Shown: positions 1-64,000 of the stretch, piece after piece
Layout: every line of letters begins with the position of its first letter
Numbering within the stretch: position 1 is the stretch's first letter
DNA from: Microbulbifer sp. MI-G
Lineage (GTDB): Bacteria; Pseudomonadota; Gammaproteobacteria; Pseudomonadales; Cellvibrionaceae
Direction: 5' to 3'
Length of the DNA: 64,000 nt
Assembly: GCF_030440425.1 (NCBI RefSeq)
Contig: NZ_CP098023.1
Location: 1,911,501-1,975,500, forward strand
Made by a program: the position numbers and the translations under genes
The notes under the pieces: model-generated
What the model saw: only the letters and a program-made list of their open reading frames with translations
Told to the model about the DNA's origin: nothing
Databases searched by the model: none

Positions 1-922
1 GCTCCAGGGCAGAGCGATCCCAGCCAGACAGATTGGCGGCCGCCTCATAGGTGCTTTGGAGGAACTCCAGCAGTTTATCGTCAGGTGATTCTGATGTCCG
101 CACGTCGTCGTAGGAGAGAATGAATTCGCCCAACTTGTCCGAGTAATAGGCTTCCGGGGGTGAGATTTGGGCTTTGGAGAATCCATCCGGTGCTGGATAG
201 GCATAGGAGTAAAATGCTGGGGTATCAATCTTTCCGCCACCTGGCCAGAATCCCGCACTGCTCACCTCGTGAGAATAGGCCTCGCGGGCAACCCAATCCG
301 GAAGATGGGGGACACCTCCCGGATGCGGCGGCGCCTCTCTACCCGAAAAGCGTGTCACGGCCAGGTCGAAGCTGCCCCAGAAAAAGTGCACAGGGCTGCA
401 TTTTCCTATAAAGCGGGAGCGAAATTCCTTGAACACGCGATCCATCTGCACCAAAGCGCGCCAGAATCGCGTGGCAAACTCGCGATCATAGTGATGGTGC
501 GTACTGTCCTTTTCAAATGGAATGCCATCGGCTACTTCGCTGGGCGTGGTAAAGATCTGGATGTCAAGACCCAGGGTCGCAAGTGCCCTGAGAACATTTT
601 GATAAAAACTGGACACAGGACGGGACTCCAACGCTAGGGATTGTTGGCCGCCGTTGGTTGTCTGGATTACAAGTTGGTGGTTGAGCAGGTTGAAGATGAT
701 TTCAAATGCCCTGCCATCATACGGAATCAGCGAGGTGCTTAGACCGCGTGCTGTTATGTAGAAGGGGACATGCCAGGAGTGGTTTGTCCACGGAGTTTGC
801 GCGAGTCGAATCTTTCCGATTATTTGGCTCCACATATGGAGTGTCGCCGCCGTATTCGACCAGTCTTTAAAGGAGAGTTCCGGCCAGTCGGCGGTCTTGG
901 ATCGGTTTGGAAAACGCAACAT
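1..922 (-). CDS. DUF5996 family protein, C-terminus beyond the window
   Basis: A minus-strand reading frame is open from an ATG at 920-922 to the left edge, so the C-terminus is missing. The protein begins MLRFPNRSKTADWPEL and continues with motifs I associate with the DUF5996 family: TLHMWSQIIGKIRL, NHSWHVPFY, a TARGLSTS segment, and further on PVHFFWGSFDLAVTRFSGR and PGGGKIDTPAFYSYAYP. About 307 residues are visible, close to full length for the family. The biochemical function of DUF5996 is not established. No signal peptide or membrane segment is visible, so it is probably cytoplasmic. It appears to be transcribed alone, away from miaE. Confidence 0.85.
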   Translation of the reverse strand, partial: MLRFPNRSKTADWPELSFKDWSNTAATLHMWSQIIGKIRLAQTPWTNHSWHVPFYITARGLSTSLIPYDGRAFEIIFNLLNHQLVIQTTNGGQQSLALESRPVSSFYQNVLRALATLGLDIQIFTTPSEVADGIPFEKDSTHHHYDREFATRFWRALVQMDRVFKEFRSRFIGKCSPVHFFWGSFDLAVTRFSGREAPPHPGGVPHLPDWVAREAYSHEVSSAGFWPGGGKIDTPAFYSYAYPAPDGFSKAQISPPEAYYSDKLGEFILSYDDVRTSESPDDKLLEFLQSTYEAAANLSGWDRSALE

Positions 923-1567
923 CGATCAGGCCTCCTGCCATTCTAAGCTGCAACAATGCTGTGCAGCCTTTTATCAAATAGATGGATGTATCCCTGCAAA
1001 GCCGTACTCAGCCGATTTGCACGCTGGTTTGAGGTATCAGTGAATACCCGCTTTGTGAAATGAGAACCTGGCTGATACATTGGTCACTATCGAAGATAGC
1101 ACTCTTGTACTGGACCTGCACTTGTCATCTTCCCAGGGGTACCGGCACCGGTATAGCTGGACAAATAGAGGTTGCACTTCCGTTAATAGGGATCGCCATA
1201 CTTGTGCAACCTATGGTACTGGGCAGTTCACTGAGTGACGCTCAAGAACTTCCCGAACCGCGGGGACAAACGATTTGGCAATGAGAGTGCCGGTCAGTGC
1301 CTCCAGGATCTGGAATCTGCTGCAATCGGTGTGCCTTTTTTTGGCGCGCGGACTGTTACGTTTGGAGTGCTGGGCATCTGCTCCGGCAGGTGCAGATCCC
1401 CCTTTATATCGGGCTTCTCCCGCCTGGCAAAAGAGGGTGATCCCAGCTCTGCTCAGAGCACTCCGGCTTACACAAGCTGCCGGGCTTACCGCAGACATGG
1501 CTGCCCTTCTTATGCTGGGTCGCTATAATCCCGCGCCAAGTGAGTTTCCCTTATTGAAGTGCCCTCT
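923..1567. other. Intergenic region between DUF5996 gene and miaE
   Basis: This 645-base gap lies between two divergent genes. Short open frames exist on both strands, but none has a convincing ribosome-binding site or a family I recognise. The only supported element is a promoter-like box before miaE. Confidence 0.5.
1524..1529 (+). promoter_or_regulatory. Probable -10 box of the miaE promoter
   Basis: A perfect TATAAT lies about 40 bases before the miaE ATG and is followed by a GC-rich discriminator. The -35 position has no good match, so the promoter may need an activator or be weak. Confidence 0.45.
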
Positions 1568-2182
1568 ATGAATAGTCAATCCCCCGATCTTTCCGCCATT
1601 CACGGGTTTCTACTGTGCCCAACTCCGGAGGCCTGGATTCATGCAGCGCTTGCCGAGCCGGAATTGATGCTGGTGGACCATGCAAACTGTGAGAAGAAGG
1701 CGGCGGGTACAGCGCTGAATCTGATGTTTCGTTACCTCAATGACTTCGAGCTGCTCAACAAGATGTCGCGCCTGGCTCGAGAAGAATTGCGCCATTTTGA
1801 GCAGGTGCTGGCAATTATGGAGAAGCGTGGCATCGCCTATCCCCATGTCAGTGCCTCCCGTTACGCGGCGAGTCTGCGCGCCGAGGTGCGCACGGCTGAA
1901 CCGGGGCGATTGGTGGATACCCTGATCTGTGGAGCGATCATTGAAGCGCGCTCTTGTGAACGTTTTGCCCGAATCGCCCCCTTTCTGGATGAAGAACTAC
2001 AGGGGTTTTACCTTTCTCTTTTGAAATCTGAGGCTCGTCATTTTCGTGACTATCTGTATCTTGCCGAGAAGGCTGCCGGTGAGGACACGGCATCTCGGGT
2101 CCAGGCGTTGCTGCAGGTGGAACGGGAGCTGGTAGAGCGCAGTGACAGCATTTTCCGTTTCCACAGCGGAGTCCCGAAGTAA
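1568..2182 (+). CDS. miaE: tRNA-(ms2io6A)-hydroxylase
   Basis: The 204-residue protein matches MiaE, a ferritin-like diiron monooxygenase that hydroxylates the isopentenyl group of ms2i6A37 in tRNAs reading U-starting codons. Visible metal-ligand motifs are E42 in the NCEKKAAG stretch, the E73-x-x-H76 pair in EELRH, a later glutamate in IEARSCERF, and a second ExxH pair in SEARHFRDY. An in-frame GTG lies nine bases upstream, but the ATG gives the usual N-terminus; neither has a strong Shine-Dalgarno sequence. It appears to be a single-gene unit. The enzyme depends on substrate made by MiaA and MiaB, which are not in the window. Confidence 0.93.
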   Translation: MNSQSPDLSAIHGFLLCPTPEAWIHAALAEPELMLVDHANCEKKAAGTALNLMFRYLNDFELLNKMSRLAREELRHFEQVLAIMEKRGIAYPHVSASRYAASLRAEVRTAEPGRLVDTLICGAIIEARSCERFARIAPFLDEELQGFYLSLLKSEARHFRDYLYLAEKAAGEDTASRVQALLQVERELVERSDSIFRFHSGVPK

Positions 2183-2190
2183 TGCCATTG

Positions 2191-2451
2191 TCAATCCCTG
2201 TCCAGGCGGGCAAGCAGGTTCAAAAAATCCTGTAAGTCGTTACTATTCTGATAATCCACCGAGAATTTATTGTGGAAAAAGATCGAGAGCTTCACCTTGT
2301 TTGAATGGATAAAGACCGTGTAACCGTCAAAATCGGTGCTCACCGTCAGCCCTTGGTAGTGCCAGCCATCGTGCGTTTTGTGACCATCCCTGGTGACCCG
2401 GTTGAATACCCGCAGGGCTTGTTTGACGTCGACTTTGTGCTCCTCTTCCAT
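2191..2451 (-). CDS. DUF3081 family small protein
   Basis: An 86-residue cytoplasmic protein starting MEEEHKVDVKQALRVFNRV and containing HDGWHYQGLTVSTDFDGYTV, which matches the DUF3081 family of short gammaproteobacterial proteins with no known role. The frame extends upstream to 2496, but the internal ATG at 2451 is preceded by a good AGAGG Shine-Dalgarno sequence, so it is the better start. It ends eight bases from the miaE stop and is convergent with it. No catalytic motif is evident. Confidence 0.75.
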   Translation of the reverse strand: MEEEHKVDVKQALRVFNRVTRDGHKTHDGWHYQGLTVSTDFDGYTVFIHSNKVKLSIFFHNKFSVDYQNSNDLQDFLNLLARLDRD

Positions 2452-2913
2452 AGCAACCTCTTTGTGTGGTAAAGCGGGATGTGCGGATAGTGGCAATTTC
2501 CTTCCTGGATTGAACGGAAAGCCATGGCAGCGTAAGTACGGATAGTGCTCAGCAGTGGACTTGTGTTTAGTTTACTATTCTATGCCTGCCCGTGGTCAGG
2601 TTTGTCGTAACTCCAGCTTGCACACAGGGGGATAGATGCTGAGATGGCAGTAGCAGGCTCCGTAAAGCGGTGGAGCTGATCAATGCGGGGTTTTGGTGTT
2701 GGCTTCCTTAGCTCCTTCCCAGAGTTATATGGGGGGTGCGTTGAATTGCTCGGCCCCATGGTGTTCTCTCTCGCTCCACAGTTGCTGCGGATTGCATGTT
2801 GTGACGCAATCAAATCATCGAATTCGTATCGCGGATATTTTGAAATTCCCGGTGAATCCCTGCAAGCCTGCCCTGTTTAAAGGGGGGTGAGGCTGTTTTG
2901 GGCTGCACCTGTC
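2452..2913. other. Intergenic region, no gene recognised
   Basis: About 460 bases between DUF3081 and the SulP gene. Open frames of 60-77 codons occur on both strands but have no recognisable content. A short CACCTG-TCT-CAGGTG hairpin overlaps the SulP stop codon; without a T-run it is not a convincing terminator. Confidence 0.5.
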
Positions 2914-4671
2914 TCAGGTGGACTTGGCAGGAGGTAGCGATTCATTGGATTTACTGTCTTCGACATTGATCTGGTGGCGACGCAGGGCCAACTCGGCGAT
3001 ATAGGAAGACAGAAAGACCCGTCCACTCAACTCCTGCAGCAGTCTAGAGCGCCCCATGCGGTCCAGCACCGGCCCCTTTACTTCCGCCAGATGCAGGCGG
3101 ATGTCGTGTTCCTGCAGATCCCGGTTAATCTGCTGTAACCGCTCTATCGCGGTGCTGTCAATACGGTTCACCGAAGAGAGAATAAGTACCAGGTCATGGG
3201 GGTTCTGGTGGCGTTTGACCTCAATCAGCAGGCGCTCCTCTACTGCGCTGATATTGCTGAAGAACAGGTTTTCATCAATACGCAGGAACAGGATACCCGG
3301 TTGGGTTTTTACTGTGTGGCGCAGCACATTGCGAAAATGCTCGCTGCCCGGCACGCGTCCGACCACGGCAATGTGGGGTCTGCTGGTGCGCCAGATAAGC
3401 GTAGCGAAGGACAATCCGATACCCAACCCAATACCGGTTTCGACACCGAACAGCAAAACACCCAGCAGAGTGCCGGCCATAGCGAGACCGTCGGTACGGT
3501 CGTAGTGCCAGTGCAGGGCCATAGCGCGGAGATTAATAAGATTGGCGGCCGCTACAATAATGGTCGCGGCAAGTACACACACTGGCAATTCCGTGAATAT
3601 CCGGGCCGCGTATAACAGGACCAGGGCAATCAGCACGGCAGCGATCACCCCGCTCAATGGAGATTTAGCACCAGCCTCATCGTTCACCGCAGTGCGTGCA
3701 AAACTGCCTGTGACTGCGAAACCTCCGGAGAAAGCACTGAGCAGGTTGGCCGCGCCCAGGCCTCGCAGCTCGGCGCTGGCATTGAGTTTTTCCCCCCGGC
3801 GCAAGGCGATGGCATGGGCGATGGAGAGGCTTTCCACAAACCCGAGCAGGGCAATAATCAGTGCCGGCAGTATCAATTGGTGGATCAGGCCCAGGCTGAA
3901 AGTCGGCATCTTCAATTCTGGCAGGCCGCCCGGAATATCACCAACCACGGGTATCTCTTTCCCCCAATGGAAAAGAATGGTGAACAAAATTGCCAGCAGG
4001 ACAATTAGCATGGGAGCCAGGCGCGACAGCAGTCTGGCCCTGGGGGGGGTGATACCCATTTTTATCAATACAACGGGCAGGCCCAGCCGCGCACAGATCA
4101 GGCTCAGCAGAGCGGCGACCCCAAGGATGGCGGTTTGTGGGTCCGTACTGGAAATGTTGCTAAGGGTGCTTAGCAGTATCTCCAGGGCGGTATCACCACT
4201 GTTCTCCACCCCCAGCAAAGGAGCGATTTGACCGACAATAATCAGGATAGCGGCACCGGAGATAAAACCGTCCACAACCGGCAGGCTCAATAGATTGGAC
4301 AAGCTGCCAAGGCCGAGAAATCCCATCGCCAGGAGTATCAAACCACTCAACAGAGCGAGAAGGATGGCACCGTTGATGTATTCGGCACTGCCCGGTGTGG
4401 CGATAGGGCTGAGGGCCGAGGCGGTCATTAGGGCCAGCACAGCCACCGGGCCCACTGACAGTACCGAGCTTGAACCAAACAGGGCGTAACCCACCAGTGG
4501 CAGCAGGCCAGCATAGAGCCCCAGGTACGGCGGCAGTCCCGCCAGGGCCGCATAGGCCAGCGCCTGGGGTACAAGCATCATGCTGGCAATAAACGCGGCA
4601 ATGGCATCACCCGCCAGCCATTCGGGTCGGTATTGCTTGAACCAGGGAGGAATCAGATGGTGCACCCGCAT
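2914..4671 (-). CDS. SulP family anion transporter with C-terminal STAS domain
   Basis: A 585-residue inner-membrane protein of the SulP/SLC26 family. The N-terminal part has the family hallmark MLVPQALAYAALAGLPP followed by a run of hydrophobic segments to about residue 420. The C-terminal 130 residues read as a cytoplasmic STAS domain, with LVLILSSVNRIDSTAIERL matching the STAS nucleotide-loop region. Members carry sulfate, bicarbonate or dicarboxylates, and sequence alone does not decide which. It follows a BigR-type regulator and a persulfide dioxygenase, which hints at sulfate or sulfite, but the 324-base gap before it makes co-transcription uncertain. The start has no clear Shine-Dalgarno sequence. 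Confidence 0.9.
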   Translation of the reverse strand: MRVHHLIPPWFKQYRPEWLAGDAIAAFIASMMLVPQALAYAALAGLPPYLGLYAGLLPLVGYALFGSSSVLSVGPVAVLALMTASALSPIATPGSAEYINGAILLALLSGLILLAMGFLGLGSLSNLLSLPVVDGFISGAAILIIVGQIAPLLGVENSGDTALEILLSTLSNISSTDPQTAILGVAALLSLICARLGLPVVLIKMGITPPRARLLSRLAPMLIVLLAILFTILFHWGKEIPVVGDIPGGLPELKMPTFSLGLIHQLILPALIIALLGFVESLSIAHAIALRRGEKLNASAELRGLGAANLLSAFSGGFAVTGSFARTAVNDEAGAKSPLSGVIAAVLIALVLLYAARIFTELPVCVLAATIIVAAANLINLRAMALHWHYDRTDGLAMAGTLLGVLLFGVETGIGLGIGLSFATLIWRTSRPHIAVVGRVPGSEHFRNVLRHTVKTQPGILFLRIDENLFFSNISAVEERLLIEVKRHQNPHDLVLILSSVNRIDSTAIERLQQINRDLQEHDIRLHLAEVKGPVLDRMGRSRLLQELSGRVFLSSYIAELALRRHQINVEDSKSNESLPPAKST

Positions 4672-4995
4672 ATTGTATCCATTGGGCGTTGGCGGCCCCT
4701 AGTAGCGCTGCAGCGAAAAGCCAGGCGGGCGCAATGGGAGGGCCCCGGGCTTCCCCGGATAAACCGGGTGCAGAGTGTTTGTTTTGAGACTCAGTTGAAA
4801 ATGTTCTCAGTGGTGAGTAGTGCAGTAAAGTGGGTTTTCATCATATCGATCTTTTCAGCTGGTTGGTGAATGGTACAGAATGCAAATGGTGACAAAGCTC
4901 GCCAGTTCGCACACCAACAGGGCGGCCACAAATAGCATGGAGAGTGGGTCTGGGCGTTGTCAGAAAGGGCGGTGGGCGTGATCAAGGCCAGCCAT
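4672..4995. other. Gap between bigR-like gene and SulP gene
   Basis: These 324 bases hold no recognised gene. On the minus strand a 27-codon frame (4855-4938) would encode a hydrophobic peptide, MLFVAALLVCELASFVTICI and a short tail, but it lacks a clear ribosome-binding site. Confidence 0.4.
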
Positions 4996-5325
4996 TCAAT
5001 CGACATTGGATGACTCCGCACAGTAGAGGTGGTAGAGGGTTTGCAGCAGGCACAGGGCCTGGGGAGCGGCAACCCGGTAGTAGATATGTTTGCCTTCACG
5101 CCGGGTGGCCACCAGGCCCTCGCGGCGCAAAACGCCCAGTTGCTGGGAGAGGCTGGGTTGATGAATGTCCAGCTGCTTTTCGAGTTCGCTGACATTGAGT
5201 TCTCCCTGGCTGAGTTGACACAGCAGGAGCAGGCGGTCCCGATTGGCCAGGGAGCGCAGCATGGCGGTGGCCTGGCCGGCGGATTCGCGCATTTTTCTGA
5301 GGTCGGGTTTGCCGGTATCTGGCAT
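4996..5325 (-). CDS. bigR: ArsR/SmtB-family repressor, BigR-like persulfide sensor
   Basis: A 109-residue winged-helix repressor. The recognition-helix region reads HQPSLSQQLGVLRREGLV, followed by the wing RREGKHIYYRV, both typical of the BigR/SqrR branch of ArsR. Two cysteines, C36 (LLLLCQL) and C102 (HLYCAE), are 66 residues apart, the spacing of the sensor pair C42/C108 in BigR, where persulfide forms a bond that releases DNA. A third cysteine, C92, is also present. The gene diverges from a persulfide dioxygenase gene and their shared upstream region carries AT-rich palindromes, so it most likely represses both genes until reactive sulfur accumulates. Confidence 0.85.
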   Translation of the reverse strand: MPDTGKPDLRKMRESAGQATAMLRSLANRDRLLLLCQLSQGELNVSELEKQLDIHQPSLSQQLGVLRREGLVATRREGKHIYYRVAAPQALCLLQTLYHLYCAESSNVD

Positions 5326-5356
5326 GGGGTTCAGCTAATGACAGTATTCGCAAGCA

Positions 5357-5377
5357 CAATATATTGTTTTATATATT
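5357..5377. promoter_or_regulatory. Probable BigR-type operator between bigR and the persulfide dioxygenase gene
   Basis: AATATAT (5358-5364) and ATATATT (5371-5377) form a perfect 7-bp inverted repeat with a 6-bp spacer. It overlaps the 10-bp palindrome CAATATATTG (5357-5366), and a related CAAATTGTATATTG follows at 5380. AT-rich palindromes of this kind are the known targets of BigR-type repressors. The position between divergent genes fits dual control. Confidence 0.6.
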
Positions 5378-5423
5378 ATCAAATTGTATATTGCTGGGCC
5401 AATTGATTTTTGGGGGTTATGTG

Positions 5424-6302
5424 ATGCCGCAGAAAAAGCAGGTCACTCAGGTACAACCGTTTCTTGACAAGGATACGGAGACCTGGAGCTATGTGGTATA
5501 CGATCGGGAGGGCGGCTCTGCTGCGGTGGTGGATGCCGTACTCAACTACGATGCTGCTTCCGGACGCACCAGTAACCGGGGTGCAGAGGAGATTGTGTCA
5601 TTTATCCGGCGCAAGCGGCTTGTGCTGGAGTGGATGTTGGAGACCCATGCGCACGCGGATCACCTGTCGGGGGCGCCCTTTCTCAAAAGCCAACTGGGGG
5701 GGCGCATTGCCATTGGGGAGCAGATCTGCCAAGTGCAAGAGATTTTTCGCGAGGTGTTTAATCTAGAGCGGGAATTTTTGGCCGATGGTAGTCAGTTTGA
5801 TCATTTGTTTAAAGACGGTGAGATTTTCCAGTTAGGAGCGCTGGAAGCACGGGTGATTTACACCCCCGGACACACTCCTGCGGATATGGTGTGGCTGATC
5901 GGTGACGCCCTGTTTGTCGGCGATACGTTGTTTATGCCGGATGTGGGGAGTGCCCGTTGCGATTTTCCTGGCGGTGATGCCTCTCAGTTGTATCATTCTG
6001 CACGAAAAATCCTGGGGCTCAGAGAGGAAATCCGCATGTTTGTGTGCCACGACTATCCGCCCAAAGGCAAGCGCGGCTACCAGTGTGAAACGACTGTGGG
6101 TATCCAGCGTCGTGACAATATCCATTTGCGCGAAGGGGTTAGTGAAGCGGAGTTTGTCGAGATTCGCAAGAAGCGCGATGCGGATTTGGCCATGCCAAAG
6201 CTGATTATTCCCTCGGTACAGGTCAATATCCGCGCAGGGCAGCTTCCCCCGGCGGAACCCAATGGCGCTGTCTATCTGAAGGTGCCACTCAATCAACTCT
6301 AG
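5424..6302 (+). CDS. MBL-fold persulfide dioxygenase (Blh/ETHE1-like)
   Basis: A 292-residue metallo-beta-lactamase-fold protein. The metal-binding motif is T74-HAHADH-L with H75, H77, D79 and H80; the other ligands lie in IYTPGHTPADM (His), FVGDTLFMPDVGSARCDFPGG (Asp) and FVCHDYPP (His). The DVGSARCDFPGG segment is characteristic of persulfide dioxygenases, which oxidise glutathione persulfide to sulfite and glutathione using mononuclear iron. The adjacent divergent BigR-type repressor is the usual partner of the Blh subgroup. The ATG at 5424 is preceded by GGGGG at a workable spacing; the longer frame back to 5364 would run into the operator and is rejected. No rhodanese domain is fused. 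Confidence 0.9.
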   Translation: MPQKKQVTQVQPFLDKDTETWSYVVYDREGGSAAVVDAVLNYDAASGRTSNRGAEEIVSFIRRKRLVLEWMLETHAHADHLSGAPFLKSQLGGRIAIGEQICQVQEIFREVFNLEREFLADGSQFDHLFKDGEIFQLGALEARVIYTPGHTPADMVWLIGDALFVGDTLFMPDVGSARCDFPGGDASQLYHSARKILGLREEIRMFVCHDYPPKGKRGYQCETTVGIQRRDNIHLREGVSEAEFVEIRKKRDADLAMPKLIIPSVQVNIRAGQLPPAEPNGAVYLKVPLNQL

Positions 6303-6571
6303 GATTGTGCTGCAGGGCCGCTGTATCCTCCCAACCGATTGCGGTTATTCCGTTTGTCTGCCCCGGAGGCGGATGAATCCTACAGGTTGGCCTTTGCCCT
6401 AATACCGCTAGCCCCGAGTTCATCAGATTCGAGAAGTCTTTGTCACAGGGTATGGCGTGTCCTTGTGATAGAAACGTGATGATTTAGTGATCGCCAGTGG
6501 ATATTTCCCCTTTAGCCTGAACAAGGTTCTTCGGTCTTTTAATTGTATAACTACAGACTCTGGGGATAGCT

Positions 6572-7273
6572 ATGAAAATCAAACCAATTCTAGGCGCGTT
6601 GACGCTGGCTGCTGCTGCGACAGGCGTCCACGCACAAACGGTTTCAGTGGAAGTCACCAATCTGACCCACAGCATTTATTTTACGCCGCTGCTGGTTTCT
6701 GCCCACGCGGACGCATTTCACCTGTTTGAAATCGGTACCGCTGCCACGCCTGCGCTGCAAATGATGGCCGAGGGTGGAGATATCAGTGGTTTGGTTGCCG
6801 AGGCTGAATCCGTAGGGGCGACCAATGTGGAAAATCCTGCCTCTGGTCTGCTGGGGCCTGGTACCAGTGTCAGCCTGGAGGCATTTGATAGTGGCAACAA
6901 CGGATTTCTTTCCATAGCCGCCATGCTGCTGCCTACCAATGACGGCTTTGTTGGGCTTGATGCCTGGGAAATCCCCACGGAACCCGGCAGTTATACCCTG
7001 TACCTCAACGCCTATGACGCCGGTACCGAAGCCAACGACGAGCGGGTGGTGGCGGGTAGCGGTGCGCCATTTGTCGCGGGAATCCCCGCTAATCCTGGTG
7101 GCAATGGGGGAGCCGGTGGCACTGGTGTTACGACCGAAGAAGTCAACCAGAGAGTACATATTCACCGTGGCAATATCGGTGATACCGATCCGGGTGCCGG
7201 TGCCAGTGATCTGGATGCGCGTATTCACCGCTGGCTGAACCCCGTGGCCAAGGTTGTAGTGACTATCCAGTAG
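6572..7273 (+). CDS. Spondin-domain exported protein
   Basis: A 233-residue protein with a clear signal peptide (MKIKPILGALTLAAAATGVHA, cleavage after A21). The mature part matches bacterial spondin_N proteins: VSVEVTNLTHSIYFTPLLV near the start, LQMMAEGGD, LGPGTSVSLEAF, MLLPTNDGFVGLD and a YDAGTEANDE motif. The domain is beta-rich and probably acts in the periplasm or at the surface; its bacterial function is unknown. A glycine-rich linker (GNGGAGGTG) precedes the C-terminus. The ATG follows a GGGGAT ribosome site. The next gene encodes a lipidated paralogue, and a two-component system lies beyond, so the cluster may be a signal-responsive envelope module. Confidence 0.85.
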   Translation: MKIKPILGALTLAAAATGVHAQTVSVEVTNLTHSIYFTPLLVSAHADAFHLFEIGTAATPALQMMAEGGDISGLVAEAESVGATNVENPASGLLGPGTSVSLEAFDSGNNGFLSIAAMLLPTNDGFVGLDAWEIPTEPGSYTLYLNAYDAGTEANDERVVAGSGAPFVAGIPANPGGNGGAGGTGVTTEEVNQRVHIHRGNIGDTDPGAGASDLDARIHRWLNPVAKVVVTIQ

Positions 7274-7295
7274 GGTGGCAAGGGGAGAATTCACC

Positions 7296-8030
7296 ATGAA
7301 AAGATTGAAATTGGGCGCTCTGCTGGTGTCTTTGGCTATTTCAGCCCTATTGACCGGCTGCGACAGCGATAACAATGACCGTGTCGATGTGCCGGACAAT
7401 CCTGTACCTGAGCCTGAACCTGTCACGGTGGGGTTTGAAGTAACGGTTACCAACCTGACTCACGGCCAGCCCCTGTCACCGATAGCGGTGGTGGCCCACG
7501 GCAGCACGCTGCAGGGCTGGACTGTCGGCGAACCTTCCAGCAGCGGTCTTGAGCTGCTTGCCGAAGGTGGCGACAACAGCGAATTCCTGATGGCGTTTGA
7601 GGATGCCGGCAGCTTTGCCTCAATCAGTGCAGAAGCGCCGCTGGGTCCGGGCGGCACAGATAGCTTTTCTCTGAGCTTTGCCGAAGAGGAGGAAATACTG
7701 CTGACGGTCGCCACCATGCTGGTCAATACCAACGATGCATTCAGCGGGGTCACTCGAATCGACGTTTCTGCCCTGGCGGTGGGAGAGTCACTGCAACGAT
7801 TGGCACCGATATACGATGCAGGCACCGAGTTCAACAGTGAATTGGCCGGCACCATACCCGGTCCCGCTGATGGTGGCGAGGGTTTCAACGCTGAACGGGA
7901 GGATACGAATTTTGTTGCACGTCACCCCGGCATTGTCAGTCGGGCGGATGGATACACCGAATCGGTTCTCAACCAGTCCCACCGTTTTGATCAACCAGCC
8001 ATGCTGCTAAGCATCACCCGGAGCGAGTAA
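7296..8030 (+). CDS. Spondin-domain lipoprotein
   Basis: A 244-residue lipoprotein paralogous to the gene upstream. The signal peptide ends in the lipobox LLTGC with C22 as the lipidation site; Asp follows the cysteine, which in enterobacteria favours retention in the inner membrane. A short acidic and proline-rich linker leads to a spondin_N domain with VTVTNLTHGQPLSPIAVVAH, LELLAEGGDNSE, MLVNTNDAFSGV and IYDAGTEFNSE, aligning motif for motif with its neighbour. The frame opens at a GTG at 7275, but the ATG at 7296 gives the signal peptide directly. It is 22 bases from the preceding stop, so the two are probably one transcript. Confidence 0.85.
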   Translation: MKRLKLGALLVSLAISALLTGCDSDNNDRVDVPDNPVPEPEPVTVGFEVTVTNLTHGQPLSPIAVVAHGSTLQGWTVGEPSSSGLELLAEGGDNSEFLMAFEDAGSFASISAEAPLGPGGTDSFSLSFAEEEEILLTVATMLVNTNDAFSGVTRIDVSALAVGESLQRLAPIYDAGTEFNSELAGTIPGPADGGEGFNAEREDTNFVARHPGIVSRADGYTESVLNQSHRFDQPAMLLSITRSE

Positions 8031-8130
8031 TAATTGCGGCGCTGCTGCGACAAACTGTCCAGGACCTGTGCAGCTCATTCCTGGGAGGGAGGGCTGCGAC
8101 AGGGAAAAGACAGTGAACCGGTGGGTCGCT

Positions 8131-8838
8131 ATGAGCAAGCGTATTCTGATAATCGAGGACGATCACGATATATTGCGCTTGTTGCGCATGCATCTTGAGG
8201 CACTGGGTTACTCGGTCACCTCCTGTGACAACGGGGAGCAGGGGCTGATGCGGGCCCTCAACCAGAAATTCAACCTGTTGGTGCTCGATGTGATGCTGCC
8301 GGGCCTGGACGGGCTGGAAGTCTGTCGCCGTTTGCGAGATGCCGGCAATGCCCTTCCGATTCTGATGCTGACCGCGCGCAATTCCGAACTGGATCGGGTG
8401 CTGGGGCTTGAAATGGGCGCCGATGACTATCTTCCCAAGCCATTTGGCATACGCGAGCTGCAGGCCCGCGTCAAAGCTCTGTTGCGTCGTACCGCACTGA
8501 ACGCCCAGGTGGAAAACCGGGTGGATCGCGTGATTACCTGTGGCCGCCTGCACATCGACTGTACCAAGCGGCTCGCAACGCTGGATTTGCAGTCACTGGA
8601 GCTGACGGCGCGGGAGTTCGACCTGCTTTGTTACCTTGCCAGTCACCCCGGCAGAGTTTTTCGCCGAGCGCAGATTCTGGATGCGGTCTGGGGTTATCAA
8701 CACAGCGGTTACGAGCACACGGTGAATTCCCATATCAATCGCCTGCGCAGCAAACTGGAGCGGAACCCTTCGCGACCGGAGTATGTGTTGACAGTATGGG
8801 GTGTGGGCTATAAGTTCAATGATGCAGTTTCTGCGTGA
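8131..8838 (+). CDS. OmpR-family response regulator
   Basis: A 235-residue regulator with an N-terminal receiver domain (acidic pair in LIIEDDHD, phospho-acceptor D53 in VLDVMLPG, conserved Lys in LPKPFGIREL) and a C-terminal winged-helix DNA-binding domain from about residue 135 (LTAREFDLLCYLASHPGRVF, NSHINRLRSKLE, WGVGYKF). It overlaps the following histidine kinase gene by about 20 bases, marking a cognate pair. The frame extends upstream to 8068, but the ATG at 8131 places the receiver domain at the usual position. The likely targets are the spondin genes 100 bases upstream; this is inference from position. Confidence 0.93.
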   Translation: MSKRILIIEDDHDILRLLRMHLEALGYSVTSCDNGEQGLMRALNQKFNLLVLDVMLPGLDGLEVCRRLRDAGNALPILMLTARNSELDRVLGLEMGADDYLPKPFGIRELQARVKALLRRTALNAQVENRVDRVITCGRLHIDCTKRLATLDLQSLELTAREFDLLCYLASHPGRVFRRAQILDAVWGYQHSGYEHTVNSHINRLRSKLERNPSRPEYVLTVWGVGYKFNDAVSA

Positions 8839-10306
8839 TGCTTTCTTCCGGCGCCTGGCACTGCTGCTGTTGTGCAGTTTTGTTATTGTGGGCGCGCTGT
8901 TTCTGCTGCTGATGCGCTATGTAGTCAGCGCCCATCAAAATGAAGTGGCGCAAAACCTGCACCGCGATCTGGCTCGCCATCTAGTCGATCAACATGCATT
9001 ATTTATTGACGGCCAGCCGGATAAAGAGGGCCTCTATCACCTGTTTCACAACCTGATGGTATTGGGCCCGAACTTTGAATTCTATCTGCTGGACCCACAG
9101 GGCGAAGTGCTGGCCTATTCCGCCGATCCGACCCAGATCAAGCGCCGGCATATCGATATCGGACCCATTCGCACGTTTCTCGGCAGTCCCACTGAAATTC
9201 AGCGCACAATATATGGTGCGGACCCCCGCGACCGCGAGCGACGTAAGATCTTTTCCGCGGCCCCAGTAAATCGGGATGGCCAGCTTAAAGGCTATATGTA
9301 TGTGATTATTGGCGGTGAGGTGTTTGATAATGTGGCGCAAGGTGTGTGGCAGAATCAGATCCTGCGCTGGGTGGTGGTGGTTTTCCTCGGTGGCCTGATA
9401 CTCAGCTTGATGGCTTCTCTATGGGTGTTTGGCCTGCTCACCCGCCCACTGCGGCAACTCACCGGGGATATGCAGCGCTTTCGGGCTGTCGGCCTGCAAC
9501 GGGAGTTGTCGCCAACGCCCTGGGATGCCAATGCCAATGATGTGGTTCACCGCCTGGGCAGTGCCTTCAATGCATTGACTGCATCGCTGCGGGCCCAGTA
9601 CCTGCGTATAAAAACCGTTGATGAAATGCGCCGGGAACTGTTGGCCCATATTTCTCACGACCTGCGCACGCCGCTTTCATCCTTGCGGGGGTATCTGGAA
9701 ACTTGGTTGATCAAGCGCGAAGAATTGAACCCGGACGATAGCCGGCACTATGTGGAGACGGCTTATCGCAATAGCAAAAAAGTGCATCGGTTGGTGGAAC
9801 AATTGTTCGAACTGGCCTGCCTGGAAAGTGCCGATGTACCCATGCACTTTGAGGAAATTGTGCTGGCAGAACTGATACAGGATGTATTGCAGAAATTTGC
9901 CCTGAAAGCCCGCCAGCACTGTGTAAGAATGGATGTAACCCCGCAAGATTCAACCATTGTAGTACACGGCGATATTGAAAAACTCGAACGGGTATTCTCC
10001 AACCTGGTGGAAAATGCCCTGCGCCACTGCGGCCGCGGTGATGAGATCATTGTGCAATTGCAGCCCCGCGGTAAAGAAGTGCTGGTCAGTGTGAAAGATA
10101 GCGGCTGCGGAATACCCGCTGATGATCTGCCACATATATTCGAGGCCCATTACAGGGCAGCCAACAGCGTACCCGACAACAGTGGGCAGGGTGGGCTGGG
10201 GCTTGCAATCACCAAAAGGTTGCTGGCACTGCACCAGGTTGATATCAGTGTGTGCAGCAGGGAAAATCACGGTACCGCCTTTGAGTTTCAACTGCGCTGT
10301 AGCTGA
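8819..10306 (+). CDS. Sensor histidine kinase (HAMP-HisKA-HATPase)
   Basis: A 495-residue inner-membrane kinase. It has a first membrane segment at about residues 13-35, a periplasmic sensor region of about 150 residues (HRDLARHLVDQHAL, FYLLDPQGEVLAYSAD), a second segment near residue 190 (WVVVVFLGGLILSLMASL), a HAMP linker, the phospho-acceptor motif HISHDLRTPLSSL, and an ATPase domain with N box ENALRHCG, G1 DSGCGI and G2 GQGGLGLAI. The periplasmic region does not suggest a ligand. Two consecutive ATG codons (8819, 8822) are possible starts inside the regulator gene, so translation is coupled. Confidence 0.92.
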   Translation: MMQFLRDAFFRRLALLLLCSFVIVGALFLLLMRYVVSAHQNEVAQNLHRDLARHLVDQHALFIDGQPDKEGLYHLFHNLMVLGPNFEFYLLDPQGEVLAYSADPTQIKRRHIDIGPIRTFLGSPTEIQRTIYGADPRDRERRKIFSAAPVNRDGQLKGYMYVIIGGEVFDNVAQGVWQNQILRWVVVVFLGGLILSLMASLWVFGLLTRPLRQLTGDMQRFRAVGLQRELSPTPWDANANDVVHRLGSAFNALTASLRAQYLRIKTVDEMRRELLAHISHDLRTPLSSLRGYLETWLIKREELNPDDSRHYVETAYRNSKKVHRLVEQLFELACLESADVPMHFEEIVLAELIQDVLQKFALKARQHCVRMDVTPQDSTIVVHGDIEKLERVFSNLVENALRHCGRGDEIIVQLQPRGKEVLVSVKDSGCGIPADDLPHIFEAHYRAANSVPDNSGQGGLGLAITKRLLALHQVDISVCSRENHGTAFEFQLRCS

Positions 10307-10797
10307 TGTGCGCTATTCTTGGAGATGGTCGGACATTCCTGCTGTCGGCCTCTGGCTATCCCGGTATTTTTCTGATGCCAGAAAGCATGGTGTGGCACCA
10401 GGTCCGGCCAGTCTCCTGCCCGACAGCTCCCTTCAATGGATTCGGTTACAGAGCGAAAGCAGCATCCAGCTGAGTGCAGTGGCTTTGCCCAAGAGACAGG
10501 TCCCTCCTTTATGTGGGCGCATGGAGCGTGGATACCAATCCTGTCTCAGAGGGGAGGGACTGATGCTATAGGGAGGCCGTGACATATAGCAGGCCTTGCT
10601 GGCCCCGCTTTGGGCCGCCGCATGGCTTCACACCCTGGGGACGCCTCCATAGGGCGTTTCTGATTTGCACGCAGCTTCTTGAAAAATATAAAGAAAATCT
10701 TGGACTTTGAGGGCTTCAAACCTATGATAGAAGCCCCGTTTGGGGCCGGTAAATGAGGTCAATTGCGTTAAAAATCCCTGTTATGGTCCGATAAGGC
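10307..10797. other. Intergenic region upstream of relA
   Basis: About 490 bases follow the kinase gene. A weak hairpin (ACGCC at 10641-10645 with GGCGT at 10653-10657, followed by TTCTGATTT) could end upstream transcripts. A strong relA promoter lies at 10700-10728. No gene is recognised. Confidence 0.5.
10700..10728 (+). promoter_or_regulatory. Sigma-70 promoter of relA
   Basis: TTGGAC (10700-10705) and TATGAT (10723-10728) are separated by exactly 17 bases, each one mismatch from consensus. They lie about 70 bases before the relA start and are followed by a GC-rich segment. Confidence 0.75.
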
Positions 10798-13047
10798 ATG
10801 GTTCAAGTCAGAAAACATCATTCCTACGGTGTTGAGCGCGAACTCGATCTGGAGTCCTGGCTGCGCCATATGCAGAAACTGGCCGGGCTGAATGGCGCCC
10901 AGGTCGTGACGCTGCGCCGCGCTGCTGAGATGAGTGCCGAGGCAGAGCAGCGGGCCATCGCGGTGGAGCACATCTGGGCGGAAGGTGCCAGTAGTTTTGC
11001 CACCGGGCTGGAAATGGCCGAGATACTGGCCGACTTGCAAATTGATTCCGAGGCACTGGTTGCCGCTGTACTGTATCGAGCGGTGCGGGAGAAACGCCTG
11101 CCACTTGGGGTGGTGGAGGAGGGATTTGGCCCGGTAGTGACCAAGCTGATCCGCGGAGTCCTGCGTATGGCAGCGATCCGCAGTCGCAGTGCAGGTACCG
11201 GTGATGAGGATAGAGGCGGTGCTGTAGAAGAGCACTCGGAGAATATTCGCCGCATGCTGGTGGCGCTGGTAGATGATGTGCGGGTGGCGTTAATCAAGCT
11301 TGCGGAGCGCACCTGCGCGATTCGCGCGGCAAAGAATGCCGAGCAGCCTAAACGCACACGCGTGGCCCGCGAGGTGGCCGATATTTACGCCCCCCTTGCG
11401 CACCGTTTGGGTATTGGCCATATCAAGTGGGAGCTGGAGGATCTTTCGTTCCGCTACTTGGAGCCGGGAGATTACAAACAGATTGCCCACCTGTTGGATG
11501 AGAAGCGCCTGGCGCGACAAAAATATATCGATGCGGTATTGGACCTGCTCCGTGGCGAGCTGACGCGTGCAGATATTGAGGGCGATGTTTACGGTCGGGC
11601 AAAGCATATCTACAGTATCTGGCGCAAAATGCGCCATAAGAATATTGGCTTCTCACAGGTATACGATATTCGCGCAGTGCGGATACTGGTCCCTACGATA
11701 CGGGATTGTTATGCGGTGCTGGGGATAGTGCATAATTTATGGCGCAACATACCCAATGAGTTTGACGATTACATCGCCTCCCCCAAGGAAAATGGCTATC
11801 GCTCCCTGCACACTGCGGTTATCGGGCCCGAGCGCAAGGTGTTGGAGGTGCAGATTCGCACCTTCGCCATGCACGAGGAGGCCGAGTATGGTGTCTGCGC
11901 ACACTGGCGTTACAAAGGCACCGATCTCAAGAAAAGTGGCAGCCAGGACAGTTACGAACAGAAAATTTCCTGGCTGCGCCAGGTGCTCGATTGGCACGAG
12001 GAAGTGGGCGGAAATCCTCTGCGGGATGACTTGCAAAGCAGTGACGTTGATACACGCATTTACGTGTTCACCCCGGATGGGCACGTAGTGGATTTACCCA
12101 GCGGTGCCACACCTCTGGATTTTGCCTACAAGATTCATACTGAAATCGGCCATCGCTGCCGCGGTGCCAAGGTGGATGGGCGCATCGTGCCCCTCAATCA
12201 CGAATTGCGTACTGCCAATCAGGTGGAAATTCTCACCAGCAAACGGGAGGCACCCAGCCGCGACTGGTTGTCTTCGGGCATGGGCTATATCACAACTTCG
12301 CGGGCGCGGGCCAAAATTATCCACTGGTTTAAGCAGCAGGCGCGAGACCAGAATATCGCTGATGGACGCAGCATTCTCGATAGCGAATTCAGGCAACTGG
12401 CGCTGACAGAATTCGATTTTGAGAAACTGTCGGCCAAGCTGAATATGTCTTCACTGGAGGATCTCTATGCGGCTGTGGGTGCCGGGGATATTGGTGTTGG
12501 CCAGGTCTTGAATGCCGCCCAGCGTATGGTCAGAGTGGTACCTGTGGACAAGGTGCCCTCGCTCACGGCACCGGTTGCCAGGGGGGAGGGCAAGGCAGAT
12601 GTGTATATCGATGGTGTCGGCAACCTGCTCACCCATATCGCACGCTGCTGCAACCCCTTGCCGGGCGACGATATTATGGGCTATATCACCCTCGGTCGCG
12701 GAGTCTCTATTCACCGCAAAGACTGCGCCAATATGCTGCGCATGCAGGCGGAGGAATCCGACCGGGTGCTACAGGTGACTTGGGCTGAGAAGCCACAGGA
12801 ACTCTATGCGGTGGAGATAGTGATCGAAGCCTACGACCGCCATGGCCTGCTGCGCGATGTAACCATGATGCTGGACAGCCATAAAGTCAATGTCACGGCT
12901 ATGCAGACCCGCTCCAATAAGCACAGACACACCGTGGAAATGGTGCTCACCGCAGAGATCCACAATTTTGAAGAATTGAGTCGTGTGTTGCACCGCATCA
13001 ATCGCCTGCCCAATGTCGCTTCGGCGAAGCGGCGTATGCTGCACTGA
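10798..13047 (+). CDS. relA: (p)ppGpp synthetase RelA
   Basis: A 749-residue ribosome-associated alarmone synthetase that transfers pyrophosphate from ATP to GTP/GDP when uncharged tRNA accumulates. Domains in order: a degenerate hydrolase region near residues 60-150, in which the catalytic HD of SpoT is absent (VAAVLYRAVREKR); the synthetase domain at about 240-390 with YDIRAVRILV, SPKENGYRSLHTAV and the EVQIRT strand; TGS at about 419-480 (IYVFTPDGHVVDLP); a zinc-finger-like segment HIARCCNPLPGDD near 614; and a C-terminal ACT domain. Loss of the HD motif marks it as RelA, not SpoT. mazG follows 13 bases downstream, as in E. coli. Confidence 0.96.
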   Translation: MVQVRKHHSYGVERELDLESWLRHMQKLAGLNGAQVVTLRRAAEMSAEAEQRAIAVEHIWAEGASSFATGLEMAEILADLQIDSEALVAAVLYRAVREKRLPLGVVEEGFGPVVTKLIRGVLRMAAIRSRSAGTGDEDRGGAVEEHSENIRRMLVALVDDVRVALIKLAERTCAIRAAKNAEQPKRTRVAREVADIYAPLAHRLGIGHIKWELEDLSFRYLEPGDYKQIAHLLDEKRLARQKYIDAVLDLLRGELTRADIEGDVYGRAKHIYSIWRKMRHKNIGFSQVYDIRAVRILVPTIRDCYAVLGIVHNLWRNIPNEFDDYIASPKENGYRSLHTAVIGPERKVLEVQIRTFAMHEEAEYGVCAHWRYKGTDLKKSGSQDSYEQKISWLRQVLDWHEEVGGNPLRDDLQSSDVDTRIYVFTPDGHVVDLPSGATPLDFAYKIHTEIGHRCRGAKVDGRIVPLNHELRTANQVEILTSKREAPSRDWLSSGMGYITTSRARAKIIHWFKQQARDQNIADGRSILDSEFRQLALTEFDFEKLSAKLNMSSLEDLYAAVGAGDIGVGQVLNAAQRMVRVVPVDKVPSLTAPVARGEGKADVYIDGVGNLLTHIARCCNPLPGDDIMGYITLGRGVSIHRKDCANMLRMQAEESDRVLQVTWAEKPQELYAVEIVIEAYDRHGLLRDVTMMLDSHKVNVTAMQTRSNKHRHTVEMVLTAEIHNFEELSRVLHRINRLPNVASAKRRMLH

Positions 13048-13060
13048 AAGAGAGGGGCAA

Positions 13061-13891
13061 GTGCAAGACGAATACTCGCTGGAAGACCTGCTGTACCTGA
13101 TGGCCCGACTGCGCGATCCCAGGAGCGGCTGTCCTTGGGATTTGAAACAGACGTTTGACAGCATAGCTCCCTGTACGATTGAAGAGGCCTATGAAGTAGC
13201 CGAGGCCATCGAGGCCGATGACTACGAACATTTGCGCGAGGAGCTTGGCGATCTGCTGTTTCAGGTAATCTTCTATGCCCAACTGGGCCGGGAGCAGGGC
13301 TGTTTCGACTTTCCGCGCATTGTCGATACCCTGGTGCGAAAACTTGTGCGCAGGCACCCCCATGTATTTCCCGATGGTAATCTAGACGGTGAAGCCGACA
13401 CTGGCGATGTGGATGCGGTACAAGTGAAGCGGAACTGGGAGGCGATCAAGGCCGCCGAGCGCAATGTCAAGGGTGACGCCGGGGTCCTGGCCGGAGTGGC
13501 GGTGGGACTACCTGCGATGACGCGTGCGGCCAAATTACAGAAACGTGCTTCGCAAGTTGGCTTCGACTGGCCGGATATTCATGGTGTGCTCGACAAAATC
13601 GAGGAAGAGATTGCCGAGCTGCGCGAGGCCGTGGCGCTTGGCGATCGCCGGCACGTAGCGGAAGAACTGGGTGACCTGGTATTTTCCTGTGTAAATGCAG
13701 CGCGTCACCTGAAGTTAGATCCCGAGGCGATACTGCGTGGCAGTAATCGCAAATTTGAGCAGCGTTTTGGTGCTGTAGAGTCTGCGCTACAGGCCCGGGG
13801 GCGCCGGTTTACGGATGTCAGCCTGCGGGAATTGGACCGGCTTTGGAAGCGGGCGAAAGCGGAGCAGACGCCCAAGCCTCATGATCCCTAA
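13061..13891 (+). CDS. mazG: Nucleoside triphosphate pyrophosphohydrolase MazG
   Basis: A 276-residue protein with two MazG repeats. The first has CPWDLKQTF, IEEAYEVAEAI and LREELGDLLFQVIF, with the E-x-x-E/E-x-x-D magnesium ligands; the second has KIEEEIAELREAV and VAEELGDLVFSCVNAARHL. MazG hydrolyses NTPs to NMPs and affects (p)ppGpp levels, consistent with its coupling to relA. The start is GTG at 13061, preceded by GAGAGGGG; the frame opens upstream inside relA but no better start exists there. Confidence 0.95.
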   Translation: MQDEYSLEDLLYLMARLRDPRSGCPWDLKQTFDSIAPCTIEEAYEVAEAIEADDYEHLREELGDLLFQVIFYAQLGREQGCFDFPRIVDTLVRKLVRRHPHVFPDGNLDGEADTGDVDAVQVKRNWEAIKAAERNVKGDAGVLAGVAVGLPAMTRAAKLQKRASQVGFDWPDIHGVLDKIEEEIAELREAVALGDRRHVAEELGDLVFSCVNAARHLKLDPEAILRGSNRKFEQRFGAVESALQARGRRFTDVSLRELDRLWKRAKAEQTPKPHDP

Positions 13892-14024
13892 CGCAAAACG
13901 CAAATGGAGTGCCGGGTTGATGGAAAATCACCGAGCCCTGCACTTGACGGGAGCTGTGTAATTTTACCGGAATGGGGGGTATAAGCAGCAATCTTGCTCA
14001 ATGTTGGGTCTGCGTGTAAGGTAG

Positions 14025-14732
<708 letters not shown>

Positions 14733-14753
14733 GTTGTCGATGCCGATACATCT

Positions 14754-14780
14754 AAAAAGCTCCCTCTCGGGAGCTTTTTT
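14754..14780 (+). terminator. Rho-independent terminator of adk
   Basis: A perfect 11-bp stem (AAAAAGCTCCC with GGGAGCTTTTT), a TCTC loop and a run of six T. The flanking A-run makes it likely to work in both directions. Confidence 0.93.
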
Positions 14781-14900
14781 ATATTACCCTCACTGCGCCT
14801 TTGGCGGAAGATCAGCATTTCTGTTCCTTGTGAGTGTCCCTTTAACCAGTTATTTTCGGCGGGCTTTACCGACAAATTTACTGATGAGGCGGGTTTGACT

Positions 14901-15899
14901 ATGTCCACGGCAGTAATCTTGATGAATTTGGGCACGCCCGCACAGCCGACTGCAGCTTCGGTGAGGCGATTTTTGCGGGATTTCCTCTCTGATCCCCGTG
15001 TTGTGGAAATTCCCCGCCCTCTCTGGCTCACAATATTGAACTGTCTGGTTTTGCCGTTTCGCCCCAGGCGCATCGCGCCCGCCTATGAGGGAATATGGAA
15101 CCGTGGTGTGGATGGTGCTCGGGTTGCAGGTTCTCCACTTCTCTACTATACACGCACACAGGCTGAGTTATTACAGGAGCATTTTTATAGTAACGGGCGC
15201 GATCTTGTGGTTGAGTATGCTATGACCTACGGCGGCCCGCGGCTACACCAGGTGGTGGAGACACTGCGTAAAAAAGGGATTGAATCCTTTGTTGTTTTCC
15301 CACTGTATCCACAATATTCAGCTACAACCACAGCGGCAATTTACGATCAAGTGGCGCAGATTTTTCTCAAGAGCCGCGATATTCCAGATATTTCGCTAGT
15401 AAGGGATTATTATCATAATCCCCTCTATATCAACGCGCTCGCCAATTCCGTGCGCGAGCACTGGCAGAAGTACGGGCCGGCCGAAAAACTCCTGTTGTCA
15501 TTTCATGGTATCCCGAAGGCCAATACTGAGAAAGGAGATCCCTATTATCGGCACTGTCTAGAGACTGCGCGTCTGTTGGCGGATCAATTGCAAATTGCCG
15601 GGGAATGCTGGCAGGTCAGTTTCCAGTCCCGTTTTGGCAAAGCGGAATGGTTACAGCCCTATACCGATAAAACACTCACGGAATGGGGTGCACGCGGCGT
15701 GGCTTCCGTAGATGTCATCTGTCCAGCATTCTCGGCGGACTGCCTGGAGACCCTGGAAGAAATTTCGGTAGAGAATCGCGCTATTTTTCTCGATGCGGGG
15801 GGAAGTGAATACCGATATATTCCTGCATTGAACCTGCGCAAAGATCATATTGAGGCGCTAGCTGCAGTGGTTGAGAACCGCTTGCCGGGACCAAAATAA
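14901..15899 (+). CDS. hemH: Ferrochelatase
   Basis: A 332-residue protein that inserts ferrous iron into protoporphyrin IX, the last step of haem synthesis. The N-terminus has VILMNLGTPAQP, the middle has YAMTYGGPRL and VFPLYPQYS, and the signature LLSFHGIPKAN with catalytic His is followed by GDPYYRHC; the C-terminal part has FQSRFGKAEWLQPYT and CPAFSADCLETLEEI. The ATG at 14901 is preceded by GAGGCGGG; a TTG two codons upstream is less likely. Transcribed after the adk terminator, so it has its own promoter. Confidence 0.95.
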   Translation: MSTAVILMNLGTPAQPTAASVRRFLRDFLSDPRVVEIPRPLWLTILNCLVLPFRPRRIAPAYEGIWNRGVDGARVAGSPLLYYTRTQAELLQEHFYSNGRDLVVEYAMTYGGPRLHQVVETLRKKGIESFVVFPLYPQYSATTTAAIYDQVAQIFLKSRDIPDISLVRDYYHNPLYINALANSVREHWQKYGPAEKLLLSFHGIPKANTEKGDPYYRHCLETARLLADQLQIAGECWQVSFQSRFGKAEWLQPYTDKTLTEWGARGVASVDVICPAFSADCLETLEEISVENRAIFLDAGGSEYRYIPALNLRKDHIEALAAVVENRLPGPK

Positions 15900-16164
15900 T
15901 CTCCATCACTGCGCCAAAGAGAGCCTCTGCGGTGAAATTTGATAAAAAAATCTACTTTTTGCCCGAAAAGCCTTTATTTATTTGCTTTTTGACTTGCAAT
16001 ACCGGATATTTTTATTAACTTTGATATGGTTGTATCGAAATAGGCGGTGTGGCGCTATGCATAAGTAATAAAAACAGCCCATTGCAGTTTTTATTCGATA
16101 GCAAAAAGGCAATGCTGCCGGCACACTTTCGGAAGTACTTCTTTTTTCAGTGAGGAGACAAGGG

Positions 16165-16938
16165 ATGGCAAGAGTAGCGAAAAAGAGTACGCGGACGACT
16201 GGTTCGACCACGGCGTCGCCAATAGTCGCGAGAGCACAGAAGGCGCTGGTTGCAGCGAACAAGTCACTGGCGGCACAGCTGGATCGCGTGGCAAAGGCTA
16301 AAGCCCGTGCCAAAAAAAGTAAATCGGTAGCAGTGAAGACCTCGCTGGCCAATGCCAATAGCAAAGCGAAAGCTATGCGCGTCAAGCTGGCTGTGGTCAA
16401 GATAGATCTCGCCAAAGCCAAAGCCATGGACGCGGTGCGCGTTGCAGAAGTGGCCGCTAAAGAGAAGGTTGCCGCTTTGTCCGAGAGCCTTTCTGCCAAG
16501 GCGAACAAGGACCTGGCGGCGGCCCTGAAAGCGTTTGAAAGCCGCTGGATGAAAACCCGCGCCAAGGTACACGCCAGGAAAATCAAGGCGGCCGAGAAAA
16601 AAGCCGAGGCCAAAGTGAAAGCGGCTGCGAAGAAGGCGGCAGCGAAAACCAGAGAGTTAGAGAAGAGGGCGGCAGCGAAGCTCAAGGCGGAGACCAAAAA
16701 GTCCACTGCCAAGAAAAAGACCACCGCCAAGAAAGCGGTCAAGGCAAAAAGAGTAGGCCGGCCAAAGAGAGCCACCTCAGCGGCGAAGCCGGCAAAGCGG
16801 GCAGGTCGTCCCAAGAGAGCCACCAGGACCACTGCCGCGAAACGGGTAGGCCGCCCCAAAAAGACCGCTGCTAAGGCTACCAGGGCAACGAAGAAAACAG
16901 CGGCTCGTCGTGGTCGCCCGCGCAAGAAGGCAGCCTGA
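16165..16938 (+). CDS. Histone H1-like protein with C-terminal AT-hook repeats
   Basis: A 257-residue Ala/Lys/Arg-rich basic protein. Residues 1-100 are a mixed helical region (KALVAANKSLAAQLDRVAKA); the middle is an almost uninterrupted Lys-Ala coiled region; the last 65 residues hold four GRP-type AT-hook motifs (VGRPKRA, AGRPKRA, VGRPKKT, RGRPRKK). Its layout resembles AlgP/histone-H1-like nucleoid proteins of pseudomonads, but with GRP hooks in place of KPAA repeats. It probably binds the minor groove of AT-rich DNA and acts as a nucleoid or regulatory protein. The ATG at 16165 follows GAGGAG. It stands alone, with a terminator downstream. Confidence 0.85.
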   Translation: MARVAKKSTRTTGSTTASPIVARAQKALVAANKSLAAQLDRVAKAKARAKKSKSVAVKTSLANANSKAKAMRVKLAVVKIDLAKAKAMDAVRVAEVAAKEKVAALSESLSAKANKDLAAALKAFESRWMKTRAKVHARKIKAAEKKAEAKVKAAAKKAAAKTRELEKRAAAKLKAETKKSTAKKKTTAKKAVKAKRVGRPKRATSAAKPAKRAGRPKRATRTTAAKRVGRPKKTAAKATRATKKTAARRGRPRKKAA

Positions 16939-17258
16939 TACAGCCCAGTTCAGCCCACTGCTGTGCGGTGAAGCTGGATCGGCTATCGTGAACCCCGGCT
17001 GCGGCCGGGGTTTTCTGTTTACTGTGGTGGACAGCTATTCCCCGGCAATGCACGAGGTCCTCCTGGGCCCAACTGATTGCCTCTTTTTAAAGACCAGCAG
17101 AAGTGGGCGTATCCCATTCCCCAGAAATCATGGCGGCATCACCCCGTGTCGCTTTGGGGCACCATTTCTATAGCTGTGGGGGAGGGAATAAATTACATGA
17201 CTCCCTGTCATGACCGTGCCACAATGCCCCGCTCGCAATTTCCCGCTTTGAGACAGCT
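16939..17258. other. Gap between the AT-hook gene and tsaB
   Basis: 320 bases that contain the terminator above and otherwise only short unrecognised frames. The tsaB promoter should lie in the last 100 bases, but I see no clear boxes. Confidence 0.45.
16991..17014 (+). terminator. Rho-independent terminator after the AT-hook gene
   Basis: AACCCCGGC (16991-16999) pairs with GCCGGGGTT (17004-17012) around a TGCG loop, followed by TTTCTGTTT. Confidence 0.88.
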
Positions 17259-17960
17259 GTGAAGATTCTCGCCTTGGATACTACCTCCAGCGCCTGTTCT
17301 GTAGCCTGCTATAGCAATGGCCAGATAACCGCGCGTTTCGTGCAGGCCGAACGCGGCCACACCCACCGGCTGTTGCCAATGGTGGACGAAGTGCTGGCCG
17401 ATGCTGGTGTTGTCCTCTCTGACCTGGATGCGCTCGCAGTCAGTCGCGGGCCCGGTTCATTCACCGGGCTGCGTATAGCCATCAGCTGCGCCCAGGGCCT
17501 GGCATATTCCGCCGATATACCTGTGGTGCCGGTATCCAGCCTATCCGCCCTGGCACTTGGTGCCAGGCGCACACACCCCGAGTGGGGGGGTGCCCCAATT
17601 GTGTCGATGCTGGATGCCCGTATGGGGCAGGTTTACTGGGGTGTTTTTACAGCACAGTCGCCCCATCACAGCCTGTTGCCCGAGGCGGTGACAAGCCCTG
17701 AGCAGGTGGTATTGTCTCTGCAGAAGGCAACACTTCCCACTCCACTGTATGGGGCCGGCCCCGGTTGGCACTACGAGCGCCTGCGTGTGGTTCCGGTTGC
17801 AGGCATTGATCAGAATGTCCCGGTTTGTGCGGAGGATATCCTGCAGTTGGCGATGCCCCTGTGGCAGGCGGGCGCGGCAACAACCGCCGAGGCGCTGGAG
17901 CCCAGATATCTGCGCAACGAAATCACTTGGCAAAAACGACAAAAAATTCGATCCCGGTAG
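17259..17960 (+). CDS. tsaB: tRNA threonylcarbamoyladenosine synthesis protein TsaB
   Basis: A 233-residue ASKHA-fold protein, MKILALDTTSSACSVA at the start and SRGPGSFTGLRIAISCAQGLA in the middle, both typical of TsaB. It forms the TsaBDE complex that transfers threonylcarbamoyl to A37 of ANN-decoding tRNAs. It is the non-catalytic partner of TsaD and lacks the metal-binding histidines. The start is GTG at 17259. Its stop is three bases from the uppP start, so the two genes are co-transcribed. Confidence 0.95.
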   Translation: MKILALDTTSSACSVACYSNGQITARFVQAERGHTHRLLPMVDEVLADAGVVLSDLDALAVSRGPGSFTGLRIAISCAQGLAYSADIPVVPVSSLSALALGARRTHPEWGGAPIVSMLDARMGQVYWGVFTAQSPHHSLLPEAVTSPEQVVLSLQKATLPTPLYGAGPGWHYERLRVVPVAGIDQNVPVCAEDILQLAMPLWQAGAATTAEALEPRYLRNEITWQKRQKIRSR

Positions 17961-17963
17961 TTT

Positions 17964-18761
17964 ATGGAAATTTTTCAGATCGTTGTGTTGGCCTTGATGC
18001 AGGGGTTGACTGAATTTCTCCCAATCTCAAGTTCAGCCCATTTGATTCTACCCGCCGAGCTGCTCGGATGGCGGGATCAGGGACTGGCCTTTGATGTGGC
18101 TGTGCACCTGGGTTCATTGATTGCGGTGGTTTTTTATTTTCGCAGGGATATCCGGCTGCTGATCAGAGATGGGCTGAGTGGATTTATCGATGGGCATTTT
18201 ACCGCTGAGGGGCGGCTCGCCTGGCTGCTTGTTCTCGCTACCATTCCGGCTGGTTTGGCCGCCCTGGTATTCGATGACTTCATTGCAACGAACCTGCGCT
18301 CCGCAACTGTGATCGCTGCTGCTATGATCGGTTTTGGGATACTGCTCTGGTGGGCGGATGTGCGGGGAGCCAGAAGGGATTCGCTCACACAGCTCAATTG
18401 GAAAAAAGCCCTGCTGATCGGGTTGGCGCAGGCGATTGCTCTGATTCCCGGAACCTCCCGTTCCGGTATTACCATGACGGCTGGATTGATGCTGGGCATG
18501 AAGCGGGAAGCGGCTGCGCGTTTTTCCTTTCTGATGTCGATCCCGGTCATTACACTGAGTGGTCTGTGGCTTGCCATGGATTTGCTCGCATTGGATACCG
18601 TGCCCTGGCGCGACATACTGCTCGGCGCGGTGCTCTCCGGTATCAGCGCGTATTTATGTATTCATTTCTTCCTCAAATTGATCAGTCGTATAGGCATGGC
18701 ACCTTTCGCAATATATCGCCTGGCGCTGGGGGCACTCCTACTTTGGGTGATCTGGGGGTAG
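17964..18761 (+). CDS. uppP: Undecaprenyl-diphosphate phosphatase
   Basis: A 265-residue polytopic membrane protein of the BacA/UppP family, which regenerates undecaprenyl phosphate for peptidoglycan and O-antigen synthesis. The two catalytic repeats are visible: ALMQGLTEFLPISSSAHL near the N-terminus (Glu and Ser rich motif) and IALIPGTSRSGITMTAGL near residue 170. Several hydrophobic segments follow. It sits three bases after tsaB and four bases before the next gene. Confidence 0.96.
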   Translation: MEIFQIVVLALMQGLTEFLPISSSAHLILPAELLGWRDQGLAFDVAVHLGSLIAVVFYFRRDIRLLIRDGLSGFIDGHFTAEGRLAWLLVLATIPAGLAALVFDDFIATNLRSATVIAAAMIGFGILLWWADVRGARRDSLTQLNWKKALLIGLAQAIALIPGTSRSGITMTAGLMLGMKREAAARFSFLMSIPVITLSGLWLAMDLLALDTVPWRDILLGAVLSGISAYLCIHFFLKLISRIGMAPFAIYRLALGALLLWVIWG

Positions 18762-18765
18762 TTTT

Positions 18766-19647
18766 ATGGCAACGGTAGCGTTTATTGGCCTCGGGGTCAT
18801 GGGATATCCCATGGCAGGCTATCTCTCGAGGGCAGGCCACTGTGTACGGGTATATAATCGCACGCTCAGCCGCAAAGATCAGTGGCTGCGTGCATACACT
18901 GGTTGGGGTTTTGCAACCCCGGGCGAAGCCGCGCGCGGTGCAGAGGTGGTTTTTACCTGCGTGGGAAATGACCATGATTTGTCCGAAGTGGTGCGCGGAG
19001 AGCAGGGTGCTCTTGCCGCCATGGGGCGGGGTACACTGCTGGTGGATCATACCACTGTATCCGCAGATATCACCCGATCACTCGCCGTTTGCGCCCGCGA
19101 TCGGGAGATTGGATATCTCGATGCCCCGGTATCCGGTGGCCAGGCAGGTGCGCAAAAGGGAAGCTTAACGGTGATGGTGGGTGGTCAGGAAGCGGATTAT
19201 CAGCGCGCGCTCCCTTTGATCAATTGCTATGCAGATGCGGTGAAGTTGATGGGCCCGGTAGGCAGTGGGCAACTGTGCAAGATGGTCAATCAGATTTGTA
19301 TCGCCGGCGTCGTCCAGGGGCTTGCCGAAGGCCTGCACTTTGCCAAGGCAGCGGGACTCGATGCGGAAGAAGTTGTCAGTGTGATTTCCAAGGGCGCCGC
19401 GCAGAGCTGGCAGATGGAAAATCGCTCGAAAACCATGCTGGCGGGGGAATACGAGCATGGATTTGCCGTCGACTGGATGCGCAAAGACCTGGCAATTGTC
19501 CTGGATGAGGCCCGGCGCAACGGTGCCCTGTTGCCGCTGACCGCCCTGGTGGACCAATTTTACAGTGAGGTACAGGCTATCGGGGGCTCCCGCTGGGATA
19601 CTTCCAGCCTCTTTGCACGACTGATGAAGATACGCCCCTTCGAATGA
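18766..19647 (+). CDS. NAD(P)-dependent beta-hydroxyacid dehydrogenase (HIBADH family)
   Basis: A 293-residue oxidoreductase. The N-terminal Rossmann motif is VAFIGLGVMGYPMAGYL, followed by YNRT; the substrate signature DAPVSGGQAGAQKGSLTVMVGG and the catalytic-lysine region GQLCKMVNQ are both present. Family members oxidise 3-hydroxyisobutyrate or reduce tartronate semialdehyde or succinic semialdehyde; the sequence does not tell which. It lies four bases after uppP, so it is probably part of the same transcript with no obvious functional link. Confidence 0.92.
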   Translation: MATVAFIGLGVMGYPMAGYLSRAGHCVRVYNRTLSRKDQWLRAYTGWGFATPGEAARGAEVVFTCVGNDHDLSEVVRGEQGALAAMGRGTLLVDHTTVSADITRSLAVCARDREIGYLDAPVSGGQAGAQKGSLTVMVGGQEADYQRALPLINCYADAVKLMGPVGSGQLCKMVNQICIAGVVQGLAEGLHFAKAAGLDAEEVVSVISKGAAQSWQMENRSKTMLAGEYEHGFAVDWMRKDLAIVLDEARRNGALLPLTALVDQFYSEVQAIGGSRWDTSSLFARLMKIRPFE

Positions 19648-19732
19648 TCTATTTGTCCTGCCGTTCGTTCCCGGGCCGGGTGTTTGTATGGCCGACCCGG
19701 GTTATATACCGCGCAGTTGTTGCTGATTCACG

Positions 19733-20971
19733 ATGAAAACGCTCCTGCTCTCTGCCTACGATGCCCACAGCCATAGGCGCTGGCGCAAGGGTCTGGTTGC
19801 TGCCTTTCCCGAATGGCAATGGGTTGTGCTGGCCCTTCCGCCCCGTTACTTCAGTTGGCGTATCCGTGGCAACAGTCTCACCTGGGCCAGAGGGGATGCT
19901 GCGCGGACTTTGCGACAGGATTGGGACCTGATAATTGCCACTTCGATGACAGATCTCAGTGCTTTGCGCGGGCTGGTACCGGAATTAGCCGGGGTGCCTG
20001 TTGTTGTCTACTTTCATGAAAATCAGTTTGCCTACCCGGCGAGCGCCGATACCACCCGGTCCATAGAGCCACAAATGCTGAATATCTATACGGCGCTGGC
20101 CGGAAACCTGTTGCTTTTTAATTCCGAATTTAACCGCCGCACCCTGATCGACGGTGCCGCCAGGCTATTAAAGCGCTTCCCCGATGGTGTGCCGGTGGGC
20201 ATCTGCGAAGAAATGGAGCGCAAATCCCGGGTACTGCCGGTGCCCCTGGAGGATTCCCTGTTTATCGCTGCCCGCAATGCCACCCCAGAGTCCAGTGTGG
20301 CCCGGAAGTATCGCTGGACTCAGGGCTATCAGGGGGCAATTCCCCCAGGGGCTTTGGTTATCAGCTGGGCTGCGCGCTGGGAATATGACAAGGGACCCGA
20401 ACGCCTGTTGTGTATTCTGCGGGGACTGAAATCGAAAGGGGTGGATTTCCTGCTCAACCTGATGGGCCAGTCCTTCCGCAGCTGCCCCGAGGCACTAACG
20501 CGCATTCAGCGGGAATTTGCCCAACACCTGTTGGTAGTGGGCTATGTACAAAACGCGGAGACCTACCGCGATATCCTCAGAAACAGCCACGTATTTCTCT
20601 CCACTGCCCACCATGAGTTTCAGGGGCTGGCAGTGATGGAGGCCGCGATAACCGGGTGCACGCCACTGGTTCCGGATGAACAGTGTTACCCTGAGTACTA
20701 CCCCCACTCCTTGCGCTATACCGGCGTTGCCGATGCGCTTGTCAAGCTGGCATCCCTGGCCGTTCAGGTCAGAGAACACAGGTCTTTGCCAAAGGTGGAG
20801 TTTGGGGCGTTTTCCTGGCAACAGCAGCGGCGGGCATACAGCGACTGCCTGTATCGCCTGGCTCGTAAAGAGCACTTACGGAATAAAACAAGAGCACCGC
20901 GTACAAGCGCGGAAGGCGATGTGCCGACGCTTGACACAGACTCCCTGGAAGCAAACAATCCCGCTCGGTAG
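19733..20971 (+). CDS. tRNA-queuosine alpha-mannosyltransferase-like glycosyltransferase (DUF3524)
   Basis: A 412-residue protein of the GTDC1/QTMAN family. The N-terminus has LLSAYDAHSHRRW, PRYFSWRIRGN and ATSMTDLSALRGL; then VVYFHENQFAYP, ISWAARWEYDKGPERLL and, in the GT-B C-terminal half, FLSTAHHEFQGLAVMEAA with a sugar-nucleotide-binding glutamate. The animal enzyme adds mannose to queuosine in tRNA-Asp; bacterial homologues are reported more recently. Here it presumably modifies queuosine tRNA, but a mannosyl donor and acceptor are not shown by the sequence. The last 45 residues are basic and low-complexity. It starts 85 bases after the oxidoreductase gene. Confidence 0.82.
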   Translation: MKTLLLSAYDAHSHRRWRKGLVAAFPEWQWVVLALPPRYFSWRIRGNSLTWARGDAARTLRQDWDLIIATSMTDLSALRGLVPELAGVPVVVYFHENQFAYPASADTTRSIEPQMLNIYTALAGNLLLFNSEFNRRTLIDGAARLLKRFPDGVPVGICEEMERKSRVLPVPLEDSLFIAARNATPESSVARKYRWTQGYQGAIPPGALVISWAARWEYDKGPERLLCILRGLKSKGVDFLLNLMGQSFRSCPEALTRIQREFAQHLLVVGYVQNAETYRDILRNSHVFLSTAHHEFQGLAVMEAAITGCTPLVPDEQCYPEYYPHSLRYTGVADALVKLASLAVQVREHRSLPKVEFGAFSWQQQRRAYSDCLYRLARKEHLRNKTRAPRTSAEGDVPTLDTDSLEANNPAR

Positions 20972-21074
20972 TGCGGGTATCTCAGTGGAAATGGCGCGAT
21001 CACGGCTGTTGTCACCGGCAGGAGGTAACCGATGCAGGTACCGGCATGGTATGGATGCCTTTGCCTAAGCGGGG

Positions 21075-22787
21075 TTAGCGCAGAAAATTGTCTTTCAGCA
21101 GGTCGACCACTTCGTCCCCGCGTCCACTGAGTATGGCTTTGAGGCCAAATAAAGCTGTGGACGATACCTGCTGTGCTTTGATTGATGGCGGCATAACCAA
21201 TTCCATACGGTTCACGGTGACATCCAGCAGGGCGGGTCCCTCTGCGGCCAGCCAGCGCTGCATGGCCTCGGACAGGTTCCCGGCTTTGTCCACCTTCTCC
21301 CCCCAAAAACCGCAGACTTCCGCCAGGCGGTCGAAGTCCGGATTTTTTAACTCGGTGTAGCTGTCCAGCATTCCCTCGATGCGCTGTTCCATTTCCACGA
21401 AACCGAGAGAATGGTTGTTAAATACCAGCAGCTTCACAGGGATCTTTTCCTGCACCAGTGTGAGCAGATCTCCCATCAGCATGGTCAGGCCGCCATCGCC
21501 ACACAGGGCGATCACCTGGCGACCGGGGTATGCCTTGGCCATACCCAGCGCCTGCGGATAGGCATTGGCCATAGTGCCGTGAGACAGACTGGTGAGGAAG
21601 GAGCGCTTACCGTTGGCATGTAGGTGGCGCAGCATCCATACCATTGGTGAACCACCGTCTGCGGTGAAGGCCGCATCTTCACCAGCCAGTTTGTCCAGGG
21701 TCTGGGCGACAAACTGGGGATGGATCAAGCTGGGGTCTGGTTCGTTGCCGCGTTTCTGCAACTGCTTCAGATCACTGCTGTAGCGCGCGCGCAGGCTATC
21801 CAGAAATGTCTTATCGCTGCGGGGCTTCAGGCGCGGCAGCAGGGCTGACACTGTTGTGTTGATATCGCCTACCAGCCCCATGTCCACGGCAGTGCGGCGG
21901 CCGAGGTGGGAGGCCTCGATATCCACCTGGATAATAGTGGCCTTTTCCGGGTAAAACTGCGTGTAGGCGAAGTCGGAGCCAAGGCACAGCAGCAGATCGC
22001 AGGTCATCACGGCGCGGTATCCGGCCGGGTTGCCTATGAGACCGTTCATACCCACATTGCAGGGATTGTCGTAGTCCAGGAATTCTTTGGCCCGGGTGGT
22101 GTGGACTATGGGCGCTGCCAATTGTTGGCCGAGCTCGACCACGGCATCGTGGGCAAAGCGGCAGCCGATGCCACCATAAATGGTGATATTCTTCGCCCGA
22201 TTGAGTTTGTCCGCCAGGGCGTCCAGCGCTGCATCTTCCGGACGTGTCAGCCACCGTGGCCTGTGGACCGACCAGGGTATGCTGTCCTTTGATTTTATTT
22301 TAAACATGTCGCCATTGACCACCACTACCGCCACACCGCGGTGGTTGAGTGCAGCCTGAGCGGCCTGGCTCACGATTCGCCGAGCCTGATCCGGATGGGC
22401 AATGGGCTCACAGAACACGGAGCACTGCTCGTAGAGTTTTTTCTGATCGACTTCCTGCGGGTATCCCAGCCCCTGTTCAGAGCGGTCGATGTTCGAAGCG
22501 ATCAGTAGCACCGGTGCACCGTTTCTGTGGCTTTCAAAAATGCCGTTGATAAAGTGCAGGCTGCCGGGGCCGGTTGTGCCGGCACAGACGCTTAATTCGC
22601 CACTCAGGTAGGATTCGCCCCCGGCGGCGAAAGCGCCCACCTCTTCATGACGGACGTGGATCCATTCGAGTTTGGAGTGTCGCACGGCCGAGGTGAAATG
22701 GTTGATGGTATCGCCGACAATACCGTAGCAGCGTTTCGCGCCGGCTTTGACCAGGGTGTCAGCGATGATTTCTGAGACCGTCAGCAT
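21075..22787 (-). CDS. poxB: Pyruvate dehydrogenase (quinone) / pyruvate oxidase-like ThDP enzyme
   Basis: A 570-residue thiamine-diphosphate enzyme with the three-domain layout of PoxB. The Pyr domain has the catalytic-Glu motif RHEEVGAFAAGGE and AGTTGPGSLHFINGIFES; the middle FAD-binding domain covers about residues 190-340; the PP domain has the ThDP motif CGDGGLTMLMGDL through NNHSLGFVEMEQ. PoxB decarboxylates pyruvate to acetate and CO2 with electrons passed to quinone. The C-terminus is that of a membrane-associating tail. It lies 40 bases downstream of the FMN-binding glutamate-synthase-like gene, likely in one operon. Acetolactate synthase-like function is less likely. Confidence 0.88.
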   Translation of the reverse strand: MLTVSEIIADTLVKAGAKRCYGIVGDTINHFTSAVRHSKLEWIHVRHEEVGAFAAGGESYLSGELSVCAGTTGPGSLHFINGIFESHRNGAPVLLIASNIDRSEQGLGYPQEVDQKKLYEQCSVFCEPIAHPDQARRIVSQAAQAALNHRGVAVVVVNGDMFKIKSKDSIPWSVHRPRWLTRPEDAALDALADKLNRAKNITIYGGIGCRFAHDAVVELGQQLAAPIVHTTRAKEFLDYDNPCNVGMNGLIGNPAGYRAVMTCDLLLCLGSDFAYTQFYPEKATIIQVDIEASHLGRRTAVDMGLVGDINTTVSALLPRLKPRSDKTFLDSLRARYSSDLKQLQKRGNEPDPSLIHPQFVAQTLDKLAGEDAAFTADGGSPMVWMLRHLHANGKRSFLTSLSHGTMANAYPQALGMAKAYPGRQVIALCGDGGLTMLMGDLLTLVQEKIPVKLLVFNNHSLGFVEMEQRIEGMLDSYTELKNPDFDRLAEVCGFWGEKVDKAGNLSEAMQRWLAAEGPALLDVTVNRMELVMPPSIKAQQVSSTALFGLKAILSGRGDEVVDLLKDNFLR

Positions 22788-22827
22788 AGTGTTCTCCGCA
22801 GAAGGGGCAGTTGGAGAGAAATTGTGT

Positions 22828-24507
22828 TCAGTACGGACTGCGTCGAATCGACTGTTTCAATCCCATGTCGAGCCTGACGGTGGGCAGGAATGAGTCCGCC
22901 TGTGCGGCCAGCCACCAGTGTCCGTAGGGCGTTTCCTCGGGCGCCTCGATCAGGGATTTCTCATCGATAAAATGCCAGATATGGTGAATGGGCTTTGAGT
23001 CGCCGCTGCTGAGGTTGTGATATAGGTGGTAGGGTTTCAGGTCGCGCGGATTACTCAGGCCGGCGGCAGCGACAATATTGCCCAGGGCCTCCAGTGTTTT
23101 AGCCTGAAATGCCGCTGCGCGCTTACTCTGGACTTCCACTACCAGTCCGCGCTGGCGGCGGGGGTCCTGGGTGGTGACGCCGGTGGGGCAGGTGTCGGTG
23201 TGGCAGCGCTGTGACTGTATACAGCCAATGGAAAACATGAATGCCCGCGCAGCATTGCACCAGTCGGCGCCGACCGCTAGGCACGCCGCCAGGCCGGAAG
23301 CAGAGAACAGTTTGCCGCTGGCAGCGAGACGGACCTTATCGCGCAGGCCCGCCCCTACCAGGGCGTTGCGCATCACGATCAGGCCCTCCAGAAGCGGCAT
23401 ACCCACATGGTTGGAGAGTTCCAGCGGTGCAGCACCTGTGCCACCCTCGGACCCATCGACCACAATAAAGTCGAGTAAAATCCCGGTTTCGCACATGGCT
23501 TTCATAATGGCCATCACTTCATAAATATGACCCACACAGAGTTTAATGCCAACCGGTTTGCCTCCGGAGAGTGAGCGCATCTGGTCGGCAAACTGGAGCA
23601 GTTCTATGGGGGTGGAAAACATGGAGTGCGCACGCGGAGACACACAATCCATCCCGGGTGTTACTTTTCGCGTGGATGCGATTTCCTGTGTGACCTTTAC
23701 CCCTGGCAACACCCCACCATGACCGGGTTTGGCACCCTGGCTGAGTTTGATTTCCGTCATCTTCACCTGGTCGTCGCAGGCTTCGCGGAAGAGATCCGGG
23801 TTAAAGCTGCCATCGGGATTGCGGGTGCCAAAGTAGCCGGAGCCCAGCTCCCATACCAGATCGCCGCCATGCTTGCGGTGGTAGGGGCTGATGCCCCCCT
23901 CACCGGTATCCTGGTAAAAACCGCCAATCGCGGCCCCTTTATTGAGGGCCTCAACGGCGACGGCGGAGAGTGCGCCAAAACTCATCGCAGAGACATTGAG
24001 CAGCGAGACATTGTAGGGTTGCGAACACTGCTCTGTCCCAACCTTGATGCACGCTCCCACATCCACTTTGTCTGCCGGGGTAATAGAGTGTGTCAGCCAC
24101 GTACTCTCGGGGGCCTGGACATCCAGTTCGGTTCCAAAGGGGTGCATATCAGAGTAGCCATCGGCGCGGGCATTGACCAGGCGACGGGCCTCGTAGCTGA
24201 ACGGCAGGCCCTCCTCATCGCCTTCGACGATATAGGCGCGGAAATAGGGGCGCAAATTCAGGAACATCCAGCGGATACGGGCGGCTACCGGATAGTTGCG
24301 GGTCAGTGTCCACTGGCGCTGGAATATATCGTAAATGCCCAGGATCAACAGTGTCAGGCTTCCCCCCAGGGCAATCAGCCACCAACTGCTTACTGTCACC
24401 GTGAGTATCAGGAAAAAGGGTGTCAGGAACAGGGCACTCAGTGGAATAATGGCACGTTTGAGTCCGTTCCTGCAGGAGAAGGCCTGCCAAGCATTGGATA
24501 TCATCAT
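22828..24507 (-). CDS. FMN-binding glutamate synthase family protein, membrane-anchored
   Basis: A 559-residue protein. Two hydrophobic segments at about residues 20-60 (LSALFLTPFFLILTVTVSSW, then LIALGGSLTLLILGIY) would anchor it in the inner membrane. The rest is a glutamate-synthase FMN barrel: LLNVSAMSFGALSAVAVEAL, GGFYQDTGEGGISPYHRK, LSQGAKPGHGGVLPG, FIVVDGSEGGTGAAPLEL and the cysteine segment CIQSQRCHTDTCPTGVTTQ that resembles the 3Fe-4S site. No amidotransferase domain is present, so it is not a complete GltB. Its substrate is unknown. It is the first gene of a likely two-gene operon with poxB. Confidence 0.88.
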   Translation of the reverse strand: MMISNAWQAFSCRNGLKRAIIPLSALFLTPFFLILTVTVSSWWLIALGGSLTLLILGIYDIFQRQWTLTRNYPVAARIRWMFLNLRPYFRAYIVEGDEEGLPFSYEARRLVNARADGYSDMHPFGTELDVQAPESTWLTHSITPADKVDVGACIKVGTEQCSQPYNVSLLNVSAMSFGALSAVAVEALNKGAAIGGFYQDTGEGGISPYHRKHGGDLVWELGSGYFGTRNPDGSFNPDLFREACDDQVKMTEIKLSQGAKPGHGGVLPGVKVTQEIASTRKVTPGMDCVSPRAHSMFSTPIELLQFADQMRSLSGGKPVGIKLCVGHIYEVMAIMKAMCETGILLDFIVVDGSEGGTGAAPLELSNHVGMPLLEGLIVMRNALVGAGLRDKVRLAASGKLFSASGLAACLAVGADWCNAARAFMFSIGCIQSQRCHTDTCPTGVTTQDPRRQRGLVVEVQSKRAAAFQAKTLEALGNIVAAAGLSNPRDLKPYHLYHNLSSGDSKPIHHIWHFIDEKSLIEAPEETPYGHWWLAAQADSFLPTVRLDMGLKQSIRRSPY

Positions 24508-24765
24508 AGGGGGTCAGTTGCCGTGTTGTTGGCGTTACCGAGAGTTCTGATACTGAACCTAGATCATTCGCGACGACTTTGCCGCGATTGCGCTGGGATT
24601 TGCTGTCGTTAATCTGGCAGCCACATAGATTGTCGGCCTATGGTGGCACTGACGAGCATCCGCCGGTGTTGAGCTGTTGCGGGCGGCACCGCGCAATTGT
24701 GGCGGTGTTTCAAGGCTGTGAATGGCACAGGGGAGGGAATACCAGCTGGGCGGTTGAACAATCCC

Positions 24766-25917
24766 CTAGCGGGTAAGTGCCGGCAGACGTTCCCGGGTCA
24801 AGGTCTCCAGCGCAGTCACCACAGAAAAGCTGTTCAACTCCATCAAGATGTCGTCCAGGTCCAGGAGTTGCCAGCAGGCCTGTGCACCGGCTTTGGGCGC
24901 ATTTCCCTGTAAAAACTGACGGGATAGAGCCACTGCCGGTGCTGCAGATATCCAGGCACCATCACCGTTTAAGCCGAGAATCTGCCACTGCTTGGTGGTG
25001 CTTTCGCCCTGCCTGTTTTCTCCACCGGCACGCACGAGCATACCGCTGTGCGGGCTGCCGCCCGGCCAGTGCGCACTGAGTTTGCACCCGAGTGCGGCCA
25101 GTCGAGTAATGGGTAACGGTAGGTGCTGGCGGGTCAGGTGGGCACAGGCAGACAGGCAGACTTGCACAGTGCGCGGTTCCAGGCCGGTTGCGAAACGCGC
25201 ACTGTGCAGTTGCGGGAAGTGCCGGGGACAGAGTTCGAGATCTGGCGCATCAGAGTCGCTTAGCCAGCGTTTGCCCACCGGGTGCGCCAGGGCCACTGGG
25301 CGCAGGTGCTTGCCGCTAAATGACTCGTGCCAGCGGCCTTTTTGCAGCTGTGGAAAGCTCTGCCCCAGGGATTTCAAACCCGTTCCAGCTGTGCCCAACT
25401 CGCAGTTTGTGTAGTGTGCCGGTGCGACGGCGATCTCCACCGAGTGGATAATCGGCAATTCCCTCTGTATCTCGGCAAGGGCGGCGGAGCTCAATGCCGG
25501 TAGGGTACCGGCCCCGGACACCATGGCAATGCCCGCAGCCTCGGCGGCAGGAGACAAACGGTGAAAATCGCAGACAGAGCGGCGTGCATTGGAGATATCA
25601 ATGTAAGGCGTGCGAGATTCAATGCAGGCTTTGGCAACGCGGTTGTCGGTGTCATTTTGAATGGGGCCGGCGCAGTGGATCAGCAGGTCCAGGTGCAAGG
25701 CTTTAAGCTGTGCAGCGAGGTTGATGGCGTCCCTTTGCAGACGCAGCCCTTCAGCGGTGCCGCCAAGCTTTTTCGCGCATCGGTCGGCCAGCGCTTTGTT
25801 GCGACCGGAGATAATCAGTTGTATCTCCGGCTCAACACTCAACATTTGTGCAATGCGTGCGCCAAGCCTGCCGTAGCCGCCGAGTATCAATACACGCTTG
25901 TTCAGGTTATTGATCAC
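24766..25917 (-). CDS. Saccharopine dehydrogenase-like NAD(P)-binding protein
   Basis: A 383-residue protein with an N-terminal Rossmann fold (VLILGGYGRLGARIAQML, then ISGRNKALADRCAKKLGG) and HCAGPIQNDTDNRVAKACI typical of the saccharopine-dehydrogenase NADP-binding family. YIDISNARRSVCDFHRL and SGAGTLPALSSAALAEI follow. The C-terminal half is weakly conserved. The substrate is unknown; such proteins are often annotated only as oxidoreductases. It is transcribed alone, downstream of and codirectional with ppiB-lpxH but 177 bases away. Confidence 0.82.
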   Translation of the reverse strand: MINNLNKRVLILGGYGRLGARIAQMLSVEPEIQLIISGRNKALADRCAKKLGGTAEGLRLQRDAINLAAQLKALHLDLLIHCAGPIQNDTDNRVAKACIESRTPYIDISNARRSVCDFHRLSPAAEAAGIAMVSGAGTLPALSSAALAEIQRELPIIHSVEIAVAPAHYTNCELGTAGTGLKSLGQSFPQLQKGRWHESFSGKHLRPVALAHPVGKRWLSDSDAPDLELCPRHFPQLHSARFATGLEPRTVQVCLSACAHLTRQHLPLPITRLAALGCKLSAHWPGGSPHSGMLVRAGGENRQGESTTKQWQILGLNGDGAWISAAPAVALSRQFLQGNAPKAGAQACWQLLDLDDILMELNSFSVVTALETLTRERLPALTR

Positions 25918-26094
25918 CTGGGTCGCACTCCTCTCCCCCGAGGTAGGCGTTGATCATGCAATGGTCCAATGGGAAAAATCAAGAAAATCTGTCTTTGTCC
26001 CGAACGGCGCTGCTGTCTCTGGCCGATCTTTCCTTTCGGCACGTGAAACCCGTAAATGGGAGCCGATACTCTTTGTGTGGGCTTTGGTGTTGGT

Positions 26095-26820
26095 TCAGGC
26101 GATAGGCCAGCGCATTAACTCAAGGGCGTCTTTGCCCGCCTTCAGGCACCACCCAGACTTATCCCAATCCCCCAACACAATGCGCTCTACCGGCTTGGTG
26201 TCAATGGTGAGGAGGTGGCGCCCGGGCCTGTGGGTATGGCCGTGGATCAGTATGTCCACATGGTATTTGCGCATCATTCTTTCCACTTCTTCAGGGGTGA
26301 CATCCATGATGTCCACGGCCTTTCGACTGTTCATGGCCGTGGAAACCGCGCGGATTTGTGCCGCGATGGCACGGCGCTCTTCCAGCGACTTGGCCAGCAG
26401 CGCCTGTTGCCAGTTGGGGTCGCGGGCCTGACGGCGAAATGTCATATATGCCTCGTCCCGGGTACACAGGCTGTCGCCGTGCATCAACAGGACCCGATGG
26501 CCGGCGAGGGAGAGTATTGTGGGGTCTTGCAGCAATACCGCACCGACGCGCTGGGCAAAATCGACGCCGAGGAGAAAGTCGCGGTTGCCGTGCATCAGAT
26601 ACACTTCAACACCGCTGCCACTGTAACGGCTGAGTTCAAGCACAACCTCATGGACCAGGGGGGCATCGTCGTCATCGCCGACCCAGGCTTCGAAGAAGTC
26701 GCCGAGGATATACAGGGCGCTGGCGCCGGCGGCCGGACCGCGCAGGAAATCAAAGAAGGCCCTGGTGATCCTGGGGCGGCCCGCATCGAGGTGCAGATCA
26801 GAAATCAAATAAGTGGACAA
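26095..26820 (-). CDS. lpxH: UDP-2,3-diacylglucosamine diphosphatase LpxH
   Basis: A 241-residue calcineurin-like phosphoesterase. All metal motifs are present: ISDLHLD, LGDFFEAWVGDDDD, HGNRDFLLG, LLMHGDSLC and HGHTHRPGRH. LpxH cleaves UDP-2,3-diacylglucosamine to lipid X and UMP in lipid A synthesis at the inner face of the inner membrane. The start is TTG at 26820, preceded by GAGGAA; no ATG or GTG exists at the family's normal N-terminus, so this unusual start is well supported. It lies 36 bases after ppiB and is probably co-transcribed. Confidence 0.94.
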   Translation of the reverse strand: MSTYLISDLHLDAGRPRITRAFFDFLRGPAAGASALYILGDFFEAWVGDDDDAPLVHEVVLELSRYSGSGVEVYLMHGNRDFLLGVDFAQRVGAVLLQDPTILSLAGHRVLLMHGDSLCTRDEAYMTFRRQARDPNWQQALLAKSLEERRAIAAQIRAVSTAMNSRKAVDIMDVTPEEVERMMRKYHVDILIHGHTHRPGRHLLTIDTKPVERIVLGDWDKSGWCLKAGKDALELMRWPIA

Positions 26821-26856
26821 TGTTCCTCGCCTTAGGGTCCCCGGTGATCGGTAGAA

Positions 26857-27366
26857 TTACTTATCGGTGTAGTCTTCGGAGAGGCTGACACCGGTGATTT
26901 CGATGGTTTCAAGCGGTACATCCTGGTGAAAGCCCTTGCTGCCGGTTTTTACGCTCTTGATTTTGTTGACCACGTCCATGCCATCGGCAACTTTACCGAA
27001 AACACAATAGCCCCAACCCTGGGCATCTTGACTGCGAAAGTTCAGGAAGTCGTTGTCTTTGACGTTGATAAAGAACTGGGAGCTGGCGGAGTGCGGGTCC
27101 ATGGTGCGGGCCATGGCCAGGGTACCCACGTCGTTCTTCAGGCCGTTGTTGGCCTCGTTTTCGATGGTTTCTCGGGTTTTCTTCTGCTCCATATCGGGGG
27201 TCATACCGCCCCCCTGGATCATAAAGTTGTCGATCACCCGGTGGAAAATGGTCCCCGTATAAAAATCGTCACGACAGTACTGAAGGAAGTTGGCTGCCGT
27301 TTTTGGTGCCTTGTCAAAATCCAGTTCGATAGTGATGTCTCCGTGGGTGGTGTGCAGGGTGATCAT
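26857..27366 (-). CDS. ppiB: Cytoplasmic peptidyl-prolyl cis-trans isomerase B
   Basis: A 169-residue cyclophilin without a signal peptide, so cytoplasmic. The active-site residues appear in [16 protein letters not shown], the [18 protein letters not shown] segment and [15 protein letters not shown]. It catalyses proline isomerisation. It is the first gene of a ppiB-lpxH pair, the arrangement commonly seen in gammaproteobacteria, and diverges from glnS. Confidence 0.95.
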
Positions 27367-27532
27367 AAAATGTCCTATAACGGTTGGTTTGGGGCGGCAT
27401 GATACCCTGTAGTCCGGGGCTGTAAAACGTCGAGCCGAGATATCTGCAAGGGTTGCTTAAAAAGTGTGCACTATCGATGCGTTTCATCGGCACTCGCCCG
27501 CTCAAATCAGATATTCTGTGCCACAACTAGGC

Positions 27533-27538
27533 TATAAT
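27533..27538 (+). promoter_or_regulatory. Probable -10 box of the glnS promoter
   Basis: A perfect TATAAT lies 37 bases before the glnS ATG, followed by GCGCCGC. No good -35 hexamer is visible. Confidence 0.5.
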
Positions 27539-27575
27539 GCGCCGCTGACATTTGCACAGTTGTAACGGAAAACCT

Positions 27576-29249
27576 ATGACATCCGAGCGCAAGCCTGCTC
27601 ACTTTTTACAGAACCTTATCCGCAAAGACCTGGCAGAGGGGCGAGTAACCCAGGTGGCGACCCGCTTTCCGCCGGAACCGAATGGTTATCTGCATATTGG
27701 CCATGCCAAATCTATCTGTCTGAATTTCGGTTTGGCGCAGGAGTTTGGCGGCACCTGTAATTTACGTTTTGACGACACTAACCCTGCCAAGGAAGAGGAA
27801 GAGTATGTCGACGCCATCAAGCGCGATGTCTCCTGGCTGGGTTTTGAGTGGCACGGCAAGGCCAGGTACTCCTCAGACAATTTTGATCAACTGTACGAGT
27901 GGGCGCTGCACCTGATTAAAGAGGGCAAGGCCTACGTCTGCGACCTGTCCGCCGGGGAGGCCCGCGAGTATCGCGGTACCCTGATCGAGCCGGGTAAAAC
28001 CAGCCCCTACCGCGATCGCACCGTGGAGGAAAATCTGGCGTTATTTGAAAAGATGCGCAACGGTGAGATGGAAGAGGGGCAGTGTAGCCTGCGCGCCAAA
28101 ATCGATATGGCAGCGCCCAATATCAACCTGCGCGACCCGATCATTTATCGTATAAAGAAAATGGCCCACCACCAGACCGGTGACAAGTGGTGCATTTATC
28201 CCAGCTACGATTTTGCCCACGGCCAATGTGATGCGATTGAGGGCATCAGTCACTCTATCTGTACCCTGGAGTTTGAAGATCACAAGCCGCTATACGACTG
28301 GTTGATCGAGAATCTGCCGGTGCCTTCACGCCCGCGCCAGTATGAATTTGCACGCCTGCACCTCAACTACACGGTGGTATCCAAGCGCAAACTCAAGCAG
28401 CTGGTAGACGAAGGCCATGTAGACGGCTGGGATGATCCCCGTATGCCGACCCTGTCCGGTATGCGCCGTCGCGGCTTTACCCCAGCTTCAATCCGTAATT
28501 TCTGCGAGATGATCGGCGTAACCCGCTCCGACTCAGTCGTCGATGTGGGCATGCTGGAATACAGCATTCGCGACGATCTGGATAAAAATGCACCGCGCGC
28601 CATGTGTGTGATGGAGCCTTTGAAGGTCACCCTGAAAAATTACCCGGAAGGCCAGGAGGAATTACTGTCAGCACCGGGCCACCCGGTACGCGATGACCTG
28701 CCGGCCCGTGAGCTTCCGTTTGGGCGCACCCTCTATATCGAGAAAGACGACTTCCGCGAAGAGGCCAACAAGAAGTACAAGCGCCTGGTGTTGGGCAAAA
28801 AGGTACGTTTGCGCAACGCCTATGTGATCTTTGCCGAAGAAGTCGTGAAGAACGATGCCGGTGAAATTGTTGAGGTGATCTGCTCGGTTGATCTGGACAC
28901 CCTGGGTAAAGACCCGGCCGACGGCATTAAGCCAAAGGGCGTTATTCACTGGGTTTCTGCAGATAAGAATGTCGATTGCGAAGTGCGTCTCTACGATCGT
29001 CTGTTCAATGATGCGGCGCCGGATGCCGGCGGTAAGAATTTTCTCGACTGCGTAAACCCGGACAACCTGCAAATCCTAAAAGGCTGTAAGGCGGAAATCG
29101 GCCTGGCCAAGGCGGAGCCAGAGCAGGGCTACCAGTTTGAGCGCAAAGGCTACTTTTGTCGCGACAGCAATTATGGCTGCGCGGAAGCGCCGGTGTTTAA
29201 CCGCACCATTGGCCTGCGCGACAGCTGGGCGAAAGAACAAAGCAAGTAG
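27576..29249 (+). CDS. glnS: Glutaminyl-tRNA synthetase
   Basis: A 557-residue class I synthetase. The HIGH motif reads [15 protein letters not shown], and the KMSKS equivalent is [12 protein letters not shown] near residue 268, as in E. coli GlnS. The catalytic domain and the two C-terminal beta-barrel anticodon-binding domains are full length. An upstream TTG at 27552 is possible, but the ATG gives the standard N-terminus. cysS follows 91 bases downstream on the same strand. Confidence 0.97.
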
Positions 29250-29340
29250 TAGCAAAACCAGTAACTGTCTAAACGGCAGTTTCGTTGGGTGGGTCAGTGA
29301 GCGGCCCGCCCCAGGCAGCAAAAAGAATTCGAGAGAAAAG

Positions 29341-30717
29341 ATGTCTCTACAGGTCTACAACACGTTTTCCGGGAAGAAAGAACCCTTCGTGCCACTGATG
29401 CAAGATCAGGTGCGCATGTATGTGTGTGGCCCCACCGTGTACAACCGTGTACACATTGGCAACGCCCGCCCGGTAGTGGTGTTCGACACCCTGTACCGGG
29501 TATTGAAAAGAAACTTCAGCGATGTGATCTACGCGCGCAATATCACCGATATTGACGATAAAATCATGAAGACCGCGCGGGATAACGGCGAGGAAATCGG
29601 CGTGCTGTCGGCGCGCTATGCCCAGGCCTACTATGAGGATATGGCCGCGCTCAATAACCTGGAACCGGATATCGTCCCCTACGCCACCCAGCACCTGCCG
29701 GAAATGATTGCCATGATCGAAAGCCTGCTGGAGAAAGGCCATGCCTACGCCGCCGAGGGTCATGTGCTGTTCGCAGTGGCGTCCATGCAGGAATACGGCC
29801 AGCTGTCCAAGCGCTCCCTCGACGATATGCTGGCCGGTGCGCGTGTGGAAGTGGCACCTTACAAAAAATACGCCGGGGACTTCGTACTGTGGAAGCCGTC
29901 CGCTGATGACGAGCCCGGCTGGGACAGCCCCTGGGGGCGTGGTCGCCCGGGTTGGCACCTGGAGTGCTCGGCCATGATCAAGAAGCATCTGGGTGACACC
30001 ATTGATATTCACGGCGGAGGTCGCGACCTGACCTTCCCTCACCACGAGAATGAGAGGGCCCAGAGCTGCTGTGCCAATGGTGTCGACTTTGTGCGTTACT
30101 GGATGCACAACGGCTACGTCAATATCGACGGCGAGAAAATGTCCAAGTCTTTGGGCAACTTCCGCATGGTCAAAGATCTGCTTGAGTTGTACCCCGGTGA
30201 GGTTCTGCGTTTTGCGCTGCTGTCCGCGCATTATCGCTCTGAACTGAACTTCAGTGGAGACTTACTTGATCAAGCCTGGCGAACCTTGGACACCCTCTAC
30301 GGTGCCCTGCGTGAAACCGAAGCCGTTGAGGCTGAAGCTGCAGATTTGGGTGGCAGCACCTTTATCAAAGCGCTGGAAGATGATCTGAATACGCCCATTG
30401 CTATCAGTGAACTGCATCAGATCGCCCGTGACCTGAACAAGGCTGAAGATGCTGACAAAGCGCGCTTAAAAGGTTTACTGCTGGCTGCCGGTGAAATGCT
30501 CGGTATTTTGCAGCAGGACCCGGAAGCCTGGTTCAAGCAGGCCCGTGGTGGAGAGGAGTCTATTTCTGCTGAGGAAATTGAAGCGCTGATTGAAGAGCGT
30601 GTACAGAACAAGAAAAATCGAGACTTTGCCCGCGCCGATGAGATTCGAGAGGAGTTAAAATCCAAAGGTGTGGTACTTGAGGATAGCCGCGAGGGCACCA
30701 AGTGGCGCCGAGAGTAA
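29341..30717 (+). CDS. cysS: Cysteinyl-tRNA synthetase
   Basis: A 458-residue class I synthetase. The N-terminal [15 protein letters not shown] holds the first zinc-ligand cysteine and the HIGH-equivalent HIGN; further zinc ligands are in HLECSAM and HHENERAQS; the KMSKS loop is [11 protein letters not shown]. The C-terminal anticodon domain ends in EGTKWRRE, as in other CysRS. The open frame extends into glnS, but the ATG at 29341 preceded by GAGAGAAAAG is the normal start. Confidence 0.97.
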
Positions 30718-30813
30718 ATTACTCCTGGTCTCACCTTTAGTGCCTGCCCTTTGCTAACAGGTTACTTGTTGGTGAAGGGTATAAAACCTGTATTTGATTT
30801 GTAGAAACTTGCC

Positions 30814-31002
30814 ATGAAAAATGTAATTGTCCTGCTGAGCGTTGTTGCTGCCGTTTTTGTTCTCTCCGCTTGTGAACCCAAGCGCGGCTCCGATGCCTGG
30901 TGTGAAAAGATGGATAAAGTGCCCAAGGGTCAATGGACTCTGGATGATGGACGTGACTACACCAAGTACTGTGTCTTCAACCAAAAGCCGGAAGAGGAAT
31001 AA
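30814..31002 (+). CDS. DUF3012 small lipoprotein
   Basis: A 62-residue lipoprotein. The signal peptide ends in VLSAC with C20 as lipid-attachment residue, followed by EPKRG. The mature part has DAWCEKM, PKGQWTLDDGRDYTKYC, matching the DUF3012 family, with two cysteines that could pair in the periplasm. Function is unknown. The gene is 96 bases after cysS and its stop is only 15 bases before the jetA start, with no room for a promoter, so the Wadjet operon is likely transcribed through it. Confidence 0.85.
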   Translation: MKNVIVLLSVVAAVFVLSACEPKRGSDAWCEKMDKVPKGQWTLDDGRDYTKYCVFNQKPEEE

Positions 31003-31017
31003 GCGGGCCTATAGTCG

Positions 31018-32445
31018 TTGTTCTTCGTCGATTGCTACCAGCACTTTTTCCGCCCGCTGACCGGTAAATACCGTGAGCAGGTGGTCGAGTGCTTGCGTCT
31101 TTTGTATGAGCGTCTGTACACCGCCAAGGCTGACTACGGTGAGTCTCTGCTACGCGAACAGATCCTGGAAATTTTTGCCGAGGCCCTGACCCGCGCGCCC
31201 CAACTCGATAGCGAGGACGGCGTGCAGGACACCGAGGGCCGCTTCCGCAACCTGCGCGATCAGGCCGTCTGGGTGCTGAACAGCCTGGTGGAATTCAGTT
31301 GGCTGGAGAAGCAGGTAGACAGCGCCACCCTCACCGCCACCTATCCGTTTAGCCGCCGGGGCCGCCTTTTTACTCAGCCGCTGGTTGAAGTGAACGGCAC
31401 TCGCGTGCGCACCCGCCACCGCAACACCCGCAACACCTTAAATGCCCTGGAAGCCTTTGCCAGCCGAGGTGAAATCCACGACTTGATCGATGCCTGGGAG
31501 TACTCCGAGCGTATCGTGGCGGATTTCACCGATATGATCGCCGAGCTGGAAGAGCGCAAGCGGGAAATGGTGCGGGAGGTGGAAGCCCAGTTGCTGGTGC
31601 AGCAGGCCACCGATGAATTTTTCTCCTTTATGGAGAGCCGCTTCCAACCGGACCTGGCTATCCGCCTGTCTGCGGACAGTGTGGAAAAACACCGCGATGC
31701 CATCAACCGGGTGATTGACTGCATTCGCCGCAAGGAGGATGTGCGGAAAGCGCAGTGGGAGAAGCGCCTGCGCCAGCTGCTGCCGGAGTTGTTGCAACCG
31801 GGTCAATCCCTGTTGTGGCTGATGCTCGATACCATCGAAGACCGCATGCGCCGCGCCTGCGAGGTAAAACTGCCCGCATTGCGCCGTGCGCTACAGGGCT
31901 TTACCAAGCGCGCGGATATTATTATCCGCCAGCTCAGTTACCTGCACAGCCAGGCCGAGGGCGAGTTTGCCGATTTGTGCCAGCGTCTCGGTGAAAGCCA
32001 GCAAAAAACACAAATTCTCGAGCAGCTGGGCGAACAGCTGGGCGGTTTCCAGCTGCGCCTGTTTGACCCCAAACAAACCCAGCTGTGGCAGCGCAATCGC
32101 CGCCAGCCGGTGAATACCCGGGTCGAAGATGAAACCCCCATCGGTGAAGAGAACCGCCGCGAGATCAAGCTGCAGCAACTGCTCGACCAGGCGTTTAACT
32201 TCAACAACAGCAACCTGCGCGATTATCTGCACGATGCCCTCGGCACCGGCCGCCAGATCAACAGCCGCAACCTGCCATTGCGCGATGCACGGGATCTGCT
32301 CGCTATGAGCCATGTGATCGAAGCGGCGGCGGTGAACCAGAGCGGCTACGCCGACTTGCAGGTGAAATTTACCGGTGAAATCGCCAGCAATGACTATTTC
32401 ACCGAATTTGACGAATATATCCTGGAGCTGAAAAACAGTGATTGA
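31018..32445 (+). CDS. jetA: Wadjet protein JetA (kleisin-like subunit)
   Basis: A 475-residue protein matching JetA of Wadjet plasmid-defence systems, probably the DUF5716/type II form. The N-terminus has QHFFRPLTGKYREQVVECLRL and LNSLVEFSWLEKQVD (winged-helix region binding the SMC), the middle is a long helical segment (AELEERKREMVREVEAQLL), and the C-terminus reads as a second winged-helix domain. By family knowledge it is the MukF-like kleisin that bridges the JetC heads. The start is TTG at 31018; an in-frame TAG six bases upstream excludes a longer protein, and no strong Shine-Dalgarno sequence is seen. It overlaps jetB by eight bases. Confidence 0.88.
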   Translation: MFFVDCYQHFFRPLTGKYREQVVECLRLLYERLYTAKADYGESLLREQILEIFAEALTRAPQLDSEDGVQDTEGRFRNLRDQAVWVLNSLVEFSWLEKQVDSATLTATYPFSRRGRLFTQPLVEVNGTRVRTRHRNTRNTLNALEAFASRGEIHDLIDAWEYSERIVADFTDMIAELEERKREMVREVEAQLLVQQATDEFFSFMESRFQPDLAIRLSADSVEKHRDAINRVIDCIRRKEDVRKAQWEKRLRQLLPELLQPGQSLLWLMLDTIEDRMRRACEVKLPALRRALQGFTKRADIIIRQLSYLHSQAEGEFADLCQRLGESQQKTQILEQLGEQLGGFQLRLFDPKQTQLWQRNRRQPVNTRVEDETPIGEENRREIKLQQLLDQAFNFNNSNLRDYLHDALGTGRQINSRNLPLRDARDLLAMSHVIEAAAVNQSGYADLQVKFTGEIASNDYFTEFDEYILELKNSD

Positions 32446-33202
32446 ACAGGCTTTGGAAGAGGCCCTGGCGCAGTGTCGCCTGAACCGCAGCGAATTTTCC
32501 GAGCTGCTGGTGCGCCTGTTGGATTACGGCGTTATCTGCCGGGATGAAAGCGTTATCGAAACCACCCTTTACGATCGCTTCCAACGCTGCGAGCAGCTGT
32601 TGCGCGAGTGGTTGGCCCCGCTGGGGTTGCGTTTGCAGCACGACAGCCGTTTCCAGTTTATCCGTGTGTATCCGCCCGGCGCCGAAGTGCCGGGGTTGCC
32701 GGATCAGGAAGAGCCGCACCACGGCGGCTTCCGCGCCCGCCTCAGCCAGCAGGAAGTGGCCGCGATTCTCGCCCTGCGCGTGGAATACGATAAAGCGCTG
32801 CGGGAAGGGCAGGTGGATGAAAGTGGTTGCGCCGCCCTGTCGCTGGAAGCCCTGGAACTGGGCATACGCAACCTGCTGAAAATGTCCCTGCCGGATAAAC
32901 ACGCCGAGCGTAAAAACCTGCTGAAGAAATTGCGCCAGCTGCGTCTGGTGCAGTTCAGCAGCGAAGAAGTGGAGACCAGTGCGGAAGTCTGGCTGCGCGT
33001 GCGCCCGACCATTGCCCACTTTGTCAGCGAGTCGGTATTGCGCCAGCTGATCGACAGCGAAGTCCCGCCTGCGGTGGAGAGCGGGGCCACTCAAACTGAT
33101 GAAATTGATGAGGTTGAAGAGGTGGAACAAGAGCAAGCGCTCGAACACATCACTCCAGAAGTCGAAGATCACAGCCTGTTTGAGAGTGAAGCCGCTTCCT
33201 AG
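32438..33202 (+). CDS. jetB: Wadjet protein JetB (DUF4194, KITE-like subunit)
   Basis: A 254-residue DUF4194 protein, the MukE/KITE-like partner of JetA and JetC. Visible: LSQQEVAAILALRVEYDKALREG, NLLKKLRQLRLVQF and SAEVWLRVRPTIAHFV, forming tandem winged-helix domains that bind the kleisin. The last 40 residues are strongly acidic. The start is GTG at 32438, inside the end of jetA, so translation is coupled. Unusually, it is separated from jetC by 156 bases with inverted repeats. Confidence 0.88.
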   Translation: MIEQALEEALAQCRLNRSEFSELLVRLLDYGVICRDESVIETTLYDRFQRCEQLLREWLAPLGLRLQHDSRFQFIRVYPPGAEVPGLPDQEEPHHGGFRARLSQQEVAAILALRVEYDKALREGQVDESGCAALSLEALELGIRNLLKMSLPDKHAERKNLLKKLRQLRLVQFSSEEVETSAEVWLRVRPTIAHFVSESVLRQLIDSEVPPAVESGATQTDEIDEVEEVEQEQALEHITPEVEDHSLFESEAAS

Positions 33203-33214
33203 TTGAAAATAGAG

Positions 33215-33282
33215 GCCGCACTAGCGGCTATAAAAAATCGAAAAACATTCGACCGCCCGGGCCTGCGTAAATCGCGCCCGGG
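33215..33282 (+). repeat. Inverted repeats in the jetB-jetC gap
   Basis: A perfect GCCGC-ACTA-GCGGC hairpin (33215-33228) is followed by CCCGGGC (33256-33262) and GCCCGGG (33276-33282), a 7-bp inverted repeat with a 13-base loop. Neither has a T-run immediately after it. They could attenuate jetC expression or stabilise the upstream mRNA. Confidence 0.6.
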
Positions 33283-33358
33283 AGCCTCGGAGAAGGGTGT
33301 CGGCTTCCCGCCTGTAAAAAGCCCCTGATTTTGAAAAGACCGTTTTTTTGAAAAAACT

Positions 33359-36300
33359 ATGTTCCTAAAAAAACTGATCCTGATTAACTGGGGCAATATC
33401 CCGCAGTTGGAATATGATTTCGGCCCGATCAACCTGTTTTCCGGTGGCAACGGTTCCGGTAAAACCACGGCGGCCGATGCTATCCAGGCACTGATGACCG
33501 CCGCCCACGATACCCTGTTTACCTTTAACCCGGGGCAGGATGAAACCACCCAGCGCGGGCGCGGTGGCAAGCAGGTGCGGACGCTAGCTTCCTATGTGCT
33601 GGGTTGTGACGACGGTAGCTATGCCCGTGTAGAGCCCACCGACTGTTACATCGCCGGTATTTTCCATCCCACCAGTGGTGAAGACGATGCTGCATCTTTT
33701 ACCGCAGTGATGGGGATTCGCGCCCACCTGGATAACAGCAGCAAGCCCGCCCAGGCCCGCCAAAGTGATTTGCGCTTTTTCGTATTCCCCGGCGAGCAGT
33801 TGGTGATGGGGGATTTTGTCCGGGATTACACCGATGGTAAACACCTGCTGCCGCTGGATAAATTCAATCAGGTCCTGAGCAAGCAGTTCGAGAAAGTTGA
33901 GCAGTACGACAAGAAAAAGGCCTACTTGCGCCGCCTTTACGGCGCCCTGCGCGGACGCCGCGATGCGGTCTCCGATCGGGAGGCCATGCACGCCGCGCGC
34001 ACCTTTGCCAACTTTATGGCCTACAAGCCGGTAAAAAGCATCAACGATTTTGTCGCCCAGGAAGTGTTGGAAAAACGCGATCTGGGTGATGCTATCCGCT
34101 CCGTCTCCGAGCTGATGAAAACCATTCACAGCATGGAGCAGGAAGCCCGCCAGATTGTGGAGCGAGTCAGTTCCCTGCAGGCCATCGCCCAGTCGGTAGA
34201 ACTCTACCGAGAGCAGTGGTTGCAGTTGCGGGTACAGGAATATTTGTGCGCGCGCCACCGCCAGCAGCGGGTGCAAAAGAGTTACTTAAGCGGCAAGAAC
34301 GACCAGAAAAAGCTGCGCAGGGATCTGGACAACAATGAGCGCGAAGTGCGCGTTGCTTCCGAGCGCGTCGAGCAGCTCAATGGCCAGCTGGTAGAGCTTC
34401 AGGCCCAGCGCCTGGGTATCGATGCGCTGCGCAATAAGGACGAACTGGAACAGCGCATTAACAATGCCCTGAGCCTGCTGTCCCAGCAGCACACCCCCAT
34501 GTCTGCTGAAGAGGCCCGCTGGCGCGAGAACCGCGAGGCCGCCGAAGAATTATTAAACCTGCTCAACTCCACCTCCGCCGAGCTGGAAATCCCTGCCTTC
34601 TCCGATAAAGCACTGGTGCAGGCGATCAAGCAGGTGGCCCGCGAGGAAGACCTGCCGGATCTGCACAAGCTGTTGGGCAAGGACTGGATTGACCTGGCCG
34701 CATTGGAGCCACTGCGCGAGCGCGCCGCCAGCAGTGAGGCCCTACAGAACCGCCTCTTCGACCTGCTGGATAGCAGTGGTAAAGCCGGCGCCAGTGATGA
34801 AGTTTCCCCCAAAGAGCAGATTGCCCAGCAGGCTTCCCGCTGGGAGCAAAAAGTGCAGCAACTGCAAAAGCAGCTGCGTACCCAGGAAAGCCGTATTCAG
34901 CACCTTCAGGCCAACCGCGTGCGCTACCCCCAATCGGTGGAAGTGGCCCTGGCCGCAATTCGCGAACAGTGCCCGGAGGCAGAGCCCCGCGTCCTGTGTG
35001 ATTATGTGGAAGTGCTGGATGAGCGCTGGCAGATGGCGATTGAAGGCTATCTGGGCGGCGCGCGCTTCTCGATTATCGTGGAGCCGGAGCACGAGGCCCG
35101 CGCGATTCGTATCGTGCGCAGCCTGCCCGGGCGCAACAATCGCGCCCGGGTGATCCAGGGGGACAAAGCCCGCCGCGATGCGGAGCGTCTGGATACGCCG
35201 TCGGGCTCCATTATCGAACTGATGGAGTTCACCCATAAAACTGCCGAGCACTATTTGCGCGCCTCTTACGGTGCCGTGGTACAGGTAGAGGATGAGCACG
35301 AGCTGCGCGGCACCCGCCGGGGCCTGACCGCCGACGGTATGGCCAGTGGCAACTACAGCATGTGGCGCTGCGATATGGATGATGCCGAGCTGGTCTTCGG
35401 CCAGGGCGCCCGCACTCGCGCATTGGCGGCGCAGCAGCGCGCTATGGAGCAATTGCTGGAAGAGGCCGCCCACGTCAACGAGCGCCACCAGCTCTACCGC
35501 CGCGTCACCAATGCGGTGCGCGGACTGGCGAATATCAAGCTGCTGTCCATTGTGGATTCCGCCCTGGCGGCCCAGCGCGAATGGCGCAGCGCCGAGCGCG
35601 CCCTGGAAAACCTGGACCTGAAGGACTTCGAGCAGTTCGAGCAGCAGGTCGATGAACTCAAGGCCCAGCTCAAAGGCCAGCAGAATCAGTTGTCCGATCT
35701 CCAGCGCAAGACCGGCTCCCTGGAAACGAAATTAAAGAGCAACGAGAAGCTCTTGCACGCCCTGTCTGGTGAGCTGGAATCCCTGGATGATGCCGCCAGT
35801 GACAGCGAGGAGATGGTAAGGCGTATTACCGCCATCGATCCCACTTTCGATGCCGAGCAGGTGCTCATTGCTGCCGACGAGCAGGTAGAGCGCGCCGCCG
35901 ACAACTTCGACTTCTCTACGGATATCGAAAGTTGGCAGGGACAGCTGGAGAAATACAGTCGCCAGTTGGATCGCGCGGTGATGGAGTACAACGCCACCTG
36001 TGCCAGCGTCGATACCCTGGTGTTTGAGCCGGACTTGAGCGGCGGCCACAAAGATGGCTTGTTCAAGCTGATCAGCGGTCTCGGCGATCAGGTAGAGACC
36101 CTGCGCAACCGCCTCAAGAACAACCTGCTGGTGGAGCGCCACGATCAGCTGCTGGGGTTGAAAAAATCCTTTAACACCACTTTTGTAACCCATTTGTGCC
36201 ACGCTATTTACCAGTCCATTAACGATGGTAAGCGCGTGTTGGATGATCTGAACAAAGAGCTAGAGCACCACCGTTTTGGCGCCGACCGCGAGCGTTTCCG

Positions 36301-37006
36301 TTTCGACTACCAGTGGGTGGCGGAATTCAAGGAATATTGGAGCTTCTTTAAGGCGGTAATCGAACTGCCGAATCTGGGTGAAGAGCAGAGCCTGTTCGAC
36401 ACGGACTTGGCACCCAAGCACCGCAAGGTGCGGGACCGCCTGTTGAGTATGCTGCTGAGTGAGGACGAGCAGGTAGCGCGGCGCGAATTGGATCGCATCA
36501 GCGACTACCGCAACTACCGCAGCTATGAGATTTACAAGGAACCGGAAGGCAAGGAGCCGATTGCGCTTAGCCAGTACGGTACCGGTTCCGGCGGTCAACT
36601 GGAAACACCGGCCTATATTATCCGCTCCGCAGCGGTCACTTCGGCCTTCCGCTTTGGTGAAAGTGGCAGCCATTTGCAGATGGTGCTGGTGGATGAGGCC
36701 TTCTCCAAAATGGATGAGTCCCGCTCCAAGGAAGTGGTCCGTTACCTGACCGAAACCCTGGGCTTACAGCTACTGTTTATTATGCCCAGCAGTAAGTCCG
36801 GACCTTTTATGGATCTGATTTCCAACCAGTTTGTATTCAGCAAATGCCCAAGTGCCAACCCCATCGGGCAGCTGAATACCCGGGTTTATGTCGATCGCAA
36901 GGTGTGCAACCAGGAGCGTATCGCCGAGCTCTGGGCCAATCACCGCCGCACGATCCGCCAACAGGCATCGCTGGACTTTATGGACCTGGTAGAAGTAGAG
37001 GGATAG
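33359..37006 (+). CDS. jetC: Wadjet protein JetC (SMC/MukB-like ATPase)
   Basis: A 1215-residue SMC-family ATPase. Walker A is SGGNGSGKTT (G30-T37); long coiled coils run from about residues 290-560 and 700-1000, separated by a globular hinge region near 560-700 (LCDYVEVLDERWQMAIEGYL); the ABC signature is GTGSGGQLETP near residue 1080; Walker B is MVLVDEAFSKMD near 1110. With JetA and JetB it forms a condensin-like, DNA-extruding complex that recognises small circular DNA. The ATG at 33359 has no clear Shine-Dalgarno sequence. It ends 42 bases before jetD. Confidence 0.93.
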   Translation: MFLKKLILINWGNIPQLEYDFGPINLFSGGNGSGKTTAADAIQALMTAAHDTLFTFNPGQDETTQRGRGGKQVRTLASYVLGCDDGSYARVEPTDCYIAGIFHPTSGEDDAASFTAVMGIRAHLDNSSKPAQARQSDLRFFVFPGEQLVMGDFVRDYTDGKHLLPLDKFNQVLSKQFEKVEQYDKKKAYLRRLYGALRGRRDAVSDREAMHAARTFANFMAYKPVKSINDFVAQEVLEKRDLGDAIRSVSELMKTIHSMEQEARQIVERVSSLQAIAQSVELYREQWLQLRVQEYLCARHRQQRVQKSYLSGKNDQKKLRRDLDNNEREVRVASERVEQLNGQLVELQAQRLGIDALRNKDELEQRINNALSLLSQQHTPMSAEEARWRENREAAEELLNLLNSTSAELEIPAFSDKALVQAIKQVAREEDLPDLHKLLGKDWIDLAALEPLRERAASSEALQNRLFDLLDSSGKAGASDEVSPKEQIAQQASRWEQKVQQLQKQLRTQESRIQHLQANRVRYPQSVEVALAAIREQCPEAEPRVLCDYVEVLDERWQMAIEGYLGGARFSIIVEPEHEARAIRIVRSLPGRNNRARVIQGDKARRDAERLDTPSGSIIELMEFTHKTAEHYLRASYGAVVQVEDEHELRGTRRGLTADGMASGNYSMWRCDMDDAELVFGQGARTRALAAQQRAMEQLLEEAAHVNERHQLYRRVTNAVRGLANIKLLSIVDSALAAQREWRSAERALENLDLKDFEQFEQQVDELKAQLKGQQNQLSDLQRKTGSLETKLKSNEKLLHALSGELESLDDAASDSEEMVRRITAIDPTFDAEQVLIAADEQVERAADNFDFSTDIESWQGQLEKYSRQLDRAVMEYNATCASVDTLVFEPDLSGGHKDGLFKLISGLGDQVETLRNRLKNNLLVERHDQLLGLKKSFNTTFVTHLCHAIYQSINDGKRVLDDLNKELEHHRFGADRERFRFDYQWVAEFKEYWSFFKAVIELPNLGEEQSLFDTDLAPKHRKVRDRLLSMLLSEDEQVARRELDRISDYRNYRSYEIYKEPEGKEPIALSQYGTGSGGQLETPAYIIRSAAVTSAFRFGESGSHLQMVLVDEAFSKMDESRSKEVVRYLTETLGLQLLFIMPSSKSGPFMDLISNQFVFSKCPSANPIGQLNTRVYVDRKVCNQERIAELWANHRRTIRQQASLDFMDLVEVEG

Positions 37007-37048
37007 GTATTTTCGGGGGAAACACCCCCATTGGCAGGGAGGCAACCG

Positions 37049-38251
37049 ATGGAAAAGACATTGCCCTATTGGGTAGAGGAAAATCCGCTGTTAATCGGCA
37101 TCCTGAATTTTATTCTGGATCGGCGGGACAGCCAACTGGAGCGTGGCAAGGAAGCCCGCATTAGTTTCAGGCTGGATTTGCGCGCTGGCAGTAAGCGCTG
37201 GCAGGAAGTGCTGGAGCCCCTCAGGGACCCCGACCAAGACGAGCAGGAGCTGTGGAATGAATTGCAGCTCTTTGCGCGGGAATACCAGTGTTTTACAGTA
37301 AAGCCCAATCCGAAAAGGCGGCCGGGCATTGCCGAGTGGCAGGGGGCCCAATTGATTTTTCGGGATGCCAGCGAGGAGCAGCTGCGCCTGTGGCTCAATC
37401 GCCCATCTCCCACCGTTCGCCAGTCCGCCTGGACCAGCCTGCTGGAACCCTACGTCGATCGCTTTGAAAACCCCTCTGCTTTTCCCCTTGAAGGGTTGGA
37501 GCTGCAACCGGGGTTTGATTCCGTTGAAGAAATTATTGCCTGCTGGGTTTCTGTCGGCAAAGCGCTGATCTTTGCCGATAAAATTTCCTGGCGACAGCTA
37601 GCCGCGCGCTGCTTTAAAGGGGATTCCAAATACCTGGAATTACCCAGCCGTCAATCACTGGTGCGCAATCTTTATCCTGACCTGAGCCGCAAAATTCAGG
37701 AGCGCCAGCTTTTACTCCACGCCTACCTGCCCAGGCAATTTGAGCAGGTCATTTTTATCGAAAACCAGGACACTTTTATTAGCCTGGCGGAGCTGCAACC
37801 CAGTCGTGCTGCGCTGGTTTATAGCGAGGGCTACCAGGGCGGTGCAGAACGGATTCGCAATGGGGAGAGGGTGCGCTTCAGCACTATCAATGTGGTTGGT
37901 GAAAATATCCGGCAGCAATTCCTAAGCTGGTGGCACGATGGGGAGTCCCGAACGGTTTCAACATTTTTCTGGGGGGACTTGGACTATGAGGGATTGCGGA
38001 TTGCCGCAGCGCTGAGAAAGAGCTTTCCCGACTTGCAGTGCTGGCGCCCGGGCTACGATCTGTTACTGCATTTTCTGCGCACGGGAAAAGCCCATGCTCC
38101 AGAGCAGGCGGAAAAGGTGGGGCAAAAGCTGGTGCAAGCGATTGGTTGCCAATACGCAGATAGCACTCTGTTGCCGGCAATTTCAGACAGCAATCGCTAT
38201 GTGGATCAGGAGGCGGTTGAGATTGGGGAGCTGGCTGGGACATTAGTATGA
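37049..38251 (+). CDS. jetD: Wadjet protein JetD (TOPRIM-like nuclease)
   Basis: A 400-residue protein matching JetD (DUF3322/DUF2220 layout), the nuclease that cuts circular plasmid DNA once the SMC complex has extruded it. The N-terminal half binds DNA and the core; the C-terminal TOPRIM-like part has VIFIENQDTFISL (catalytic Glu region), FWGDLDYEGLRIAAAL (D-x-D motif) and YVDQEAVEIGEL. The active-site acidic residues are intact, so the nuclease should work. The ATG at 37049 follows GGGAGG at eight bases, the best ribosome site in the operon; a TTG at 37031 is rejected. Confidence 0.9.
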   Translation: MEKTLPYWVEENPLLIGILNFILDRRDSQLERGKEARISFRLDLRAGSKRWQEVLEPLRDPDQDEQELWNELQLFAREYQCFTVKPNPKRRPGIAEWQGAQLIFRDASEEQLRLWLNRPSPTVRQSAWTSLLEPYVDRFENPSAFPLEGLELQPGFDSVEEIIACWVSVGKALIFADKISWRQLAARCFKGDSKYLELPSRQSLVRNLYPDLSRKIQERQLLLHAYLPRQFEQVIFIENQDTFISLAELQPSRAALVYSEGYQGGAERIRNGERVRFSTINVVGENIRQQFLSWWHDGESRTVSTFFWGDLDYEGLRIAAALRKSFPDLQCWRPGYDLLLHFLRTGKAHAPEQAEKVGQKLVQAIGCQYADSTLLPAISDSNRYVDQEAVEIGELAGTLV

Positions 38252-38418
38252 ATATGTCGCTATCCGATAAATTTTAATTGTTCGCTTTTAGGAATGGAGA
38301 CTATCAAGGCGTCGGCGGGCGTTTGAACGTGTTTTTTATGCGCAATTTCTCGGAAGATGCAGGTAATTTGCTGTAAAAATACCCTTTGAAAATAAAAAGG
38401 GATATTCTGGAGATTTTT

Positions 38419-38871
38419 ATGCATCAGTTTTCCATTTTGGCTATCTTCGTTTTGGCCTTTGGCGGCGCCGCTGTTTTATATGAGCAGGAAAGTCGCAAAG
38501 TGAAGGGCGTGCTAACCCAGATTACCGAGCTGCAGGCGCAGATGGGCGACTTGCAAGCGGAGGTTAATCGGCTCAATAGCGAGCTGGAGGCAGTGAAACT
38601 TGCTGAGCGTCGCCGGCCCAACTTGAACACCATGGCCAACCGTATCCGCCGGGAGGCTCCGATACCTATGGCGTCCAAACCGGTCGTTGAAAAAAAGCGT
38701 GAAAATACATCCAGTGGTTTGGTTGCCTCAGATGTCACTATGGCGCCGCCGGCGATCCGGTCCAAGGATGACAGCAGTGAGGAAGACCGAGACTGGTCCC
38801 GCTCCAGTGTGGATGCAGACCAATACCAGAAGAAATCTGGGGAGCAAGAAGTACTGGACCCCTACCAGTAA
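38419..38871 (+). CDS. Single-pass membrane protein with coiled coil, unknown function
   Basis: A 150-residue protein I do not recognise. It has one N-terminal membrane segment (FSILAIFVLAFGGAAVLY), a heptad-rich coiled coil at about residues 30-65 (ITELQAQMGDLQAEVNRLNSELEAV), and a hydrophilic, disordered and acidic C-terminus. The layout is that of small envelope or divisome-associated proteins with a short cytoplasmic tail. The ATG at 38419 follows GGAGAT at a good distance; a TTG at 38386 is less likely. It stands 167 bases after jetD; there is no evidence that it belongs to the Wadjet system. Confidence 0.65.
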   Translation: MHQFSILAIFVLAFGGAAVLYEQESRKVKGVLTQITELQAQMGDLQAEVNRLNSELEAVKLAERRRPNLNTMANRIRREAPIPMASKPVVEKKRENTSSGLVASDVTMAPPAIRSKDDSSEEDRDWSRSSVDADQYQKKSGEQEVLDPYQ

Positions 38872-39010
38872 TTGCCGGTCATCTATTGATTCCAGCCTTA
38901 AAGGCCACAATATACCTGTCCTCTGGTGCGTTCGGCGCCAGGTATCTCGCAGGTCTGCTGCTTGTAGCGGACACTGATTCTAGCCACTGATAGTGAGGGT
39001 CGATACGGCA

Positions 39011-39484
39011 ATGTCGTTAAACAAGTTTTACGCATCACTGAATAGTCAACTGGAAGGCCTCCTCTCGGCAGAGCGGGACTGGCTCGCCAATACCGCCAAT
39101 GCCAGCGCACTGCTGTTTATGGTGATGGAAGATATCAATTGGGCCGGATTCTACCTTCTTCATGGGGATGAGCTGCGCCTGGGACCCTTTCAGGGCAGGC
39201 CAGCCTGTACCCGTATTCCTGTGGGTGCAGGTGTCTGTGGTAAAGCGGTTTATAGCGGTGAACCCCAACTGGTTGATGATGTACATCAGTTTCCCGGCCA
39301 TATCGCCTGCGATGCGGTTTCCGCTTCTGAGGTGGTCATCCCGCTTTACACTGCCGGCGAGCGCTGCCTGGGTGTGCTTGATGTCGACAGTCCCAGGATT
39401 GCCCGCTTTACTGAGGCGGATTTGCTGGGCCTGCAGGCTTTCACACAAGTACTACTGAGTGCCTCAGAAATCCCTATGGATTAA
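39011..39484 (+). CDS. msrC: Free methionine-R-sulfoxide reductase (GAF domain)
   Basis: A 157-residue GAF-domain enzyme. Cysteines C66 (GRPACTR), C76 (GAGVCGKA) and C100 (GHIACDA) have spacings of 10 and 24 residues, exactly those of C84, C94 and C118 in the E. coli enzyme, where they form the redox centre. It reduces free methionine-R-sulfoxide in the cytoplasm using thioredoxin. DINWAGFYLL and FTEADLLGLQAF are also typical. The frame extends six codons upstream to a GTG, but ATG at 39011 gives the usual start. Confidence 0.94.
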   Translation: MSLNKFYASLNSQLEGLLSAERDWLANTANASALLFMVMEDINWAGFYLLHGDELRLGPFQGRPACTRIPVGAGVCGKAVYSGEPQLVDDVHQFPGHIACDAVSASEVVIPLYTAGERCLGVLDVDSPRIARFTEADLLGLQAFTQVLLSASEIPMD

Positions 39485-40676
39485 TTCTCTATGGCATGGA
39501 TGCTTTGAAGATGGCTGGGTTCCAAGAGTAGAAAAAGGCATTTATCCACATTGATCGCGGTGTTTGCTGATGCCGTATTTTTCAGTCTTGCAAACATTAG
39601 GTGCTGAGGCCCCGGTTCTGACAAGGTCATTCTTTAGGTCACAGTTTTTATCTACAGCAGTGATCAAGAATCGATGGGATACCTGACGGAATCTGGATGA
39701 AGATGAAATATATGGAGGTTGTGCCCAGCATATACAATTGGATTCTGAAGGGTATATAAAGCCGATGTATACTAATAAAAAGTGGATTCCACTCACTGTT
39801 GACTGTGGGGGTAATCATCTAGATATCGATGATGTCCCGGATATCCACGGCGTATCAAGACAGATAATAGCCTTTGGTCGAATCGAAGGTATGAAGTTTT
39901 TAATCACAGAAATTTTTTCGGGTTTTATCTCGACAATTATTCGCTCTCTGGAAAAGCGGAGTGGACGGGCGAGGATATCACTGGGGCGTTTTCAACTTTA
40001 TCCACCTTCGTGAAAAAGCCTAGCAGCTTGATTGTTTGCATATGCCGGCGAAGAAGGGGCCTATAAAACCCTGCAATGAAAGGGTTAACTTTTACAAAGC
40101 GGCAATGCCCAATAGTGTCTCTGGAACTCTGGACCAGTTGGAGGTCAAATAGAGCGATAAATATCCACTGGCAATCCAGTTATGGCCAGGCTTGGGCATC
40201 TGCTTCAACCTATCCCGAATAGCTCAGTAGGTCAATTTAAACCTCCAAGGCTGGATACTGCCAGCTAATCCGGGCTGTTGGACAGGGTTCAAATAAATCG
40301 ATATATTATGACTAGTTCAGGAAAAACTTGAACACTGATTCTGAAAATTCTGGGAAATAATAAAATATATCAGAATAGACGATCACATTGGATCAGGTTC
40401 CGACTTGTCTGCTAATGACAAAGCGACCAAATCTTCCTTACCTGCTTTTAATGCTTTTTTGGTACTACGTTTTTTTTAGACTATGTCCTGCACTAAATGG
40501 TATCCTAATAAAGCTGTAATGGAGGGGCCGTCGTACTGGGGAGGCCATGGAATTTCATTATGAATCTGCTTTACAGATATTTGGCAGTCAGTTCTATTAA
40601 GTCTTCTCATTGCTCTCTATTCTAGCAAAACAAAAGCAGTAATTATTCAAACCTAAGGAAAGATAGAGTAATTATA
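39485..40676. other. Gene-poor region between msrC and the TonB receptor gene
   Basis: About 1.2 kb of lower GC content with no intact gene. It contains the SMI1/KNR4 remnant at about 39690-40013 and, on the minus strand at 40383-40474, a 28-30 codon piece reading KKALKAGKEDLVALSLADK with stops on both sides that looks like decayed coding DNA of unknown origin. The receptor promoter should lie near the right end. Confidence 0.5.
39690..40013 (+). pseudogene. SMI1/KNR4 (SUKH) family remnant
   Basis: The frame reads LDEDEIYGG, then GYIKPMYTNKKWIPLTVD, GGNHLDIDDVPDIHG, RQIIAFGRIEG. This is the conserved core of SMI1/KNR4 proteins (WIP-x-GGN-x-x-x-D-x-D-P and QII-x-F-x-R-x-E), which are common as immunity proteins against contact-dependent or polymorphic toxins. 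A stop lies just upstream (TGA near 39686) and the N-terminal half is missing, so it is a broken gene. Confidence 0.65.
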
Positions 40677-43640
40677 ATGAATAGAAAATTTAAAAAGAGT
40701 CTGCTTGGGGCAGCGATCAGCTTCACTATCTATTGTGGCAGTGCATTGGCAGATACCGGTTCTCTACGCATCACAGTAACTGATGATGCAGGAAGTCCTA
40801 TCGCTGGGGCTGAGGTTGATGTCCATACCCCTGAAAGTTTGACCACAAAGAAAGGGGTGACGGACACAAACGGTGAAATCAGGCTGGTGGGGTTGGATCC
40901 GTCGTCCAAATACGAGGTTGAAGTTAGAGGAGCCGGTTATCAGCCCGTAAAGAGCGAGAACATATTGGTAGTATCCGGACAAAGTTATGCGCTGAGTTTC
41001 GAACTGAGGGCTTCAGATGATGTTATTGAGGAGGTGATTGTCACTGGCCAGCGGGTTCGGCTGGTCGATACCACTTCTACTGTTGTCGGTCAGGACATCA
41101 CCCTGGATCTGACCGAATCGCTGCCAACTGGACGAAACTATCAATCCTACCTGCAGCTGGCGCCGGGCACAAAGCCCTCCGCCGGCGGCAACCCATCCTC
41201 CAAGTCTGGAGTAAATTATAGTGATGTTCCGGATGCCAGAGGCCGGACCTCAGGATTTTCATCCGACAATTTATATTACATCGACAATGTCAATGTAACC
41301 GATAATGTAACCGGCACTTTTGGCGGTTCGGTGAACTCCGAGATTATTCAGGAGCAGCATGTTCTCACCGGTGGTCTGCCGGCCGAGTATGAAGGTGGTA
41401 GCGGGCTGGTTTCCCGTGTTATTACCAAGTCTGGGGGTAATGAGTTTCACGGCTCGGTCAATTACTATATGCAGGACGACGGTCTGGTCGCCGACAACCG
41501 GCATTTGGACGGCAATAAGTTCTCTACCTTCGACAGCGCTTTTACCTTGGGTGGCCCGATCATTCAAGACAAGCTGTGGTTCTTCACTTCCTACCAGATC
41601 AAGGAGCGTGAGGACGATGTCTTCTCAGCAGACGGTGATTTTCTGCGCGAGGTGAAAAGATCAGACGACCTGGGCTTCGCCAAGCTATCCTGGCAGATGA
41701 CAGAAAATGATAAACTCATCGCTACATTCTTTAATGATCCGGTTGATATCAGCGGTTCACGGGACTCCAGTGTGTTGAATAACCGCAATAGAACGCAACG
41801 TCAGGGGGGCGACAACTACAAACTTGAGTACTCTCACTCTTGGGACAATATGGTACTGACTCTGGAGGCTGCAAAGCACGAAGCCGAGATCAGTACCTTC
41901 GCCGCAGACAAATCCACGCGCAATGATGTCGCTTACCTGGCCGATCTCAGCAACCCGTCCCTTTCAGAGTTGAACCTGGGTGGCAGTGGTTCGGATAGTC
42001 TCCAGTTCCGCAATAAAGATACATGGGCGGCCACTTTCGCATACTTTCTGGATACCAATTGGGGAAGCCATGACATCCAGGTTGGCTATTCCTTTACAGA
42101 AAATGAACGGGCCCGTCATCTGCAATATACCGGCGACGAAGGCGCTCAGTATAATTCTATCGCTAATATCAATACCGGTGCCACTTTTGGAGATATACTT
42201 GATGAACGTTGGCGCGGTGAAGTTCCATTCTCGGGCGGAGATGCCGGGTTTATTATCAATGCGATAAATGCCAGTGCGGATAGCGGTTATTACTACGATT
42301 TGTTAGATGTCGATAATGATAATGAGATCTCCTTGGCCGAGCTCAAGACACTGACTTTCTCCAGTACTGCCGGGAATCCAGATGGTACGATCAATGCCTA
42401 CCGGATTATAGAGGCATCGAACGAACCTTTCACGGTGAAAACCGAAGGTAATGCTTTCTATATTCAGGACAAATGGAGCTACGGCAAGTGGACCGTCAAT
42501 GCCGGCGTACGTGCCGAGCAATGGGAGCATTTTGCCAGTGATGGCGCCAGTATTTTTACTTTTGACTGGGAGTTCGCTCCGCGCCTCGGTGTGACCTATG
42601 ACATCAATGGTGATGGGGATCGCAAGATATGGGGTTTCTACGGTCGCTACTATGACCCTATCCGCACAGATATGACTTCGTTCGCGGGCACCGTTACCGG
42701 CCTTGTGAGGGACGAACAGGTTTATATTGGTGATCGTTGGCTAACCTTTCGTACTCGTGGTCCAGGCGATGCAAATATCGCCTCCACCACAAAAACACCG
42801 TACACAGACGAGTTCATGCTCGGGTATTCGATGTCTTTGGGTGATGATATGAGCGCTGAAGTTACCTATACCAATAGGGTTACCGAGGACCTGCTGGAAG
42901 ACTATGATTTGGCGTTATACACCGATCCAACTCAGTCGGGCCAATATGCCCTGCCGCTGTCCTACTTTGGCTTGAATGGACTTGAGGATATTCCCAATTA
43001 CACGATAGCCACACTGAAAGGCGGCAAACGCGAATATGATGGCGTGGAATTCACTTTCCGTAAGCGCCGCAGTGATAATTGGCAGATGCTGGCTTCCTAC
43101 ACCTATAATCTGGCTTCGGGCAATTCCAACTCCGATGGGGATGCGGACTTTCAGGGTGATGTGCTCTGGCTGGATCCCCGTGCACCGGGAGTATATAGCG
43201 ACCAGCCAGGCAATATTGAACACCTGTTCAAGGTTGCAGGTTCCTATTTCTTTGACAATGGCATTGAATTGGGTCTGGTGTATAACTGGAACTCTGGATT
43301 AGTGTATAGCAAGACCTTCAGTATTTCCGGTCGGCACCTGCCTGTACAGGTAGAGGAACCCTATGAAAGTGGCGGTATTGTCGAAAATTGGGTAGATTCT
43401 GATGCGGTTGGTAGCCAGGTTGCCAGTTCCTATGGAACCCTGGATGCCCGGGTAAAATACAGTTTTCAGCTTGCAGGGTACGAGGCGGAGTTCTTTCTGG
43501 ATATATTCAATGTGTTAAATGACCAGGCGGGTATTCGCGAGCAGGATCTGGTATCAGGCGATGGCGAGTATGACTTCGGTCAGGAGGTTGAGTGGGTCGC
43601 GCCTCGCCGCTTTTATTTGGGTAGCCGTTTATCCTTTTAA
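40677..43640 (+). CDS. TonB-dependent receptor with carboxypeptidase-regulatory-like N-terminal domain
   Basis: A 987-residue outer-membrane receptor. Signal peptide to about residue 25 (cleavage after SALA); a beta-sandwich domain at 27-110 (ITVTDDAGSPIAGAEVDVHTP); a TonB box EEVIVTGQRV near 118; a plug with LYYIDNVNVTDNVTG and TGGLPAEYEGGSG; then a 22-strand barrel ending in RRFYLGSRLSF with the terminal Phe needed for assembly. It belongs to the Oar-like receptors. Near residue 545 a loop contains DVDNDNEISLAE, which fits an EF-hand calcium loop, unusual for this family. The substrate is unknown; no degradative enzyme is adjacent. Confidence 0.92.
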   Translation: MNRKFKKSLLGAAISFTIYCGSALADTGSLRITVTDDAGSPIAGAEVDVHTPESLTTKKGVTDTNGEIRLVGLDPSSKYEVEVRGAGYQPVKSENILVVSGQSYALSFELRASDDVIEEVIVTGQRVRLVDTTSTVVGQDITLDLTESLPTGRNYQSYLQLAPGTKPSAGGNPSSKSGVNYSDVPDARGRTSGFSSDNLYYIDNVNVTDNVTGTFGGSVNSEIIQEQHVLTGGLPAEYEGGSGLVSRVITKSGGNEFHGSVNYYMQDDGLVADNRHLDGNKFSTFDSAFTLGGPIIQDKLWFFTSYQIKEREDDVFSADGDFLREVKRSDDLGFAKLSWQMTENDKLIATFFNDPVDISGSRDSSVLNNRNRTQRQGGDNYKLEYSHSWDNMVLTLEAAKHEAEISTFAADKSTRNDVAYLADLSNPSLSELNLGGSGSDSLQFRNKDTWAATFAYFLDTNWGSHDIQVGYSFTENERARHLQYTGDEGAQYNSIANINTGATFGDILDERWRGEVPFSGGDAGFIINAINASADSGYYYDLLDVDNDNEISLAELKTLTFSSTAGNPDGTINAYRIIEASNEPFTVKTEGNAFYIQDKWSYGKWTVNAGVRAEQWEHFASDGASIFTFDWEFAPRLGVTYDINGDGDRKIWGFYGRYYDPIRTDMTSFAGTVTGLVRDEQVYIGDRWLTFRTRGPGDANIASTTKTPYTDEFMLGYSMSLGDDMSAEVTYTNRVTEDLLEDYDLALYTDPTQSGQYALPLSYFGLNGLEDIPNYTIATLKGGKREYDGVEFTFRKRRSDNWQMLASYTYNLASGNSNSDGDADFQGDVLWLDPRAPGVYSDQPGNIEHLFKVAGSYFFDNGIELGLVYNWNSGLVYSKTFSISGRHLPVQVEEPYESGGIVENWVDSDAVGSQVASSYGTLDARVKYSFQLAGYEAEFFLDIFNVLNDQAGIREQDLVSGDGEYDFGQEVEWVAPRRFYLGSRLSF

Positions 43641-44157
43641 TCCTGTTTCTGTGTAATCTGGGAGATAAAAGTGGTGAATAGGGCCTGCTTCAAGGTATCA
43701 CGACAATATCGGTTTGCAGGCCCTGTCATACGTGTTATCCAGGAATATGGAGGGAAGCATATCTACGAGCAGTGAATACACGAGGGCCACTACCGTTGGC
43801 AGTGGGATTTGATATGGCTTATCTGTTCTGTCGCGGAATGTAAAACTATGACCTCTCATGAACTGGGAGGTGCATTTAGTTGGCTATGGGATAAGAGATT
43901 TGCAGAGGCCGCATATTTGGAGCAGAGTCTTGTTTGTTGGCGCTGCTGGCTTGGGTGAGCAGATGACTCGAGAAAAAAGCAAGTATGCAGAGAGAGCCAT
44001 TGATTTGAGCAGCCTCTAGTTGTTCATTACTGAGTAGGCTCGGGTGATGCAGTTCGCCACTTTCAATGCGGAGTTTTCCATTGTGGGTACTTTGCACAGT
44101 TTGATGGCTTTGCGAATAATGCAATAAAAGATCCGAGGGTATTTATTCGGTGAATAC
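43641..44157. other. Convergent gap between the TonB receptor gene and the aconitase gene
   Basis: 517 bases. Just after the receptor gene, AGGGCCTGC (43680-43688) and GCAGGCCCT (43716-43724) form a 9-bp inverted repeat with a 27-base loop; it may act as a 3' stabilising hairpin or a factor-dependent terminator. The rest shows only short unrecognised frames. Confidence 0.5.
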
Positions 44158-46113
44158 TCAGGCGGTCTGATCAGGTGTAATTGAGTGCTGTTCCCGCACC
44201 TCATTAATCAGACCGCCAACTTCCAGTATTTTGAGTTCATCTTCCGATAGATCGTGCCGCAGGTGAATACTGTCTCCTGATAAATGTATTTTTAATTCTA
44301 TCGGCTTGTCATTTTTTAGCTGCCCGATCGGCTGGTCAATTTCCAGCATCATATCCTGCTCGAGACGATGATAATCATCTGGCTTATCAAAAAGTAAAGG
44401 CAGCACACCAAAGTTTATAAGGTTACGTCGGTGGATCCTGGCCATACTTTTTGCAATGACACAGCGCACTCCCAGATACCGCGAACATATGGCGGCATGC
44501 TCGCGACTGGAACCTTGTCCGTAGTTTTCACCGCCGGCCACAAAACAGTCACCGTTCAGCTTCTCCGCGCGTTGATAAAAGTTTTCATCGATTCTGGAAA
44601 AGGTATAACGACTGATAGCGGGAATATTGGAACGCAGCGGCAGTATCTCAGCGCCGGCGGGAAGTATTTCATCGGTGGAGACATTGTCCCCGGCTTTGAG
44701 TAGCAGTGGACCTGTTAAAGTGTCCGGTAACTTATCAAAGTCCGGTAGAGGTTTAATATTTGGACCCTTGATCAGCTCAATGGCTACGGGGATTTCTTGT
44801 GGGGGTTGCAGCTGTGGACGAAAGTCAGGCAGCTGTTCCGGCTCATGGAAAGTCGGGTAGTCCATATCCAGATCGCGGGGATCAGTGATCACGCCTTTCA
44901 GTGCACTGGCGGTGGCGACCTCGGGGCTGCATAGATAGACTTGATCCTCTACAGTACCGGAACGGCCGGGGAAATTCCGTGGTACCGTGCGCAAGCTGAT
45001 GCGACCGCTGGCTGGAGCTTGACCCATACCAATACAACCGCCGCAGCCGGTCTGGTGTAACCGTGCGCCGGCTTCGAGCAGTTTTGTCAAATCTCCCGTG
45101 CGGCTCATCTCCTCAAGCAGTTGCCGCGAGGTTGGGTTGATGTCGAAGGAGACATCATCGGCGACGCGGCGACCGGTGACCATACCTGCGGCTATTGCAA
45201 AATCCCGCAGGCCAGGATTGGCGGATGAACCGATATAGCTCTGGTAGATGGGGCGGCCTACCACAGCGCGGACTGTGACCACTTTGTCCGGGCTGGATGG
45301 ACAGGCAATCAGCGGCTCGAGTTTGGATAAATCAATAGTGTCATTTTCATCGTAATGTGCGCCCTCGTCGGCTTTCATTTCAACAAAATCTTGCTCCCGC
45401 TGCTGTTGTTTCAGGAATGCTTTTACCGCATCATCGGCTGGAAAAACACTGGCAGTAGCACCCATCTCCTGGCCCATATTGGCGATCACGTGACGATCCA
45501 TCGCCGTTAATTTAGCGAGGCCGGGGCCGTAGTATTCAACGATCTTGTTCACGCAGCCTTTAACTGTTTGTCGCCGGAGCATTTCCAGAATGATGTCTTT
45601 GGCACTGACCCAGGGGGGCAGTTGGCCTTCGAGTTCAACACCTAGTACTTTTGGCATTTTCAGTGGGAAAGCCATACCGGCCATAGCCATGGCCACTTGC
45701 AGACCCCCGGCGCCAATGGCCAGCATCCCCATGGAACCGGCCGCACAGGTATGGCTGTCGGAGCCAAGTAATGTCTTGCCGGGAATATCGAAGCAGGCCA
45801 TATGCACCGGGTGACTGACACCATTACCAGGACGCGAAAACCAAAGCCCGAATTTGCGACAGGCACTCTGTAGAAACAGATGGTCGTCAGCATTTTTGAA
45901 ATCGGTCTGCAACAGGTTGTGATCTACATATTGGGCAGAGATCTCGGTTTTAATCCGCGGCAATCCCAGCGCTTCAAATTCCAGCATCACCAGGGTGCCG
46001 GTGGCATCCTGGGCCAGAGTCTGATCGATCTTGATTGTTATCGGGCTGCCGGGTTCCAGAGTGCCACTGACGAGATGGCTTTGGATTAATTTCTGTGCCA
46101 GGTTCATGGTCAT
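44158..46113 (-). CDS. Aconitate hydratase, Aquifex-type
   Basis: A 651-residue aconitase of the short class seen in Aquifex and scattered proteobacteria (about 650 residues, compared with 860-890 for AcnA/AcnB). The 4Fe-4S cysteines appear in LLGSDSHTCAAGSMG and HQTGCGGCIGMG; the swivel domain has AGDNVSTDEILPAG, GENYGQGSSREHAA and MARIHRRNLINFGVLPL. It interconverts citrate and isocitrate; a homoaconitase or methylaconitase role cannot be excluded. The start follows GGGG at a good spacing (ATG 46113; a second ATG at 46107). It is transcribed alone. Confidence 0.88.
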   Translation of the reverse strand: MTMNLAQKLIQSHLVSGTLEPGSPITIKIDQTLAQDATGTLVMLEFEALGLPRIKTEISAQYVDHNLLQTDFKNADDHLFLQSACRKFGLWFSRPGNGVSHPVHMACFDIPGKTLLGSDSHTCAAGSMGMLAIGAGGLQVAMAMAGMAFPLKMPKVLGVELEGQLPPWVSAKDIILEMLRRQTVKGCVNKIVEYYGPGLAKLTAMDRHVIANMGQEMGATASVFPADDAVKAFLKQQQREQDFVEMKADEGAHYDENDTIDLSKLEPLIACPSSPDKVVTVRAVVGRPIYQSYIGSSANPGLRDFAIAAGMVTGRRVADDVSFDINPTSRQLLEEMSRTGDLTKLLEAGARLHQTGCGGCIGMGQAPASGRISLRTVPRNFPGRSGTVEDQVYLCSPEVATASALKGVITDPRDLDMDYPTFHEPEQLPDFRPQLQPPQEIPVAIELIKGPNIKPLPDFDKLPDTLTGPLLLKAGDNVSTDEILPAGAEILPLRSNIPAISRYTFSRIDENFYQRAEKLNGDCFVAGGENYGQGSSREHAAICSRYLGVRCVIAKSMARIHRRNLINFGVLPLLFDKPDDYHRLEQDMMLEIDQPIGQLKNDKPIELKIHLSGDSIHLRHDLSEDELKILEVGGLINEVREQHSITPDQTA

Positions 46114-46526
46114 AGGAGTACCCCTGAATGCAAATTCTATTGATGAAGAAAGTCACCTGCAGCGTATTACAATCACGCCCATTGTAGCTCAGCGTACAGG
46201 AAGCCAATATTTGACTGGGCCTTTTTCAATGTCCTTCTTCAGTAGGGTGGGCATACGCCCTAGACTTGTTGTATGTGACACGAAACAGAAAGACTCAATC
46301 GGTGACAAGGGTGAGACCTGTAGCAGTACTTTGGGTGGAGATGTGTTTTGGTAAATCCTGGTTGGCTTTCAGCTTCGAATTATCAAAATTGCTAAAATAC
46401 GGGGTTTGCAGCACGAGTGTTTGGTCGGTGAAAGCTGGAATCTCTATGCAGAATGTCGTATAAAACATCCAAGAAAATCAATAAGCTGGCTACACTCAAT
46501 ACAGCACCTCTATCGTGGAAGATAAT
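46114..46526. other. Divergent gap between the aconitase and FMN reductase genes
   Basis: 413 bases with no recognised gene; it must hold the promoters of both divergent genes, but I see no box pair good enough to mark. Confidence 0.4.
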
Positions 46527-47072
46527 ATGAGTTCCATTACTGTGTTAGCCCTGTGTGGCAGTCTTAGGCAGGAGTCCTTTAATAAAAAGTTGATGCAGCA
46601 AGCTATCCAACTGGCACCTAAGGAACTGGAATTCTCTCTGGGTAACCTCAGCAAAATACCGCTGTACAATGAAGATACAAAAAATGCCGGCTTTCCTGAC
46701 TGTGTTGATCGACTCAATCAACTGCTCATTGAGGCCGATGCCACACTAATTGTGACACCAGAGTATAATTACTCGATTCCCGGAGTATTAAAAAATGCCA
46801 TCGACTGGCTATCCCGTTATCAACCCCAGGGATTCTATAACAAACCGGTTGCCATCATGGGCGCGAGTCCTGGTCGTATGGGTACCTGTCGATGCCAATA
46901 CCATTTGCGCCAGGTCATGGTATTTTTAAACGCTTGGGTTCTCAATATGCCTGAGATAATGGTCAGTGATGCTTCCAGAGCTTTTGATCACCAGGGACGG
47001 CTGAATGATCCAAAGCTGGTGGAACTGGTACAGAAACAGATGCATGGCCTGAAAAGGATGGTGCAAGATTGA
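46527..47072 (+). CDS. NADPH-dependent FMN reductase (ChrR/YieF-like)
   Basis: A 181-residue flavodoxin-fold reductase. Flavin-phosphate motif LCGSLRQESFNKKL at the N-terminus, then TPEYNYSIPGVLKNAIDWLSR and the GASPGRMGT loop, all typical of the ChrR/YieF quinone- and chromate-reducing family. Probably a cytoplasmic two-electron quinone reductase in oxidative-stress defence. ATG at 46527 is preferred over a GTG four codons upstream. Confidence 0.92.
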   Translation: MSSITVLALCGSLRQESFNKKLMQQAIQLAPKELEFSLGNLSKIPLYNEDTKNAGFPDCVDRLNQLLIEADATLIVTPEYNYSIPGVLKNAIDWLSRYQPQGFYNKPVAIMGASPGRMGTCRCQYHLRQVMVFLNAWVLNMPEIMVSDASRAFDHQGRLNDPKLVELVQKQMHGLKRMVQD

Positions 47073-47238
47073 AGCGGGTGAGTTGTTTCCCTTATTGATT
47101 AATATGATCAAACTGAATAGGCGGGCACATCTACCGCTATCAGCCTCACTCGTTTTCCGAGCCGGTGGCGTTTGATAGGTTCAGGGGGGTGAACATAGCA
47201 CAATGAACTACCTGTAACTCGGATAGCCCAACATCTAT

Positions 47239-47272
47239 TAAAAAAGCCAATCAGTTGGTTAAACTGATTGGC
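47239..47272 (-). terminator. Rho-independent terminator of the small secreted-protein gene
   Basis: GCCAATCAGTT (47246-47256) pairs perfectly with AACTGATTGGC (47262-47272) around a 5-base loop. Read on the minus strand, the stem is followed by TTTTTT, so it terminates the gene at 47328-47711. Confidence 0.9.
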
Positions 47273-47327
47273 ATCTGGCCATCAGGCTCCGTTAGTATGT
47301 GATTACAGTAATCGAACTGTATCCCTA

Positions 47328-47711
47328 TTAACGCAGGTTACCGATACACCTGTGGTATTCTCTGATATAAATCTTGCCTCCTATAGATGGGTTGGCATTA
47401 GATTTATCAGCAGCGGCATTACGACAACCTTCTATCTGGTCCTGGGTCAGACCCATTTCTGGACGGTGCCACATACCACGAACCGACATATCTGTTGGTT
47501 GCTGGTATCTGGGCAGTACAGTCGGGGGCTGTACTTGATAAAAATACCTGGTATTTTCATCAAAGCGATAAAAAGTGTTGCCACTTTGGTAGTAAGTTTT
47601 ACCGAGAATCTGCACTGTGGCAGCGTTAGACGGCAGCTGTGTCAAGCGCTCTTGCGCATAGCTGAAGCCAGCAAGAGAGAATAACAATACCAATGAAACT
47701 AAATAGCGCAT
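47328..47711 (-). CDS. Small secreted protein of unknown function
   Basis: A 127-residue exported protein with a signal peptide (MRYLVSLVLLFSLAGFSYA, cleavage before QE). The mature part has GKTYYQSGNTFYRFDENTRYF, a short Tyr/Phe-rich repeat resembling secreted surface proteins with YY-x-x-G-x-x-FYR motifs, and two C-terminal cysteines (EGCRNAAAD and YHRCIG) that could form a disulfide. I do not recognise a family. ATG at 47711 follows GGAGAC; the longer frame to 47771 lacks a signal peptide. A perfect terminator lies downstream. Confidence 0.7.
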   Translation of the reverse strand: MRYLVSLVLLFSLAGFSYAQERLTQLPSNAATVQILGKTYYQSGNTFYRFDENTRYFYQVQPPTVLPRYQQPTDMSVRGMWHRPEMGLTQDQIEGCRNAAADKSNANPSIGGKIYIREYHRCIGNLR

Positions 47712-47771
47712 AATGATGTCTCCTTCTCCCAACTTGGCAACAAGTCTACTCAATTGTGTGAGCTGTCCCAA

Positions 47772-48387
47772 CGTACGCTGCTGGATATTTCAGCTGCGAT
47801 AGTACAAATCTTTAAGAATTCAATGCAATAATGGGGAATTGCCAAGTAGTGATTGCTTATGATCCATCTATAAAAATCAAAGAACGTTCTAAATAATTTC
47901 TCAAAGTTAGCACCTGGAACTAGTACCCTAAGCTATTTCGGAATAAGCCAATCCTGCTTGCTGGCGTGCATCAGGTTCACTCTGACGCCTGATTGAATCG
48001 ATTGTACGGTGACTGCCCTGCCAATTATTTTGCTTTCGGCCAAATCTCATAGGGAAGCAAGCCGGTATCTATACATCGGCCAGATTCGCTATTTCAGCCA
48101 ACCATCCCAGGCATTGAATATATAGATATATCCTAAGTGCTATTTTCGCCACTACTGAACGCGATTGTTCTCCTTTGCGCTAAATGTTAACCTCGATGTA
48201 ATTTCCGGTTAACCTGTCTTTTGGGATAACTCAGGATGAAGAAATGCTAACTGACTGAGTCAAAGCAGTATAATGCGTGCGAGAATAGTCAATCGCTTCT
48301 CAGGAGTTGCGCTGTGTGTTTTTTATACCTGTTGTTGGAGCAATCAATGGATGCAAATGGCCAGAAGGTTGGTCATGAGCCCCTATA
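47772..48387. other. Gap upstream of trmA 3' end, nothing recognised
   Basis: About 615 bases with many stops on both strands. A TATAAT occurs at 48269-48274 without a matching -35 box and no plausible gene follows it. Possibly decayed DNA. Confidence 0.45.
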
Positions 48388-49476
48388 TTATTGGCGGGTT
48401 AATAACAGTCCGGTTTCAGTATGTTCTGTATAGGGGAATTGATCGAACAGAGCAAACTGTTCGATGCTATGTGTTCTGCTCAGCAGTTTCAGGTTTTCCA
48501 GTTGGGTGACCGGGTTGCAGGAAATATAAAGAATCCGTGGAAAACGGGCCACCATTGTGCAGGTATTTTTGTCTAAGCCAGCACGCGGTGGATCCACCAG
48601 CACTGTATCAAAATTGTAGGCATCCAGATCAATGCCTGAAAGACGCCGGAAGGGGCGGTCCTTGTCAATGGCCTGGGTAAATTCTTCGCTGGACATGCGC
48701 ACTATATTTAGGTTGGTGACACCATTTGCGCGAATATTTTCCCAGGCGGATTTTACTGAGACTTTGGATATTTCAGTGGCTAACACCTTTTTGAAACTGT
48801 TACTCAGAGGAATAGTGAAATTGCCATTGCCACAGTACAGTTCCAGCAAATCGCTGTTATTGTTTCCGCAAACCCGTTTGGCCCAGTGGATCATAGAACG
48901 GCAGATTTCGCCATTGGGCTGGATAAAGCTGCCCTCCACCTGTTTGTACTGGTACTGCTTGCCGTCAATCTCCATTTGTTCAGTTACATAGTCCCGCGCC
49001 AGCACCACCTTTTGTTTGCGCGAGCGGCCAAGGACTGGAAAGCCGAGTGTGTCTTGCAGTGCACGGGCTTCTTGCGCCCATGTTTCGTCCAGTTTCCTAT
49101 GGTAAATCAGGGTGATCAGGGCATCGCCGCTGAGAGTTGTGAGAAACTCGGCTGAGAAGAGACGTTTGCGCAGTATCTCATTGTGATTGATGGCTTTGAG
49201 GACTATAGGCATCAGCTGATTCATGAGTTCAGAGCCAATAGTGAAAATGTCTATAATAAAGGGTTTTTTATGTTCCCCCTGACGATACATGGCATAGTGG
49301 ACCGTGTTGTCCTGGTGCCAGATCTTGAATTCAGCCCGCAAGCGGTAATGGCTGGGAGGAGATGGAAACAGTTCCGGTGTCAATGGGGTAAATTCACTGA
49401 AGGCTTCCCTCAGGCGCTGGGCCTTGTTGTACAACTGATCTTGATAGTGATTGGTGTTTACACGATGTAGTGCCAT
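48388..49476 (-). CDS. trmA: tRNA (uracil-5-)-methyltransferase
   Basis: A 362-residue SAM-dependent enzyme that makes T54 in the T-loop of tRNAs. Motifs: QYKQVEGSFIQPNGEICR, LELYCGNGNFTIPL (SAM site), VDPPRAGLD, and the catalytic cysteine in ILYISCNP, followed by HSIEQFALFDQFPYTEHTE. No N-terminal TRAM domain or iron-sulfur cysteines are present, which distinguishes TrmA from RlmC/RlmD. ATG at 49476 is preferred over an upstream TTG-type extension. It diverges from yjbQ. Confidence 0.95.
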   Translation of the reverse strand: MALHRVNTNHYQDQLYNKAQRLREAFSEFTPLTPELFPSPPSHYRLRAEFKIWHQDNTVHYAMYRQGEHKKPFIIDIFTIGSELMNQLMPIVLKAINHNEILRKRLFSAEFLTTLSGDALITLIYHRKLDETWAQEARALQDTLGFPVLGRSRKQKVVLARDYVTEQMEIDGKQYQYKQVEGSFIQPNGEICRSMIHWAKRVCGNNNSDLLELYCGNGNFTIPLSNSFKKVLATEISKVSVKSAWENIRANGVTNLNIVRMSSEEFTQAIDKDRPFRRLSGIDLDAYNFDTVLVDPPRAGLDKNTCTMVARFPRILYISCNPVTQLENLKLLSRTHSIEQFALFDQFPYTEHTETGLLLTRQ

Positions 49477-49531
49477 ATTAAAATACACTAGCCACAATGA
49501 CAGGGTGGGTGTGAATTATAAAGGAATCTGT

Positions 49532-49936
49532 ATGGCAATAGGTAAGATTGCGGTCAGAGTACACGGGCAGGGGCTGTATGAGTTTACCCGGCAGGTAGCG
49601 GCCTGGTCTGCCCTGCAGGAATTGGACGAGGGACTCTGTACCCTGTTTATTCAGCACACTTCAGCGAGTCTGTTGATTCAGGAAAATGCCGATCCCAGCG
49701 CGCGCAGGGATTTGGAGGCTTGGCTCAACCGGTTGGTGCCCGAGCGCGATGGTCTCTATACCCATACCCTGGAGGGCCCAGACGATATGCCAGCCCATAT
49801 CAAATCGGCACTGACTGCGACGAGTTTGTCTATTCCTGTCCAGAGCGGCCGTTTGATGTTGGGGACCTGGCAGGGTATCTACCTTTGGGAACACCGCCAC
49901 AAACACGGGGAGCGAGAGGTTATTTTACATTTCTAA
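49532..49936 (+). CDS. YjbQ family protein (UPF0047)
   Basis: A 134-residue single-domain protein. Motifs typical of the family: LFIQHTSASLLIQENADP, the MPAHIKSALT segment and the C-terminal LGTWQGIYLWEHR. E. coli YjbQ has weak thiamine-phosphate-synthase activity in vitro, but its real role is unclear. AAGGAA precedes the ATG at 49532. It is convergent with tusE, with six bases between the stops. Confidence 0.93.
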   Translation: MAIGKIAVRVHGQGLYEFTRQVAAWSALQELDEGLCTLFIQHTSASLLIQENADPSARRDLEAWLNRLVPERDGLYTHTLEGPDDMPAHIKSALTATSLSIPVQSGRLMLGTWQGIYLWEHRHKHGEREVILHF

Positions 49937-49942
49937 CAGTGG

Positions 49943-50278
49943 CTACAGGCAGTTGGTAGGTTTCGGGAGCCCGGCAATTTTACTGGCGATCTTGGCCGGG
50001 CTGGGCGGAAACAGCTGCATCAGATAGATACTGCGGCCCTTGTCAGTGCCCAGGTGCTGGCGAATATACTGAACAAGCGGTCGCATTGCGGGGGACAGTT
50101 CAAACCGGTGATAAAAATCCTGCAGCAGTAAGATCACTTCCCAGTGGGCCTCCGTCAGTACGATGCCCTCCGCCTGTGCCAGTTGCACTGCAACCGAGGG
50201 GTTCCAGTCACTCATTTCACGTAGATAACCCTCCTTATCCAGGGGGATTTGTCGGCCTTCCACTTGCAGATTACGCAT
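49943..50278 (-). CDS. tusE: Sulfur relay protein TusE (DsrC-like)
   Basis: A 111-residue DsrC/TusE protein: VEGRQIPLDKEGYLREMSDW, HWEVILLLQDFYHRF and the C-terminal arm ending PKPTNCL, in which C110 is the penultimate sulfur-accepting cysteine (C108 in E. coli). Only this one arm cysteine is present, so it is TusE and not a dissimilatory DsrC. It receives persulfide from TusBCD and passes it to MnmA for 2-thiouridine at U34. It lies directly after tusB, seven bases away. Confidence 0.92.
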   Translation of the reverse strand: MRNLQVEGRQIPLDKEGYLREMSDWNPSVAVQLAQAEGIVLTEAHWEVILLLQDFYHRFELSPAMRPLVQYIRQHLGTDKGRSIYLMQLFPPSPAKIASKIAGLPKPTNCL

Positions 50279-50285
50279 AGCAGTG

Positions 50286-50576
50286 TCAACGAAACCAGCT
50301 GACGATGGGATTGTGCTTCGTGCAGAGTTGTACCCAGCGGACATCGTCAATCACCTCCACGTTGGTTTTTGTCGACATGGCGCTTTGGGCGCGCGCGGTT
50401 GTATCGGCTTCCAGACAGTAAACCCGTGCGTCAGGGATGGTCTGAAAAAAGTCACCCTGCAGGGCATAAACGCCATCCTCGATCAGGAGCAAGACATCCC
50501 CCTGGGCAAAGTTCTCCAGGCAATCCTGTAGCGCATTGGAGCTAAATGGCGATTTGTTAACAATATGCAAGGTCAT
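50286..50576 (-). CDS. tusB: Sulfur relay protein TusB
   Basis: A 96-residue DsrH/TusB protein beginning MTLHIVNKSPFSSNALQDCL, with LLLIEDGVYAL in the middle and a C-terminal aromatic residue (VSWFR). It is the structural subunit of the TusBCD hexamer. Spaced one base from tusC. Confidence 0.9.
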   Translation of the reverse strand: MTLHIVNKSPFSSNALQDCLENFAQGDVLLLIEDGVYALQGDFFQTIPDARVYCLEADTTARAQSAMSTKTNVEVIDDVRWVQLCTKHNPIVSWFR

Positions 50577-50577
50577 C

Positions 50578-50940
50578 CTAAAAGCTCAAAACACATTGGT
50601 AGGCGGCGATAAGGGCACCTGGCTGATGGATTGCCTTCACTTCGACACCGGGAATTTGCACCTGATCAGGGGCAATTGTTCGATCTCTGAGGCTTTTGTG
50701 ACAGACAAAAATCTGCTCAATCCCGAACACAGGCAGTGCGAGCAGGTTACGGCGCAGGCTTTTTTGCCCGATCTCCATTGGTGACTGGTGATCCAGTAGC
50801 TGGAAAATACCGTCCCCAAGAAAAAGCAGGTCGATTTCCTGTTCCATAGCCGCAGATGCCAATACGGCTTCGAGGCCCTCTCGGGCAATGGTGCTGCCGT
50901 AGGGAGGGGTCCGCAACAGGGCGATTGTGTTTTGGTTCAT
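50578..50940 (-). CDS. tusC: Sulfur relay protein TusC
   Basis: A 120-residue DsrF/TusC protein with RTPPYGSTIAREGLEAVLA and IDLLFLGDGIFQLL. ATG at 50940 is the likely start; a GTG two codons upstream overlaps the tusD stop and is also possible. It is part of the TusBCD sulfur-transfer complex. Confidence 0.9.
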   Translation of the reverse strand: MNQNTIALLRTPPYGSTIAREGLEAVLASAAMEQEIDLLFLGDGIFQLLDHQSPMEIGQKSLRRNLLALPVFGIEQIFVCHKSLRDRTIAPDQVQIPGVEVKAIHQPGALIAAYQCVLSF

Positions 50941-50942
50941 GA

Positions 50943-51335
50943 TCACCCCCCAAAGGTGACCAGACGTTCGGAATACGCAATGGCGTCCACCAATTGGCCG
51001 AGACCAGCCAGTTCAAAACCATTGGCCAGGTTCGCAGCAGGTTTTTCCAGGCGTTTTGCTTCCCGTGCACTGAGTACACCGCGCCTCTGTGCCGCGGCGA
51101 TACAAATCACCAAGTCCAGGTGGTGTCGGCGCTGCAGATCCTGCCACTGCTCGATCAGGTTCGTTTCGTCTTGGGGAGGAGCAGGGAGGGTGTTGCCGTT
51201 TTGCACGCCGTCACAATAGAAGAATACCCGGTAAATTTCGTGTCCCTGTGTCAACAGTACCCTGGCAAACCGCAGGGCGCTGGATGCGGACTGGGAGCTG
51301 TGGGGCGCAGAGTAGACTGCCAGGGAAAATTTCAT
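50943..51335 (-). CDS. tusD: Sulfurtransferase TusD
   Basis: A 130-residue DsrE/TusD protein: MKFSLAVYSAPHSSQSASSAL at the start, VFFYCDGVQNGN, and the catalytic cysteine C78 in LVICIAAAQRRGV, the same position as in E. coli TusD. It accepts persulfide from TusA (not in the window). The frame extends upstream to 51635 into yccA on the other frame, which is rejected; the family start is at 51335. First gene of the tusDCBE operon. Confidence 0.92.
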   Translation of the reverse strand: MKFSLAVYSAPHSSQSASSALRFARVLLTQGHEIYRVFFYCDGVQNGNTLPAPPQDETNLIEQWQDLQRRHHLDLVICIAAAQRRGVLSAREAKRLEKPAANLANGFELAGLGQLVDAIAYSERLVTFGG

Positions 51336-51351
51336 GGGGGGCCATACAGTA

Positions 51352-51374
51352 AGTGCCCCGCGTTGCGGGGCACT
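51352..51374 (-). repeat. Perfect hairpin between the yccA-like gene and tusD
   Basis: AGTGCCCCGC (51352-51361) and GCGGGGCACT (51365-51374) form a 10-bp GC-rich stem with a GTT loop. No T-run follows on either strand. It sits just before tusD and may be an attenuator or processing site between yccA and the tus genes. Confidence 0.7.
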
Positions 51375-51400
51375 GTCAATAACACAACAGCGGCTGCTTG

Positions 51401-52081
51401 TCAGTCGTCGGAGGCAAATCCGATAAGATGCAGCAAGGCTGTGAACAGATTCAGGATATCCAGGTACAGGGCTGTAGTCGCCATCAGGTAGTTTGTTTCC
51501 CCTCCGTGAATAATGCGGCTGGTGTCGTAGAGGATAAAACCTGAGAACAACAACGCGATAACACCACTTAGGACAACACTGGCCAGGGGTAGGTAAACAC
51601 CGAAGAAACCGGCGATTAACATGCCCAGAGCGCAAACCAGTACGGCAATCAGACCGACAAACAGGAAGCCGCCCATAAAACTGAAATCCTTGCGGGTAGT
51701 CAGTACGTAGGCGGACAGGGCAAAGAAGATCAATGCCGTGGTTCCCAAGGCCTGCATAACAATCTGGCCACCGCCAGCAAGACCCAGATAATGGTTGAGC
51801 AGTGGGCCGATAGAAGCGCCCAGCAAACCGGTAAAAGCAAAGACAACGCCAATGCCAGCGCTGGAGTTGGCAGTGCGCGGTAGTACAAACCAGATCAGGG
51901 CCAGTGCCGCCAGGGAACAGATAAGGCCGGCGCCGCGCCCCATGTCCAGGGCCATGGCAACTCCGGCGGTAGCGGCACTGAAAAGGACAGTCATAGCCAA
52001 CAGGGCATAGGTATTGCGCAACACCTTTGTTGATTCCGAGCGCACCTGTGCGCGGGTCTGTGAGTAAGTTTGCGGTTGCAT
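51401..52081 (-). CDS. Bax inhibitor-1/YccA family membrane protein
   Basis: A 226-residue protein with seven predicted membrane segments and the BI-1 signature (QALGTTALIFFALSAYVL, LLFSGFILYDTSRII, ALYLDILNLFTALL). In E. coli, YccA is a substrate and modulator of the FtsH protease; related BI-1 proteins are calcium-leak channels. It precedes tusDCBE on the same strand, the arrangement common in gammaproteobacteria. It has a well-matched promoter upstream. Confidence 0.93.
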   Translation of the reverse strand: MQPQTYSQTRAQVRSESTKVLRNTYALLAMTVLFSAATAGVAMALDMGRGAGLICSLAALALIWFVLPRTANSSAGIGVVFAFTGLLGASIGPLLNHYLGLAGGGQIVMQALGTTALIFFALSAYVLTTRKDFSFMGGFLFVGLIAVLVCALGMLIAGFFGVYLPLASVVLSGVIALLFSGFILYDTSRIIHGGETNYLMATTALYLDILNLFTALLHLIGFASDD

Positions 52082-52424
52082 TTAGCGGCTCCTGCTATGA
52101 GTGGATATCGGAATCATATCGCTCGCGATAGGGACCATCAAGTCGGGAAATCCCTTATGTTGACCTGGCACCCTGCCAGAAATTCCATGGCCAGTTTGCT
52201 TCACGCCCTCGAAACGGCTGGCTCAGTGGGCAGGGCAGTCGGCACTTAAGGGCTTGAAGCGACTTGTAGTGACCTCTCCCCACGCCGGGTTCTGCTGGTT
52301 TGCCGAAATAATCGTGGCTATACCGATGGTTTTGCCCGACAAGTCCCTTTTAATAGTAGGGAATTCATCAAATCCTCTGCGTTTATTGTTGGGGGTTGGC
52401 TGCCTTTTTTCAAGAGCGCCCGCT
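52082..52424. other. Gap between the PDE/EEP fusion gene and the yccA-like gene
   Basis: 343 bases. Apart from the yccA promoter I see nothing; no terminator for the four-gene operon is evident. Confidence 0.45.
52113..52141 (-). promoter_or_regulatory. Sigma-70 promoter of the yccA-like gene
   Basis: On the minus strand, TTGATG (52136-52141) and TATGAT (52113-52118) are separated by exactly 17 bases and lie about 35 bases before the start codon. Confidence 0.75.
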
Positions 52425-54848
52425 TCATCTCGATCTGCATGGCACTTCGATATCGGCGATCAGTGGAAGATGGTCGGAGGCCCTGCGGGTGAGGGCAGTG
52501 CGGGGAATACACACCTCCTTCACCGAGAGCCCGGCGCTAAGGAATAAATGATCAATTCGTACTTTGAGAAATGTCCCTGTGGGGGTGTGCTGGGGGGCCT
52601 GTTCCTGGGCATCGCGCAAGTAGCCCCCCAGCCGTTTGCATTCGGCGGAATTGGGCAGCGCATTGAAATCGCCCAGTAAAATCCGCTCCCCTTTGCAGCG
52701 TGGATTGTTTAACCACTCGGGCCCCAGTAGAGCATCTACCTGCCGCAAGCGCTCGGCACGGGAAAGTCCCAGGTGTGTATTGATGATTTGTAACCTGTTG
52801 CCATTATGCTCAATCTCCACCCAGACGGCGCCGCGGGGCTCATGGAAAGCCAGGTTAAAAAGGCGGCCTTTCCCCTTGGGTGGACCCGGTAATATCCCTC
52901 GTTTAATGAGCCGGACAGGCAGGTGGGTGAGGATGGCGTCACCGTAACGCTCTTCTTCGAGATTGATGGCCGGCTGGAAGTGCATATCCATTGCCAGCAA
53001 TCGCGCCAACCGCTCTGCCTGGTCCAATCCTCCACTGCGCTTGCGCATGACATCCAGTTCCTGCAGGGCGACAATATCCGGCCGGTAACGGGCGATCACC
53101 CGGGCGATGCGTTGGGGTGAGAGTGTACCGTCCACACCGCGGCAGCCATGCACGTTGTATGTCATCACCCTGAGGACTTCACGTGGTCGCCTGTGTTTGT
53201 GCACCTTCATCGGGCGGGCGCCGCGCAGGTAGGCCCTGGCGGCGGAGCGCAGGTCCTGCGGGCGCCAGTATCCCGGGCTTGAGTCTGGTGGCTGGATATC
53301 CTCCGGCATTAGGGCAAAGGCCTGGGTTTCGTTGGGTCCCGCACCACCATGACTGCCGTTTTCCATCGCAAAGGTGAGTGGTTGCCGCTCCCCGGCACAC
53401 CAACCGTACATCATGAAATCACCGGCATCCGGGTGGCCGCACAGGCTGATCATATCGGCGATCACCTGATGGGGGTAGGGGTGTTGATCCCCCATCAGTT
53501 TGCGGCCATCCTCCGGCAGGCGCACGGGGCCGTATTTCCACCAGCCGTGCACTGGAGATGAACGGGACTTGGGGTCGACTCGATAGAGCACCAGCGGTAC
53601 ATGGGCCTGTTCAACGATTGTTCTGGCTACCTGCGCCCGGCTGACACCGGTGAGTTCCACATTGTAGAGCATCGCCAGTGGCCCGAGGGCCGTCAGTGCC
53701 AGTGGCCGGTTGCCCTCCTTTCGGGTGGCGTCTTCCGGCTCCCAGGCTTTATCCATCCATTCGCTGCCAAACAGGCGCTTTCGTTCCAGTTGGACGCCGC
53801 ATGAGCCGTGCCCCGGCGGGATTTCCAGTGTTTCACAAAGGCCCGACAGGGCCTCCGACAGGGCGTCCCCCAGGCTGCGACCGTAACGCTCTGCATAGGG
53901 TTGCGTCTGCTCCTGGCCATGATCCGAAAAGATCCATACATCGTAATGGCGGCGATCTGCTGCGTGCGCCGCGCGCCAGATGCGCCCCACTGCATCGTCG
54001 ATGCCTTTTAGTACCCAATGGGCGAAGGCCGAGCGCGGGCCGCGACGGTGGGACTGCTCGTCGTAGCCCAGCAAGTTGACGTAGATAATAGGCAGGCCGC
54101 GGGCAATATCGACCTTCACACCCATAGTACAGAATTCCCGGGTGAGGATCGTGATGCCCACCCGCGTGGGAATAAACATCAGCTCTCTCAGCAAGTCCTG
54201 GCCCTGGATAACGCCGCGTACGAAGTCCACCAGTGAGAGGATCAATTCGAGCAGAATCAGCGCGCCGGTGCGAAACAGACTCCAGATATTGGTTAATATC
54301 AGCATGCAAAGCGTCAGTGGGCTGGAACTGCGCAATGCCGGTCCCCAGCCCTGGTCCGCTGGGCAGAAATGGGCTTCACCGGTCTGCGTGCCTGCGCGGA
54401 ACAGGCTCAGGTAACAACTGCCGCCGCGCAACAGCGGGTCCCGCTGTTGGGTGTTGATTCTGCTTTCCACCAATGCTGCCACTTCGGGGTCGTACATACG
54501 CCCGAGCTTCTGGGTTTCGTGAACCAGAAAACCAAACGCGGGTACGGCCTGGCGCACACCGTAAAAGAGTTCGGCCTGTACGGCGGGTGTTGTTGAGGGT
54601 ACACCTGGGTACAGGTGCTGCAGGCGATAGTGTTCCCTGCGCATCAGCCGTTTCAGAAAGGGCATGCGGCCCACTCTCAAAGCTTTGCGTAACTCGGGAT
54701 AGGCGAGGCCATCTATCTGGATAAGAATCAGCCCGGGGGCATGGGGTTGCCGTCTGCTGCTGGGCAGGCCGAGCAGGTGCGCTATCCATTCACTGCGGCT
54801 GAAACGGCGGCGCCAGCGCCTGATGGAGAGACCGATTCGGCTTAACAT
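52425..54848 (-). CDS. Fusion of alkaline-phosphatase-superfamily phosphodiesterase and EEP-family phosphatase/nuclease
   Basis: An 807-residue two-enzyme protein. Residues ~40-540 form an alkaline-phosphatase-like domain: metal-binding LILIQIDGLAYPEL, PGVPSTTPAVQAEL with the likely Thr nucleophile, VNLLGYDEQSHRRGP and IFSDHGQEQTQ. A hydrophobic stretch at about 195-235 (LCMLILTNIWSLFRTGALIL and following) suggests membrane insertion within this domain. Residues ~560-807 are a complete endonuclease/exonuclease/phosphatase domain: VMTYNVHGCRGVDG, IVALQELD, INTHLGLSRAERLRQVD, ILLGDFNALPNS and RASDHLPLIADI. Both active sites look intact. ATG at 54848 is chosen; the upstream frame overlaps the GT gene. 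Last gene of the four-gene operon; a lipid or glycolipid phosphodiester is a plausible substrate (inference). Confidence 0.85.
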   Translation of the reverse strand: MLSRIGLSIRRWRRRFSRSEWIAHLLGLPSSRRQPHAPGLILIQIDGLAYPELRKALRVGRMPFLKRLMRREHYRLQHLYPGVPSTTPAVQAELFYGVRQAVPAFGFLVHETQKLGRMYDPEVAALVESRINTQQRDPLLRGGSCYLSLFRAGTQTGEAHFCPADQGWGPALRSSSPLTLCMLILTNIWSLFRTGALILLELILSLVDFVRGVIQGQDLLRELMFIPTRVGITILTREFCTMGVKVDIARGLPIIYVNLLGYDEQSHRRGPRSAFAHWVLKGIDDAVGRIWRAAHAADRRHYDVWIFSDHGQEQTQPYAERYGRSLGDALSEALSGLCETLEIPPGHGSCGVQLERKRLFGSEWMDKAWEPEDATRKEGNRPLALTALGPLAMLYNVELTGVSRAQVARTIVEQAHVPLVLYRVDPKSRSSPVHGWWKYGPVRLPEDGRKLMGDQHPYPHQVIADMISLCGHPDAGDFMMYGWCAGERQPLTFAMENGSHGGAGPNETQAFALMPEDIQPPDSSPGYWRPQDLRSAARAYLRGARPMKVHKHRRPREVLRVMTYNVHGCRGVDGTLSPQRIARVIARYRPDIVALQELDVMRKRSGGLDQAERLARLLAMDMHFQPAINLEEERYGDAILTHLPVRLIKRGILPGPPKGKGRLFNLAFHEPRGAVWVEIEHNGNRLQIINTHLGLSRAERLRQVDALLGPEWLNNPRCKGERILLGDFNALPNSAECKRLGGYLRDAQEQAPQHTPTGTFLKVRIDHLFLSAGLSVKEVCIPRTALTRRASDHLPLIADIEVPCRSR

Positions 54849-54856
54849 TTGCGCGG

Positions 54857-56131
54857 TTATGACTCGGGAGTTTGGCTGAGAGCAGCGCCCGCGGCCCCCG
54901 TCAGCCCCTCTAGGATTTCCCACTGAGCACCGATCAACTTGCGCAACCGCATCCATTGGGTATACAGGGAGTCATCCATGGGCCAGCCGGACTTGAGCAG
55001 GGGCTGATAGAGATCCAGGGCGCGTTGGGCACAACACTTCATGGAGAAATCTTGTGCGGTATTACGGGCTTGGCGTATCAGGGCGTGGCGGTTCTCCTGG
55101 GGAAGCTGATGCAGCCAGAGTATTGCCCGAACAAAGCTGCGGGTTTCCCCCTCTGTGACTAAGCGGCCATTGATCCTATCGCGCACTATTTCACGCGTAC
55201 CATTGGCGTCTAGGGCGATGACTGGAACGCCTGAGGCCATGGCCTCGGATAGAACGAGCCCCTGGGTTTCGGTGGTGGAGGCAAAGACAAAAGTATCCAT
55301 AGCGTTGTAACTATCCCGGTGCCAACTGCCCAGCACTGTGCCGGGCATGTGCAGGCGTTCAGAGAGACCTCGCCTTACAAAGATCTGTTGTAGCTCTTCC
55401 TGCAGCGGGCCGCTGCCGGCGAAAAGGAAGTGGGCGTTTTTCTCGGCCTGCAGAAATTCAGCCACGGCATGACACAAAAAGTGCAGGTTTTTTTCCTGCC
55501 CGAGACGGCCGAGATGCCCCACCACAAATGCAGACTCGGGAATATCTAGTTGTCGGCGTACTCTGCCGCCGTCCCCATCGGCATACTGTTCCAGTTGCAC
55601 ACCGGTAGGCACTTCGGCAATGGGTGTTTGCACACCCCGTTGCTGCAACAGCTTGGCAATGCTCAAACTGGGTGCCAGCACCAGATTGGCTAAGTTGGCG
55701 TAGCGGGTGGCCAGCTCGATCACAAAGCGCTTGAGTACCTGGGAGTCGGCCGGAACATAGTGCGTGTAGTGCTCATACAAGGTGTGGTGGGTAAACACCA
55801 GTGGCAGCTCCCGCTCCCGGGCTACCCGCAGTGCGGTCATACCGAGCAGAAAGGGGTGGTGGGCATGCACTATATCCGGCTGGAACCTATCCAGACGCTC
55901 ACTCAGATCCGGTGAAAAGGGCAGGGCGACAGAAAAGTCACTGCCGTTGAAATTCTGGATGGCGTGAATCCGCAGGACATGTTGCTCACCAGGTATTTTT
56001 TCCGGAAATTCCGGCGCAACCACCAGAACCTCATGGCCGCGCTTGCGGTACTCGGCGCTGAAGGCATCAATCGAATGCGCAACGCCACCGACGTGGGGCA
56101 AATAGGTATTGGTGAGCATGACAATATTCAC
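54857..56131 (-). CDS. GT4-family glycosyltransferase
   Basis: A 424-residue GT-B enzyme. N-terminal VNIVMLTNTYLPHVGGVAHSI and HAHHPFLLG; the acceptor-side motif FTHHTLYEHYTHYVP resembles lipid glycosyltransferases such as monoglucosyldiacylglycerol synthase; the donor side has GHLGRLGQEKNL, FAGSGPLQEEL and ASTTETQGLVLSEAMASGVPV. It likely adds a hexose to a membrane lipid, but donor and acceptor are not proven. The start is GTG at 56131, overlapping the upstream stop as GTGA, so translation is coupled. The stop lies eight bases before the fusion gene. Confidence 0.85.
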   Translation of the reverse strand: MNIVMLTNTYLPHVGGVAHSIDAFSAEYRKRGHEVLVVAPEFPEKIPGEQHVLRIHAIQNFNGSDFSVALPFSPDLSERLDRFQPDIVHAHHPFLLGMTALRVARERELPLVFTHHTLYEHYTHYVPADSQVLKRFVIELATRYANLANLVLAPSLSIAKLLQQRGVQTPIAEVPTGVQLEQYADGDGGRVRRQLDIPESAFVVGHLGRLGQEKNLHFLCHAVAEFLQAEKNAHFLFAGSGPLQEELQQIFVRRGLSERLHMPGTVLGSWHRDSYNAMDTFVFASTTETQGLVLSEAMASGVPVIALDANGTREIVRDRINGRLVTEGETRSFVRAILWLHQLPQENRHALIRQARNTAQDFSMKCCAQRALDLYQPLLKSGWPMDDSLYTQWMRLRKLIGAQWEILEGLTGAAGAALSQTPES

Positions 56132-58368
56132 TGGATGCTCAGCTCCACGTGTTGCAAGCCTTCCGTCACCCGTGTGGGCCTGTAGTCGAGGGGATTGACG
56201 CAAATCGTTGGCGGCTTGTCATACCAGTCGGCTTCCCAGGATATTGACGGGTTGATGCCGGGATGGATCTCCAAGGTAATGACGCCAAATCGAGTGGGCG
56301 CAGGGCCGAAGCGGATGGGTTTTCTGGTGGTGGTGTCGCCGATCCATTCCGGTGGCAGACCTGCGCCTAAAACCAGGATGTCCTGCTCTTCCCGTACAAA
56401 ACAGTTACGCTGCATGGCAACCCATTCGGCGGCGGCCCAGGCGTGCTGCCCATCTCCCATACAGCCGCCGAGAGAGAGGGGGTGAATCGCCTCCGGCCAC
56501 TGGCCAGTGGGGGAGGCGAGGCGCGCTACATTTCCCATTAACTCGAGGCAGCGCCGGTCCCCGGCCCGCAACAAGAGCTGAGCAATATGCAAAGTCAGGT
56601 AGGCGTTGATCCCCGAGTGGATCATGTCCTGAAAAAAACCGCCGCTGACAAAACAGGTGTCGATCAGGTAGTCAGCCAGGTCGGTAAGGCGGGGATCGTC
56701 TGGAGGGTAGAGCTGCAGCGGATAACCGGCGGCTATGGAGCCTATGGCACCCGCGTCCAGCCGCCGGTTGGGAGAGGCGGGCATTGCCGGCCGTCCCAAT
56801 CTGCGCTCAGCGCTGGCCAGGCTTTTGTTGATGGTGCGCTGAAATGCACTGGCTGCAGCGCTGAAGTGGTGGGCGTTTTCGTCGATTCCTTCCCGTAGGC
56901 AGATGGCAGCGGCTGCCTGCAAGCCGGCCACAGCCCAAAAATCATCCCAGTAATAGCAGTCGTTGGGGCCCAGGTGTTCAGCACTGAAACCCGCAGGAAG
57001 CAGACCGGCGCAGCGGCTGTCATTCTGAGGCTGTCGTTTGCCAATAATCCATTTTGCCCCCTTGAGCACCGGCTCATACCAGGCCCGCTTGAGGGGTTTG
57101 TTGGCCAGTTGGCAGTAGCGGTCAAAAATCCACAGGGCCTCGCCGTTGGAATCCCACTCCCCGTCCTGTGAGTGAAAGAAACCATCGCGCTTTTGTCGTT
57201 TGGGAAACTGGTCCAGGGCCCGCTCGGCCCGCTTCGTCAGCCCGGCAAACAACAGCGATTGAATTATAAATGTGGCATCCCGGAACCAGAAGCGTTTGTA
57301 GGTATAGGGACCTGGGTATACATCCTTGGGAGAATGCAGGATCAGGGTGCGGATTGCCGCATCATAGAGGAATTGATGATCCTTATCCGGTACCTCAAGG
57401 GCGCAGTGCCCTTCCAGGCTTTCTTGCCAGGTTGTGGTAATTGTGTCTTTGTGCGTCTCGGTGACCAGGGGAATAGAGACCTCCAGCTTGCGGGGTTTTT
57501 GCCGCTCTATGCGGAACATGGCCGCTGCCGTGGCCATGCCCACGTCACACTCTCCCTGCATGCATCCTTTTTTATCTTTCAGGTGCAGGAAAATATCGCC
57601 ATTGCGGTAGTCGGACGCCAGGTGCTTGTCTGCAGGGTGTTCGAATTGAACGGCGGGCCGGCCCTCTATCAACCAGTGTCGGCCATTACCCGCCAGGCGC
57701 ACCTTATGCACAAAACTGACGCCCTCGGGATTGCAGGGGCGCAGTACCACCACTAGCCAGCCACCGCCGTTGCAGCTGGCGGTGAGTGCCATGGTGCAGC
57801 AGGGGCCTTCGGGCCCTGCCTGCACCTGTATGCGGTTGCAGAGTTTCAGGTTTTTATGGGCGGTTTCAGTGACTATGGCAATATTGTCCAGATCCAGGTG
57901 CTGTTTGCAGTAGGGAAGGGAGGAGGGCGTCAATGTATCGCCGGCGTCATTGATTACCCAGGCATCAATAGACCAACCATCGTAGTGGGGGGTGAGTAGT
58001 CCACGGGGATCTACAATCGGCAGCGCCTCGCAGTCCGGCAGCCCTACAGCGGTCCAGTTGCGGTGACTGAGATTGCAATGGGTGATGGAGAAGGCGCGGG
58101 GTATAAAGGACTTATCCCGGGGATCAAATTGGCGTTGGATCCAGTAGGGCCAGACCCAGTCCAGATTGTGCTGGATAACTTTACTGTTAATCAATGCACG
58201 TGCGTGAAATACCGCTCCGGCCCGCAGCAGTTCAATAGGTTCGCTCACTTCTGAGGGCTCGGCAAAGCGCTGAAGATGCGCCATCAATGTCAAAGGGTCC
58301 AGGAAACCATGAGCTGTGGCGAATCGGCGTACGAAGAAGCGCCATGGCAGCCATTTCATCCAGGGCAT
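56128..58368 (-). CDS. Six-hairpin glycosidase-like protein, unknown specificity
   Basis: A 746-residue protein with no signal peptide, so cytoplasmic. The C-terminal half has (alpha/alpha)6 glycosidase-like features: YTYKRFWFRDATFIIQSLL, DGFFHSQDGEWDSNGEALWIF, NDCYYWDDFWAVAGLQAAA, GQWPEAIHPLSLGGCMGDGQHAWAA. The acidic residues in EWDSNGE and WPEA are candidate catalytic residues. The N-terminal half is a beta-rich region of unknown type. It may hydrolyse an oligosaccharide or debranch a glucan; it is not a standard trehalase or GlgX. ATG at 58368 overlaps the preceding stop by one base (TAATG). Confidence 0.7.
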   Translation of the reverse strand: MPWMKWLPWRFFVRRFATAHGFLDPLTLMAHLQRFAEPSEVSEPIELLRAGAVFHARALINSKVIQHNLDWVWPYWIQRQFDPRDKSFIPRAFSITHCNLSHRNWTAVGLPDCEALPIVDPRGLLTPHYDGWSIDAWVINDAGDTLTPSSLPYCKQHLDLDNIAIVTETAHKNLKLCNRIQVQAGPEGPCCTMALTASCNGGGWLVVVLRPCNPEGVSFVHKVRLAGNGRHWLIEGRPAVQFEHPADKHLASDYRNGDIFLHLKDKKGCMQGECDVGMATAAAMFRIERQKPRKLEVSIPLVTETHKDTITTTWQESLEGHCALEVPDKDHQFLYDAAIRTLILHSPKDVYPGPYTYKRFWFRDATFIIQSLLFAGLTKRAERALDQFPKRQKRDGFFHSQDGEWDSNGEALWIFDRYCQLANKPLKRAWYEPVLKGAKWIIGKRQPQNDSRCAGLLPAGFSAEHLGPNDCYYWDDFWAVAGLQAAAAICLREGIDENAHHFSAAASAFQRTINKSLASAERRLGRPAMPASPNRRLDAGAIGSIAAGYPLQLYPPDDPRLTDLADYLIDTCFVSGGFFQDMIHSGINAYLTLHIAQLLLRAGDRRCLELMGNVARLASPTGQWPEAIHPLSLGGCMGDGQHAWAAAEWVAMQRNCFVREEQDILVLGAGLPPEWIGDTTTRKPIRFGPAPTRFGVITLEIHPGINPSISWEADWYDKPPTICVNPLDYRPTRVTEGLQHVELSIQ

Positions 58369-59120
58369 TATAAATCCTCTTCTCGAACGATTTGTCTGAG
58401 GGCGCGGCGCGCCATACGGGTGAGGCCGATCAGGGCCACTACCGCCAGAACAAAGCCCGCGATATATAGGGTCCACTGAAGGGGTGTGCGCTCTTCTACC
58501 TTGCCCAGAGAGGTCAGGTCTGCGGCGATGGAGCCGACATAGACGTTGTGAATTGTGAGGGGGATGATGCCCAGCGTGTTTCCCAGCACAAAATCCCGCA
58601 GCTTTAGGGGCGTCAACCCAAAAAAGTAATTGGAGAGTTTGAAGGGAAACAGTGGTACCAGGCGCGTTAGCATCACCATCTGCCATCCTTCGCGCCGGAT
58701 GATTTCGCCGATGGTTGCCGGTTTGATATGGGACATGACCCAGCGTGAAGGCCTTTCACCAAAGAGATAGCGAGCACTGAGGAAGGCGATAGTGGCGCCG
58801 AGTACAGTGCCGGCGATTACCAGGAGGGACCCTTTCGGGACCCCGAAAACAAATCCGGCACCCATGGTAAAGATGACACCGGGCAGCAGCAGGATCACCG
58901 CCGCTGCGACAATCAGGATAAACAGCAGGCTTGTTTGCCAGCCGCGGTCGTTGAGCCACTGGAGCAGCGCTATCAGTTGTTCATCCAGGTCAAAATAGAA
59001 TACCAGGCTGAGCGCTCCCGCCACGACGATAAGACACACAGTAAATGCTGCAACTGGTAGGAACTTCGCCGACATAAAACTGCCCGGGAAACCAACATTT
59101 GCGAAATTGATCGCCGCCAT
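58368..59120 (-). CDS. TVP38/TMEM64 (VTT domain) family membrane protein
   Basis: A 250-residue inner-membrane protein of the DedA/VTT superfamily. Signature regions: LLLPGVIFTMGAGFVFG, GTVLGATIAFLSARYLFGE, VMLTRLVPLFPFKLSNYFFG and LGIIPLTIHNVYVGS. VTT proteins are proposed lipid scramblases or flippases. An internal ATG at 59075 is an alternative start; the first is taken because the annotated N-terminus is short in either case. It is the first gene of the four-gene operon, joined to the next by a TAATG overlap. Confidence 0.88.
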   Translation of the reverse strand: MAAINFANVGFPGSFMSAKFLPVAAFTVCLIVVAGALSLVFYFDLDEQLIALLQWLNDRGWQTSLLFILIVAAAVILLLPGVIFTMGAGFVFGVPKGSLLVIAGTVLGATIAFLSARYLFGERPSRWVMSHIKPATIGEIIRREGWQMVMLTRLVPLFPFKLSNYFFGLTPLKLRDFVLGNTLGIIPLTIHNVYVGSIAADLTSLGKVEERTPLQWTLYIAGFVLAVVALIGLTRMARRALRQIVREEDL

Positions 59121-59495
59121 TTATTAGCCTAGCCAAAGGACAACGGCAGGTGAAACCTCATATTGGCGTTTGGTGAATGTTTAAGGATGAATTTCGCGTT
59201 ATAGGGGAGAGGTTGCAGAGGCAAAGTATGCCAGCGGCAGAAACAGTAATCCCCAGGTTGTGCTTTCCCAAACTGGTTTTAATAAAACAATAAAAGGCTA
59301 TAGCAAACGGGAATAGCATGGTGAAATAACAGGCTGGCGTGAGATTGGGCGCAACTGTCTGGTGATGGGCTTGCAGCACATCTACTTACTGGGTCTTAAA
59401 TATTTTTGCATGGTAGCGAGCCTGTGCCGTTGTTGGGATAGAGGTATTCGTTGTTCAAGGGCGGCTACGTAGTATGAATATTCGCCGGTGCTGCT
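59121..59495. other. Gap between the four-gene operon and the RND remnant
   Basis: 375 bases containing the promoter region of the minus-strand operon and, near its right end, out-of-frame traces of the RND transporter that continues downstream. No intact gene. Confidence 0.4.
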
Positions 59496-59828
59496 GTGAT
59501 TGTTGTATTTATTGGTTTCTCGGACTGGTGGACAGCAGTGTTGTTGATGATCTTCGGTTTTATTCATCTTTTAGGCATCGATATTCAGCAGGTTTCAATT
59601 TTCATTCTGACCATCGCCCTGGGGCTTCTGGTGGATGATCCGCTCGTGGCTAATGTTGCTATGCACGACAGATGGCCGCCGGTAATCTCCCCATGGCTGG
59701 GGGCGACGATTCTGGCCAAAGCCATATTTTTCGTGACATTTACCAAACAGCACCGGAACCGGTGGTATAGCCCGATTGCCTTGGATTATTATGATTGCGC
59801 CGCAGGGGCGAATGGAGGATCCCAGTGA
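59496..59828 (+). pseudogene. Fragment of an RND efflux transporter (AcrB family)
   Basis: The 110-codon frame reads IVVFIGFSDWWTAVLL, FGFIHLLGIDIQQVSI, LTIALGLLVDDPLVAN and WLGATILAKAIFFVTFT, the transmembrane core of RND pumps including the aspartate pair of the proton relay region. A full pump has over 1000 residues; here only about 90 match before the sequence diverges. Upstream traces are out of frame. It is a decayed gene. Confidence 0.85.
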
Positions 59829-59968
59829 AGAAAAGGCCCTATTTGACCTTGTGTGCCTCCAGTAATTACTGAATGGCAAGTCATGCTACTGCTGTCTAGT
59901 ATTGAGCCTAGGTGGCGTGAATTTTTCCCACCTGTCTCTTTACTGCCGCTATTGTAACGAGGTTGGTC

Positions 59969-60508
59969 ATGAGAAAGACGGCAAGAGAAACCTTGCATAG
60001 CAAAGAACACGCGCGGCTCAATACTCCGACTGATTTGGGTGAACGGGCGCGCGAAGACATTACCGGCTCGGTGAATATGCTGCTGGCGGATACCTTCGGG
60101 CTGTTTATGAAAACCAAGAATTTTCACTGGCATGTCAGTGGCCCGCACTTTCGTGATTATCACCTGCTGTTTGATGAACAAGCGGAAGAGATTCTGGGTA
60201 TGACCGATGTACTAGCCGAGCGGGTGCGCAAGCTAGGTGGCACCACGCTGCATTCCATCGGCCATATCGCCAAACTGCAGCGCGCCTCTGAGAACGATGC
60301 GGAGTATGTGGACCCGCAGGACATGTTGGCGGAGCTGCGCGAGGACAATCAGGCAATGATTGCCCGTATGCGTGAGGTGCATGCACTCTGTGATGGGCAC
60401 CACGATGTTGGAACGAGCAGCCTGCTGGAGGAATTCATTGATCAGGCGGAAAGGCGGGCTTGGTTCCTGTTTGAGGCTAGCCGCAGCTCTGGCTTGATCC
60501 GGCACTAG
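59969..60508 (+). CDS. dps: Dps-family ferritin-like DNA-protection protein
   Basis: A 179-residue Dps-type protein. The intersubunit ferroxidase ligands are visible in NFHWHVSGPHFRDYHLLFDEQAEEI (His, Asp, Glu), together with LGGTTLHSIGHIAKL and the C-terminal RRAWFLFEASRSS. It oxidises ferrous iron with peroxide, stores ferric iron, and may coat DNA through the basic N-terminal tail (MRKTARETLHSKEHARL). ATG at 59969; a TTG two codons upstream is possible. It is flanked by decayed DNA on both sides. Confidence 0.93.
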   Translation: MRKTARETLHSKEHARLNTPTDLGERAREDITGSVNMLLADTFGLFMKTKNFHWHVSGPHFRDYHLLFDEQAEEILGMTDVLAERVRKLGGTTLHSIGHIAKLQRASENDAEYVDPQDMLAELREDNQAMIARMREVHALCDGHHDVGTSSLLEEFIDQAERRAWFLFEASRSSGLIRH

Positions 60509-60561
60509 GCTTGAAAGGCATCGTTAATGACCACGTAGTCCATGGATGCTACGTTCAAGCC
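60508..60561. repeat. Nested inverted repeat at the 3' end of dps
   Basis: GGCTTGAA (60508-60515) pairs with TTCAAGCC (60554-60561), enclosing GCATC/GATGC arms and an ACGTAG/CTACGT pair as an alternative fold. It overlaps the dps stop codon. There is no T-run, so it is not a classical terminator. Confidence 0.6.
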
Positions 60562-61251
60562 TCGGAATCAGTGCAAGTTTAATAGGCTTTTGGAATTATC
60601 TCTCGCCATCAAAGACTATGGTAAAATCGTGTAAGAAATTATGTTCACAACCACTCATTCTAGATAGATTTATACCCAAGGTCCTTGAATTCGCTCAATC
60701 TCAGTTGTTGGGCGAGGCTATATATTGTCGATTGAAAGATGCCTATGTTGAACGGAAACTAATGTCGAGAATTAGTTTTCATTAATCGTTAGGTTGATAG
60801 TAATCAAAAGGTTATTTTGTTACTGTAAGCCAGCTTGGTACTTGACACTAAGTATAGAAATTTTTGTCTATTTGAAACTGTTGCTTCAGAAGATGAAATT
60901 GGACAGTGCTTTAGATAGTGTCCAAAATTCTCGTATAGTCGATTATTGTAAAGGTCAAGTATTTTGGGCCGCTGTCTTATAGTATTTCAATATTCTCTTT
61001 TGCCAATTTCGACGGTAAACTATTGTCGTGTTGATATAGCTGCATTTGGCTATAGTAACCAATAATATAATTATTGATGTCCCGCGTGGTTGCCAAAAAA
61101 TTTGGTAGTTAACCTCTGGAACCCACTTCGTTTTTAAGCTTTAGAAGATGCTATCAGCCTCCGCATTGTTCAGTAGTTCCCATGGAGACCCAGACTCTGT
61201 TTCATTCGATAGTGCCAAGGGAACTGCCGGAATTCCAGGCTGGTGTACCCT
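60562..61251. other. AT-rich region before the IS element
   Basis: About 690 bases, clearly more AT-rich than the flanking genes, with short frames only. A TTGGACA (60899-60905) / TGTCCAA (60919-60925) inverted repeat is the only structure I can point to. Base use suggests acquired or decayed DNA at the border of the polysaccharide locus. Confidence 0.5.
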
Positions 61252-61322
61252 GGTAATCACCCCGAAAACCCACTGGAACCAAAAGTAGAATTTTCCCGTA
61301 AAATACGCGCAGGAGATTCTGC

Positions 61323-61589
61323 ATGAAAAAATCGAAGTACAGCGACAGCCAGATTCTGGCGATACTCAAGCAGGCCGAAAATGGCGTGCCAGTGCCTGAA
61401 CTATGCCGAGAACACGGTATGAGCTCAGCGAGCTTCTATAAGTGGCGATCCAAGTACGGCGGCATGGATGCCTCAATGATGGCCCGCCTGAAGGAACTGG
61501 AGGATGAAAATCGGCGCCTCAAGAAGATGTATGCCGAAGAGCAGTTGAAGGCTGAAATCGTTCAGGAAGCTCTGCAAAAAAAGTGGTAA
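61323..61589 (+). CDS. IS3-family transposase OrfA
   Basis: An 88-residue protein with an N-terminal helix-turn-helix ([36 protein letters not shown]) and a leucine-zipper segment ([20 protein letters not shown]). It binds the terminal repeats. It overlaps orfB by seven bases in the -1 frame. The run of seven A before G at 61576-61583 is a typical slippery site. Confidence 0.93.
61576..61583 (+). promoter_or_regulatory. Programmed -1 frameshift site in the IS3 element
   Basis: AAAAAAAG lies in the overlap of orfA and orfB; slippage by one base backward fuses the two frames into an OrfAB transposase of roughly 358 residues. Confidence 0.75.
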
Positions 61590-62398
61590 AGCCATCTCGG
61601 CGAAAGGAGATGGCGCGGCAAGCCGTAGCCACACGGTACATCAGTATTCGAATTGCCTGTGCTGCTTTCGGTGTCAGTGAAAGTTGCTATCGTTATCAGC
61701 CTGTTCTCAGCGATGAAAACGAGGAGATTGCCGATTGGCTTATCCGGTTAACAAATGAGCAGAGTGACTGGGGCTTTGGCCAGTGCTTTCATTACCTACG
61801 CAACGTGGAGGACGCTCAGTGGAACCACAAGCGCGTTTACCGGATCTACTGTGAGCTGGCGTTAAATATGCGAATAAAGCCAAAACGTCGCCTCAAGCGC
61901 CAGGCACCAGAACCTCTGAAAGAACCAACAAAAGCGAACCAAGTATGGTCAATGGACTTTATGCATGACCAGCTAAGCGATGGCCGGAACTTCAGGCTGT
62001 TCAATGTCATTGATGATTACAGGCGTGAAGGACTGGCAATCGAGGCCGGTTTTTCACTGCCAACGATACGTGTGACTCGCGCTCTCAACCAGCTACTTGA
62101 ATGGCGGGGCAAGTCCAGCATTATCCGCTGTGATAATGGCCCTGAGTTCATCAGTCATGAGTTTGTAGCATGGGCGAAAAAGCGGCGAATACGGATCGAG
62201 TACATCCAGCCAGGCAAACCACAACAAAATGCTTATATCGAGCGAGCCAACAGAACCATTCGGTATAGTTGGCTCAGCAAGCACCTCTTCGACAGCCTTG
62301 AAGAGGTTCAGGATTATGCAACTGAATGGTTATGGTTTTACAATCACCGCCGGCCACACAAAGCAAATGGCGGTAAACCACCGTTGATGGTGGCTTAA
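61583..62398 (+). CDS. IS3-family transposase OrfB (DDE domain)
   Basis: A 271-residue integrase-fold domain. The catalytic triad is complete: Asp in WSMDFMHDQ, Asp in [11 protein letters not shown] and Glu in [11 protein letters not shown], with 35 residues between the last two (DD35E). An HTH_21-type segment ([19 protein letters not shown]) lies at the start. It is probably made mainly as an OrfAB fusion; the GTG at 61583 is a nominal start. No internal stop or frameshift is seen, so the element may be active. Confidence 0.93.
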
Positions 62399-62464
62399 CC
62401 TCTACTTTTGGTTGCGGGTAAAAATGGGGGGATTACCCCCTCTTCACTGGTCTGAAATGAACGT

Positions 62465-62637
62465 TATACTTTCCAGCTGACTTCTCAAATTATCTGCATC
62501 CGTGACTCCTTGGTAGAGTTGCATACTCCCATAGTTTCTCAGGCGACTTTTACCACCTTCCCTTGATCAACAACTAATTGCGCCACCTCCAGCTTGAATA
62601 CTGGACTAATCCATCTTCTTGCAGTGGTTATTTTTTC
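62465..62637 (-). pseudogene. Remnant of a second IS3-type orfA, opposite orientation
   Basis: On the minus strand the sequence reads TTARRWISPVFKLEVAQLVV, then DQGKVVKVA, a stop, and ETMGVCNST. This matches the N-terminus of another IS3 subgroup orfA (x-x-FKLEAAQLV-x-DQGY-x-x-KEAAEAMGVGKST). It differs clearly from the intact element's OrfA, so it is an older insertion now broken by stops. Confidence 0.7.
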
Positions 62638-62772
62638 ACCCAATCTTCGCTGGGCGTGATATTATCGCTCAAAGCTAGGTGGCTAAATTCAGTATGCCAC
62701 CACAACCGGCTCACTTTGTTGGAGCTGTTCAGATGTTTAGGTACCTATGCCAATTTGCTCAAAGAGAACTCA

Positions 62773-63729
62773 ATGAAGAAAGTCATGGTGACCGGAGCAT
62801 CGGGCTTTGTCGGCTCTAGTTTACTGAGGAGTCTCGCAGAATCCGGATTTCAGGTGATAGCAGCACTTAGACATTCTTCGAGAAAGGTGTATCTAGGAGT
62901 TCCTGATATCCGGGTGGAGGGCTTGCTTTCGGATACTGATTGGACTTTGGCCCTGGAGGAAACCGAGGTTGTGATTCATACAGCGGCTCGCGTACATGTA
63001 ATGAATGATAAAGCAATGGATCCATTATGTGAATTCCGCAAGATAAATGTTGAAGGTACATTGAACCTGGCTCGGCAAGCTGTCAGGCAGGGTGTGCGTC
63101 GCTTTATCTTTATCAGCTCTATTGGCGTGAACGGATTAGAGACTTCCACAAAACCATTTGATGAACAATGTGAAGAGAATCCTCATACAGCTTATGCTGT
63201 ATCAAAATCAGAAGCAGAGACTGAGCTTAATCGATTGCTGACAGGCACGCAAACGGAGTTGGTCATCATTCGTCCACCGCTGGTTTATGGAGTTGATGCG
63301 CCTGGTAATTTTGGCCGTTTGATTCGGCTTGTAGCTTTAGGGGTGCCTATGCCACTTGGTTGTATTAACAATCGCCGCAGTGTTGTATCGCTTGAAAATT
63401 TAGTCAGTTTTATTACTTTATGTATTGAGCACCCGCTAGCTGCAGGCCAACTTTTCCTTGTGTCAGATGGTGAAGATATCTCGAGCATGGAAATCGTGGC
63501 GGCCCTTGCACGTGGTATGAATAGAAAAATGCTTATCCTCCCTGTACCTGATTTTTTGCTCAAGTTTGGTGCGGAACTGTTTAAAAAGAAGTCCCTATAT
63601 ATACAACTTTGTTGTTCTTTGCAAATAGACTCATCTAAAGCCAGAAATATCCTCGGTTGGCGGCCTAGGAAAAATACTGTTGAAGCGCTAGAAGAAATCG
63701 GCCGATTATATGTGAAGTATGTCGCATAA
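62773..63729 (+). CDS. NAD-dependent sugar-nucleotide epimerase/dehydratase (extended SDR)
   Basis: A 318-residue extended SDR. The Rossmann motif is VTGASGFVGSSLL, the active site has SSIGVNG and the YxxxK pair in TAYAVSKSEAE, and RPPLVYGVDAPGNFGRLIRLV is typical of UDP-hexose 4-epimerase-like enzymes of O-antigen loci (WbpV-like). It is followed by a WecA/WbpL-type transferase, the usual partner that puts the first sugar on undecaprenyl phosphate. ATG at 62773 follows AAAGAGAA; the upstream frame covers the IS remnant and is rejected. Confidence 0.9.
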   Translation: MKKVMVTGASGFVGSSLLRSLAESGFQVIAALRHSSRKVYLGVPDIRVEGLLSDTDWTLALEETEVVIHTAARVHVMNDKAMDPLCEFRKINVEGTLNLARQAVRQGVRRFIFISSIGVNGLETSTKPFDEQCEENPHTAYAVSKSEAETELNRLLTGTQTELVIIRPPLVYGVDAPGNFGRLIRLVALGVPMPLGCINNRRSVVSLENLVSFITLCIEHPLAAGQLFLVSDGEDISSMEIVAALARGMNRKMLILPVPDFLLKFGAELFKKKSLYIQLCCSLQIDSSKARNILGWRPRKNTVEALEEIGRLYVKYVA

Positions 63730-63746
63730 AATTTAGTGAGGTGTTC

Positions 63747-63836
63747 ATGACTGATGAAATTCGAAGTTACTTACTTTCCGCCAAAATGAGCGCTTTTTTA
63801 TTGTTCCTCCACTCACGCCTTGGAATGTTTTACTAA
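63747..63836 (+). CDS. Possible 29-residue peptide between the epimerase and transferase genes
   Basis: ATG at 63747 preceded by GTGAGG starts a frame MTDEIRSYLLSAKMSAFLLF and nine more residues, ending in TAA immediately before the next ATG. The stop-start junction suggests translational coupling or a decayed N-terminus of another gene. No family is recognised. Confidence 0.3.
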   Translation: MTDEIRSYLLSAKMSAFLLFLHSRLGMFY

Positions 63837-64000
63837 ATGATTATTTGGTTATTGTTGCCTATTGTGGTGGGCATTTCGTTCTTCGCAACTGGTGTGTTGC
63901 GTCAGTATGCTTTAGCTCAAGATCTTATAGACATCCCTAACATGCGCAGCTCGCATTCGGTCCCAACACCCCGCGGTGGTGGGGTAGCCATCGTGCTGTC
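63837..64000 (+). CDS. WecA/WbpL-type polyprenyl-phosphate glycosyltransferase, cut by window end
   Basis: The first 54 codons are visible. A membrane segment (IIWLLLPIVVGISFFATGVL) is followed by DIPNMRSSHSVPTPRGGGVA, the conserved N-terminal signature of the MraY/WecA superfamily (WbpL branch). Such enzymes transfer a sugar-1-phosphate to undecaprenyl phosphate to start O-antigen synthesis. The rest lies outside the window. Confidence 0.9.
   Translation, partial: MIIWLLLPIVVGISFFATGVLRQYALAQDLIDIPNMRSSHSVPTPRGGGVAIVL

Follow-up and report, generated by a model that had tools for sequence, protein, structure and literature searches.

A co-inherited four-gene module, probably acting on a sugar-bearing membrane lipid, in Microbulbifer sp. 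MI-G and other bacteria

Four adjacent genes of Microbulbifer sp. MI-G, encoding a VTT-domain membrane protein (VTT), a glycosidase-like protein (GLY), a GT4 glycosyltransferase (GT4) and a phosphodiesterase with two heads (PDE-EEP), appear from sequence comparison to form one co-inherited, horizontally moving functional unit, a reading supported by synteny, correlated divergence and scattered re-appearance. Their joint role is probably the synthesis, movement and breakdown of a membrane lipid that carries sugar. We found no description of this four-gene set in the literature searched, by titles and abstracts, in agreement with an earlier note on this DNA, which knew of no characterised pathway of this composition.

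Gene organisation

Coordinates refer to the window, that is, the whole 64,000-nt stretch of Microbulbifer sp. MI-G (NZ_CP098023.1) that was analysed. The operon occupies positions 52425..59120 of the minus strand, with all of its genes in the order VTT, GLY, GT4, PDE-EEP as read from the sequence:

58368..59120, minus strand: VTT, 250 aa, TVP38/TMEM64-like multi-span membrane protein (Pfam, hydropathy)
58366..58370, minus strand: TAATG stop/start overlap of VTT and GLY (read directly)
56128..58368, minus strand: GLY, 746 aa, β-sandwich and (α/α)6 glycosidase-like protein
56128..56131, minus strand: GTGA overlap of GLY and GT4 (read directly)
54857..56131, minus strand: GT4 glycosyltransferase, 424 aa (Pfam, NCBIfam), EX7E motif E288/E296
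52425..54848, minus strand: PDE-EEP, 807 aa, NPP-like type I phosphodiesterase and endonuclease/exonuclease/phosphatase-fold domain
54795..54848, minus strand: N-terminal amphipathic helix of PDE-EEP, residues 1-18, possible membrane contact
54204..54320, minus strand: hydrophobic insert of the PDE head, approximately residues 177-215, which may anchor PDE-EEP in the membrane
52425..53183, minus strand: EEP domain, about residues 556-807

The stop codon TAA of VTT and the start codon ATG of GLY have one base in common, GLY ends in CAG-TGA with GT4 starting at the overlapping GTG, and 8 bases separate GT4 from PDE-EEP; these are the three junctions described in the earlier note. Its four gene identities also held, by Pfam domains for VTT, GT4 and PDE-EEP and by predicted fold for GLY. 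The true start of VTT may be M16 (59075), because tblastn matches in 20 of the 25 Microbulbifer loci begin at residues 9-19. A scan for promoter-like (5 versus 4.0 expected) and terminator-like sites (3 versus 7.2 expected) was uninformative.

Distribution and co-inheritance

Synteny was assessed in the best 80 of 522 related loci, counting only loci in which GLY has a flank of 1 kb or more upstream and 4.5 kb or more downstream. In this sample all four genes stand together in 25/25 Microbulbifer loci (one of them, L044, from a MAG labelled only Gammaproteobacteria), in 22 of 27 further non-Marinobacter loci and in none of the 13 Marinobacter loci. The 22 loci outside Microbulbifer lead us to reject a chance neighbourhood in one genus; the gene-neighbourhood search that the earlier note had proposed thus places the four families together far beyond the genus, more widely than that note supposed. 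The same gene order, with one exception seen, occurs in records labelled Gammaproteobacteria, Betaproteobacteria, Thermodesulfobacteriota, Nitrospinota and others. Alphaproteobacteria have three of the genes, without VTT. Marinobacter retains VTT and GLY in the absence of the module GT4 and PDE-EEP, and so does G406. Beyond the four genes, the related loci have no neighbour that is common to the hosts and keeps a fixed position.

GLY was identified in all 48 same-genus genomes and, as a strong match, in 4 of 96 other genomes of the same family. Strong PDE-EEP matches come from the same 48 genomes and three of those four, the other matches in the family (7 genomes only) being weak and in the EEP region. 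The strong-GLY genomes of the family stand apart from Microbulbifer in the GLY tree, and within this family at least three further acquisitions of the module, or of its VTT-GLY half, appear to have taken place. Divergence is correlated among the four proteins (Mantel r 0.75-0.84; for each pair, none of 5000 permutations reached the observed value). The one-unit reading of the earlier note is supported by these observations.

The encoded proteins

VTT scores 85.7 bits against Pfam VTT_dom (cut-off 33.9) and matches no NCBIfam model; its five hydropathy peaks, two of them overlapping, point to a multi-span protein.

GLY has no Pfam family at E<=0.01, and a search of its own genome with PF00723 (GH15) at E<=1e-20 gave 0 matches. 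Against PDB sequences, a single-sequence search found none at E<=0.1 and the best match of a profile had an E of 0.024. Structure prediction, a check which the earlier note had called for, gives a fold of GH15/GH65 type with an N-terminal β-sandwich and an (α/α)6 catalytic barrel, which suits an α-glucoside substrate; together with the lack of a Pfam family, it agrees with that note's description of a six-hairpin glycosidase-like protein of no named class. Among the structures listed, the nearest predicted folds are glucoamylase, GH65 α-1,2-glucosidase, dextran dextrinase and methylmannose polysaccharide hydrolase, with GH94 and GH65 phosphorylases also present, at 9-16% sequence identity. Residues R363-D364, D475 and E626 are invariant. 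In hhalign, E626 falls on the LPEQ glutamate of a GH15 relative (E 4e-4 in one comparison, probability 34%), and D475 aligns weakly with the W-E of dextran dextrinase (E 0.024; hhalign puts that region elsewhere). GLY has a conserved, mildly cationic N-terminus and about 100 extra conserved N-terminal residues, and neither a secretion-like nor a long hydrophobic segment. It does not need the module GT4, since Marinobacter and G406 have only the VTT-GLY pair of the module.

GT4 matches Pfam GT4 families with up to 119.6 bits, keeps both glutamates of the EX7E motif (E288 and E296 in 65/65) and has no long hydrophobic segment; the mechanism of the GT4 family is retaining. Its best NCBIfam model, over the full length, is NF049988, α-monoglucosyldiacylglycerol synthase, at 141.9 bits, so far below the cut-off of 400 that donor and acceptor are candidates only. 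Four other module GT4s score 134.6-168.4 bits, all below the same cut-off, and α-glucosyl-diacylglycerol synthase is the best model in 5/5 scanned, which fits the glycolipid-synthase resemblance seen in the earlier note. A Mgs-like GT4 (at least 121.9 bits) is encoded in 22 of the 22 GLY-bearing genomes picked (13 with the module's own, nine with one encoded elsewhere, 192-220 bits), versus 7 of 119 other genomes of the phylum sample, a correlation confounded because eight of the nine in-trans cases seem to come from a single genus, one genome of which (G120) carries the GT4 but no GLY. In Marinobacter the in-trans GT4 is longer: in 4 of 6 copies checked, a membrane helix and a further helix, with a domain between them, precede the Mgs-like GT4. 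Two of 5 scanned show a weak likeness of this extra domain to calcineurin phosphoesterases (19.9 and 20.6 bits, under the cut-off of 21.5). We set aside a PlcP-glycosyltransferase fusion and did not use this domain as evidence, because its metal motifs appear degenerate on visual inspection and it is present as well in L150 and L151, which lack GLY.

PDE-EEP contains Pfam Phosphodiest (PF01663, 45.8 bits, cut-off 23) and Exo_endo_phos (PF03372, 70.5 bits, cut-off 24.5); its AlphaFold2 model has a mean pLDDT of 73.2. Fifteen of 16 checked positions are invariant in 46/46 members: D46, T87, D263, H267, D309, H310 and H500 in the PDE head, which we take to be the nucleophile and six metal ligands, and N565, E597, H692, D727, N729, D766, D792 and H793 in the EEP head, presumably the catalytic N, E, H, D, N, D, D-H set. 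Judged by these residues both active sites are kept, as expected for the two-headed phosphodiesterase of the earlier note. Residues 1-18 form an amphipathic helix (net charge +7, hydrophobic moment 0.74), and the PDE insert shows a 19-residue hydropathy maximum of 1.61-2.47, starting at residues 177-197, in 46/46 members. A single-sequence search of PDB sequences found none, and a profile matched 13 EEP or NPP sequences; tyrosyl-DNA phosphodiesterase and nucleases are equally good matches to the EEP half, whose fold therefore does not reveal the substrate. In L116 PDE and EEP are separate adjacent frames, from which both heads seem to serve one pathway.

Proposed function and alternatives

Our preferred reading, held tentatively and somewhat short of an even chance, is a lipid unit at the inner membrane, mostly on its cytoplasmic side, where head groups would be removed and the lipid glucosylated, scrambled and deglucosylated. 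PDE-EEP, held at the inner leaflet by its cationic amphipathic helix and hydrophobic insert, would cut phosphodiester head groups off phospholipids to give diacylglycerol, its two heads perhaps taking different head groups or making successive cuts. GT4 would put an α-linked hexose, probably glucose, on diacylglycerol, and VTT would equilibrate the uncharged lipid (glucolipid or diacylglycerol) between leaflets. GLY, as a predicted inverting glucoamylase-type hydrolase with D475 as candidate acid and E626 as candidate base, would take the sugar off again, and the lipid pool could switch back.

The model is based on synteny, co-variation, predicted folds, conserved active-site residues and the lack of a long hydrophobic segment in GLY and GT4. 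From these we infer substrates, direction and sidedness of the cycle. We favour it because of the synteny, the lack of a fixed fifth gene, the matching distribution of GLY and PDE-EEP in the family, the GLY tree, the Mantel correlations, the separate PDE and EEP frames of L116, the best GT4 model, the Mgs-like GT4 of the GLY-bearing genomes, the GLY fold and the Microbulbifer glycolipids in the polar-lipid table of PMC9637087. Against it count the loci with VTT and GLY only (Marinobacter, G406), the GT4 scores below cut-off, the confounded GT4 correlation, conflicting glycolipid reports and the occurrence of PDE and EEP folds in nucleotide- and nucleic-acid-cleaving enzymes. The make-flip-recycle model of the earlier note, as a closed cycle, gains no support: Marinobacter has the VTT-GLY pair but neither the module GT4 nor PDE-EEP.

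The table of PMC9637087 shows glycolipids GL 1-2 in Microbulbifer sp. ALW1 and in the five Microbulbifer strains compared with it, and this ALW1 paper lists phosphatidyl glycolipids too. The table of PMC12472934, which omits unidentified lipids, gives no glycolipids for M. weihaiensis or M. okinawensis JCM 16147, the latter being also among the strains compared in PMC9637087. In PMC11426391, the text describes Biformimicrobium (Microbulbiferaceae) as lacking glycolipids and 4 of 9 table columns show them. With the reports in conflict, we rejected them as proof of the lipid model.

A bolder version, which we consider doubtful, is a transferable cytoplasmic-face phospholipid/glucolipid switch, in which a two-headed phospholipase C, a diacylglycerol glucosyltransferase and a dedicated scramblase would work with GLY, itself the first member of a new glycoside-hydrolase family, which would take glucose off a membrane lipid from inside the cell. 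The resulting cycle would be reversible and present in three phyla or more, five going by record labels.

It is rather unlikely that GLY acts instead on a soluble or polyprenyl-linked α-glucan or glycan intermediate, the module trimming and recycling glycan while VTT moves the lipid carrier and PDE-EEP cuts a phosphodiester link in carrier or product. The enzymes of the nearest predicted GLY folds do act on glycans, exopolysaccharide transferases are among the lower NCBIfam matches of GT4, and in Marinobacter, where GLY and VTT persist without GT4, an EamA-type transporter gene follows GLY in 11 of 15 loci; however, a lipid glucosyltransferase is the top model of every module GT4 scanned, and no fixed fifth gene accompanies the module across hosts.

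Phosphate-starvation remodelling under PhoB control, with PDE-EEP in place of PlcP and GT4 in place of Agt, seems improbable. The arrangement of a phosphodiesterase beside a lipid glycosyltransferase recalls plcP-agt of Phaeobacter, SAR11 and Pseudomonas aeruginosa, which converts phospholipid to glycolipid, but PlcP-Agt, in the parts of PMC4796936 and PMC8528852 consulted, is described without a glycosidase or VTT partner, and several hosts of the module are sulfate reducers by name. Across 69 upstream stretches the best Pho-box match scores 8.93 of 14 on average, versus 8.81 for shuffled sequence, and none of the 22 genomic sites with <=2 mismatches (14 for a reversed control pattern) lies inside the window. 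The two best genomic sites have an N-acetyltransferase and two DUF families nearby and no pho gene (5 of 7 frames of >=120 aa scanned); without this positive control the scan is unable to exclude regulation, and the phosphate limitation suggested in the earlier note gains no support from it.

Similarly improbable, finally, is that GLY as a transglycosylase or phosphorylase turns a monoglycosyl into a diglycosyl lipid on whose phospho-group PDE-EEP acts: phosphorylases and dextran dextrinase are among the GLY fold neighbours and the ALW1 paper gives phosphatidyl glycolipids besides glycolipids, but E626 aligns with the GH15 glutamate, a general base which, to our knowledge, phosphorylases lack.

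Under the preferred lipid reading, three enzymes and a membrane protein kept together across phyla, with no described function in the literature searched, would offer a handle on how diderm bacteria adjust their membrane lipids. With the module come a glycosidase-type family that is widely spread and has no name, and a phosphodiesterase whose two heads both keep their active sites. It also ties a VTT protein to a constant set of enzymes, from which its transported substrate might be deduced. Several hosts (Microbulbifer, Rheinheimera, Marinobacter) are named strains, in which deletion and lipid analysis are feasible.

Comparison with known systems

VTT shares a VTT_dom match above cut-off and a multi-span layout with the VTT/DedA family (TVP38/TMEM64), some DedA members of which move undecaprenyl phosphate; it differs in its partnership with GLY and its lack of an NCBIfam match, and scrambling is putative. 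GLY has the predicted barrel and β-sandwich architecture of GH15 glucoamylases, and departs from GH15/GH65 in its missing Pfam match, low identity, Asp at the candidate acid position, extra N-terminal residues and lack of a secretion-like segment. GT4 resembles Mgs (NF049988) in GT4 layout, EX7E motif and best full-length model, but falls far below the curated 400-bit cut-off, and glucosyl transfer to diacylglycerol is predicted. Unlike NPP-type phosphodiesterases and EEP-fold enzymes such as neutral sphingomyelinase and the C-terminal domain of PGAP2IP, PDE-EEP unites both heads in one chain, with a hydrophobic insert and an amphipathic N-terminus.

As a whole, the module might be an altered form of PlcP-Agt-like remodelling. 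It differs from the described system in its NPP-type and EEP phosphodiesterase, its added glycosidase and VTT protein and in having so far no phosphate tie; the likeness, a phosphodiesterase beside a putative lipid glycosyltransferase, is one of gene arrangement.

A conserved four-gene module

The description of the four genes, their coordinates and junctions in the earlier note agrees with the sequence of the window, part of the 4.48-Mb genome of Microbulbifer sp. MI-G. The operon and its surroundings are as follows:

52425-59120 (−): genes for a TVP38/TMEM64-like membrane protein (VTT), a 746-aa glycosidase-like protein (GLY), a glycosyltransferase (GT4) and a phosphodiesterase joined to an endonuclease/exonuclease/phosphatase-fold domain (PDE-EEP)
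59496-59828 (+): upstream 110-aa reading frame similar, by eye, to part of an RND efflux pump
61583-62398: nearby IS3-family transposase (NF033516, 217.5 bits)

Pfam assigns a standard VTT domain to the first protein, GT4 families to the glycosyltransferase and Phosphodiest plus Exo_endo_phos to PDE-EEP, but no family to GLY. The nearest protein relatives are from Microbulbifer (97% for GLY, 99% for PDE-EEP).

A GLY profile matched 522 stretches of the genome collection that encode a relative; of these, the best 80 were fetched and searched with profiles of all four proteins. Loci were counted only with at least 1 kb of upstream and at least 4.5 kb of downstream flank, which left out 15 (2 Marinobacter, 13 other). 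Within these best 80 of 522, the complete module was present in all 25 counted Microbulbifer loci and in 22 of 27 from neither Microbulbifer nor Marinobacter; the five incomplete ones lacked VTT (two), VTT and PDE-EEP (two) or PDE-EEP (one). The Nitrospinaceae locus L079, too short to count, has all four genes with PDE-EEP in first place. In a Thiohalobacter genome (L106), a PDE-EEP match with an in-frame stop lies far from GLY-GT4. When the proteins predicted from the 80 loci were clustered, no fifth gene had a fixed position among the first 40 clusters; those other than the module's own were Microbulbifer-only, Marinobacter-only, scattered in position (one, of 300 aa, in 7 other loci) or antisense frames over GT4. 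The four genes are a widespread unit. No published description of the set was found at title/abstract level, in a search mostly outside the subscription literature.

Distribution and inheritance

Complete modules occur in Gammaproteobacteria-labelled hosts (Methylobacter, Methylomonas, Rheinheimera and MAGs), in records labelled Betaproteobacteria (Thiobacillus), Thermodesulfobacteriota and Nitrospinota, and in one record each labelled Myxococcota and Halobacteria. The GLY tree places the latter two beside Desulfobulbaceae and beside a gammaproteobacterial MAG, and their labels may be wrong. Three alphaproteobacterial loci (L069, L071, L088) have GLY, GT4 and PDE-EEP without VTT. GLY is patchy rather than ubiquitous in the phylum (5 of 299 sampled genomes, MI-G included).

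Among 144 genomes of the family, GLY was found in all 48 of the same genus and, as a strong match, in 4 of 96 others; a fifth (G363) gave a marginal match (E 7.6e-4). Strong PDE-EEP matches came from the same 48 and from three of the four others; seven further family genomes matched weakly, in the EEP region only (E 8e-16 or weaker). Two of the 48 (G005, G020) have a stop codon inside the matched stretch. In one genome, 43 residues remain of a second GLY copy (G013:C1:682854-682982), ~4 kb from the intact gene.

In the GLY tree (62 rows; a quick tree with 14 open forks), the four non-genus family members separate from Microbulbifer: L115 and L116 group with L113 and L076 (support 95), L118 with Rheinheimera and Thiobacillus (95) and L117 with Marinobacter (98). 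This makes at least three further arrivals in the family likely, of which one involved only the VTT-GLY pair. In L116, PDE and EEP occupy separate adjacent frames. Pairwise distances of the four proteins correlate across 23 non-Microbulbifer loci with four full-length proteins (r 0.75 to 0.84, to which shared host descent contributes; 0 of 5000 permutations as high). The module appears to be both transferred and inherited as one unit.

A reduced form

All 13 counted Marinobacter loci contain only VTT and GLY of the module, as does L117. Six such Marinobacter genomes yielded no PDE-EEP, save an EEP-region match in G039 (E 8e-4), and no GT4 exceeding 34% identity. Members with VTT and GLY only fall inside the GLY tree of complete modules, so that the pair more probably arose by loss than as the ancestral condition, and it must serve some purpose where GT4 and PDE-EEP are absent. 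A diacylglycerol-kinase-like gene (DAGK_cat, YegS_C; L053 14101-15009) lies ~3 kb downstream of VTT-GLY in one Marinobacter locus, and its cluster was found in 11 of 15.

The best NCBIfam model for all five module GT4s scanned was alpha-monoglucosyldiacylglycerol synthase (Mgs; 134.6-168.4 bits vs a cut-off of 400), followed by N-acetylglucosaminyl phosphatidylglycerol synthase; in MI-G, the module GT4 is the sole match to the former at E<=1e-25. All nine GLY-bearing genomes without the module GT4 carry an Mgs-like GT4 elsewhere (192-220 bits), whereas 7 of 119 other genomes of the phylum sample reached 120 bits. This tie is only suggestive, because eight of the nine genomes seem to belong to a single genus, of which G120 has the GT4 without GLY. 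A stand-alone Mgs-like GT4 (L146-L151; Marinobacter, G406, G408, G120, G100) lies inside a 738-752-aa protein whose N-terminal domain, between two membrane helices (four checked by hydropathy), weakly resembles calcineurin phosphoesterases; by eye, the metal motifs of this domain seem degenerate.

Proposed role in glycolipid metabolism

The module is real and conserved and apparently mobile; its proteins co-vary, and they have predicted folds and conserved active-site residues. A role in glycolipid metabolism is probable. Plausibly, a membrane glycolipid would be made from diacylglycerol and then returned to it: the two phosphodiesterases have sphingomyelinase-like relatives by fold, the GT4 is of lipid type, VTT is of scramblase type and the predicted fold of GLY is of alpha-glucosidase type. 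The substrates, order of steps and sidedness are inferred.

In passages of three reports, the table for Microbulbifer sp. ALW1 and the five strains compared with it shows glycolipids GL 1-2, and the strains named include M. okinawensis JCM 16147 (PMC9637087); M. weihaiensis and M. okinawensis JCM 16147 are given PG, PE and aminolipid only, in a table that omits unidentified lipids (PMC12472934); and Marinobacter metalliresistant has PE, PG, diphosphatidylglycerol and aminolipid (PMC11371751). The proposed pathway has a known analogue in PlcP-Agt remodelling, by a phosphodiesterase and a lipid glycosyltransferase, as outlined in excerpts of PMC4796936 and PMC8528852.
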